Assembly: GCA_015490175.1 (NCBI GenBank)
Contig: WFYJ01000055.1
Location: 1-33,921 of the forward strand
Source: Saprospiraceae bacterium
GTDB taxonomy: Bacteria > Bacteroidota > Bacteroidia > Chitinophagales > Saprospiraceae
Length of the DNA stretch: 33,921 nucleotides
Direction of reading: 5' to 3'
The first letter of the stretch is position 1, and each line of letters begins with the position of its first letter. This document shows positions 1 through 33,921 of this stretch, piece by piece. The position numbers and the translations under genes were made by a program. The notes under the pieces are model-generated. The model had not been told where the DNA came from. It made no database searches and saw nothing but the letters and a program-made list of their open reading frames with translations.

Positions 1-5
1 AGACC

Positions 6-35
6 GCCGGTCGTGCGCTTGGCCGCACGACCGGC
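6..35. repeat. Perfect 12-bp hairpin at window start
   Basis: GCCGGTCGTGCG (6-17) pairs perfectly with CGCACGACCGGC (24-35) around a 6-base loop. It is followed by TGTTGAGA (39-46) and then a second hairpin. The same TGTTGAGA-plus-hairpin layout recurs at 8523-8580, so this is probably one member of a dispersed palindromic family rather than a gene-specific signal. The upstream gene lies outside the window. Confidence 0.6.
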
Positions 36-46
36 ACCTGTTGAGA

Positions 47-92
47 CAAGCGCCGCCCCGAGGGGCGCCGCTTGATGTTTGTTTTGTTTTTC
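47..92 (+). terminator. Terminator-like hairpin with T-rich tail
   Basis: CAAGCG (47-52) pairs with CGCTTG (69-74). Inside a single C-C mismatch, CGCCCC pairs with GGGGCG. The hairpin is followed by a T-rich run (75-92) with a few G interruptions. It could end transcription of a gene upstream of the window, but it also resembles the dispersed TGTTGAGA-hairpin elements, so the terminator role is inferred. Confidence 0.45.
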
Positions 93-585
93 CGGGAACA
101 GAATGTCATGCAACCCCAAGCGCTGGAGGTGCAAGCCACAGATGGTCGCAGTTCGTACACAGATGCACTCCCCCACTCCGTCGCTCCAGCTCTCCATCTC
201 AAAATGACTATCGCCAAAAATTCCCGAACCGAATGTGTTGAGTGTAAATGCAGCAGCGTGGGTGTGAATTTCTTTTCTTGGTGAGAAAATTCTGAAAAAG
301 TAAAAGAAAAAAAGAAACTGTGCAGCTATACCGATACTCGAAACGAAGTGGTTTGGGAAAACCGGTTGTGGAAGTTGAGGGTTGAGCGTGTAGCGTTGAG
401 CGTTGGCACCACTGTGCAATTTCGTGCGCTCGCTCACTCCTTCGCTCAGTCGCTCCTTCACTCCATCTCAAATTCCCGAACCGGATTGCGTTGGGTAATG
501 CTCGCCAATTGGCGATTTCACCAAAAAGCGCCCGGGCCTCTGCACCCGCAACGGCATTTACCGAACCACTTTGGCGAGAGAATAA
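93..585. other. Non-coding stretch with two dispersed-repeat modules
   Basis: Open frames here are short, overlap on both strands and match no family I recognise. Two copies of the same composite repeat are visible. Each has a CTCC/CTCAC-rich tract (about 165-200 and 425-465) followed by the motif TTCCCGAACCG (218-228 and 473-483) leading into a TTGAGT/TTGGGT tail. A GTTGAGGGTTGAGCGTGTAG tract lies at about 373-392. Relatives occur at 11075-11125, 19290-19326, 21935-21968 and 32745-32800. Confidence 0.6.
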
Positions 586-593
586 TACCTTTG
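586..593 (+). promoter_or_regulatory. Candidate -7 promoter element for the yfhO-like gene
   Basis: TACCTTTG fits the Bacteroidota -7 consensus TAnnTTTG exactly and lies 22 bases upstream of the ATG at 616. A TTTG at 570-573 is too close to be a standard -33 element, so only the -7 box is supported. Confidence 0.5.
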
Positions 594-615
594 GCACCGT
601 TCAAAAACCAACCAC

Positions 616-3135
616 ATGCAAGCATCCTGGAAAAAATTGCTGCCTCACGTGGCAGCCTACGTATTGATGGCGCTCGTTTCGATCGTCTATTTCAAACCGC
701 AGGCCATCGATGGGAAGGAGTTGCCACAATCCGATAACATTCAGGCCCTCGGCATGCAGGCCGAGATCAACAAGTACAAAGACGAAGGCGAGTTTCCGCT
801 GTGGACCAATGCCATGTTCTCCGGCATGCCCACCTACCAGATCGCCTACCGCACCAGCAACCTGTTGAAGTACGTTTTCAAGGCCATGTTGTGGGGCAAC
901 GATATGCGTCCGCCGCACACGGCGGCACTGGTGATGATGTTCGGCGTGTACCTGTTGCTGGTGTTTCTGGGCGTTGACTGGCGCGTGGCCATGCTGGGAG
1001 GCATCGGTTATGGGCTGGCATCCAACCACGCCGCCCTGTTCGAAGCCGGACACAGCACCAAGATACTCGCTGCCGCCTATATGGCGCCGGTACTGGGCAG
1101 CATCTGGCTTACGCTGAACGGGCGATACCTCCTCGGCGGTGCGCTGACGGCCCTGTTCACCGGGCTGCAACTCTACGCCAACCACATGCAAATCACCTTT
1201 TACTTTTTCTTCACTGTCCTGTTCCTGCTGCTTTTCTGGGCCGTGGGCATGATCCGGGCCCGGCAGTGGGATCGTGTGTGGCGAGCCGGCGGCACCCTGC
1301 TCATTGCCGTGTTGCTCGCAGCGGCCACCAATGCCGGTCGGCTGTGGACCACCTGGGAATACACCCAGGAAACCATTCGCGGCAAGTCGGAACTGACCCA
1401 CAAGGAATCGTCGAGCGGCTCGGTGGCCGGCGAGGACGGTTTGTCGAAAGAGTATGCCTTTGACTGGAGTTACGGCATTCTCGAGACGTTCAACCTGCTG
1501 ATCCCGAACTACATGGGCGGCACGAGCAGTGAAGCCTTCGTGTCCGATCCCACCAGCCGGACGATGCAGGCGCTGCGCCGGCTCGAGAACATGGAGCAGG
1601 TGCAGCAATTTGCCCAGTTGACCACCCACTACTGGGGCGATCAGCCCTTCACCAGTGCGCCGGTATATCTGGGCATCGTCTTCGTGCTGCTGTTCTTGCT
1701 CGGGGCCCTGCTGGTACGCGGCACCCTGAAAAAATGGCTGGTCTTCTCGACCATACTGACCATCATGCTCGCTTGGGGCAAAAACTTCCCGGCACTGAAC
1801 TACTTTCTCTTCGACTACGTGCCGATGTTCAACAAGTTCCGGGCGGTCACCATGGCACTCGAGTTGACCAACCTGTACGTCGTGGTGCTGGCCGCGCTCG
1901 GCCTGTTTGCCTTTTTCCAGAAGGAACACACGCGAGAAGAAAAGGAAAAGGCCCTTTACGCGTCGGGCAGTATCGTGGCCGGGCTGTTGCTGCTGGGCCT
2001 GATTATTTCCTTCTTCCTCGATTATGGCACTGCGGGCATGCCCGAGCCGCTGGCATCGGCACTGGCCGCCGATCGCGCGGCCCTGTTGCGCGCCGATGTG
2101 TGGCGCTCGTTCGGGTTTGCGGCAGCAGCCTGGGCGGTGCTGTATTTTGCCTTGCGGCAAAACCTGCGTCCGATCTACACCCTGGTGGCGGTGGGACTGT
2201 TGGCCATCGCCGATATCTGGGGCGTGGGACGCCGCGTGCTGTCGGAAGCGGATTACGTACCCAGGGCACAAAAAGCCCGGATCACCCAGCCCACCGAAGC
2301 CGACCAGCTCATCCTTCGCGATCCCGACCCGCATTTTCGGGTGGCCGATTTCCGGGGCAATCCCTTCAATTCGGCGCTCACGTCGTATCACCACAAGAGC
2401 ATCGGCGGTTACCACGCCGCCAAGCTGATGCGTTACCAGGAACTCATCGAGCGCTATCTGAGCGACCCGGGCAAGTATCTGCACATTTACGGGATGCTCA
2501 ATGCCAGGTACATCATCACGCAGGACGGTCGCGTACAGCGCAATCCGAAAGCGCTGGGCAACGCCTGGTTCGTCCGCCACATCCAGGTCGTGCCGACGGC
2601 TGATGACGAGTTCAACGCCCTCGACACGCTCGACCCGCGCACTACGGCGGTGATCCAGGAAAAATATGCCGGCAAGCTGGCAGGCTGGCAACCGCAGTAC
2701 GACAGTACCGCCACCATTGAGCTCGCGTCGTACCATCCCAACGAACTGGTGTATCGCTACCGCGCCCGCTCCGATCAGTTTGCCGTGTTCAGCGAAGTGT
2801 ATTACCCACCCTCCAAGGGCTGGAAGGTGTATCTCGATGGCGAGCCTTATGAGCCATTCACCAAAGTGGACTTCCTGCTGCGCGGGCTGCGTTTGCCGAA
2901 AGGCGAACACGAACTGAAGATGGTCTTCGCTCCGGAGAGCTACTACAAGGGCGAACGCATCTCGCTGGCCGGCTCGGCACTGGTGCTGCTGTGGACCACC
3001 GGGGCACTGGTGCAGCACTTCCGCCACCATCCCCTGCCCGATCCCGATCGCCTGCCCGAACCGGAAGCACCCCGGAAGGCAGAAGCCACTCGGCGCCGCC
3101 GGAAATCATCCAAAGGCAAGCGGAAAGGGAAATAG
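616..3135 (+). CDS. YfhO-type multispanning membrane protein
   Basis: An 839-residue integral membrane protein of the YfhO family as found in Bacteroidota. In Firmicutes, YfhO is linked to glycosylation of lipoteichoic acid; the Bacteroidota substrate is unknown. Seen here: an N-terminal membrane helix (about 10-30), a luminal segment with FPLWTNAMFSGMPTYQI typical of the family, and about a dozen hydrophobic helices to residue 540. A large soluble C-terminal domain follows, with the characteristic YYPPSKGWKVYLDG stretch, then a final helix (about 785-805) and a strongly basic tail (last 20 residues). The ATG at 616 follows a TACCTTTG box and gives a normal N-terminus. The gene stands alone, convergent with the LigD-like gene. 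Family call is firm; function in this organism is inferred at most as cell-envelope polymer glycosylation. Confidence 0.88.
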   Translation: MQASWKKLLPHVAAYVLMALVSIVYFKPQAIDGKELPQSDNIQALGMQAEINKYKDEGEFPLWTNAMFSGMPTYQIAYRTSNLLKYVFKAMLWGNDMRPPHTAALVMMFGVYLLLVFLGVDWRVAMLGGIGYGLASNHAALFEAGHSTKILAAAYMAPVLGSIWLTLNGRYLLGGALTALFTGLQLYANHMQITFYFFFTVLFLLLFWAVGMIRARQWDRVWRAGGTLLIAVLLAAATNAGRLWTTWEYTQETIRGKSELTHKESSSGSVAGEDGLSKEYAFDWSYGILETFNLLIPNYMGGTSSEAFVSDPTSRTMQALRRLENMEQVQQFAQLTTHYWGDQPFTSAPVYLGIVFVLLFLLGALLVRGTLKKWLVFSTILTIMLAWGKNFPALNYFLFDYVPMFNKFRAVTMALELTNLYVVVLAALGLFAFFQKEHTREEKEKALYASGSIVAGLLLLGLIISFFLDYGTAGMPEPLASALAADRAALLRADVWRSFGFAAAAWAVLYFALRQNLRPIYTLVAVGLLAIADIWGVGRRVLSEADYVPRAQKARITQPTEADQLILRDPDPHFRVADFRGNPFNSALTSYHHKSIGGYHAAKLMRYQELIERYLSDPGKYLHIYGMLNARYIITQDGRVQRNPKALGNAWFVRHIQVVPTADDEFNALDTLDPRTTAVIQEKYAGKLAGWQPQYDSTATIELASYHPNELVYRYRARSDQFAVFSEVYYPPSKGWKVYLDGEPYEPFTKVDFLLRGLRLPKGEHELKMVFAPESYYKGERISLAGSALVLLWTTGALVQHFRHHPLPDPDRLPEPEAPRKAEATRRRRKSSKGKRKGK

Positions 3136-3143
3136 TCAGCAGC

Positions 3144-3178
3144 TCGGGGCAGTCTCACGGAAATGGAGGCTGCCCCGA
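3144..3178. terminator. Strong hairpin between convergent genes
   Basis: TCGGGGCAG (3144-3152) pairs with CTGCCCCGA (3170-3178) and the stem extends inward by four pairs, including one G-U, around a 9-base loop. It lies just after the YfhO-like stop codon and before the end of the opposing LigD-like gene. There is no long T-run, so it may act as a weak or bidirectional terminator or as mRNA 3'-end protection. Confidence 0.5.
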
Positions 3179-3216
3179 ATGGTTTGTGCCGGTTGCGCGC
3201 GCCTCCCGACCAGGAC

Positions 3217-4068
3217 TCATCGCTTTCCGCTCGTGTGCAAGGGGCCTGCCTTTTCGGCAAAATCCGCCCAGGCATCGCCATGGCGGGCATACCAGGACGG
3301 CACCGTGCGCACTGTAAATTCCTTCGGGCTTTCCATCTTGCCGAATGATTCCCACGTCAGGGGCAGCGACACGGTGGCCTCCGGCACGGCTCTCGTACTC
3401 CAGGGCATGACCGCCGACTGGAAGGGGTGGTTGCGCAGGATGTCCACCAGGATGCTGTGCGGTCCGCGCTCGGCCCGCGGATCGAGTGTGTGTCCGGGAA
3501 AGCGTTCCAGAATGGCCTCGCCCACCTCTTTCGCTGCCGCAAACACTTCCTCGGCGGTCCATCGGGGCTCGAGCGGACAATAGATGTGTGCGCCGCGTTT
3601 GCCGGAAGGCTTGACGCAGGTGGCATAGCCAAATGACTCGATGACGGGCCGGATGGCCAGCGCAAAGTCGCGCACCTCCGCGAAGGGCATTCCTTCCGGC
3701 GGATCGAGGTCGAAAACCATATAGCGCACATACTTGAAGTCCGGTGCGCGCAATGGCACCAGGTGAAACTCGATGGCGTCCTGATTGACCCACCACAGGA
3801 TGGTGTCCAGCTCCTCGACGATGGTATAGCGCGCCTTCTTCCACTTCCCGAGATCCACGGCCTTCATCCACTCGGGAGCATATTCGGGCAGGTTTTTCTG
3901 AAAAAAACCCTTTCCGCCGGTACCTTCCGGATAGCGCTTGACAAAGACGACATGCCCTCGGGCAAAACGCAACAGCGGCTCCCGTACCGCCTCGAAAAAG
4001 GCGGCCAGCTCGCCTTTGGTCACCCTGCCGTCCTCGAACAACACCTTGTCCGGATGCGTCAGCTCCAT
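3217..4068 (-). CDS. Stand-alone LigD-type polymerase/primase domain (NHEJ)
   Basis: A 283-residue protein matching only the polymerase domain (PolDom, archaeo-eukaryotic primase superfamily) of bacterial LigD, which adds nucleotides during non-homologous end joining. Visible motifs: catalytic acidic pair in YMVFDLDPPEG (D120, D122), the SGKRGAHIYCPL motif with H161, and the third acidic residue in SILVDILRNHP (D209). These are the metal- and nucleotide-binding positions of the family. The length is typical for a single PolDom, and there is no ligase or phosphoesterase domain. The start is the ATG at 4068, giving MELTHPDKVLF; upstream in-frame codons reach into the divergent promoter region and look non-coding. 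No Ku or ATP-dependent ligase gene is present in the window, so the partners, if any, are elsewhere. Divergently transcribed from the tail-fibre-like gene. Confidence 0.9.
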   Translation of the reverse strand: MELTHPDKVLFEDGRVTKGELAAFFEAVREPLLRFARGHVVFVKRYPEGTGGKGFFQKNLPEYAPEWMKAVDLGKWKKARYTIVEELDTILWWVNQDAIEFHLVPLRAPDFKYVRYMVFDLDPPEGMPFAEVRDFALAIRPVIESFGYATCVKPSGKRGAHIYCPLEPRWTAEEVFAAAKEVGEAILERFPGHTLDPRAERGPHSILVDILRNHPFQSAVMPWSTRAVPEATVSLPLTWESFGKMESPKEFTVRTVPSWYARHGDAWADFAEKAGPLHTSGKR

Positions 4069-4091
4069 TTTGAAAACAGTTCTGCCAAATC

Positions 4092-4122
4092 TTGAATCGC
4101 AGGGCAAAATACCGTACATTTG
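4092..4122 (+). promoter_or_regulatory. Candidate promoter for the tail-fibre/protease unit
   Basis: TTG at 4092-4094 is followed 20 bases later by a perfect TAnnTTTG box, TACATTTG (4115-4122), the usual -33/-7 geometry for Bacteroidota. The predicted start near 4128 would leave a leader of roughly 125 bases before the ATG at 4255. GTACA/TGTAC arms (4114-4129) surround the -7 box. Confidence 0.55.
4105..4111 (-). promoter_or_regulatory. Candidate -7 element for the LigD-like gene
   Basis: On the minus strand this reads TATTTTG, one base shorter than TAnnTTTG, 37 bases upstream of the ATG at 4068. It sits almost back-to-back with the plus-strand box at 4115-4122, so the two genes may share a divergent control region. 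Confidence 0.3.
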
Positions 4123-4254
4123 TCTGTACCCACCGCTATCTGTTCCAATCTTTGCTCTCTTTTCCTTTTTCCCAAACAAAGGACACCCACCAGGCTGGTA
4201 GAGACAAGCCTCCTTTGCTCTTTTTCTATTTTTTCACTAATAAATCCGGAACCT

Positions 4255-5847
4255 ATGAAGATCCTGAAGCCTTACGCATGTCTGGTCGGTGCCCTGCTGA
4301 TCGGTTTGATGCCCCTCAGGGCACAATTTGCCGGTCAGGTAATCAACTTCAACCTCGACCGCTACAACAGCTTGCCCAACGGCGACAAAGAGACGGTACA
4401 CGAGGGCGACAACCTGGCCGTGATTCACTTCCGCGGCTGGACGCCCGCCGACGAGTACCAGACGGGTGCCAGCATCGGTGTGGATGTGACGGGTGAGCCC
4501 ATGGCCGGTTCCCTGCCCGCCAAGATGACGTTTTACACGGGTGCGCTCGAACAACTGCCGCGCATGACCATCCTCGAAAACGGCTGGATCGGCATCGGCA
4601 CCACTACGCCCCAGGACTTGCTCGACATCAACGGCAACACCATCATTCGGGGCGACAGGGTGTGGTTTGGCCTCAACAGCGACTTCGGCGATGGCGGCCT
4701 GGCCTTCAAACACCAGCCCGACATGGGCTTTGCAGGCTTGCCCACCGACGTGCTCGGCATCAACAGCGATGGCGAGTTCGAAGGCGGCGTGTATGTGGGC
4801 TGCCCGGGCCTGCGCGTCTGCGGCACCCTCGAAGCAGAATGCATCAAAGTGATGCGCCACCTCGGCTCGGAGGAAGGCAACATCGTGGCCTTTGGCGGTT
4901 CGGGCCTGACGCTCGACTGCGATGCGCCGGGTGAAGGCGACTTTATCGCCTACGGCAGCAATGGCGACTTCATCGCGCATCACGGCCACTTCATCGCCAA
5001 CGAGGGCGACTTCCGGGCCCTGGCCGGCAACATGACGGCCTTCCTCGACATCACTTCGACCAACGGGAATATTGCCGCCCTGGCCGGAAATGTCACGGCC
5101 AATCAGCATCTGATCGCTGAAAACGGCAACGTGTCCGCACTGGCCGGAGACGTCATTGCCAACCAGCACGTGACGGCCCAGAATGGCGACGTAGTGGCAC
5201 AGGCGGGCAGCCTGCTGGCCAACCAGCACGTGACGGCCGAAAACGGCGACGTATCGGCACCGGCAGGCAACGTAAGTGCCGGGCAAAACGTCATGGCCGG
5301 CCTTGACGTAACGGCCGGCGGCAACGTGGTGGCACAGCAGAACGTGGTGGCCCAGCTGGGCGGCGTTGTGGCCGAAAACGGCGACATTGCCGCCCTCGCC
5401 GGATCGGTCAGCGCCGCCCAGGATCTGAGCGCCGGCGCCAATCTCGACGTAGGGGGCGATGCCACGGTGGGCGGCGTCATGCGCGTGGGCAACATCACCG
5501 GCGACCCGGGCACGCACACCCTTGCCGTAGGCGGCTCGATCATCGCTACCGAGGTCAAAGTGGCCCTGCAGGACGACTGGCCCGACTACGTGTTCGACAA
5601 AGACTACCGCCTGCCCACCCTGGCCGAGGTGAAGCGCCATATCGAAACGAAGGGCCATCTGCCGGGCATGCCTTCAGCCGATGAAGTCAAAGCGGCCGGC
5701 GGCATCGAGCTGGGCGAACAGCAGCGCCTGCTCACCGAAAAGGTGGAAGAACTCTACCTCCACCTCATCCAACTCAGTGAACGCGTGGAACAACTGGAAA
5801 AGGAAAACGCCGCCTTGCGCGCCGAGCTGGCCAGAGCACGGCAATGA
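4255..5847 (+). CDS. Secreted repeat-rich tail-fibre-like protein
   Basis: 530 residues from the ATG at 4255, chosen because it opens a clear signal peptide (MKILKPYACLVGALLIGLMP, predicted cleavage after LRAQ); the in-frame ATG at 4120 adds an implausible leader. After an N-terminal region containing the WIGIGTTTPQDLLDING motif common in Bacteroidota fibre proteins, residues about 200-410 are built of short valine/asparagine/glycine-rich strands. The clearest part is an exact 20-residue repeat of the type ENGDVSALAGNVxANQHVTA. The C-terminal part carries DYRLPTLAEVKRHI and HLPGMPSADEV, a widespread Bacteroidota motif near tail-fibre/endosialidase-like chaperone regions, and ends in a leucine-zipper-like coiled coil (about 490-530). 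A trimeric extracellular beta-solenoid fibre is likely but inferred. The protease gene follows 44 bases later, probably co-transcribed. The exact role is not known. Confidence 0.8.
   Translation: MKILKPYACLVGALLIGLMPLRAQFAGQVINFNLDRYNSLPNGDKETVHEGDNLAVIHFRGWTPADEYQTGASIGVDVTGEPMAGSLPAKMTFYTGALEQLPRMTILENGWIGIGTTTPQDLLDINGNTIIRGDRVWFGLNSDFGDGGLAFKHQPDMGFAGLPTDVLGINSDGEFEGGVYVGCPGLRVCGTLEAECIKVMRHLGSEEGNIVAFGGSGLTLDCDAPGEGDFIAYGSNGDFIAHHGHFIANEGDFRALAGNMTAFLDITSTNGNIAALAGNVTANQHLIAENGNVSALAGDVIANQHVTAQNGDVVAQAGSLLANQHVTAENGDVSAPAGNVSAGQNVMAGLDVTAGGNVVAQQNVVAQLGGVVAENGDIAALAGSVSAAQDLSAGANLDVGGDATVGGVMRVGNITGDPGTHTLAVGGSIIATEVKVALQDDWPDYVFDKDYRLPTLAEVKRHIETKGHLPGMPSADEVKAAGGIELGEQQRLLTEKVEELYLHLIQLSERVEQLEKENAALRAELARARQ
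5041..5280 (+). repeat. 60-bp in-frame tandem repeats in the fibre-like gene
   Basis: Four consecutive 60-base units (starting 5041, 5101, 5161, 5221) encode 20-residue repeats. The block AACCAGCACGTGACGGCC occurs identically at 5161 and 5221. More diverged relatives continue on both sides (about 4860-5460). The near-identity of adjacent units suggests recent duplication and possible copy-number variation. Confidence 0.85.
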
Positions 5848-5891
5848 GGCCATGTGAGTGAACCCTTTTCCAAAACCAAAATTTCCACGCC

Positions 5892-7838
5892 ATGAAAAAG
5901 ATGCTCATTGCTGTGGCCTGCCTGTTTCTGGCCGGGCCACTGCTTTCGCAAAACGAAGCGCGCCTCGCACCGCTGAAAGGCTGGCTGGAGCAACAGATCG
6001 CCGGTTCCGACCTGGTGCCGCTGGTGCGCCCCTTCACACAATCATTCAAAGCGGTATCCGACGCCAAAGGCACCTGGTACCAGCTCGACCTGAGTGCCCG
6101 GACGCTTTCGCGAACGGCCGACGAGGGCTGGCAAGCCATAGAGCTGGAGGTGCCCATGCCCGACGGGCAAACAGCACAACTGCAACTGGCCCGCACCAGC
6201 CTGCTGACCAACGACTTCACGGTCCTCGCCGCTACCGGCGGACAGTCCTGGGAAACACCTTATGAGCCGGCCCTGCACTACCGCGGCCTCGTGCTCGATG
6301 CCCAGGCCGAAGGTGTGGCCGCAGTGTCCCTTTCCGACCATAGTCTGCGCGCAATCTTCGAATGGCAGGGCCGGACGTGGAACCTCGGCCCCCTGGGCAA
6401 CAATCCCCTTTCGGGAAAATACGCCCTGTATGCCGTCAACGAGCTGGACCTGCCCCTGTCTTTCATTTGCGAAAGCAGCAAACCCCTCGGATCGGCGGAT
6501 GAGGCGCCCCACCCGGGCATCAGGTACCGCTCGCCCGGCGAGAATTGCGTGCGGGTGCGCGCAGAGGTCAACTACGGGTTGTTCACGCGATTGAACAGCT
6601 CGGTCAAGGAAACCGCAGATTACGTGGCCTTTCTCTACAACGTCGTGTCCACGATCTACTACCTCGAGCAGATCCGGACGACGCTTTCGCAAATACAGAT
6701 CTGGACGGTGCCCGATCCTTATCCGTCCACCAGCAGCATCGACGCGCTGCGCGCCTTCGGGGCCACTATCCAGAATGCCACAGGCGGCGACCTGGCCCAC
6801 CTGCTGGCCAACTACCCCGACAGCATCGGCAATGGCCTCGGCGGCTACGCTTGGATCGGTGTATTGTGCGACACATTCAATCCGGTGGATTCCTCGGGTC
6901 CCTACGCATTCAGCAATGTCAATGGCGCCTTCGAGGAGCTGCCCACCTATTCCTGGGACGTCAACGTGGTGGCCCATGAAATGGGCCACAACCTGGGCGC
7001 ATCGCACACCCACGACTGCGCCTGGAACGGCAACGGCACCCAGCTCGACGACTGCGGCAACCTGTGGCTCGTCACCAACGGCAAAGACGACGACAACGAC
7101 GGCACCGTGGACAACATCGAGGAAGCCAATGCCTGCTTCGATTCGACCAATATCATCCTGCCCGCCGCAGGCACCATCATGAGCTATTGCCACCTCATCA
7201 ACGGCACAGGCATTGACCTGACGCTCGGCTTTGGCGCACAGCCCGGCGACCTGATCCGCAATGCCGTGGCCAATGCCGCCTGCCTGGGTTCATGTGATTC
7301 GCTGTGCCTGGCCACCCTGCACCTGTTCGACCCCATTACCGAACCAGCCGACTTCGAGGCCGACCAGTACATCCTTGCCCAGAATGAGGTCTCGCTCGAC
7401 TCGGGTGTGGTGGACTACGACGCGGGCCAATATGTGGTACTCAAGCCCGGCTTCCACGCCACCGTCGATTCGGGCGCGCTGTTCCATGCTTTCATCGATG
7501 GATGTGGCAACCTGCGCCCGGGCATGTATGGGCCGCCCCCTGTCGCACTGCACACCGGCGTGGAGATGGCCTCGGCGGTGCGCCTCCGTGCCGAGCCCAA
7601 CCCGGCCGATCACGTCTTCCAACTGGAAATCGAGGTGGAAAAAACGGACACCCCCATCGGGCTGTACCTTGCCGATCGCTTCGGACGGGTGGTCCGGCCC
7701 ATCCGCGATCCGGCTTTCTGGCCGGCAGGGACCCATACGCTCTACGTGGAAACGGGTGATTTGCCCGCTGGCGTGTATTTCCTCGTGTACACGAGCGGAC
7801 ATGGGCGAAACGCACTGCCCATGGTCGTGGTCCACTGA
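5892..7838 (+). CDS. Secreted M12B-like zinc metalloprotease with T9SS sorting domain
   Basis: 648 residues. It opens with a signal peptide (MKKMLIAVACLFLAGPLLSQ), followed by a pro-region to about residue 210. The reprolysin-like metallopeptidase domain has the zinc-binding motif HEMGHNLGASH (H362, E363, H366, H372) and a methionine turn in TIMSYCH (M430). Residues about 490-545 resemble the cysteine-ended '3-coathanger stack' module found in Bacteroidota surface proteins. The last 80 residues, beginning LRAEPNPADHVFQLEIE and including LPAGVYFLVY, are a Por secretion system (type IX) C-terminal sorting domain. The protein is therefore probably exported by Sec and then carried across the outer membrane by T9SS, acting outside the cell or on its surface. 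It follows the fibre-like gene by 44 bases and probably shares its promoter; a strong terminator lies just downstream. The substrate is unknown. Confidence 0.9.
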   Translation: MKKMLIAVACLFLAGPLLSQNEARLAPLKGWLEQQIAGSDLVPLVRPFTQSFKAVSDAKGTWYQLDLSARTLSRTADEGWQAIELEVPMPDGQTAQLQLARTSLLTNDFTVLAATGGQSWETPYEPALHYRGLVLDAQAEGVAAVSLSDHSLRAIFEWQGRTWNLGPLGNNPLSGKYALYAVNELDLPLSFICESSKPLGSADEAPHPGIRYRSPGENCVRVRAEVNYGLFTRLNSSVKETADYVAFLYNVVSTIYYLEQIRTTLSQIQIWTVPDPYPSTSSIDALRAFGATIQNATGGDLAHLLANYPDSIGNGLGGYAWIGVLCDTFNPVDSSGPYAFSNVNGAFEELPTYSWDVNVVAHEMGHNLGASHTHDCAWNGNGTQLDDCGNLWLVTNGKDDDNDGTVDNIEEANACFDSTNIILPAAGTIMSYCHLINGTGIDLTLGFGAQPGDLIRNAVANAACLGSCDSLCLATLHLFDPITEPADFEADQYILAQNEVSLDSGVVDYDAGQYVVLKPGFHATVDSGALFHAFIDGCGNLRPGMYGPPPVALHTGVEMASAVRLRAEPNPADHVFQLEIEVEKTDTPIGLYLADRFGRVVRPIRDPAFWPAGTHTLYVETGDLPAGVYFLVYTSGHGRNALPMVVVH

Positions 7839-7863
7839 GCGCACCGAAATTTCCGAAGAAGAA

Positions 7864-7897
7864 GGGCCGTCCTCCTGCCGGGGGCGGCTCTTTTTTT
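7864..7897 (+). terminator. Rho-independent terminator after the protease gene
   Basis: An 11-pair GC-rich stem (7864-7874 with 7880-7890, three G-U pairs) with a 5-base loop is followed by seven T residues (7891-7897). It closes the fibre/protease unit and separates it from the convergent exonuclease gene ending at 7904. Confidence 0.85.
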
Positions 7898-7903
7898 CTT
7901 GCA

Positions 7904-8446
7904 TCAGAATCGCCATTCGTCAATGTGTCGCACGAACAGGCGCGCCAGGTTTCGGGCATCATCCAGGCCGCGATGTTGGCGCCCCTCGTACTCCAACCCC
8001 TCGGCGCGAAGAGCTGTAACCAGCCCTTTTTGCCGCGACCAGCGCCGCAATTCCTGATACTGTTGCTTCACATCGATGTACGGTTCGAGCCAGTCGTCGT
8101 CCAGATCCCACTCCTCCAGATGATCGAGCAAGAGCTCCCGGTCGAACTCCCCCCACGCCGCCCAGATGGTATGCTGTGCCCAGGGGTCGGCCCATTCGAG
8201 GAAAGACTCAATCGCTTCCGGAAATTCGGGAGCACGACGCAGCATCTCGGTCCGGATGCCCGTCAATTCGGTACAATAAGCCGACAAACGCGGATGATGT
8301 ACCGGGCGCACCAGCGTCTCGAAGGTGTCGCGCAGGCTGCCGTACCCGTCGAGCCGCACCGCACCGATTTCGATGATCTCGCGCCGGCGGCCGTTCTGAA
8401 ATCCCTGCCAGCAGGTCGCTTCCAGATCGAGCAGAATGAATTGCAT
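7904..8446 (-). CDS. DEDDh 3'-5' exonuclease (ERI-1/KapD-like)
   Basis: A 180-residue single-domain exonuclease of the DEDD superfamily, DEDDh subtype. The catalytic residues are visible: D7 and E9 in FILLDLEATC (Exo I), D102 in AAWGEFD (Exo II), and H158 with D163 in HRGLDDARN (Exo III). The sequence resembles the ERI-1/KinA-inhibitor KapD branch rather than the DNA polymerase III epsilon subunit, so an RNA 3'-end substrate is more likely, by inference. The start is the ATG at 8446, which begins the conserved first strand; the longer open frame to 8701 runs into dispersed repeats. Transcribed convergently with the protease gene. Confidence 0.85.
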   Translation of the reverse strand: MQFILLDLEATCWQGFQNGRRREIIEIGAVRLDGYGSLRDTFETLVRPVHHPRLSAYCTELTGIRTEMLRRAPEFPEAIESFLEWADPWAQHTIWAAWGEFDRELLLDHLEEWDLDDDWLEPYIDVKQQYQELRRWSRQKGLVTALRAEGLEYEGRQHRGLDDARNLARLFVRHIDEWRF

Positions 8447-8847
8447 GGTCCAGAATGATTGGTGAATGAGGGCATCAGCCTGTACGCTGGATTTCGCAAA
8501 TATGGTCGAAAAAGGTTGATACGGCGCTTCGCGCCCTGTTGAGATGCTGGGTGTGCCAGCGATGTTGAGACGCCGCTGCCCCGAAAAAAACGGGACATGC
8601 CACGAATGGTTGAGAGAGCTTATCGAAGAACCGAGGAACCGAAGATTTGACCCAAGCAATTGATAACCAGGACAAAAAAACGCGCAACGCTCCACCCTCA
8701 ACGCACACCAAACGCTGCACGCTCAACCACAAACCTTTGACTCCAGCATCGAATTGTCCGAACCGGCCTATCTTTACGGCCAACCATGGAGCACAGTCTG
8801 TGTTTCCTGTTTAACGACAATCCTGAACAAATCCGGGACAAGACGCC
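8447..8847. other. Repeat-filled gap between exonuclease and helicase genes
   Basis: No gene is supported. 8523-8580 holds a perfect GGCGC-TTC-GCGCC hairpin, TGTTGAGA (8537-8544), a GCTGG/CCAGC hairpin (8546-8560) and a second TGTTGAGA (8563-8570), the arrangement seen at the window start. Around 8610-8670, in reverse orientation, is the module containing TTATCAATTG and CTTCGGTTCCTCGGTTC, related to 19170-19225 and 22190-22235. 8683-8735 is a low-complexity CCCTCAACGC/ACGCTCAACC tract. Confidence 0.6.
8769..8776 (+). promoter_or_regulatory. Possible -7 element for the helicase gene
   Basis: TATCTTTA differs from TAnnTTTG at the last base only and lies about 70 bases upstream of the ATG at 8848. 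A TTG at about 8758 is too close for a standard -33 element. Support is weak. Confidence 0.3.
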
Positions 8848-10182
8848 ATGTCACATCCCCACCCGTCTGACCCATCACAAAATCATTCCATTTTGACATT
8901 CAGAGATTTCGGATTTGCGCCTGCCCTGCTCGAAGGGCTCGATGCCATCGGTTTCGAAACACCCACTCCGGTACAGGAACAGGCCATCCCGCCCATCCTC
9001 GAGGGCAAAGACGTCATTGCCTGCGCACAGACCGGCACCGGCAAAACGGCGGCCTACCTGCTGCCCGTCATCAACCACATCATCGACTCGCCCAACAAAG
9101 GGGTGGACACCCTTGTCATTTGCCCGACGCGCGAGCTGGCCATCCAGGTGGACCAGCAGATCGAGGTGCTGGCCTACTTCACCGGCATCGGCTCCATTGC
9201 AATCTATGGCGGTCGCGACGGTCACAGCATGGAACAGGAGAAGAAGGCCCTCCGGAGCGGGGCCGACATCATCGTCGCCACGCCCGGCCGCCTCAAGGCC
9301 CACATCCAGATGGGCTACGTGGACTTCAGCACGGTGCGCCACTTCATCCTCGACGAAGCCGACCGCATGCTGGACATGGGCTTCGTGGGCGACATCATGC
9401 AGATCATGCACCAGCTTCCGCCAAAAAGGCAAAACCTGCTCTTTTCGGCCACCATGCCGCCCCGCATCCGCAAGTTTGCCCTGGGCTTCATGCACGACCC
9501 TGTCGAGGTCAACATCGCCATTGCCAAGCCGGCCGAAGGCATCGTGCAGTTGGCCTATCTGGTTCAGGACGCGCACAAGAAGCGCCTCATCCTGGAACTG
9601 CTCAAAGGCAAACAGGGCGAAGACAGGCGTATCATCATCTTTGCCGGCACGCGCAAGAACGTGGGCGAACTGGCACGGGCGCTCAAGCAAAAAGGCTTCC
9701 GCGCCGAAGCCGTCTCGAGCGATCTGCCCCAGGAAAAGCGCGAAGAGGTCCTGCTCGACTTCCGCAACCTCAAAACGCCCATCATCGTGGCTACCGACGT
9801 CCTCTCGCGCGGTATCGACATCCAGGGCATTGACCTGGTGATCAACTACGACGTACCCGGCGACGCCGAAGACTACGTGCACCGGATCGGACGCACGGCA
9901 CGTGCCGACGCCACCGGCATGGCCATCACACTGATCGGCCCTTCGAGCTGGCGCAAGTTCGAGCAGATCGAAGCGCTCATGGGCATGGAAGTCAAAAAGC
10001 TCCAGCCGCCCGTAGCCGAATGGGGTTTCGATCCGGCACAGCGCTCCGGCAGGAGCGGCCGGGGTCGCGGTTCGCGCAGTGGCGGTAGGCGATCCAGGCG
10101 CCGCAGCGGCCGCAACCGCACGGGGCAGAACCGCAATCGGGGCCGCACGCGCAAGCACGACCGGCCTCGGGCCAAAGACTGA
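8848..10182 (+). CDS. DEAD-box RNA helicase, RhlE-like
   Basis: 444 residues with the complete DEAD-box set: Q motif around PTPVQEQAIP (39-48), Walker A AQTGTGKT (60-67), PTRELAIQ (93-100), TPGR (145-148), DEAD (169-172), SAT (200-202), RGIDIQG (321-327) and HRIGRTAR (345-352). The last 45 residues are an arginine/glycine/serine-rich basic tail, typical of RhlE/CsdA-type proteins and likely an RNA-binding extension. It acts in ATP-dependent RNA unwinding, for example ribosome assembly or mRNA turnover; which of these applies here is not shown. Monocistronic, ending 23 bases before the convergent PSD-like gene. The symbol rhlE would be reasonable, but paralogues cannot be separated by eye. Confidence 0.93.
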   Translation: MSHPHPSDPSQNHSILTFRDFGFAPALLEGLDAIGFETPTPVQEQAIPPILEGKDVIACAQTGTGKTAAYLLPVINHIIDSPNKGVDTLVICPTRELAIQVDQQIEVLAYFTGIGSIAIYGGRDGHSMEQEKKALRSGADIIVATPGRLKAHIQMGYVDFSTVRHFILDEADRMLDMGFVGDIMQIMHQLPPKRQNLLFSATMPPRIRKFALGFMHDPVEVNIAIAKPAEGIVQLAYLVQDAHKKRLILELLKGKQGEDRRIIIFAGTRKNVGELARALKQKGFRAEAVSSDLPQEKREEVLLDFRNLKTPIIVATDVLSRGIDIQGIDLVINYDVPGDAEDYVHRIGRTARADATGMAITLIGPSSWRKFEQIEALMGMEVKKLQPPVAEWGFDPAQRSGRSGRGRGSRSGGRRSRRRSGRNRTGQNRNRGRTRKHDRPRAKD

Positions 10183-10205
10183 CGGGCGATCGCCGGAACG
10201 CCAGC

Positions 10206-10847
10206 TCAATACCTGGCAATGATCGTTTCGCCATCCACCACCTTCTGCCCCGGCACGACCGCCGGCTGTACATTCATGGGCAAGATCAGGCTCACCTGGC
10301 TGCCCAGCCTGATCAAACCGATCACTTCGCCACGGCGCACCTGCTGGCCCGGCTCCAGGTAGTCTTCGATCCTTCGCGCCAGCAGCCCCGCAATCTGCAC
10401 CACGCTGTAGCGCAGGCTGTCGGCAGTCATGAACAAGAGGGCATTGTGTTCGTTTTCGGGCCGAAATCCGAAGCGGTTGGTATTGCGCAAGGCATTGAGG
10501 AACTTGCCGGGCTGGTAGCGCTCGGCCACGAGCACGGCATCGGCGGGCGCCCGTTGGTAATGCACGTTCGTCACGTCCATGTGAATGGAGACAATCCAGC
10601 CCGAATCGGCCACCTCGCCCGTCAACAGCGCTACCCTGCCCCAACCCTTGTCTATTTCCAGCGAGTCCTGGTACCATTTGGCGACAGCCGAAACGACGCC
10701 ATTGGCCGGGCTGACGAAGATGCCTGCATCCTGAGGGATCGCCCGGTCGGGCTGGCGCAAGAACCACAGCCGGTAATAACCGAACAGGACGAGGGCGAAG
10801 AGCAACACGGCCACCAGGGCCTTTTTTGCGGAAGCGAAAAAGCGCAT
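10206..10847 (-). CDS. Phosphatidylserine decarboxylase-related protein (short type)
   Basis: 213 residues, close to the short archaeal/Bacteroidota-type phosphatidylserine decarboxylase that makes phosphatidylethanolamine. An N-terminal membrane helix (about 8-30) is followed by RQPDRAIP, SPANGVV (46-52), the histidine motif SIHMDVTNVHYQRAP (H89, H96), an EN motif near residue 131, QIAGLLARRI (151-160) and the self-cleavage site LGSQ (G182-S183). Serine 183 would become the pyruvoyl group. Relatives usually have GSR or GST; glutamine after the serine is slightly unusual. The start at 10847 (MRFFASAKKAL) is chosen because the upstream extension is repeat-derived. No phosphatidylserine synthase gene is nearby, so the pathway role rests on family similarity. 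Confidence 0.82.
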   Translation of the reverse strand: MRFFASAKKALVAVLLFALVLFGYYRLWFLRQPDRAIPQDAGIFVSPANGVVSAVAKWYQDSLEIDKGWGRVALLTGEVADSGWIVSIHMDVTNVHYQRAPADAVLVAERYQPGKFLNALRNTNRFGFRPENEHNALLFMTADSLRYSVVQIAGLLARRIEDYLEPGQQVRRGEVIGLIRLGSQVSLILPMNVQPAVVPGQKVVDGETIIARY

Positions 10848-10894
10848 GGTTTCAGTTTTGTCGTTCAAGCAGTGCTTTGACAGACCACAGCTTT

Positions 10895-11160
10895 CGGTCG
10901 CAGAAGACGCAGCCTGAACGCAGTTTTTTACAACTCTGTGAAAATCAGTGCGCACTCAGTGGTTCTACGTGTAACTGAATGATTTTTCGACTTTTTCAGC
11001 AGGCTCTTGAATCAGATCCTCGATTGCTCGGTTCCTCGATTGCTCAATCAAAAATGTCCATCGTCCTCTGACCATCGGCTATCGCCAATAATTCCCAAAC
11101 CGAATTGCGTTGAGTATAATCGGTGTAATCGGCACTCACTCCCTCATTCTCTCCCTCCCT
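10895..11160. repeat. Composite dispersed repeat (most complete copy)
   Basis: The gap between the PSD-like and permease genes holds, in order: a TTCGGTCGCAGAAGACGCAG module (10896-10915); the 'AACTCTGTGAAAATCAGTG...GTGTAACTGAATGATTTTTCG' type module (10931-11007), stated here only by its ends; GGTTCCTCGATTGCTC (11030-11045); an ATTCCCAAACCGAATTGCG module ending TTGAGTATAATCGGTG (about 11090-11126); and a CACTCACTCCCTC tract (11133-11160). Each module recurs elsewhere in the window, often in the same order. No gene is seen. Confidence 0.75.
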
Positions 11161-11166
11161 CCTCAC

Positions 11167-12423
11167 TCACGAACGAATGGCCACCACCGGATCCATGCTG
11201 GCCGCCTGACCCGCCGGAATGATGCCCGACAACACACCGATGACGACCGACAGCCCCACGCCCAGGACGATGTTGCCGAGATTGAGGAAGACCTCGAAGG
11301 GCAACACGCCGCTGAGCAATTTGACGGTGCCGGCCACGAAGAGCAAGCCGGCCACACCGCCAATGAGGCACAGGATGACTGACTCGATCAGAAACTCGAG
11401 CAGGATGACGTAGCGCTTGGCGCCGAGGGCCTTCTTGATGCCGATGATGCTGGTGCGTTCTTTCACACTGACGAACATGATGTTGGCCACGCTGAACGCT
11501 CCGACGAAGATGGCAAAGATGCCGATGAACCAGCCTGCCGTGCTCATGGCGCCGAAGATGGAATCCATCACACTGGCGATGACCGAAAGGCTGTTGAGGG
11601 CGAAGTTGTTCTCTTCCTTTGGCTTGAGGCGCCGCACCGAGCGCATCACCATGGTCACCTCGTCTTTCAGCTCGTCGAGGGTGACGCCTTCGCGGGCCTT
11701 GACCACGAGGGTCCCGCCGAATGGATTGCGTTTGTGGCGCACGTTGGCCACCTTGGTAGCGAAGGGATAACCCACGATGATGGCTTCATCGAAATCGAGC
11801 ACGTTGATGATGTCTTTGCCGGACGGCTCGAACACGCCGATGACCTCCACCCGCTGCCCCATGAATTTGATTTCCTTGCCGATGGGATCAACGTCGCCGA
11901 ACAATTCTTTGGCCACTTTGTCGCCGATGAGGACGCGGTTCATGCCATAATGGTATTCCGAGGGCGTGAAGTAGCGTCCTTTCTGAAACTCGACATTGAA
12001 AATTTCGGCAAAATCGTAGGTCACCGACACCACGAAGGTGCGCTCCACGCTGTTGTTGCGCCACTTGGCACTGCGCAAGCCCACGAACACCTGGTAATCG
12101 ACCAGCGAAGCCTTGGTCAGTCGTTCCTTGAGCGCCTTGAAATCGGCATAGCTGGGCTTGGGCCGCCGCTGGTATTTCCAGAAGTTGCGGCCGGGATCTT
12201 CGTTCCAGGGCATGACCTGGATGTAGAGCACGTCGTTGCCCAGCCGCTGCAGGCTGTTGCGGATGTTGGCTTCGAGAGAATCCACTGCCGACTGTACGCC
12301 GACAATGCAGAAAATGCCGATGGTGATGCCCAACAGCGACAGGAAGCTGCGCAACTTGTTGGCCACGAGCTGCTGTATGGCCTGGGCCGCACTTTCGTAA
12401 AACACCTTGAGGAAGATCTTCAT
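11167..12423 (-). CDS. MacB/FtsX-type ABC transporter permease
   Basis: 418 residues with the layout of the MacB/FtsX permease class: a first membrane helix after a short cytoplasmic start (LRSFLSLLGITIGIFCIVGV), a large periplasmic domain (MacB_PCD-like, about 45-270), then three C-terminal helices with the conserved loop VKERTSIIGIKKALGAK and a final GIIPAGQAASMDPVVAIRS. Members of this class use ATP hydrolysis in the cytoplasm to drive movements in the periplasm, exporting peptides, lipoproteins or antibiotics. No ATP-binding subunit or membrane-fusion protein gene is adjacent, which is common in Bacteroidota, so the substrate cannot be named. The start at 12423 (MKIFLKVFYESAAQAI) fits the family; the eight residues before it in the open frame are probably untranslated leader. 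Confidence 0.9.
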   Translation of the reverse strand: MKIFLKVFYESAAQAIQQLVANKLRSFLSLLGITIGIFCIVGVQSAVDSLEANIRNSLQRLGNDVLYIQVMPWNEDPGRNFWKYQRRPKPSYADFKALKERLTKASLVDYQVFVGLRSAKWRNNSVERTFVVSVTYDFAEIFNVEFQKGRYFTPSEYHYGMNRVLIGDKVAKELFGDVDPIGKEIKFMGQRVEVIGVFEPSGKDIINVLDFDEAIIVGYPFATKVANVRHKRNPFGGTLVVKAREGVTLDELKDEVTMVMRSVRRLKPKEENNFALNSLSVIASVMDSIFGAMSTAGWFIGIFAIFVGAFSVANIMFVSVKERTSIIGIKKALGAKRYVILLEFLIESVILCLIGGVAGLLFVAGTVKLLSGVLPFEVFLNLGNIVLGVGLSVVIGVLSGIIPAGQAASMDPVVAIRS

Positions 12424-12444
12424 ATGTCGGGCTTGTTTCGCGGC

Positions 12445-12451
12445 CAAAATA
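12445..12451 (-). promoter_or_regulatory. Possible -7 element for the permease gene
   Basis: On the minus strand this reads TATTTTG, 21 bases upstream of the ATG at 12423. It is one base shorter than TAnnTTTG, the same variant seen before the LigD-like gene. Confidence 0.3.
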
Positions 12452-12571
12452 GGCCGCGGCCCGACAACCGCTCAAAAGCTTGGATCAACGGATGGAAAGC
12501 ATCTGCAAATGGATGACTGTTGCGGATTGAACCATGCGGCGCGGCACGGGTTTCGAAAAAGCGCCAATCAT

Positions 12572-12579
12572 TATCTTTG
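12572..12579 (+). promoter_or_regulatory. Candidate -7 element for queA
   Basis: TATCTTTG is a perfect TAnnTTTG match, with a TTTC 17 bases upstream (12551-12554) as a possible -33 element. The predicted start near 12586 leaves a leader of about 45 bases before the ATG at 12631. Confidence 0.55.
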
Positions 12580-12630
12580 CGCACCTTTTTCGCAACCCGG
12601 CTCTATTTTCAACAAAACCGACGCAAGCTG

Positions 12631-13695
12631 ATGAGGACCAAGCTTTCGATGTTCGATTTCAAGTTCGATGAGAAACTCATTGCCCAATACCCCGCACCCC
12701 ATCGCGACGAATCGCGCCTGATGGTCGTGCATCGCGACACCGGCAAAATCGAACATCGCGTATTCAAGGATATTCTGGAGTATTTCGACGAAGGCGACGT
12801 ATTCATTTTCAACAACACCAAGGTGTTTCCCGCACGGCTTTTCGGCCGCAAGGAAAAGACGGGGGCCCGCATCGAGGTGTTCCTGCTGCGCGAGCTCAAC
12901 GCCGACCATCTGCTGTGGGACGTGCTGGTCGATCCGGCGCGCAAGATCAGGGTAGGCAACAAGCTCTACTTCACCGACGAGTACGACAACGAGGTGCTGG
13001 TGGCCGAAGTGGTGGACAATACCACCTCGCGCGGCCGGACCATCCGCTTCATCTACGACGGCTCGCACGACGAGTTCATGGACGAGCTGCGCAAGCTGGG
13101 ACATACGCCCCTGCCCAAGTACATCAAGCGCGATCCGGAACCCATCGACAAGGAGCGCTACCAGACGCTGCTGGCCAAGGAAGAAGGTGCCGTGGCAGCC
13201 CCCACGGCCGGCCTCCATTTCAGCGAAGAGATCCTGAAGCGCATGGAGCTCAAGGGTATAGACATTGCCGAGCTGACGCTCCACATCGGCCTGGGCACCT
13301 TCCGCAACATCGAGGTGGAAGACCTGAGCAAGCACAAGATGGACGCCGAATACTTCCGCGTGCCCGAGGAGTGTGCCGAAAAGGTGAACCGCGCCAAGCG
13401 CAGCGGCAAGCGCGTCACGGCAGTGGGCACCACCGTCATGCGCGCCATCGAGTCGGCCGTGTCGGCAGAGGACCTGCTCAAGCCGGCCGAGGGCTGGACC
13501 AACAAATTCATCTATCCGCCCTACGAATTTCACATTGCCGACCACATGATCACCAACTTCCACCTGCCCAAGTCGAGCGTGCTGATCATGGCCTGTGCCT
13601 TCGGCGGGCGCGATCTGATTCTCAAGGCATACGAAGAAGCAGTCAAGGAAAAGTATCGGTTCTACAGCTATGGCGATGCCATGCTGATTTTGTGA
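12631..13695 (+). CDS. queA: S-adenosylmethionine:tRNA ribosyltransferase-isomerase
   Basis: 354 residues matching QueA along its whole length. QueA transfers and isomerises the ribosyl group of S-adenosylmethionine onto 7-aminomethyl-7-deazaguanine in tRNA, giving epoxyqueuosine at wobble position 34. Family landmarks seen: [26 protein letters not shown] at the start (given in part: [14 protein letters not shown]), [35 protein letters not shown] and [14 protein letters not shown], then [12 protein letters not shown] and [20 protein letters not shown]. The start at 12631 gives [10 protein letters not shown]; the internal ATG at 12649 would remove conserved residues. Monocistronic from its own promoter, convergent with the RlmI-like gene. 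Other queuosine genes are not in the window. Confidence 0.96.
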
Positions 13696-13717
13696 TCCGG
13701 CTTTCGCCAAAAATTCA

Positions 13718-13753
13718 GAAGCCCCTGCAGCGCCATGTGCCTGCAGGGGCTTC
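13718..13753. terminator. Perfect 13-bp hairpin between queA and the RlmI-like gene
   Basis: GAAGCCCCTGCAG (13718-13730) pairs perfectly with CTGCAGGGGCTTC (13741-13753) around a 10-base loop. Reading the minus strand, the stem is followed by TGAATTTTTGG, so it should terminate the RlmI-like transcript. On the plus strand there is no T-run, so termination of queA is less certain. Confidence 0.75.
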
Positions 13754-13779
13754 GTGCACCGGTACAGAGTGCCCGACAC

Positions 13780-14967
13780 TCACGCTACAAACAGGCCCAA
13801 CCCTTTCAGGTAACTTCCTTCCGGATGGAACAGGCTAACGGGATGGTCCGGGCCCTGTGACAGCGTGGCGAAAATGCGCACCTGTCGGCCCGCCTCGATG
13901 CCGGCCGCCACGATGGTGTCCTTGAACAGTTGCAGGTCGATCACCTGCGAGCACGAAAAGGTGAACAGCAAGCCGCCGGGTGCGATTTGCCGCAAGGCCA
14001 GTGCATTGAGGCGCTTGTAGCCCTGCACGGCCTTGTGTCGCTTGTCGAGGCGTTTGGCGAAAGCCGGTGGATCAACGATCATCAGGTCGTATTTGCCGAA
14101 AGGCTGTCCTTTCAAGAATTCCAATACGTCGGCGACATGGGCCTCGTGTCGGTCGCCGGGCAACTCGTTCAAGGCCACGTTGCGTTCGGTCCACTCGATG
14201 GCGCGGGCAGAGGCATCCACCGAGGCGACATGGGAGGCGCCCCGGGCCAGCGCGTACACCGAGAAGCCGCCCGAATAGCAAAAGGCATTGAGGACGGTGC
14301 GGCCCTCGCAAAAAGCGGCCACGTAGCGCCGATTTTCGCGCTGGTCGAGGAAAAAGCCCGTCTTCTGCCCCTCGCCCACGTGCACGTAAAACTGATGCCC
14401 GTACTCGCGCATCACCGCTTCGGGCGCACCTTCGCCCACGAGCCAGCCATCGGATATTCCGGCAGCGTATTTGGGCGGCAGGGCATTCTTGCTCTTGTCG
14501 TAGATGCGCACGGCGGGCCCCAGATGGCGTTGCAGGGCGACGGCAAGATGATGGCGCTGACGGTGCATGCCGATGCTGTGGCATTGCAGCACCACCACAT
14601 CGGAGTAGCGATCGACGACCAGACCTGACAGCCCATCCCCTTCGCCATGTACCAGGCGGCAGGCATCCGTATCGGGCAGTGACAAGATGCCGACTTTTTG
14701 CCGAAAGGCGATGGCTCGACCGATCCGGTCGGCCCAGAAAGCCGCATCGGGCACTACTTCTTCGAAGGCAAAGAGCCGCACCGCAATGCTGCCGCGGTGG
14801 TAGTGGCCTGTGCCCAGAATATGCCCTTCGTGGTCGGCCACGCAAACCGTTACGCCATCTTCAAGATCGCGCGGAACCTTTTGCAGCGCGCCGGAGAACA
14901 CCCAGGGATGCTTGCGCAAAATGGATTGATGGCGGCCTTTCTTCAGACGCAATACGGGTATTTCCAT
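13780..14967 (-). CDS. RlmI-like class I rRNA (cytosine-C5) methyltransferase
   Basis: 395 residues, almost exactly the length of E. coli RlmI, which methylates C1962 of 23S rRNA. An N-terminal PUA RNA-binding domain (about 1-75, with HPWVFSGAL) is followed by a central domain containing DGLSGLVVDRY (111-121) and FFLDQREN (206-213). The SAM-binding motif I is VLNAFCYSGGFSVYAL (225-240), and the catalytic-region motif is DLMIVDPPAF (294-303). A TFSCSQ segment near the end provides the expected cysteine. The gene follows the acyltransferase gene on the same strand with a 26-base gap, so the two are probably co-transcribed. The exact rRNA position is inferred from E. coli. Confidence 0.92.
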   Translation of the reverse strand: MEIPVLRLKKGRHQSILRKHPWVFSGALQKVPRDLEDGVTVCVADHEGHILGTGHYHRGSIAVRLFAFEEVVPDAAFWADRIGRAIAFRQKVGILSLPDTDACRLVHGEGDGLSGLVVDRYSDVVVLQCHSIGMHRQRHHLAVALQRHLGPAVRIYDKSKNALPPKYAAGISDGWLVGEGAPEAVMREYGHQFYVHVGEGQKTGFFLDQRENRRYVAAFCEGRTVLNAFCYSGGFSVYALARGASHVASVDASARAIEWTERNVALNELPGDRHEAHVADVLEFLKGQPFGKYDLMIVDPPAFAKRLDKRHKAVQGYKRLNALALRQIAPGGLLFTFSCSQVIDLQLFKDTIVAAGIEAGRQVRIFATLSQGPDHPVSLFHPEGSYLKGLGLFVA

Positions 14968-14993
14968 GGGTCAAATTTGCGGAAGCGCCCGTG

Positions 14994-16286
14994 TCAGGCA
15001 TCCCGGTGAAAAAAATAATCGAGAAAGGCCTTGCGATGCCGGCGCAATCGCTCCTGCACCGATTCGGGCAATTTTCTGAAGGCTTTTGCCTGCTGGTACC
15101 ACGAGCGGAGATCCCCTCGCCAAACGGCAGCCAGCGCCGTCAACGCTCCCAGCAGCCAGCACCAGACGACGGCGGCCAGCCCCCGGGCCAACCCCAACCC
15201 CACGGACCAGAGGAGGTACCACAGCAGGGTGGCTCCCAGCACCACGCCCAGCGCTACCGAAAGCTTGAACTCGGGCCGAACGACCCGGGTGTCGGAGATG
15301 TATTTGCCCAACCTGAAGGGCAGGTAGTGAAACAGCCGGCCCACCATTGCCGGCAGCCAGCTCAGCGCCAGCGCAGCGCGTACCGCCCCGCGATACCAGC
15401 CGGGCTGCGCCACACCAAGGTCGGTCACGCCGTGTCGGGCGAGTTCCGACTGCCATTCCTCTACGCGTTGGCGCAGGGCCTGTTTTTCATCTGTGGGCAG
15501 TGCATTGATCCGGCTGGTAATTGCCTTTTCGCGCCACAGAGGTTCGGAATTGCGGTCGGAGGGCGGCCAGATGGACATGCCCCGGTTGTGCCGGTCCATT
15601 TCGAGGAGCGTTTCCACCCATGCGTCATCGGCCGGATCTTCGATGATGATGACCCGGGGTTCGAGCCTTCGGCGCAACTCCTCGGTGAAGGCCGTCATGG
15701 CTTTGTTGGGATGCTGCTCGTACATGGCGAGGTAGTCGCGCACGCGGATCGGCTCGCCGAAGTCGATCATGGCTTCCGTGCGCCAGCGCAACGAGTTGGT
15801 GTAGTTCACGCCCACGGGCACCACGTGCAGATCGAGCGAGGGATCGAACTGAAGGGCGCCAAAGGCGAGTCGGGCCGTGCCCTTCTTCAAGGGCCGCAAG
15901 CGCTTCTCGTGCGCGGTACGGCCCTCGGCCAGGATCATGACGGGCTTGCCCTCTTGCAGCGTGCGGTAACAGGTTTCGAACGACCTGAAGTTCTGGCGCA
16001 CGGCCTGCAAGCCGCTCTCCTCTGCCCGGTAGATGGGCACAAGATGCCAACTGCGCAGCATGGCGGCAAAAACGGGATGGTCGAACAGATTGCCGCGTGC
16101 AAGGAAATAGAGCGGTTTGGGCAACCAGCAGGCCAGCAGGCAGGGCTCGAGGAAGGCGCTGGGATGGTTGGCTGCGAGGATCACGGGCTTGTCCCAGGGG
16201 ATGCGCTCCACATGCGACATGTGGATTTTGCGAAAGCACACATAGAAGGCTATCGTGGCAAAAGGGCGCGTAATTCGATACAGCAT
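14994..16286 (-). CDS. PlsC-like lysophospholipid acyltransferase family protein
   Basis: 430 residues. The N-terminal half (about 25-230) is a PlsC-type acyltransferase domain with NHPSAFLEP (H41, E47) as the catalytic block, the substrate loop FLARGNLFDHP (61-71), and ILAEGRTAHEKR (118-129) corresponding to the EGTR-like motif. The histidine-acid spacing is one longer than the classic HX4D, a form I associate with this Bacteroidota subfamily. The C-terminal half is unrelated to E. coli PlsC and contains two or three strongly hydrophobic helices (about 340-395) and a basic tail. It probably acylates glycerol-3-phosphate or lysophosphatidate at the inner membrane; acyl donor and position cannot be told. 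First gene of a likely two-gene unit with the RlmI-like gene. Confidence 0.85.
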   Translation of the reverse strand: MLYRITRPFATIAFYVCFRKIHMSHVERIPWDKPVILAANHPSAFLEPCLLACWLPKPLYFLARGNLFDHPVFAAMLRSWHLVPIYRAEESGLQAVRQNFRSFETCYRTLQEGKPVMILAEGRTAHEKRLRPLKKGTARLAFGALQFDPSLDLHVVPVGVNYTNSLRWRTEAMIDFGEPIRVRDYLAMYEQHPNKAMTAFTEELRRRLEPRVIIIEDPADDAWVETLLEMDRHNRGMSIWPPSDRNSEPLWREKAITSRINALPTDEKQALRQRVEEWQSELARHGVTDLGVAQPGWYRGAVRAALALSWLPAMVGRLFHYLPFRLGKYISDTRVVRPEFKLSVALGVVLGATLLWYLLWSVGLGLARGLAAVVWCWLLGALTALAAVWRGDLRSWYQQAKAFRKLPESVQERLRRHRKAFLDYFFHRDA

Positions 16287-16326
16287 CAGCCTGAGCTTTC
16301 CTTGAGAGCCGTTTTCGTGAAAGGCC

Positions 16327-16334
16327 CAAAAATA
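16327..16334 (-). promoter_or_regulatory. Candidate -7 element for the acyltransferase unit
   Basis: On the minus strand this reads TATTTTTG, an exact TAnnTTTG match, 40 bases upstream of the ATG at 16286. It faces away from the miaA element at 16383. Confidence 0.5.
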
Positions 16335-16382
16335 GAAAGACGCCGGAAAGTGGGCGTAAAGGGCTTACTCGGGCAGGTGTCG

Positions 16383-16390
16383 TAATTTCG
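16383..16390 (+). promoter_or_regulatory. Possible -7 element for miaA
   Basis: TAATTTCG differs from TAnnTTTG at one base and ends only 4 bases before the miaA ATG at 16395. If real, the transcript would be leaderless or nearly so. The same TAATTTCGCC string precedes the barrel gene at 32875. Confidence 0.3.
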
Positions 16391-16394
16391 CCGC

Positions 16395-17306
16395 ATGGCC
16401 CCGCAAAAAACGCTCCTCGTCATTGGCGGCCCCACGGCTTCCGGAAAGACGGCCCTGGCCATCGCCCTGGCCCGACATTTCGGTACCGAAATCATCTCGG
16501 CCGACAGCCGCCAGATTTACCGGGAAATGACCATTGGCACGGCCAAACCGTCGGCCGAAGAGCTGGCCCTGGCGCCACACCATTTCATCGACACGCATTC
16601 CATCCACGATCACTACAGTGCCGGCCGGTACGAGCGCGAGGCACGTGCCCTGCTCGAACGCCTCTTCCAGCGATACGACCTGCTGATCGCGGCCGGCGGC
16701 TCGGGGCTGTACCTGCGCGCGCTGATGGAAGGGCTCGACGCCTTCCCGGAAATACCGGAAGCCATCGAACGCGAAGTGGAAGCGCTCTACGCCCGCGAGG
16801 GGCTGCCGGCCTTGCAGCGCGCGCTGGCCACCCACGACCCGGACTATTACGAGCAGGTGGACCGCCACAATCCGGCCCGACTGTTGCGCGCCCTGAAGGT
16901 GATCCGCGCGACGGGAAAGCCTTTTTCCGCTTTCCGCAAAAAACGCCCCGCACCCCGCCCCTGGCGCCACCTGCCCGTGTTGCTCATGCCGGATCGGGCA
17001 CTGCTCTACGAGCGCATCAACCGCCGGGCCGACGCCATGATCGAGGCGGGCCTGCTCGACGAAGTGCGCAGGCTCTATCCATGGCGCCACCTGCGCCCCC
17101 TGCAGACGGTGGGCTACCAGGAATTTTTCCCATGGATCGAAGGACAACGGCCGCTCGAGGAAGCCATCCGGCTGTTCAAGCGCAACACGCGACGGTATGC
17201 CAAGCGCCAGATGACGTGGTTCAGGAAGTATTTTCGCGCTGCCTGTTTTCAGCAGCTGACAGTGGATGCAATCATTGCATGGACGGAAAAAAGGATTGCC
17301 GAATGA
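16395..17306 (+). CDS. miaA: tRNA dimethylallyltransferase
   Basis: 303 residues. MiaA transfers a dimethylallyl group from dimethylallyl diphosphate to N6 of adenosine 37 in tRNAs that read codons starting with U. The P-loop GGPTASGKT (11-19) is followed by the family signature IISADSRQIYREMTIGTAKP (34-53) including catalytic D37, then HHFIDTHSIHDHYSAGRY and AGGSGLYLRALMEGLD. Later come the tRNA-contacting NPARLLRALKV and the C-terminal LQTVGYQEFFPW and RNTRRYAKRQMTWFRK. Length and order are normal for the family. The gene ends 31 bases before the convergent regulator-like gene. With queA and two tRNA genes, it makes tRNA function the commonest theme of this window. Confidence 0.97.
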   Translation: MAPQKTLLVIGGPTASGKTALAIALARHFGTEIISADSRQIYREMTIGTAKPSAEELALAPHHFIDTHSIHDHYSAGRYEREARALLERLFQRYDLLIAAGGSGLYLRALMEGLDAFPEIPEAIEREVEALYAREGLPALQRALATHDPDYYEQVDRHNPARLLRALKVIRATGKPFSAFRKKRPAPRPWRHLPVLLMPDRALLYERINRRADAMIEAGLLDEVRRLYPWRHLRPLQTVGYQEFFPWIEGQRPLEEAIRLFKRNTRRYAKRQMTWFRKYFRAACFQQLTVDAIIAWTEKRIAE

Positions 17307-17337
17307 AGCCCCATCTCCCTTTTGTGTGCAGCCCTGT

Positions 17338-19038
17338 CTATTCCGCGGCGTTCTCCCAATGGCGCGGGACATAACGCCCGCGACGGATGCTCCGGCACTG
17401 GTGGCTTAGTATGGTCTGGAGGGATTTCCGATTGACGCCCGGCCGAATCCCGTTGACATACCGGAATACTTCATCCAGCGTCAGTGGTCTGCCATAGTGG
17501 TCAAAAGCACTTTCAACGAGTTCTTTCAAATATCGAGTATCCGTGCCCCAGCTGCGCAAGGCATACTTGCCCGTTTTTCCAAGAAAGACCACCTCCTCTT
17601 CGCCTTTCATCAAAGCCACAAAACCATTCCCGGAAAATTGTTTGTCGGAACCCACTTGTTCCAGACGACGATTGATGATTTGCAGAATCTCCCGATAGTG
17701 GAGCGGTTGGCCGGCCTCGTAGAGCACCCGCCAGGCCATTTTGGCGCAAGAGGGCAAAAGGTCGAATCGCAACTGGACATGCGGGTCGGCCTCCTGTCCG
17801 ACCCGCTCAAAGAGGTGCCCGAAGCTGTCGAGCAATATATCCACGTATTCGGGGCGCGCCTCCGGGCATTCGAGCGCCAGTCGTTGTTTCAATGAGGCCA
17901 CAGAAACGGACACCGGATACGCGCTCAACATATTGATCACGCATCTTGCCGTTTTCAGAAAAAGCGCCATGTCCAGATGAGGATCGAAAATGTAAACATG
18001 CGGTGCAAGCAATGCGAACTTGTATATTGGATATTTCCTCACTCCGTACAGCCTGAAAACGACCTCTATGGCAGCCTGAATTTTTTCTGAAAGGGAATTG
18101 CCCTGAAACCCCGCTACCTCGGCAATGCGGGACGCCGGCACCACTTTCTTTTCCGACCAACTTCCATAGGTGTGTTCCAGTGCAGCGCGGACAGCGTGGC
18201 GGCTCCGATCGTCAAGGAATGACTGTTCATCGTCAAAAATCAGCATTCGCATTTGTTCAAACACCCTCACAAGGATCTGCCGGACGCGCTCTCTGCTCAC
18301 TCCGAGACGTTGGCCTATTTCCAGGTGCCTGAGCTTCCGATCCGTTCCCCAACCGTAATACCAGCGAAAGACCTCATATCCCTTGCTGTCGGAATCCTTG
18401 AGAAATTGGACGAAGGCATCGAGGAAGACGACGAATACTTTAAAGGAAGGTGCGCTTTCACAAACTTCTACCGGGAGAAAACGCGTGCTTTCAGGGGAAG
18501 GTTTGGGCAGGAAAGAATCGGGGTCTGCAAGCAGATCAACCAGAAATCGGGAAAGCAATCTTACAGTTTTGGCGCCAACGTATGGCAGGGAAGCAAACTC
18601 CTGAAGAGAGATTAGGCAAAGGTCATCCAGCGATTCGAAGCGGTGCATTTTCAACTTGGCATACAACAGACCGGGCATCTTCAACGCAATGTCGTCAAAA
18701 CGGATGGTGCGCAATGGCGAATCTTCCGGCAGTGAGAGTATCGGCCGTTGGGGAGTCGTCTTGCGCCAATCCGGGACAGAAGGCAAATCCGGCAGCGGTT
18801 CTCGCTTCAATTGCTGCTGCAGCTCCTTCATCATCTCCACAGCTCTCGATCCTACCCCCGGCAAGTCAGCAAACTCCTCCAGACTGATTTTCAGCACATC
18901 ATCCACATAAAGAATGCCGTTACGGAGCAGCCTGGACCACAACAAGCCCGGTATCTTTTCCCTGAGAAGGGCAATGGGTATGCGCCGGCTCTGAGCCGAA
19001 GATTCCTTTTTCGAATTTTTGTTTTCGAGCAGTTCCAT
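17338..19038 (-). CDS. Unusual regulator-like protein: two alpha-CTD-like repeats, sigma4-like HTH, HARE-HTH-like end
   Basis: 566 residues from the ATG at 19038 (MELLENKNSKK); the open frame continues 21 codons further upstream into repeat DNA. Not recognised as a named family. Two copies of a helix-hairpin-helix fold like the RNA polymerase alpha C-terminal domain lie at about 22-78 (ISLEEFADLPGVGSRAVEMM) and 112-170 (ISLQEFASLPYVGAKTVRLL). Residues about 215-266 look like sigma-70 region 4 (LEIGQRLGVSRERVRQIL). Residues about 430-561 contain two winged-helix-like units, the last (YGRPLTLDEVFRYV...GVNRKSLQTIL) like a HARE-HTH/RpoE-delta domain. The middle (280-430) is helical and unassigned. 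Region 2 of sigma is absent, so it is not a complete sigma factor. Base composition is visibly less GC-rich than flanking genes, hinting at transfer. A transcription-associated DNA-binding role is inferred. Confidence 0.75.
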   Translation of the reverse strand: MELLENKNSKKESSAQSRRIPIALLREKIPGLLWSRLLRNGILYVDDVLKISLEEFADLPGVGSRAVEMMKELQQQLKREPLPDLPSVPDWRKTTPQRPILSLPEDSPLRTIRFDDIALKMPGLLYAKLKMHRFESLDDLCLISLQEFASLPYVGAKTVRLLSRFLVDLLADPDSFLPKPSPESTRFLPVEVCESAPSFKVFVVFLDAFVQFLKDSDSKGYEVFRWYYGWGTDRKLRHLEIGQRLGVSRERVRQILVRVFEQMRMLIFDDEQSFLDDRSRHAVRAALEHTYGSWSEKKVVPASRIAEVAGFQGNSLSEKIQAAIEVVFRLYGVRKYPIYKFALLAPHVYIFDPHLDMALFLKTARCVINMLSAYPVSVSVASLKQRLALECPEARPEYVDILLDSFGHLFERVGQEADPHVQLRFDLLPSCAKMAWRVLYEAGQPLHYREILQIINRRLEQVGSDKQFSGNGFVALMKGEEEVVFLGKTGKYALRSWGTDTRYLKELVESAFDHYGRPLTLDEVFRYVNGIRPGVNRKSLQTILSHQCRSIRRGRYVPRHWENAAE

Positions 19039-19158
19039 CGGAATGAATTCTTTCGCTTGTAAACAGATTGACAACGAAAATGGACGATAGACGACTGACA
19101 ATAGGCAAACTGCGTGATATACTCAAATCAAAGTGGTTTGGTCAGGGTTTGGAGTTCA

Positions 19159-19274
19159 GAGTTTAAAGTTTTTCTTATTGACTACCAGGTTTTTGTCAAA
19201 TCATCGGTTCTTCGGTTCCTCAGTCATTGAAATCGCAGCCTTCGGCCGCAGAAAACGCAGTTTGAAATCAGTTG
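19159..19274 (+). repeat. Left arm of inverted repeat flanking dnaG
   Basis: The arm reads GAGTTTAAAGTTTTTCTT, then a TTGTCAAATCATCGGTTC stretch, TTCGGTTCCTCAG, ATTGAAATCGCAGCCTTC, GGCCGCAG and ACGCAGTTTGAA. The reverse complement of 22140-22264 carries the same string of blocks with scattered differences. The distance between arms is about 2.9 kb, with dnaG between them. Confidence 0.8.
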
Positions 19275-19289
19275 ATCAGGGACACGACC

Positions 19290-19326
19290 CGTCAAAAATC
19301 CCAAACCGAATTGCGTTGCATATACC
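19290..19326 (+). repeat. CCAAACCGAATTGCGTTG-type dispersed module
   Basis: GTCAAAAATCCCAAACCGAA followed by TTGCGTTGCATATA, just beyond the dnaG stop codon. An inverted copy sits at 21935-21968, so this module extends the inverted repeat around dnaG. Further copies occur at 218, 473, 11090 and 32770. Confidence 0.75.
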
Positions 19327-19327
19327 A

Positions 19328-21274
19328 TCACACCACCACCACGCCCAGCGCTCGGGCCAGTTCTATTTTGGCTTTTTGCAGCGCAGCCACCTGTTGAAGC
19401 AGCGTCTGCACCTGTTTTTCTTCTCCCCTTTTCTCAGCCTCGGCCAGTTCGCGCGTTTTCTGCGCCAACAGGCGGATCACCTTGCGCAACTTGAAGTTGA
19501 GCAGGGCCTTTTCGGCATCGGCTACATGGTTTTCTTCGGGGGGTGGTTGGGTCACAAGCGGCATGTGGTGCCGATCCCATCCCGGGCTGTAGTCGTCTTC
19601 GGCAAACAGCAGATCGGCCGCAAAGCGACGCACCTGCTCATCGGGGTGCTGCTGGAGGAAGTATCGGGTATCCAGCGGCTGGCCGGCCTCGTAGCGCGAC
19701 AGCATTTCTTCAATGATCTGCCTGGCCACGGCATCATCCATGAGATCAAGCAGTACCGGTTCGAAATTGGCAAAAATAAAATCGGCCACGGTATCGCCCG
19801 ATTCGGGATCCATCGGCTTGTCGGCGAAGGTGAGCAAGACGCGCACCAGGTCGCGTTCCTGGGTTTCATGGGTTTCTGCTGCCGGTGTCGGCCCCGAGCG
19901 CGTGGGCCGCTTGACCACCTCCGGCCCCGCCTGTGGCGCCGGATCGACTCCCTGTTTCCGGGCTTCCTTGCGCAGGCGTGCCCGGTCGAGGCGGTTGAGT
20001 TCGTAGATGAGCGCCTCCAGGCCCACGTCCATCAACCGGGCGCACTCGCGCAGGTACTGATCGCGTTTGAGCTTGCTGGACTGCGGGATGCGGGCAATGG
20101 TCTCTACCACTTCCCTGACGGCTTTCGTCTTTTCGATGGGGTCGCGCAGGCGATCCTGCACCTGGCTCAGGTGGAACAAGACCAGATCCTTGCTCTCGGC
20201 CCGCACGTACTCCATGAAGCGCTCGCCCCCTTCCTTCTGCACGAATGAATCGGGGTCTTCGCCTTCCGGCAAAACCACCACCCGCACGTTGAGGTCGTAC
20301 TCGAGCAACAAGCCCAGGCCCCGGATGGCTGCCTGTACGCCCGCTGCATCCCCGTCGTAAATCACCCAGACGTCTTCGGTGAGCCGCTTGAGCAAGTGCA
20401 CTTGCCCATCGGTAAGCGAGGTGCCCGACGAGGCCACCACCTGCCGGATGCCTTCCTGGGCCAACGACAGCACGTCGGTGTAGCCTTCCACAAGGATGAC
20501 ATGGCCCTCGCGACGGATGGCGCCGCGCGCCTGGTGGATGCCGTAAAGGATGCGGCTTTTGTGGTAAATCTCCGTCTCAGGCGAGTTGATGTACTTGGGC
20601 GCTTTGGCGTCTTTGCGCAAAATGCGACCCGCAAAGGCGATCACCTTGCCCGACATGTTGTGGATGGGGAACATGACCCGGTCGACGAAAAAGTCGCGAC
20701 CGTTGCGCATCAGTCCCAGCGCTTCGAGGAGCTCCGGATTGTACCCTTTGGCCCTGGCAGCCTGAACCAGGGCATCGCGCTGCCGAGGAGCGTAGCCCAA
20801 CTGGTATTTGCGGATGATTTCTTCCCGGAACCCCCGCTGCCTGAAGTAGCTCAGACCGATGCTCCTGCCCTCATCCGTCTCGTGAAGATTGTGCTCGAAA
20901 AACTCGCGCGCAAAGTCATTGACCAGATACAGACTGTCCAGGCGCTGTTGGCGGGCCCGGGCCTCGTCGTCCCACTCCTCCTCCTCGATTTCGATGCCGT
21001 ACTTGCGCGCCAGGTAGCGCAAGGCTTCCGGATAACTCAGATTTTCGTGCTTCATGACGAAACTGACCGCATCGCCAGCCTCGCCGCAACCAAAGCACTT
21101 GAAAATCCCTTTGGATGGCGAGACGTTGAAGGAAGGCGTTTTCTCGTGGTGGAACGGACACAACCCGATCCAGTTGGCCCCGCGTCGGCGCAGCTTCACG
21201 AAGTCTTCGACCACCTCCTTGATGTCGGCGACTTCCTTGATGCGATTTTCTGTTTCAATTTTTATTCTACTCAT
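19328..21274 (-). CDS. dnaG: DNA primase
   Basis: 648 residues. DnaG makes the RNA primers for the lagging strand and for fork restart, working with the DnaB helicase. The CHC2 zinc finger is clear: C39, H42, C60 and C63 within CPFHHEKTPSF and FKCFGCGEAGD. The catalytic core has RVMFPI (199-204) and FAGRIL. The TOPRIM domain has VILVEGYTDVLSLAQEG (E263) and VIYDGDAAG (D307, D309), the metal-binding residues. Residues after about 440 form a linker and a helical C-terminal DnaB-interaction region ending in a coiled-coil-like segment. The start at 21274 (MSRIKIETENRIKEVADI) matches the family start. A perfect -7 box lies upstream. The gene is alone rather than in the rpsU-dnaG-rpoD arrangement of proteobacteria. 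Confidence 0.97.
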   Translation of the reverse strand: MSRIKIETENRIKEVADIKEVVEDFVKLRRRGANWIGLCPFHHEKTPSFNVSPSKGIFKCFGCGEAGDAVSFVMKHENLSYPEALRYLARKYGIEIEEEEWDDEARARQQRLDSLYLVNDFAREFFEHNLHETDEGRSIGLSYFRQRGFREEIIRKYQLGYAPRQRDALVQAARAKGYNPELLEALGLMRNGRDFFVDRVMFPIHNMSGKVIAFAGRILRKDAKAPKYINSPETEIYHKSRILYGIHQARGAIRREGHVILVEGYTDVLSLAQEGIRQVVASSGTSLTDGQVHLLKRLTEDVWVIYDGDAAGVQAAIRGLGLLLEYDLNVRVVVLPEGEDPDSFVQKEGGERFMEYVRAESKDLVLFHLSQVQDRLRDPIEKTKAVREVVETIARIPQSSKLKRDQYLRECARLMDVGLEALIYELNRLDRARLRKEARKQGVDPAPQAGPEVVKRPTRSGPTPAAETHETQERDLVRVLLTFADKPMDPESGDTVADFIFANFEPVLLDLMDDAVARQIIEEMLSRYEAGQPLDTRYFLQQHPDEQVRRFAADLLFAEDDYSPGWDRHHMPLVTQPPPEENHVADAEKALLNFKLRKVIRLLAQKTRELAEAEKRGEEKQVQTLLQQVAALQKAKIELARALGVVVV

Positions 21275-21304
21275 TCGAAATTTTCATAATTTGTGGCCGA
21301 ATTG

Positions 21305-21312
21305 CAAACGTA
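21305..21312 (-). promoter_or_regulatory. Candidate -7 element for dnaG
   Basis: On the minus strand this reads TACGTTTG, an exact TAnnTTTG match, 30 bases upstream of the dnaG ATG. A TTTG (21326-21329) lies 13 bases further up, closer than the usual -33 spacing. Confidence 0.55.
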
Positions 21313-21422
21313 CTATGATGAAAACCAAACTCCTCCACCCTGCGGCTGGTTCTGTCAGCCCTCTCCTCCCGGGATTCCATCCTTTCTCCCCTTTTTTCTC
21401 CTGCGATTTAATACTGGCTTTC

Positions 21423-21471
21423 AACGCGTTATTCCAATCGGATTAACGAGCGTTAAAATGAATAACGTTTG
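21423..21471. promoter_or_regulatory. Operator-like palindrome cluster with possible -7 element
   Basis: TTAACGAGCGTTAA (21443-21456) is a 6-base-arm palindrome. AACGCGTT (21423-21430) overlaps the left half of a second inverted pair, GTTATT (21428-21433) and AATAAC (21461-21466). AACG/CGTT half-sites therefore occur several times within 50 bases. The right edge ends in TAACGTTTG (21463-21471), a near -7 box pointing toward the tandem hairpin elements. A regulator binding here is inferred. Confidence 0.45.
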
Positions 21472-21589
21472 AGTTTTATGCAAAAACCGCTGCCGCTGCC
21501 TCTTTTCGGTGCAAGCGGCGAAAATTCGCAGCAAAGTGAAAATCAACAGCCTGATGAACCTCGGCAAGCCAAAGATACAGATGAATTAT

Positions 21590-21648
21590 TGGGTGTTCTT
21601 ATAGTGTGTGGGACCGGCCCGCTCCAACGGGGGTGGGTCGGGTTTTTT
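21590..21648 (+). ncRNA. Tandem hairpin element 1: conserved 24-mer plus terminator
   Basis: TGGGTGTTCT (21590-21599), one variable base, then ATAGTGTGTGGGA (21601-21613) is followed at once by a 12-pair hairpin (21614-21625 with 21630-21641, three G-U pairs, AACG loop) and six T residues (21643-21648). It looks like the 3' end of a short transcript; if it starts at the near -7 box at 21463-21471, the RNA would be about 170 bases. No known RNA family was recognised. Confidence 0.45.
21614..21648 (+). terminator. Rho-independent terminator of element 1
   Basis: CCGGCCCGCTCC and GGGGTGGGTCGG form a 12-pair stem with loop AACG, followed by G and T6. Any open frame crossing this point from 21478 would have to be translated through the hairpin. 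Confidence 0.8.
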
Positions 21649-21747
21649 CCCTTTGCCAAGTCATATACCAATCACAGTGATACTGCCGTTGAAGGGGGAA
21701 AGGGACGAAAGCCAGAGTTTTGAAAACCGCCTCACTCAATTGCGTAG

Positions 21748-21816
21748 TGGGTGTTCTAATAGTGTGTGGGAACTACTCCGAGGCCCGCTTCGGCGGGCCG
21801 AGGAGTAGGCTTTTTT
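21748..21816 (+). ncRNA. Tandem hairpin element 2: same 24-mer plus a different terminator
   Basis: The 24-base block at 21748-21771 matches that at 21590-21613 in 23 positions, then leads into an unrelated but equally strong hairpin with a T-run (21811-21816). The sequence between elements (21650-21747) is not repeated, so only the 24-mer plus terminator layout is shared. Spacing between blocks is 158 bases. Confidence 0.45.
21773..21816 (+). terminator. Very strong terminator of element 2
   Basis: CTACTCC pairs with GGAGTAG, then a tandem G-A/A-G mismatch, then GGCCCGC pairs with GCGGGCC, closed by a C(TTCG)G tetraloop. T6 follows. The tandem GA mismatch flanked by helices is a known stable RNA motif. 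Confidence 0.85.
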
Positions 21817-22046
21817 CCAAAGACGATCCGCTTGCCCTTGTCGAGGGCGCATCATACGGAACCACGATTTCGAAACATGCACATGGGAAGACTGGCCCTG
21901 AGCACCGACCTGCTCGGGGCCTTTCTCATTATACTCAACGCCAATCGGTTTGGGAATTTTTGACGATGGTCGATTTTCCGAGAGGGAGAGATGGAGTGAA
22001 TGAGCGAAGGAGAGACTGCACACCAAGAAAGTTTGGTGTGCGTGGT

Positions 22047-22093
22047 ACCGATTGACCGGTTGCACCGATTCAACCGGTTTGACCGATTACACC
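22047..22093. repeat. Five-unit ACCGRTT iteron-like array
   Basis: ACCGATTG, ACCGGTTGC, ACCGATTCA, ACCGGTTTG and ACCGATTAC follow head to tail with an 8-9 base period, alternating ACCGATT and ACCGGTT, then ACC. A two-unit version in the opposite orientation is at 11112-11130, inside another dispersed repeat. It is therefore more likely part of that repeat family than a replication iteron. Confidence 0.75.
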
Positions 22094-22139
22094 ATGAAAA
22101 CCCTCAACCCCGCACGCTCAACCCTCAACGACAGGTAAA

Positions 22140-22264
22140 AACTGCGTTCAAACTGCGTGAATCTGCGGCCGAAGGCTGCGGTTTCAATGGCTGAGGAACC
22201 GAAGAACTGAAGAACTGACAAAATACTGATAATCAACAAGAAAAACTTTAAACTTTAAACTCTA
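22140..22264 (-). repeat. Right arm of inverted repeat flanking dnaG
   Basis: This is the inverted partner of 19159-19274, containing TGCGGCCGAAGGCTGCGG, GGCTGAGGAACCGAAGAAC and AAAAACTTTAAAC on the plus strand. It differs from the left arm by substitutions and small gains such as an extra GTTTAAA unit. Confidence 0.8.
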
Positions 22265-22354
22265 AACTCTAAACGCTAAACGCTACACCCTCAACAAAAA
22301 ACACCGGGGCATCTGGTCATGGCCCGGTTTTTCCTGTACGGTTGCACCAGTTCT

Positions 22355-23110
22355 TTACTTGCTCAGCTCGGCCTCCAGCTCATCGGTCAGTTCGAGATTG
22401 TGGAATACCTGCTGCACGTCGTCGTCTTCCTCGAGCGCTTCGACCAGTGCCAGCACTTTCTTGGCCGTTTCCACGTCCAGCTTCACGGTGTTAAGTGGAA
22501 CGCGCTCCAGCGTAGCACTTTTGGGTTCGATGCCCAGCGATTCGAGCTTTTTCTGCATCTGGCCAAAGTCGTTGAAATCCACCGTCACCGTAATCTCACC
22601 CGTTTCCTCGTCTACCTCAATATCCTCGGCCCCCCCGTCAATGAGTTCCAGTTCGAGCGCTTCGGGATCCATTTCCGGCTTGTTCAGGATGAATATGCCC
22701 TTTCGGGAAAAGAGAAAATCGACCGAACCCGAAGTGGCCAGGTTACCTCCCTTCTTGTTGAAAATGGCACGCACGTTCGACACCGTGCGGTTGGTGTTGT
22801 CCGTCGTGCATTCCACGAAAATGGCTACCCCGCCCGGACCATATCCTTCGTAGGTAGGCTGGAAAAGCGCATTGCCACTTCCTTCTGCAGCCTTCTTGAT
22901 GGCGCGCTCGATATTGTCCTTGGGCATGTTGGCGCCCTTGGCGTTGGCCAGTGCCAGACGCAAACGCGGATTGAATTCGGGATCGGCACTGCCGCCCTCG
23001 CGCACGGCTACGTAAATTTCCTTGATGATGCGCGAGAAAATCTTCGACTTTTTGGCATCAACGACTGCCTTCTTGTGCTTTACCTTCGACCATTTATTGT
23101 GTCCTGCCAT
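22355..23110 (-). CDS. YebC/PmpR family protein
   Basis: 251 residues, a full-length YebC-family protein. It starts MAGHNKWSKVKHKKAVVDAK and contains NMPKDNIERAIKKAAG-like and YEGYGPGGVAIFVECTTDN segments diagnostic of the family. Members were described as DNA-binding transcriptional regulators; newer work on the family links them to relief of ribosome stalling, so the cellular role should be treated as open between the two. The acidic patch GGAEDIEVDEETGEI in the second domain and LEALEEDDDVQQVFHN near the end are also typical. The start at 23110 follows a perfect TACCTTTG box; the longer open frame reaches into broken tRNA DNA. Neighbours are the minus-strand tRNA genes and dnaA. Confidence 0.94.
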   Translation of the reverse strand: MAGHNKWSKVKHKKAVVDAKKSKIFSRIIKEIYVAVREGGSADPEFNPRLRLALANAKGANMPKDNIERAIKKAAEGSGNALFQPTYEGYGPGGVAIFVECTTDNTNRTVSNVRAIFNKKGGNLATSGSVDFLFSRKGIFILNKPEMDPEALELELIDGGAEDIEVDEETGEITVTVDFNDFGQMQKKLESLGIEPKSATLERVPLNTVKLDVETAKKVLALVEALEEDDDVQQVFHNLELTDELEAELSK

Positions 23111-23131
23111 ACAATCTGATTTTTGCGACTG

Positions 23132-23139
23132 CAAAGGTA
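23132..23139 (-). promoter_or_regulatory. Candidate -7 element for yebC
   Basis: On the minus strand this reads TACCTTTG, an exact TAnnTTTG match, 21 bases upstream of the ATG at 23110. The same TACCTTTG occurs upstream of tRNA-Ser and the yfhO-like gene. Confidence 0.55.
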
Positions 23140-23166
23140 ACAGTTTGCCCCCTTCGTTTGATGAAG

Positions 23167-23220
23167 AAAAGCCGGACCGATTTGCATCGATCCGGTCCCG
23201 TCGGGGCGGCAGGATTCGAA
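23167..23220 (-). pseudogene. Broken tRNA-Pro: 3' end plus terminator
   Basis: These 54 bases match 23433-23486 except for one base in the terminator loop. They comprise the last 20 bases of tRNA-Pro (23201-23220, half of the T arm, acceptor strand and discriminator) and its complete terminator hairpin. The rest of the tRNA is absent; at the break lies a pair of palindromic repeats (23222-23268). Confidence 0.85.
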
Positions 23221-23221
23221 T

Positions 23222-23268
23222 CCCGACTGGGCGTCGGGACAGGCCCCGACTGGGAACGTCGGGACAGG
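23222..23268. repeat. Two tandem CCCGAC/GTCGGG palindromes at the tRNA break
   Basis: CCCGAC-TGGGC-GTCGGG followed by ACAGG, and then CCCGAC-TGGGAAC-GTCGGG followed by ACAGG. Each unit folds into a 6-pair hairpin. They look like REP-type elements and start two bases after the last tRNA-derived base. Confidence 0.75.
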
Positions 23269-23343
23269 CACTGCGGCCTCCTGAGCCCAAAACAGAGTAC
23301 ACCGCAGCTTTCAGCCGCAGATGGACGCCGTTTGAGCGCATCT

Positions 23344-23418
23344 TTGTAACTATGTGAAACTCAGTGTATTCTCGGTGGATACTCTGTGTAACTGAATAAT
23401 TTTTTCGGCTTTTTTCAG
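23344..23418 (+). repeat. 'CTGTGAAAATCAGTG' dispersed module, copy 2
   Basis: TGTAACTATGTGAAACTCAG, then CGGTGGATACTCTGTGTAAC and TGAATAATTTTTTCGGC. It aligns with 10928-11007 and 32603-32664, keeping the same three blocks and spacing. A GCAGCTTTCAGCCGCAGATG block sits just upstream (23302), as at 10896. Confidence 0.75.
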
Positions 23419-23430
23419 GAGCCTCAAAAC

Positions 23431-23461
23431 AAAAAAGCCGGACCGATTTCCATCGATCCGG
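23431..23461 (-). terminator. Terminator of tRNA-Pro
   Basis: On the minus strand, CCGGATCGAT and ATCGGTCCGG form a 10-pair stem (one G-U) with a GGAA tetraloop, followed by a T-run (23431-23436). It starts six bases after the tRNA 3' end. Confidence 0.85.
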
Positions 23462-23466
23462 TCCCG

Positions 23467-23541
23467 TCGGGGCGGCAGGATTCGAACCTGCGACCCCCTG
23501 CTCCCAAAGCAGGTGCGCTAACCGGACTGCGCTACGCCCCG
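23467..23541 (-). tRNA. tRNA-Pro (anticodon TGG)
   Basis: 75 bases without an encoded CCA. Acceptor CGGGGCG pairs with CGCCCCG, discriminator A. D arm TAGCGCAGTCCGGTTAGCGC, anticodon arm CCTGC-TTTGGGA-GCAGG with TGG at the wobble to third positions, T arm GCAGG-TTCGAAT-CCTGC. All elements are intact. No -7 box is visible directly upstream, and a terminator lies between it and tRNA-Ser. Confidence 0.96.
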
Positions 23542-23600
23542 TATGACTTTTTTCCGAATTGCCTCAGCCCCGGACGGCGACCCTCCCGAACCAATCGGGA

Positions 23601-23628
23601 TGCGCTAACCGGACTGCGCTACGCCCCG
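23601..23628 (-). pseudogene. Broken tRNA-Pro: 5' half only
   Basis: 28 bases identical to the first 28 bases of the intact tRNA-Pro (23514-23541): acceptor 5' strand and D arm. Then, on the minus strand, the sequence changes to a TCCCG-ATTGGTT-CGGGA palindrome in place of the anticodon arm, briefly resembles the tRNA again at GGGTCGC, and loses the T arm and acceptor 3' strand. It cannot form a functional tRNA. Confidence 0.85.
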
Positions 23629-23634
23629 TGGGGT

Positions 23635-23665
23635 AAAAAAAATGTTCCCACGTTGAGGGAACATT
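23635..23665 (-). terminator. Terminator of tRNA-Ser
   Basis: AATGTTCCC and GGGAACATT form a perfect 9-pair stem with a 7-base loop. On the minus strand it is followed by T8. It begins three bases after the tRNA-Ser 3' end. Confidence 0.88.
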
Positions 23666-23667
23666 TG

Positions 23668-23757
23668 CGGTGGAGGCGGGATTCGAACCCGCGGTACCCC
23701 TTTTCGGAGTACGCCGGTTTAGCAAACCGGTGGTTTCAGCCACTCACCCACTCCACC
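23668..23757 (-). tRNA. tRNA-Ser (anticodon GCT)
   Basis: A 90-base class II tRNA without an encoded CCA. Acceptor GGTGGAG pairs with CTCCACC, discriminator G. Anticodon arm CCGGT-TTGCTAA-ACCGG gives GCT, which reads AGC/AGT. A long variable arm (GTACTCCGAAAAGGGGTAC region) follows, then T arm GCGGG-TTCGAAT-CCCGC. It is expressed away from dnaA's 3' end and has a candidate -7 box upstream. Confidence 0.96.
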
Positions 23758-23791
23758 AGAAGCGTTGAACGCTGATTTTTTCCAGCGGCGG

Positions 23792-23799
23792 CAAAGGTA
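23792..23799 (-). promoter_or_regulatory. Candidate -7 element for tRNA-Ser
   Basis: On the minus strand this reads TACCTTTG, an exact TAnnTTTG match, about 34 bases upstream of the mature tRNA 5' end. Confidence 0.5.
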
Positions 23800-23869
23800 A
23801 AAAGGCCTTTTTGCAAATACAAACACCCCGGCGCAAAATAAAGTTAACCACTTTGCCACGTGCTGATTA

Positions 23870-25351
23870 TCAAAAGGTTGACCTCAGGCTTGTTCTGATG
23901 CGCTTCTCCAGGTCCTCTACTTTCCCTTTGAAGACCTGGTCGGTATCCATCAGGCTCTTGACCGTGCGACAACTGTACAGTACGGTGCTGTGGTCGCGCC
24001 CGCCAAAAGTTTCGCCGATGGCTTTGAGGGACTTGCCCGTGAGCTTTTTTGCCAGATACATCGAAAGTTGGCGCGCAATGACGATCTGCCGCTTGCGCGT
24101 CTTGCTGGCCAGTTTCTCGACGGGCACATTGAAGTAATCCGCGACCAGCTCCTGGATGTAATCGACGGTGATCTCTTTGTTGATCTGATTGACGAATTTC
24201 GAGATGACCTGTTTGGCCAACTCGAGGTCAATTTTGCGGCCGTTGAGCATGGCCTGCGCACTGAGGGAGATCAATACCCCTTCCAGCTCGCGAATGTTGT
24301 TCTGAATCTGAAAGCAGATGAACTCCACCACATCATCGGGAAGATCAACCCCTTCCTGGCTCATCTTCGCCCCGAGGATGGCCATGCGCGTTTCGAAGTC
24401 GGGCGGCTGCAAATCGGCCGACAGGCCCCACTTGAAGCGCGATATGAGGCGGGGCTCCATGCCCGGCAGGTCCTTGGGTGCCCGGTCGCTGGTAAGGACG
24501 ATCTGTTTGCGCGCCTGGTGCAACTGGTTGAAGATGAAGAAAAAGATTTCCTGCGTCTTTTCCTTGCCACCCAGAAACTGGATGTCGTCCACGATCAGCA
24601 CATCGAGCAACTGGTAGAAGTTGACCAGATCGCTGATGGCGTTGTTGCGAATCGAGTCGATGATCTGATTGGTAAATTTTTCGCTCGTCACATAGAGCAC
24701 CGATTTCTGGGGCGACAGTTCCAGAATTTTGTTGCCAATGGCCTGGGCCAGGTGCGTCTTTCCCAACCCCACGTCGCCGTAGATGAGCAAGGGGTTGAAG
24801 GAGGTGGCGCCGGGCCGTTCGGCCACGCTCAGTCCGGCAGCCCGTGCCAGGCGGTTGCAGTCGCCTTCGATAAAGGTTTCGAACGTGAAGGACGGATTGA
24901 GCTGCGGATTGATCTTGAGCTTGCGAATGCCGGGAATGACGAAGGGATTCTTGATTTCCCGCGTATCCACCAGGCCGGGTATCTGATCATCGTCACTTCG
25001 GGTGTGTTGCTTGCCCGAGGCCTTTGGCACCTTCGGTCGGGTGGGTCCGGTGTTGGACATGCGGGGTTTCGGCTCTCCCAGCAGGATCTGGTACTCCAGC
25101 CGACCTTTCTCCCCCAGTTCGGCCTTGATGGCCCGACGCAACACCATGACGAAGTGCTCTTCGAGCCATTCGTAGAAAAACTTGTTGGGCACCTGAATGG
25201 TCAGCACATTGCCTTCCAGCTTGACGGGCTTGATGGGCTCGAACCAGGTGCGAAACGATTGGGGATTGACGTTTTTCCGAATGATTTCCAGGCAACTGTC
25301 CCAGACAGCCACGCAGTCTTTTTCAACCATCCTGACTTCAGATTGATTCAT
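23870..25351 (-). CDS. dnaA: Chromosomal replication initiator DnaA
   Basis: 493 residues. DnaA binds oriC boxes and opens the origin in its ATP form. Domain I (about 12-90) has VWDSCLEIIRKNVNPQSF and the FFYEWLEEH segment; domain II is a short linker (about 95-145). Domain III is the AAA+ core with Walker A GDVGLGKT (192-199), Walker B VLIVDDIQFL (D255, D256), sensor I TSDRAPKDL, and RLISRFKWGL with the arginine finger region. Domain IV ends with the DNA-binding signature GGRDHSTVLYS (450-460). The first ATG of the frame is used; an alternative start seven codons later is possible. The usual dnaA-dnaN-recF order is absent; it lies upstream of tRNA-Ser and yebC on the same strand. Confidence 0.97.
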   Translation of the reverse strand: MNQSEVRMVEKDCVAVWDSCLEIIRKNVNPQSFRTWFEPIKPVKLEGNVLTIQVPNKFFYEWLEEHFVMVLRRAIKAELGEKGRLEYQILLGEPKPRMSNTGPTRPKVPKASGKQHTRSDDDQIPGLVDTREIKNPFVIPGIRKLKINPQLNPSFTFETFIEGDCNRLARAAGLSVAERPGATSFNPLLIYGDVGLGKTHLAQAIGNKILELSPQKSVLYVTSEKFTNQIIDSIRNNAISDLVNFYQLLDVLIVDDIQFLGGKEKTQEIFFFIFNQLHQARKQIVLTSDRAPKDLPGMEPRLISRFKWGLSADLQPPDFETRMAILGAKMSQEGVDLPDDVVEFICFQIQNNIRELEGVLISLSAQAMLNGRKIDLELAKQVISKFVNQINKEITVDYIQELVADYFNVPVEKLASKTRKRQIVIARQLSMYLAKKLTGKSLKAIGETFGGRDHSTVLYSCRTVKSLMDTDQVFKGKVEDLEKRIRTSLRSTF

Positions 25352-25736
25352 TACCTGCCGGGTAAAAGGTTAAACAATAGGAGGACACACACAACCTTAA
25401 TGCGTATTAAGGAGTGCCTGGGTATCAGTAAGCCTGTCTGTAGCAAGTTAGCGGGATGGAAATCCTCGATGCGGGTTTGCTGCCTTGATGTCCGCCCGAG
25501 TACAGGCGTAAGGAGCGACCACAAAGATGGGTCAATTCAGACCAAAAATCCAAGATGACAATACAATCACTTGTATATTTTTTTAACTAAATCGTTGATC
25601 GGAATAAATTGATAACCAATTAATTACAATCAACCAATTTTCACAACAGACTCATTTTCAACCAGCACACCAACACGGTGTACGTACCGGCATCTGAAGG
25701 GGTTTCACCCAAAAAACGACAAGATTTCGAGCAAGC
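25352..25736. other. dnaA upstream region, AT-rich part, no gene
   Basis: The gap between dnaA and the DUF7935-like gene. CCTTAAT-GCGT-ATTAAGG (25395-25412) is a 7-base-arm palindrome 44 bases before dnaA, a plausible operator. A near -7 box (CATCTTTG on the minus strand, about 25523-25530) lies further up. 25555-25660 is strikingly AT-rich, with AACCAATT repeated at 25614-25621 and 25633-25640. I found no cluster of TTATCCACA-like DnaA boxes, so an origin is not supported. Confidence 0.5.
25395..25412. promoter_or_regulatory. Palindrome upstream of dnaA
   Basis: CCTTAAT, spacer GCGT, ATTAAGG: perfect 7-base arms, 44 bases upstream of the dnaA start codon. The position suggests an operator or a 5' leader hairpin for dnaA. 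The binding factor is unknown. Confidence 0.45.
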
Positions 25737-26270
25737 TCAGAGGAACACCGAAGCCTCCTTTCGGATAGCTTTGAGGGCTTTGCTCGTGGCGGGCTCTTCC
25801 ATTTTTTCCCAGAACATGACGAGTGCGTCGGCCAGCACCCGGGAGTCGGCCTTGGGATCCACCTGTTCGGCCACGCCGTTGATGATCTGCTCGACCTCCT
25901 GGCGAGCCAGGCGGACGATTGCCCACAGGTTGTCGGAGACGTACACCTGTTGGCTGACATTGTGCTCGAATTCTTGCTGTATGGCCATGAGGAGTGCAAT
26001 GCGCAAGGCCGCTGCATTGGTGCCCTCTACGCGGATGCGCAGCACCAGGTCGGGAAGCTGGATGCGCTCCATGAGCAGGGCCAGCCGCTCGTAGGCTTGC
26101 AACTTGAGCGGGAGCGTGGTCTTGCGGGCCTGTTGATTGAGCTCCACCTGCTTCAACTGCACCTGCTTCTGAAGAAATTCCTGAATCAGGTACCAGGCTG
26201 TAAAAAACACCACCAGTCCGGGGATGGTGAGCTTCAACAATTCGAGCAAGAAGTCGAGCAATGCAGACAT
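25737..26270 (-). CDS. DUF7935-like single-pass membrane protein
   Basis: 177 residues from the ATG at 26270 (MSALLDFLLELLKLTIPGLV). One N-terminal membrane helix (about 8-28) is followed by a basic, glutamine-rich helix (QVQLKQVELNQQARKTT) and the conserved LPLKLQAYERLALLMERI. A helical cytoplasmic domain ends FWEKMEEPATSKALKAIRKEASVFL (shown here by LKAIRKEASVFL). This pattern matches a short Bacteroidota-specific family that I recall as DUF7935; its function is unknown. It is divergently transcribed from the iscA-type gene, with 112 bases between the starts. CATCTTTG on the minus strand at about 26307-26314 could be a variant -7 box. Whether it is functionally tied to Fe-S assembly is not shown. 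Confidence 0.75.
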   Translation of the reverse strand: MSALLDFLLELLKLTIPGLVVFFTAWYLIQEFLQKQVQLKQVELNQQARKTTLPLKLQAYERLALLMERIQLPDLVLRIRVEGTNAAALRIALLMAIQQEFEHNVSQQVYVSDNLWAIVRLARQEVEQIINGVAEQVDPKADSRVLADALVMFWEKMEEPATSKALKAIRKEASVFL

Positions 26271-26358
26271 AGGAAGTTTGGCTTGAAGGAGACGATGGGG
26301 CTCGGCAAAGATGACAAGTTTGCCGAAAGGCTGATCAACTTCACAGGAACCAGTTTTG

Positions 26359-26366
26359 TATTTTTG
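26359..26366 (+). promoter_or_regulatory. Candidate -7 element for the iscA-type gene
   Basis: TATTTTTG is an exact TAnnTTTG match, 16 bases upstream of the ATG at 26383. No good -33 TTG at the expected spacing. Confidence 0.5.
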
Positions 26367-26382
26367 CAAAAAACCTCTCGCT

Positions 26383-26733
26383 ATGGCTGTAGATATCACC
26401 AAAGAATTGCCTCTGACCATCACACCTTCCGCATTCCGACAACTGATGCAGATCAGGGAAGAACAGGGCATCGGCGAGGAGTACGGCTTGCGCGTGGGCG
26501 TGAAGGGCGGCGGATGTGCGGGCTTTTCCTACTTGCTGGGGTTCGATGTGCAAAAGGAAAACGACGAGGTATTCGAATACCAGGGCCTGAAAGTCTTCAT
26601 CCAGAAGGCGCACATGCTCTATCTGCTGGGCACCCGCATCGACTGGGCCGAAGGACTCAACAATCGCGGGTTCACTTTCGACAATCCCAATGCCAAGGAG
26701 ACCTGCGGTTGCGGCTCCTCTTTTTCCGCCTGA
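26383..26733 (+). CDS. A-type iron-sulfur cluster carrier (IscA/ErpA/SufA family)
   Basis: 116 residues, the usual length. It carries the three conserved cysteines of A-type carriers: C45 in GVKGGGCAGFSY and C108/C110 in ETCGCGSSF, which bind an Fe-S cluster or iron at the dimer interface. ITPSAFRQLMQI at the N-terminus matches the family's ITxxAxxxL pattern. It delivers assembled clusters to apo-proteins. Which subfamily (IscA, SufA or ErpA) cannot be decided by eye, and no suf or isc operon surrounds it. Start at 26383 (MAVDITKELPLTI) follows a perfect -7 box; the upstream in-frame ATG at 26356 lies before that box. Confidence 0.93.
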   Translation: MAVDITKELPLTITPSAFRQLMQIREEQGIGEEYGLRVGVKGGGCAGFSYLLGFDVQKENDEVFEYQGLKVFIQKAHMLYLLGTRIDWAEGLNNRGFTFDNPNAKETCGCGSSFSA

Positions 26734-26809
26734 ATCTTGCCCTGCCCCGGCGCTTCCATCGTCCCCCGCCCTCCGTTGGGGGCCAATTACCCGACATTGG
26801 TCGCATCTT

Positions 26810-26840
26810 TTTGGTGCAGCCAATCAAACGCGTTACTTTG
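26810..26840 (+). promoter_or_regulatory. Candidate promoter for the SPFH/zinc-ribbon unit
   Basis: TTTG (26810-26813) and TACTTTG (26834-26840) are separated by 20 bases. The -7 box is one base short of TAnnTTTG, but the -33 spacing is right. It lies about 28 bases upstream of the ATG at 26869. Confidence 0.45.
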
Positions 26841-26868
26841 GGCCCGTAGCAAAAACACCAGATCCATC

Positions 26869-27870
26869 ATGGGACTTTTCGATTTTTTCCGGGACGAGTT
26901 CATCGAAGTCATCGACTGGGTGGAACAGGACCCGAACGTGGTGCTGTGGAAGTTCCCGGACCGCGATGCCAACATCAAGTATGGCGCACAACTCACTGTG
27001 CGCGAGTCGCAGGTAGCCATTTTCGTGGATGAAGGGCAGATCGCCGATGTGCTGGGGCCGGGCCAATGGGAACTCATCACGGAAAACCTGCCCGTACTTA
27101 CCACCCTGCGCCACTGGGACAAGGGCTTCCAATCTCCCTTCAAATGCGATGTGTACTTCATCAGTACCAAAACCTTCACCAACCTCAAATGGGGCACGCC
27201 CAACCCCGTCATCATGCCCGACCCGCAATTCAAGCAGGTGCGCGTGCGGGCCCACGGCGTCTATTTCGTCAAGGTGAAAGACCCGGTAGCCTTCTTCAAG
27301 GAATTTGCCGGCACGCATCCGGTACTGCGCATCCAGGACATCGAGGACCGCTTGCGCGGCATTGTGGCGCCCAAGTTTGCCGAAGTGTTGGCCGAATCGG
27401 GCATCTCTGTCATGGGGCTGGTGGCCAACTATTCCGAGCTGGGCGACAAGATCCGCCCATTCCTGCAGCAGGACGTCGATCCGTTCGGGTTGGAGATCAC
27501 CAAGTTTCAGATCACGAGTACGACCCTGCCCAAGGAGGTGGAAGCATTCTACGACAAGGTCACCAACATGAACATGGTCGGTGACGATCTGGAACGCTTC
27601 ACCCGATTCCAGCAAGCCCAGGCCATCGAAAAGGCCGCAGACAATCCCGGCGGGGGCGCCGGCGAGGGCATCGGCATTGGCGTAGGGCTTGGCATGGCCA
27701 AAATGATGATGGAGCAAAGCCAGCCACAAAAACAGGCCGAACCATCTTCGGCCATGACGCGTCAGGAGATCCTCGACACGCTCAAGCAACTGGGCGAGCT
27801 GGTGAAGGAAGGCATCGTCACGCAGGAGGAGTTTGAAGCCAAGAAAAAAGAGCTTCTCAGCCGCCTGTAA
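26869..27870 (+). CDS. SPFH-domain protein with C-terminal SHOCT (YdjI-like)
   Basis: 333 residues from the ATG at 26869 (MGLFDFFRDEFIEVIDW), the conserved start of this group; the longer frame from 26737 starts inside the iscA 3' region. The SPFH/band-7-like domain covers about 20-270, with VVLWKFPDRDANIKYGAQLTV (partly cited: KFPDRDANIKYGAQLTV) and GVYFVKVKDPVAFF. A glycine-rich linker (PGGGAGEGIGIGVGLGMAKM) leads to a short SHOCT domain (about 298-333) that often mediates oligomerisation. Relatives are annotated 'virion core protein' by history; the B. subtilis homologue YdjI works with YdjG to anchor PspA at the membrane under envelope stress. The next gene 47 bases downstream is YdjG-like, so the pair is conserved. 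No pspA is seen here. Confidence 0.88.
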   Translation: MGLFDFFRDEFIEVIDWVEQDPNVVLWKFPDRDANIKYGAQLTVRESQVAIFVDEGQIADVLGPGQWELITENLPVLTTLRHWDKGFQSPFKCDVYFISTKTFTNLKWGTPNPVIMPDPQFKQVRVRAHGVYFVKVKDPVAFFKEFAGTHPVLRIQDIEDRLRGIVAPKFAEVLAESGISVMGLVANYSELGDKIRPFLQQDVDPFGLEITKFQITSTTLPKEVEAFYDKVTNMNMVGDDLERFTRFQQAQAIEKAADNPGGGAGEGIGIGVGLGMAKMMMEQSQPQKQAEPSSAMTRQEILDTLKQLGELVKEGIVTQEEFEAKKKELLSRL

Positions 27871-27917
27871 ACAGCTTCGAGCAGTCTTTTCCCCTGTGTT
27901 AGGACCTCAACGGAACC

Positions 27918-29063
27918 ATGCCACAACGAGCTCATCCCGAAGATACCCCTGCTTTCGAGCGTGACAAGGAATTTGTCAAGGGGGCACTGTACGAGGAATG
28001 CCCCAGTTGTGGCGGTCAGCTCGAATATTCGGCTGAAAAGCAGCGCATCGTCTGTCCCTATTGTGGCTATGAGGAAGAATTCGACCGCGCCAACGACCAG
28101 GTCGTCGAGCGCAGCCTGGCAGAGGCCGCACGGGCCATCCGGCAATGGAACCCGGGCGAGACGGGCCGCAAGCTGTTCGAGTGCCACAATTGCGGGGCCC
28201 GCGTGTTGGTCGAGCCCGAGGAGGTGCAAATACGTTGCGGTTTTTGCGGAAGCGAAAACATCAACGTGCAGGCCATCGAACAGAAGTTCATCAAGCCGGT
28301 CGGCATCATTCCCTTTTACGTTTCCCGCGATCAGGCGCTCGAGCGGTTCAAACAGTGGCTCAGGCAGGGCTGGTTCCACCCCGACAGCCTGCGCAAGCTG
28401 GCCCGGGTCGAGGAGCTGCACGGCATTTACCTTCCCTTCTGGACCTACGATGCGCAAACCGAATCGGACTGGGAAGGATATGCCGGCTACTACTACTACG
28501 TGACGCGCACGGTCATGCGCAACGGCAAGCCCGTCATGGTGCAGGAGCGGCGCATTCGGTGGGTGTATCGCAGCGGGCATCTCAGCCACTTTTTCGACGA
28601 CGTGTTGGTGCCGGCCTCGGGCGGCCTTTCCCCCGAAGAAGTGGCCGGCATCGAGCCTTTCCGGCTCAACGAACTGGTCAATTTCGACCCGCGCCTGATG
28701 ATGGGCTGGGAAGCCGAAGTGTACAAGATCGAGGTGGACGAAGGCTACCAGATAGCCGATCGCATCATGGACCACCGCATCCGGCAGATGTGTTCGGCCC
28801 AACTGGGCGGCGACACCCAGCGCAATCTGCGGATCCACAGCCGGAAGTTCAACCAGACTTTCAAGCTCGTCGTGTTGCCCGTGTGGATCGCCTCGTACGA
28901 ATACAAGGGCAAGCGCTATCACTTCATGATCAACGGGCAGACCGGAAAAGTAAGCGGCGCCAAGCCCCTGTCGTGGGTAAAAATCTTTATCCTTGTGCTC
29001 GCATTTGCGGCCATCCTCGCCCTGCTGTGGTATTTGCGCGAGCAAGGCGTACTGGCACAATGA
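27918..29063 (+). CDS. Two zinc-ribbon membrane-anchored protein (YdjG-like)
   Basis: 381 residues. Two N-terminal zinc ribbons are visible as CxxC pairs: C28/C31 with C46/C49, and C89/C92 with C107/C110. A large globular middle (about 115-345) is rich in aromatic residues and includes LPFWTYDAQTESDWEGYAGY, a hallmark of this family. A single membrane helix lies near the C-terminus (about 353-372, WVKIFILVLAFAAILALLWY) with a short tail. Database annotations often call such proteins 'replication restart DNA helicase PriA' by mistake, because of the zinc ribbon; there is no helicase motif. It probably works with the SPFH partner at the cytoplasmic membrane. Its TGA overlaps an ATG of the next frame (ATGA at 29060-29063), compatible with translational coupling. 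Confidence 0.85.
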   Translation: MPQRAHPEDTPAFERDKEFVKGALYEECPSCGGQLEYSAEKQRIVCPYCGYEEEFDRANDQVVERSLAEAARAIRQWNPGETGRKLFECHNCGARVLVEPEEVQIRCGFCGSENINVQAIEQKFIKPVGIIPFYVSRDQALERFKQWLRQGWFHPDSLRKLARVEELHGIYLPFWTYDAQTESDWEGYAGYYYYVTRTVMRNGKPVMVQERRIRWVYRSGHLSHFFDDVLVPASGGLSPEEVAGIEPFRLNELVNFDPRLMMGWEAEVYKIEVDEGYQIADRIMDHRIRQMCSAQLGGDTQRNLRIHSRKFNQTFKLVVLPVWIASYEYKGKRYHFMINGQTGKVSGAKPLSWVKIFILVLAFAAILALLWYLREQGVLAQ

Positions 29064-29086
29064 CTTCACATCAACGCGGGCAGCTT

Positions 29087-29593
29087 ATGATCCAGATTTT
29101 CGTCACTGGCGGCACTTTCGACAAGGAATACGATTACCTCTCGGGCGGATTGTTTTTCAAGGACACCCACGTGCCCAAGATGCTGGAACGGGGTCGTTGC
29201 ACCCTTGACGTCGACATCAAAACGCTGATGATGATCGACAGCCTGGACATGACGGATGCCGACCGGGAAATCATCGCCCACAATTGCCGCCTGACCAAAA
29301 CCAACCAGATCCTCGTCACCCATGGCACCGACACCATGGTGACTACGGCCAGATATCTGGCCCAACAAAACATCGAAGGCAAGACCATCGTGCTGACGGG
29401 CGCGCTCATTCCGTACGCGTTCGGCACCTCATCCGATGGCTTTTTCAACCTGGGCAGTGCGCTTGCCTTCGTGCAGACGCTGCCGCCCGGCGTGTACGTC
29501 GCCATGAACGGCCGGTATTTCCACTGGAACAACGTGCGCAAGAATCCGCGCACAGGCTATTTCGAGGAATTGCCCGTCGAAGAGTCGGCCTGA
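29087..29593 (+). CDS. Short asparaginase N-domain protein
   Basis: 168 residues from the ATG at 29087 (MIQIFVTGGTFDKEYD). This corresponds only to the N-terminal domain of type I/II L-asparaginase: both threonine motifs are present, TGGTFDK (T10) and VTHGTDTMV (T81, D82), but the C-terminal domain is missing. Relatives of this size form a distinct conserved group, so it is not obviously a truncation; enzymatic activity is uncertain. An alternative start at 29060 overlaps the upstream stop as ATGA and would add nine residues (MTSHQRGQL); family alignment by memory favours 29087. Third gene of the SPFH unit by position. Its 3' end overlaps the convergent glycerate kinase gene by 37 bases. Confidence 0.82.
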   Translation: MIQIFVTGGTFDKEYDYLSGGLFFKDTHVPKMLERGRCTLDVDIKTLMMIDSLDMTDADREIIAHNCRLTKTNQILVTHGTDTMVTTARYLAQQNIEGKTIVLTGALIPYAFGTSSDGFFNLGSALAFVQTLPPGVYVAMNGRYFHWNNVRKNPRTGYFEELPVEESA

Positions 29594-30705
29594 ATCATGC
29601 GGCCCGCCGACCAGGCCGTCAGGCAAAGCCATTCCCGCGTGCGCCGCAGCGCTTCCTCAAGGGTACACGGGCCCTGCACGATGCTGAACGCTGCGCGGAT
29701 GCCCAATTCGTCCAGAGCAGCTGCAGTGGCATCCAGCGTCCCGCACAACACCATCACCTTGACGCCGTGGGCGCGTGCCCGGACAGCCACCTCGGCCACG
29801 AGTTTGCCGTGGCCGGTCTGGCCGTCGAAACGGCCCTCGCCGGTGATCACCCAGTCCGCTCCGCGCAGTTTTTCGTCAAAGGCAATGGCATCCAGCAGGT
29901 AGGCGGCACCCGGCACCAGGCGCGCGCCGAGGAAAGCCACAGCCCCGGCCCCCATGCCACCTGCCGCGCCTGCACCCGGCAGATCCGCCAGCGACCGCCC
30001 CGTGGCCTGTTCGAGCAGGGCCACGAACCGACGGGTACCGGCTTCCAGCAGCTCCTGATCCTGCACATTCGCCCCTTTCTGTGCGGCATAGGTCCAGGCT
30101 GCGCCTTCAGGGCCCAGCAGCGGGTTGCGCACGTCGCACAGCACGAGCACTTCCTCGAAAGGCAAGGCTCTGTCAGGCGGGCGGATGGCTGCCACCCGAT
30201 GCAAGGTAGCCCCGACGGGCACGAAGGATTGCCCCTCGACATCGAAAAACCGCCAACCCAGCGCTGCAGCCATGCCAGCCCCCACGTCATGCGTCGCACT
30301 GCCACCAATGGTGAGCACCAACCGCCGGGCATCGAGACGAGCAGCCGCGCCGATCAGTTCGCCCACCCCAAAGGTGGTGGTGTGCAGTGGATTGCGGCGT
30401 TCGGGCGGCACCAGTTCGAGGCCCGCTACCCGGGCCATTTCGATCATCACCGTCTCGCCATCGCCCGACAGTGCCACAGGCGCGCGCACGGGTTCGCCCA
30501 GCGGGCCGGATACTTCGAAATACTCCAACCGACCTCCCAGATGCGCGCACCACACCTCCAGCGTGTGTTCGCCCCCGTCGGCAAGGGGGCACAGCACCAG
30601 CTCAGCCTGAGGCAGGGCCATTTGCAAGCCCTCGGCCATGGCTGCGGCCACCTCTTTTGCGGCAAGCGCATCCTTGAAGGAGTCGGGGGCTATGAGTATT
30701 TTCAC
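29557..30705 (-). CDS. Glycerate kinase (GarK/GlxK class)
   Basis: 382 residues of the class I glycerate 2-kinase family (GarK, GlxK), which phosphorylates D-glycerate with ATP. The start is a GTG at 30705 (VKILIAPDSFKDALAAKEVA), because the family begins KILIAPDSFK and no ATG is available before divergent DNA. Landmarks include PLADGGEHTLEV, TFGVGELI, LTIGGSATHDVGAGMAAALG, LCDVRNPLLGPEGAA, GAGAAGGMGAGAVAFLGA and WVITGEGRFDGQTGHGK, all glycine-rich active-site loops. Length is normal. The last 37 bases overlap the convergent asparaginase-domain gene. The start lies only 26 bases from the divergent futalosine hydrolase start, so its promoter must overlap that gene. Confidence 0.93.
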   Translation of the reverse strand: MKILIAPDSFKDALAAKEVAAAMAEGLQMALPQAELVLCPLADGGEHTLEVWCAHLGGRLEYFEVSGPLGEPVRAPVALSGDGETVMIEMARVAGLELVPPERRNPLHTTTFGVGELIGAAARLDARRLVLTIGGSATHDVGAGMAAALGWRFFDVEGQSFVPVGATLHRVAAIRPPDRALPFEEVLVLCDVRNPLLGPEGAAWTYAAQKGANVQDQELLEAGTRRFVALLEQATGRSLADLPGAGAAGGMGAGAVAFLGARLVPGAAYLLDAIAFDEKLRGADWVITGEGRFDGQTGHGKLVAEVAVRARAHGVKVMVLCGTLDATAAALDELGIRAAFSIVQGPCTLEEALRRTREWLCLTAWSAGRMIQADSSTGNSSK

Positions 30706-30731
30706 CGCTCGCTGGATTGAATGAAACCAAC

Positions 30732-31418
30732 ATGAACATTTTACTGGCTGCCGCCACCCCTTTCGAGCTCGCTCCCACCCTGGAATGGCTGGAATCAAAT
30801 GCTGAAGAATCGGAAGGCGCCTTCCGGCTTGGCAACCATACCGTGCAAATATGCATCACGGGGGTGGGAATGGCGCTGACGGCCTTCCGACTGGGCCAAT
30901 GGCTCAGCACGCGCCCCACCGATTTTGCCATCCAGGCAGGCGTGGCCGGCACCTTTCACGACAAGTGGCCACTCGGCACCGTGGTGGAGGTAACCAGTGA
31001 GCGTTTTGGCGATCTGGGCGCGGAAGAAGCTGACGGAACGTTCACGAGCGTCCACGAAATGGGCCTGATCGCGCCGGACGCTCCTCCCTTTCGCGGGGGC
31101 GTGCTCTGCAACGACGGCTCGGCAGGATTTGCCTTTTTGCCCAAAGCACACGGCCTCACCGTGAACACCGTAACGGGTACCGAAGCCTCGATACAACGGT
31201 TGCGCCGCACCTTTCCCGATGCCGACATCGAAAACATGGAAGGAGCAGCTTTTTTTCTGGCCTGCCTTTCGGCAAATGTCCCCTTTCTGAGCATTCGCGC
31301 TCTGTCCAATCGCGTGGAGCCCCGCAACCGCGACGCATGGCAACTGGCCGAAGCCATAGACGCGCTCAACGGAGTGCTCATCGAGCTGGTGCAGACATTT
31401 GCGGAAGCGGAGCGCTGA
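30732..31418 (+). CDS. mqnB: Futalosine hydrolase
   Basis: 228 residues from the ATG at 30732 (MNILLAAATPFELAP). A nucleoside phosphorylase-superfamily enzyme of the MqnB type, which cleaves futalosine to dehypoxanthine futalosine in the alternative menaquinone pathway. Seen here: the initial strand and PFEL substrate loop, ICITGVGMALTAFRLG, AIQAGVAGTFHDKWPLGTVV, the TVTGTEASI segment and the catalytic-region DIENMEGAAFFLACLS, followed by FLSIRALSNRVEPRNRDAW. The conserved glutamate pair ExMEG corresponds to ribose and purine contacts. The window holds no other mqn genes. Its 3' end overlaps the convergent DUF3810 gene by 41 bases. MTA/SAH nucleosidase is the main alternative, but the RVEPRNRDAW end favours MqnB. 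Confidence 0.88.
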   Translation: MNILLAAATPFELAPTLEWLESNAEESEGAFRLGNHTVQICITGVGMALTAFRLGQWLSTRPTDFAIQAGVAGTFHDKWPLGTVVEVTSERFGDLGAEEADGTFTSVHEMGLIAPDAPPFRGGVLCNDGSAGFAFLPKAHGLTVNTVTGTEASIQRLRRTFPDADIENMEGAAFFLACLSANVPFLSIRALSNRVEPRNRDAWQLAEAIDALNGVLIELVQTFAEAER

Positions 31419-32520
31419 GCTTTTTGCCGGAAGGCAAGGAGCCATTCTTTTGCCTCCAGGCCACGACCAGCCCCACCATCCGGCCATAGCTGTCCAGTCC
31501 CTCGGCCACGCCCTGGGCCAACAGGTAATGGTGATAGATCCAGTTGCGCAATGAGGGAAACAAATCGGGGAACAGGTCCATGCGCGCTTCGATGGCTGCC
31601 ATGTCGGCGCGCACCTGTGGCTGGAGGCCTGCTTTCACTTCCTCGAGCAGATCGGGAGCAAAATGACGCAAGTCGGCGCTGAGGTAAGCCCACCAGGACA
31701 GCCAACCGGAATAGGCGACGAACGGGTCGGCCGATTGCGTGGTGGTGAGCCATGCCCAGAAGTTGCACACTCCTTCGTCGCCAAAGCCCTGCGCATGCGC
31801 CAGCTCGTGCGCCATCACGAAGGGCTGCTGCAATGGATGCAAGCCACTGTCGAGGTGCCCCTCGCCGGAATAGGGCAGGTAAAAACCGGCCGTACCGATG
31901 CGCAACAACACGCCTTCGGGTTTCAGCTTGCGGACGCGGGCAGACAGGATACACGGATAGCCGGCAGCATCGAGGGCCTGACACAAGCCCGTGGGAATGG
32001 CAAACGCTTCCTGCCCCGAGGGAATGGCCCGCTCATCGATGCGAAAGACGCGTCGTGAAAGAGCATTGAGACTGTCCACCGCTTCGCAGGCGAGCAGGTG
32101 GAGCCGGCTCGTATCCGGTGCGACGGCTTCGAGTCCGAGCTGTTGGGTCACGGGCACACGTCGGTAATTCAACCCCCACAACAACTGGAACAGCACCACG
32201 AGCCAGATCAGCACATTGGCGCCGCTGAGGGCCAGACGAAGCCAACGCTTGGGCTTTCGCCAAATTCTGCGCACGTTCAGGACGGTCTCGACGACGAACA
32301 GGACGAGGAGCACATACACCCCTGCCACCGGCAAAAAACCGAAGACCGAGCTGACCACCCGATGCAGCCACAGGTAGATGGTCCGACTATACGCCTCTTC
32401 AATCCATTCGGAGGGCAAAATACTTGTACTCCACACCAAAGCCAGCACGGAAAGTGATAAAACAAACCTCCGCTTCAGCGGATGCAAATCCGGATCATTG
32501 AGGAATCGCAACATGAGCAT
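31378..32520 (-). CDS. DUF3810 membrane protein with HExxH motif
   Basis: 380 residues. Three N-terminal hydrophobic segments (about 20-36, 60-80 and 98-117) are followed by a soluble domain with MAHELAHAQGFGDEG (H238, E239, H242, E249), the pattern of a zinc metallopeptidase (gluzincin-like). Next are CNFWAWLTTTQSADPFVAYSGWLSWWAYL-type segments that define DUF3810 (partly: DPFVAYSGWLSWWAY). The family is widespread in Bacteroidota and also Firmicutes, and no substrate is known to me. Probably a membrane-bound protease at the cytoplasmic membrane; activity is inferred from the motif. Either ATG (32520 or 32514) is possible. It overlaps mqnB at its 3' end. Confidence 0.85.
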   Translation of the reverse strand: MLMLRFLNDPDLHPLKRRFVLSLSVLALVWSTSILPSEWIEEAYSRTIYLWLHRVVSSVFGFLPVAGVYVLLVLFVVETVLNVRRIWRKPKRWLRLALSGANVLIWLVVLFQLLWGLNYRRVPVTQQLGLEAVAPDTSRLHLLACEAVDSLNALSRRVFRIDERAIPSGQEAFAIPTGLCQALDAAGYPCILSARVRKLKPEGVLLRIGTAGFYLPYSGEGHLDSGLHPLQQPFVMAHELAHAQGFGDEGVCNFWAWLTTTQSADPFVAYSGWLSWWAYLSADLRHFAPDLLEEVKAGLQPQVRADMAAIEARMDLFPDLFPSLRNWIYHHYLLAQGVAEGLDSYGRMVGLVVAWRQKNGSLPSGKKLSAPLPQMSAPAR

Positions 32521-32847
32521 TCGACATTGTCCCTGGTTATACGCATATCAGAGCGGCTTGGGAAATCCTGCTGCACAATGGTTGAGGGTGTAGTGTTGAG
32601 GGTTTACAACTCTGTGAAAATCAGTGCATGCTTAGTGGCGCTCTGTGTAACTGAATGATCTTCCAGACGCAGAAGAGACGCCGCGCTGGCACAGTTTGCG
32701 CAGTCGGGCACTCACTCACACCCTCACTCCATCTCTCCATCCCGGAAAATCGTCCATCGCGTCAAAAATTTCCGAACCGGATTGCATTGACTTTGCCAAA
32801 TGAATGCCCCACCGGTGGATGGGTTCGAAAAAATGGATGCCGTCGGG
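32521..32847. repeat. Non-coding stretch: composite dispersed repeat
   Basis: In order: GGTTGAGGGTGTAGTGTTGA (32580-32599), the AACTCTGTGAAAATCAG...GTGTAACTGAATGATC module (32607-32660), a CACTCACTCACACCCTCACT tract (about 32710-32745), then CCGGAAAATCGTCCATCGCG with CAAAAATTTCCGAACCGG and ATTGCATTGA (32743-32790). The last modules are in the same order as at 165-245. No gene is seen. Confidence 0.7.
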
Positions 32848-32855
32848 TAATTTCG
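32848..32855 (+). promoter_or_regulatory. Possible -7 element for the barrel gene
   Basis: TAATTTCG, one mismatch from TAnnTTTG, 19 bases upstream of the ATG at 32875. The extended string GTAATTTCGCC is shared with the miaA upstream region. Confidence 0.35.
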
Positions 32856-32874
32856 CCAAAAACTGATCAATAAC

Positions 32875-33735
32875 ATGAAAAATCCCGCTCTTTTCCTCGT
32901 GGCAGCCCTCTGGGGCGTGACCCTTGGCGCTCAGAATCTGGAAGTGGGCCTCCATCTGGGGGGCAGCAACTACCTCGGTGACCTTGCCAACAATTCGAGC
33001 ACCATTTACTTCCGGGAAACGCGGCCCTCGGCAGCCGGCTTAGTCCGATACCGATTGGCCCGGTCGTTGGCTTTGCGCGGCAGCTTCACCTGGGCCACGA
33101 TTTCCGGGCAGGACCTCAACTCCAGCGAAGCCCTCGTCCACAACAGGAACCTCTCTTTCCGAAGCCACCTGCAGGAAGTGGCACTTGGCATAGAGTGGAA
33201 CATTCCCGGCATCGATCCCTACACGCTGGCCACTCCCTGGTCGGCCTATTTTTTCCTGGGGATGGGTGGCACCCACTTCAACCCGCAAGCCCGCCTCGAC
33301 GGCGTCTGGTACGACCTCCAACCTCTGGGTACGGAAGGACAGGGACTGCCGGAATACCCCGACCGCAAGCCCTATGCCCGCTTCACGCTCGTGGTACCTG
33401 TGGCCGCAGGGATGAAATATGCGCTCAACGACAAGTGGACGCTTTCCTTCGAGCTGGGCGTCCGAAAGACGTTTACCGACTATCTCGACGATGTGAGCAC
33501 CACTTTCGTGGAAACGCTGCCCTTGGCCCAGGCGCGCGGCGCCATTGCGGCCCAACTCGCCAATCGCGCCCTGGTCGATCATCCGGCCTACCAGCCCGGC
33601 GCCGCCCGCGGCGATGGCGCCTCCACCGATTGGTACTTCGGATCGTGGGTCGGCATCGCCTATCGGTTCATGGACAACGGACTGCGCGGCGCCCGCAAGC
33701 GCCCCGGCAGGCGCAAGGCCGGGTGTTATGATTGA
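32875..33735 (+). CDS. DUF6089-like outer-membrane beta-barrel protein
   Basis: 286 residues with a signal peptide (MKNPALFLVAALWGVTLGAQ). The first strand EVGLHLGGSNYLGDLANN is the recognisable start of a Bacteroidota barrel family (DUF6089-like), and the body alternates hydrophobic and polar residues in strands, for example LALRGSFTWATISGQD and LSFELGVRKTFTDYLDDVS. A near-terminal strand (WYFGSWVGIAYRFMDN) would fit the barrel closing, but it is followed by about 20 basic residues (LRGARKRPGRRKAGCYD), an unusual tail. Function unknown; the protein most likely sits in the outer membrane. The gene is alone between repeat blocks. Confidence 0.78.
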   Translation: MKNPALFLVAALWGVTLGAQNLEVGLHLGGSNYLGDLANNSSTIYFRETRPSAAGLVRYRLARSLALRGSFTWATISGQDLNSSEALVHNRNLSFRSHLQEVALGIEWNIPGIDPYTLATPWSAYFFLGMGGTHFNPQARLDGVWYDLQPLGTEGQGLPEYPDRKPYARFTLVVPVAAGMKYALNDKWTLSFELGVRKTFTDYLDDVSTTFVETLPLAQARGAIAAQLANRALVDHPAYQPGAARGDGASTDWYFGSWVGIAYRFMDNGLRGARKRPGRRKAGCYD

Positions 33736-33921
33736 GCAGAGACCGAAGGTGCCGCAGTGACGGAGTAGAGACGCACGGCAGTGCGTCTGAGGGCAGTGCG
33801 TCCACCTGTCCGGGAATTTATGACGATGGATATTAAGGAGTGAGGGAAGGAGGGAGGATTGAGCGCACTGAAAAAAATACGTGACGCGTGACGCGTGACG
33901 CGTGACACGTGACACGTGACA
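33736..33921. repeat. Repeat block at window end
   Basis: AGACGCAC-GGCA-GTGCGTCT (33769-33788) is a perfect 8-base-arm palindrome followed by a half copy GCAGTGCGTC. Then comes CTGTCCGGGAATTTATGACG with ATGG (inverted relative of the TTCCCGAACCG module) and GAGTGAGGGAAGGAGGGAGG. No gene is seen. Confidence 0.65.
33881..33921. repeat. 7-bp tandem repeat running off the window
   Basis: GTGACGC three times, then GTGACAC twice, then GTGACA: nearly six units of 7 bases to the last base of the window, so the array may continue. Such GTGACxC/CACGTGTC arrays are not part of any gene seen here. Confidence 0.9.

Follow-up and report, generated by a model that had tools for sequence, protein, structure and literature searches.

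An alpha-CTD/sigma4/HARE-like protein between dnaG and miaA in a Saprospiraceae bacterium, with relatives predicted to be coupled to HEPN-type domains

A single gene in a 33,921-nucleotide stretch of Saprospiraceae DNA (contig WFYJ01000055.1; the whole stretch analyzed is called the window here) encodes a protein in which parts resembling RNA polymerase alpha, sigma and delta domains are joined in one polypeptide. This raises the question of whether such a protein acts on transcription itself or, as the initial annotation also suggested, serves as a regulator associated with defence or mobile elements. The protein, P0001, comprises 566 aa counted from an ATG, and its open frame runs further upstream to a TTG at 19101. 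Its parts are as follows.

17338–19038, minus strand: P0001, a 566-aa alpha-CTD/alpha-CTD/sigma4/middle/HARE-like/wHTH protein (ORF, Pfam, AlphaFold models and fold comparison)
18799–18981, minus strand: alpha-CTD-like repeat 1, residues 20–80 (HHH_5, RNA polymerase alpha profile match, alpha-CTD fold)
18523–18717, minus strand: alpha-CTD-like repeat 2, residues 108–172 (repeat alignment against shuffles; aligned in four of four relatives)
18235–18450, minus strand: sigma-70 region 4 module, residues 197–268 (Sigma70_r4, sigma4 fold, residue map)
18274–18300, minus strand: recognition helix VSRERVRQI, residues 247–255, aligned with the -35-reading residues of sigma70
17764–18231, minus strand: middle region, residues 270–425, with no Pfam match and mostly low pLDDT
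17542–17757, minus strand: HARE-like winged helix, residues 428–499 (HARE-HTH below cut-off; RNA polymerase delta among the fold matches)
17353–17541, minus strand: second winged helix, residues 500–562 (matches to I73R at Z 9.6 and to Fur-type wHTH domains)

The two N-terminal modules had been read as internal alpha-CTD repeats at residues 22–78 and 112–170, and they are indeed homologous to each other, their local alignment scoring 96 against a maximum of 48 among 2000 shuffles. HHH_5 (Pfam) matches residues 36–71 at 27.1 bits (cut-off 27), and RNA_pol_A_CTD reaches only 11.5 bits in P0001 and 26.8 bits, above its cut-off, in a homolog from another Saprospiraceae genome (G016). A profile made of five repeats taken from three proteins matched RNA polymerase alpha chains in the PDB (whole-chain E=2.5e-5; best single domain i-E 0.0097), so the evidence favors an alpha-CTD-like assignment over a generic helix-hairpin-helix. 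Consistent with this, the AlphaFold model of residues 19–78 aligns with the alpha-CTD 7vpd_S at Z 8.9 (57 residues aligned, 1.8 Å). The position aligned with Arg265 is Leu in both repeats (Leu32 and Leu124), such that the residue for UP-element DNA is absent; the residue numbers used for it and for sigma70 below are those of the E. coli proteins.

A sigma region 4 had been proposed at residues 215–266, and Sigma70_r4 (Pfam) matches residues 222–264 with E=2.1e-9 (37.2 bits, cut-off 24.1), while the AlphaFold model over residues 196–332 matches SigA region 4 (8cyf_B) at Z 10.8 (87 of 89 residues aligned, 2.1 Å). The matched chain is a sigma4/beta-flap-tip chimera, and a model helix at approximately 318–332, where confidence is low, may sit at the flap-tip position. 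Like region 4 of sigma-70, P0001 has the HTH fold and the -35-reading residues, but unlike sigma-70 it has no detected region 2: Pfam and NCBIfam models gave no region 2 match, sigma models matching only within residues 202–270, in agreement with the earlier argument that it cannot act as a normal sigma factor. In the residue map derived from alignment, P0001 keeps the residues aligned with R584, E585, R588, and Q589 of sigma70. Given these residues and the Leu at both Arg265 positions, P0001 may read -35-like DNA and probably does not read UP elements in the canonical way.

The C-terminus had been suggested to be HARE-HTH-like. HARE-HTH (Pfam) reached 21.5 bits at residues 433–459, under the gathering cut-off of 25.9. 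Fold matches within residues 332–501 of the first model were ignored because that model is poor there, and the C-terminal part was folded separately (mean pLDDT 63.7, with the highest confidence in the last half), giving two winged helices at approximately residues 423–497 and 499–560. The first of these matched RNA polymerase delta (9a6y, 2m4k) at Z 8.4–8.6, level with other winged helices. In its C-terminal half P0001 carries a winged helix that may resemble the HARE domain of the delta subunit (RpoE), but in P0001 this part stands among several DNA-binding domains, and its score is under the Pfam cut-off. No enzyme domain was detected in P0001.

How the gene came to its present position is suggested by a genus-mate (G001), in which the following segment is missing.

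17307–19327, no strand assigned: approximately 2.0 kb between convergent miaA and dnaG (synteny, sequences and ORF ends in the genus-mate)

There the dnaG and miaA ORFs (655–2598 and 2588–3565 of L037) meet tail to tail with an 11-bp overlap, whereas in the window the stops of the two genes fall at 17306 and 19328 and the P0001 gene lies inside the 2.0 kb between them. Gain versus loss at this junction was judged from the one genus-mate, gain being favored because the family is rare (see below). The gene is also less GC-rich than its neighbors, as had been noted, with a GC content of 52.8% and GC3 of 0.60 compared to 55–64% and 0.66–0.78 for miaA, dnaG, yebC, and dnaA. The P0001 gene was probably acquired sideways; scans for terminators, repeats and folded 3' ends found nothing marking a transposon at it. 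A role as a replacement for rpoD beside dnaG was rejected, since an ordinary sigma-type 289-aa frame is present elsewhere in the genome and in the genus-mate dnaG and miaA have nothing between them. Annotated neighbors in the window are mostly housekeeping genes. Opposite miaA, dnaG, and further genes run long open frames (among them 16365–17372, minus strand, and 19133–20248, plus strand), which probably represent shadow ORFs cast by the GC-rich coding sequence. Elsewhere the window encodes a LigD-type primase-polymerase domain protein (3217–4179, minus strand; LigD_Prim-Pol E=5e-64) and a match to DUF7935, a family of unknown function (25737–26471, minus strand; E=8e-51).

Relatives of P0001 are few, the counts being lower bounds because the searches score few candidates per genome. 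Full-length matches were found in at least two of 298 genomes sampled from the window's family (the window genome itself and G016, a Saprospiraceae MAG that was the sole record returned by a genome-contig scan) and in at least one of the 295 genomes of the class sample (the window genome). The phylum sample yielded a 381-aa form in G664, and a sample of 169 genomes from the family of G664 yielded two more relatives of 745 aa each (G1236 and G1217), so that at least three of these 169 genomes carry a relative. The four relatives are only 18–23% identical to P0001 (G016, 23%), and three of them, of 711–745 aa, extend beyond the point at which the P0001 C-terminus ends. The G664 relative (7737–8882 of L092, minus strand) has alpha-CTD and sigma4 parts followed by a hydrophobic, possibly membrane-spanning C-terminus that replaces the HARE part. 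Many further weak matches, mostly to frames of approximately 290–320 aa, covered the sigma4 stretch only, as expected of ordinary sigma factors, and were set aside. No relatives were found in phages, plasmids, or viral contigs with P0001 or the G016 homolog as query, in plasmids or viral contigs with the G1236 homolog, in plasmids with the G664 homolog, or in viral contigs searched with alignments of the P0001, G016, and G1236 proteins. One viral scan whose patterns had been loosened with a synthetic third row was likewise empty and is left out of the evidence.

The relatives are informative chiefly for what accompanies them. The G016 homolog (10439–12574 of L038, minus strand) is followed on the same strand by a gene for a 205-aa protein (9816–10433, minus strand) that starts 5 bp after its stop, and the same gene pair is seen on L012. 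In G1236 and G1217, a C-terminal domain fused to the 745-aa relatives aligns with the 205-aa protein at 30–31% identity, and the motifs E-x3-K and R-N-x3-H are invariant among all three. This is the motif pattern of HEPN RNases (PMC3710099). Neither the 205-aa protein nor the fused proteins gave a match to a HEPN-type Pfam family, and HEPN was therefore assigned by motif and context; a PDB profile search with the partner domain likewise matched no HEPN structure. On these grounds the relatives in G016, G1236, and G1217 are predicted to be coupled to a HEPN-type RNase. They resemble HEPN RNase conflict systems (PMC3710099) in carrying the two motifs in a fused or adjacent domain, but differ in that no HEPN family profile matched them, and P0001 differs in having no such domain. 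It also has no adjacent partner gene, and a search of the window genome with a profile of the partner domain, run without a positive control, found nothing.

Defence genes cluster around two of the four relatives. The G016 homolog is flanked on one side by AbiLi/AbiLii and on the other, past a large PKD-domain gene, by Septu PtuA/PtuB. The cluster in G664 comprises an integrase, a NACHT/STAND ATPase, an HNH nuclease, the homolog, a type IIG RM enzyme, a SIR2-like protein, and GmrSD. In G1217 an integrase lies upstream and a HATPase-domain protein downstream, and in G1236 genes for DNA polymerase III alpha and a Y-family polymerase are nearby; PADLOC gave no match among the neighbors tested in these two genomes, nor did P0001 match a PADLOC model at E ≤ 0.01. 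The earlier proposal of a regulator associated with defence or mobile elements thus gains backing from the relatives, through the Septu/AbiL neighborhood, the integrase-bearing defence cluster, and the HEPN-type partner or fusion.

Since relatives are fused to a predicted RNA-cutting domain or have one next to them, and anti-phage genes surround two of the four, P0001 is probably not a sigma factor but a DNA-binding sensor or adaptor from a system of the defence type. Our preferred reading, to which we assign a probability of roughly one half, is that P0001 is a non-enzymatic protein with several DNA-binding domains arranged in the alpha-CTD/sigma4/HARE architecture, a module which in its relatives forms the sensing or targeting half of a HEPN-coupled unit. 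The other half in those relatives would be the HEPN-type ribonuclease domain, supplied as a C-terminal fusion or by the next gene. The helix-hairpin-helix repeats, the sigma4-like helix, and the tandem winged helices would recognize a DNA state, for example promoter-like or modified invader DNA, and pass it on to the effector. With neither a HEPN domain nor an adjacent partner, P0001 would work either as an orphan regulator or adaptor that binds DNA or in the service of a partner whose gene lies elsewhere. Against this reading, the P0001 gene stands alone between housekeeping genes, defence context was seen in just two of four relatives, the HEPN call depends on motifs, and the family is only distantly similar to P0001.

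An alternative that we regard as rather unlikely is that P0001 is a transcription regulator acting directly on RNA polymerase, activating or blocking promoters in the manner of a partial sigma or anti-sigma factor. Its sigma4-like domain would dock on -35 DNA or the beta flap, and its alpha-CTD-like and HARE-like domains would contact upstream DNA or the polymerase. The intact sigma4 recognition residues, best fold matches to sigma4 and alpha-CTD from polymerase complexes, and the presence of RNA polymerase delta among the matches to the HARE-like domain all favor this idea; however, the Arg265-aligned position is Leu, and in the G016 relative the R584, E585, R588, and Q589 positions hold D, T, E, and Q, so that the first three are lost. 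Reading DNA in the polymerase manner is therefore not constant across the family; from the other three relatives only R584 is missing. Coupling of relatives to a HEPN-type domain also speaks against direct action on polymerase. That the gene is what remains of a decaying defence unit, with the effector and most of the function gone, would fit the missing HEPN part and partner, the solitary position between convergent housekeeping genes, and the shorter C-terminus, but is improbable given the intact 566-codon frame, co-linear with the full-length G016 relative at 23% identity, and the retained sigma4 recognition residues.

The reading of P0001 as a DNA-binding sensor or adaptor can be extended, speculatively and with less likelihood than not, to a family of defence systems whose RNA-polymerase-like modules (alpha-CTD, sigma4, HARE) would detect invader DNA or its transcription and trigger a coupled HEPN ribonuclease, P0001 being an effector-less regulator or sensor. 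A comparable arrangement is found in BREX PglW, a defence protein in which an alpha-CTD-like helical domain precedes several wHTH modules, as in P0001; but PglW additionally contains a kinase and an inactive STAND domain, which P0001 was not found to have, and the description of these PglW modules mentions no sigma4 (PMC12839542).

A literature search found no paper treating HARE-HTH together with a sigma factor and the alpha subunit. Bacterial proteins uniting features of the RNA polymerase alpha subunit and sigma factors with a HARE domain were reportedly described by Aravind and Iyer in 2012. At the level of that description they share with P0001 the same three domain types in one polypeptide, whereas the predicted HEPN coupling, the defence neighborhoods, and the dnaG–miaA insertion site are observations of the present analysis. 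Should the coupling prove real, components of the transcription machinery would have found new use as the sensing half of a defence unit that cuts RNA, and an architecture that, to our knowledge, had previously been described by domain content only would gain a function.
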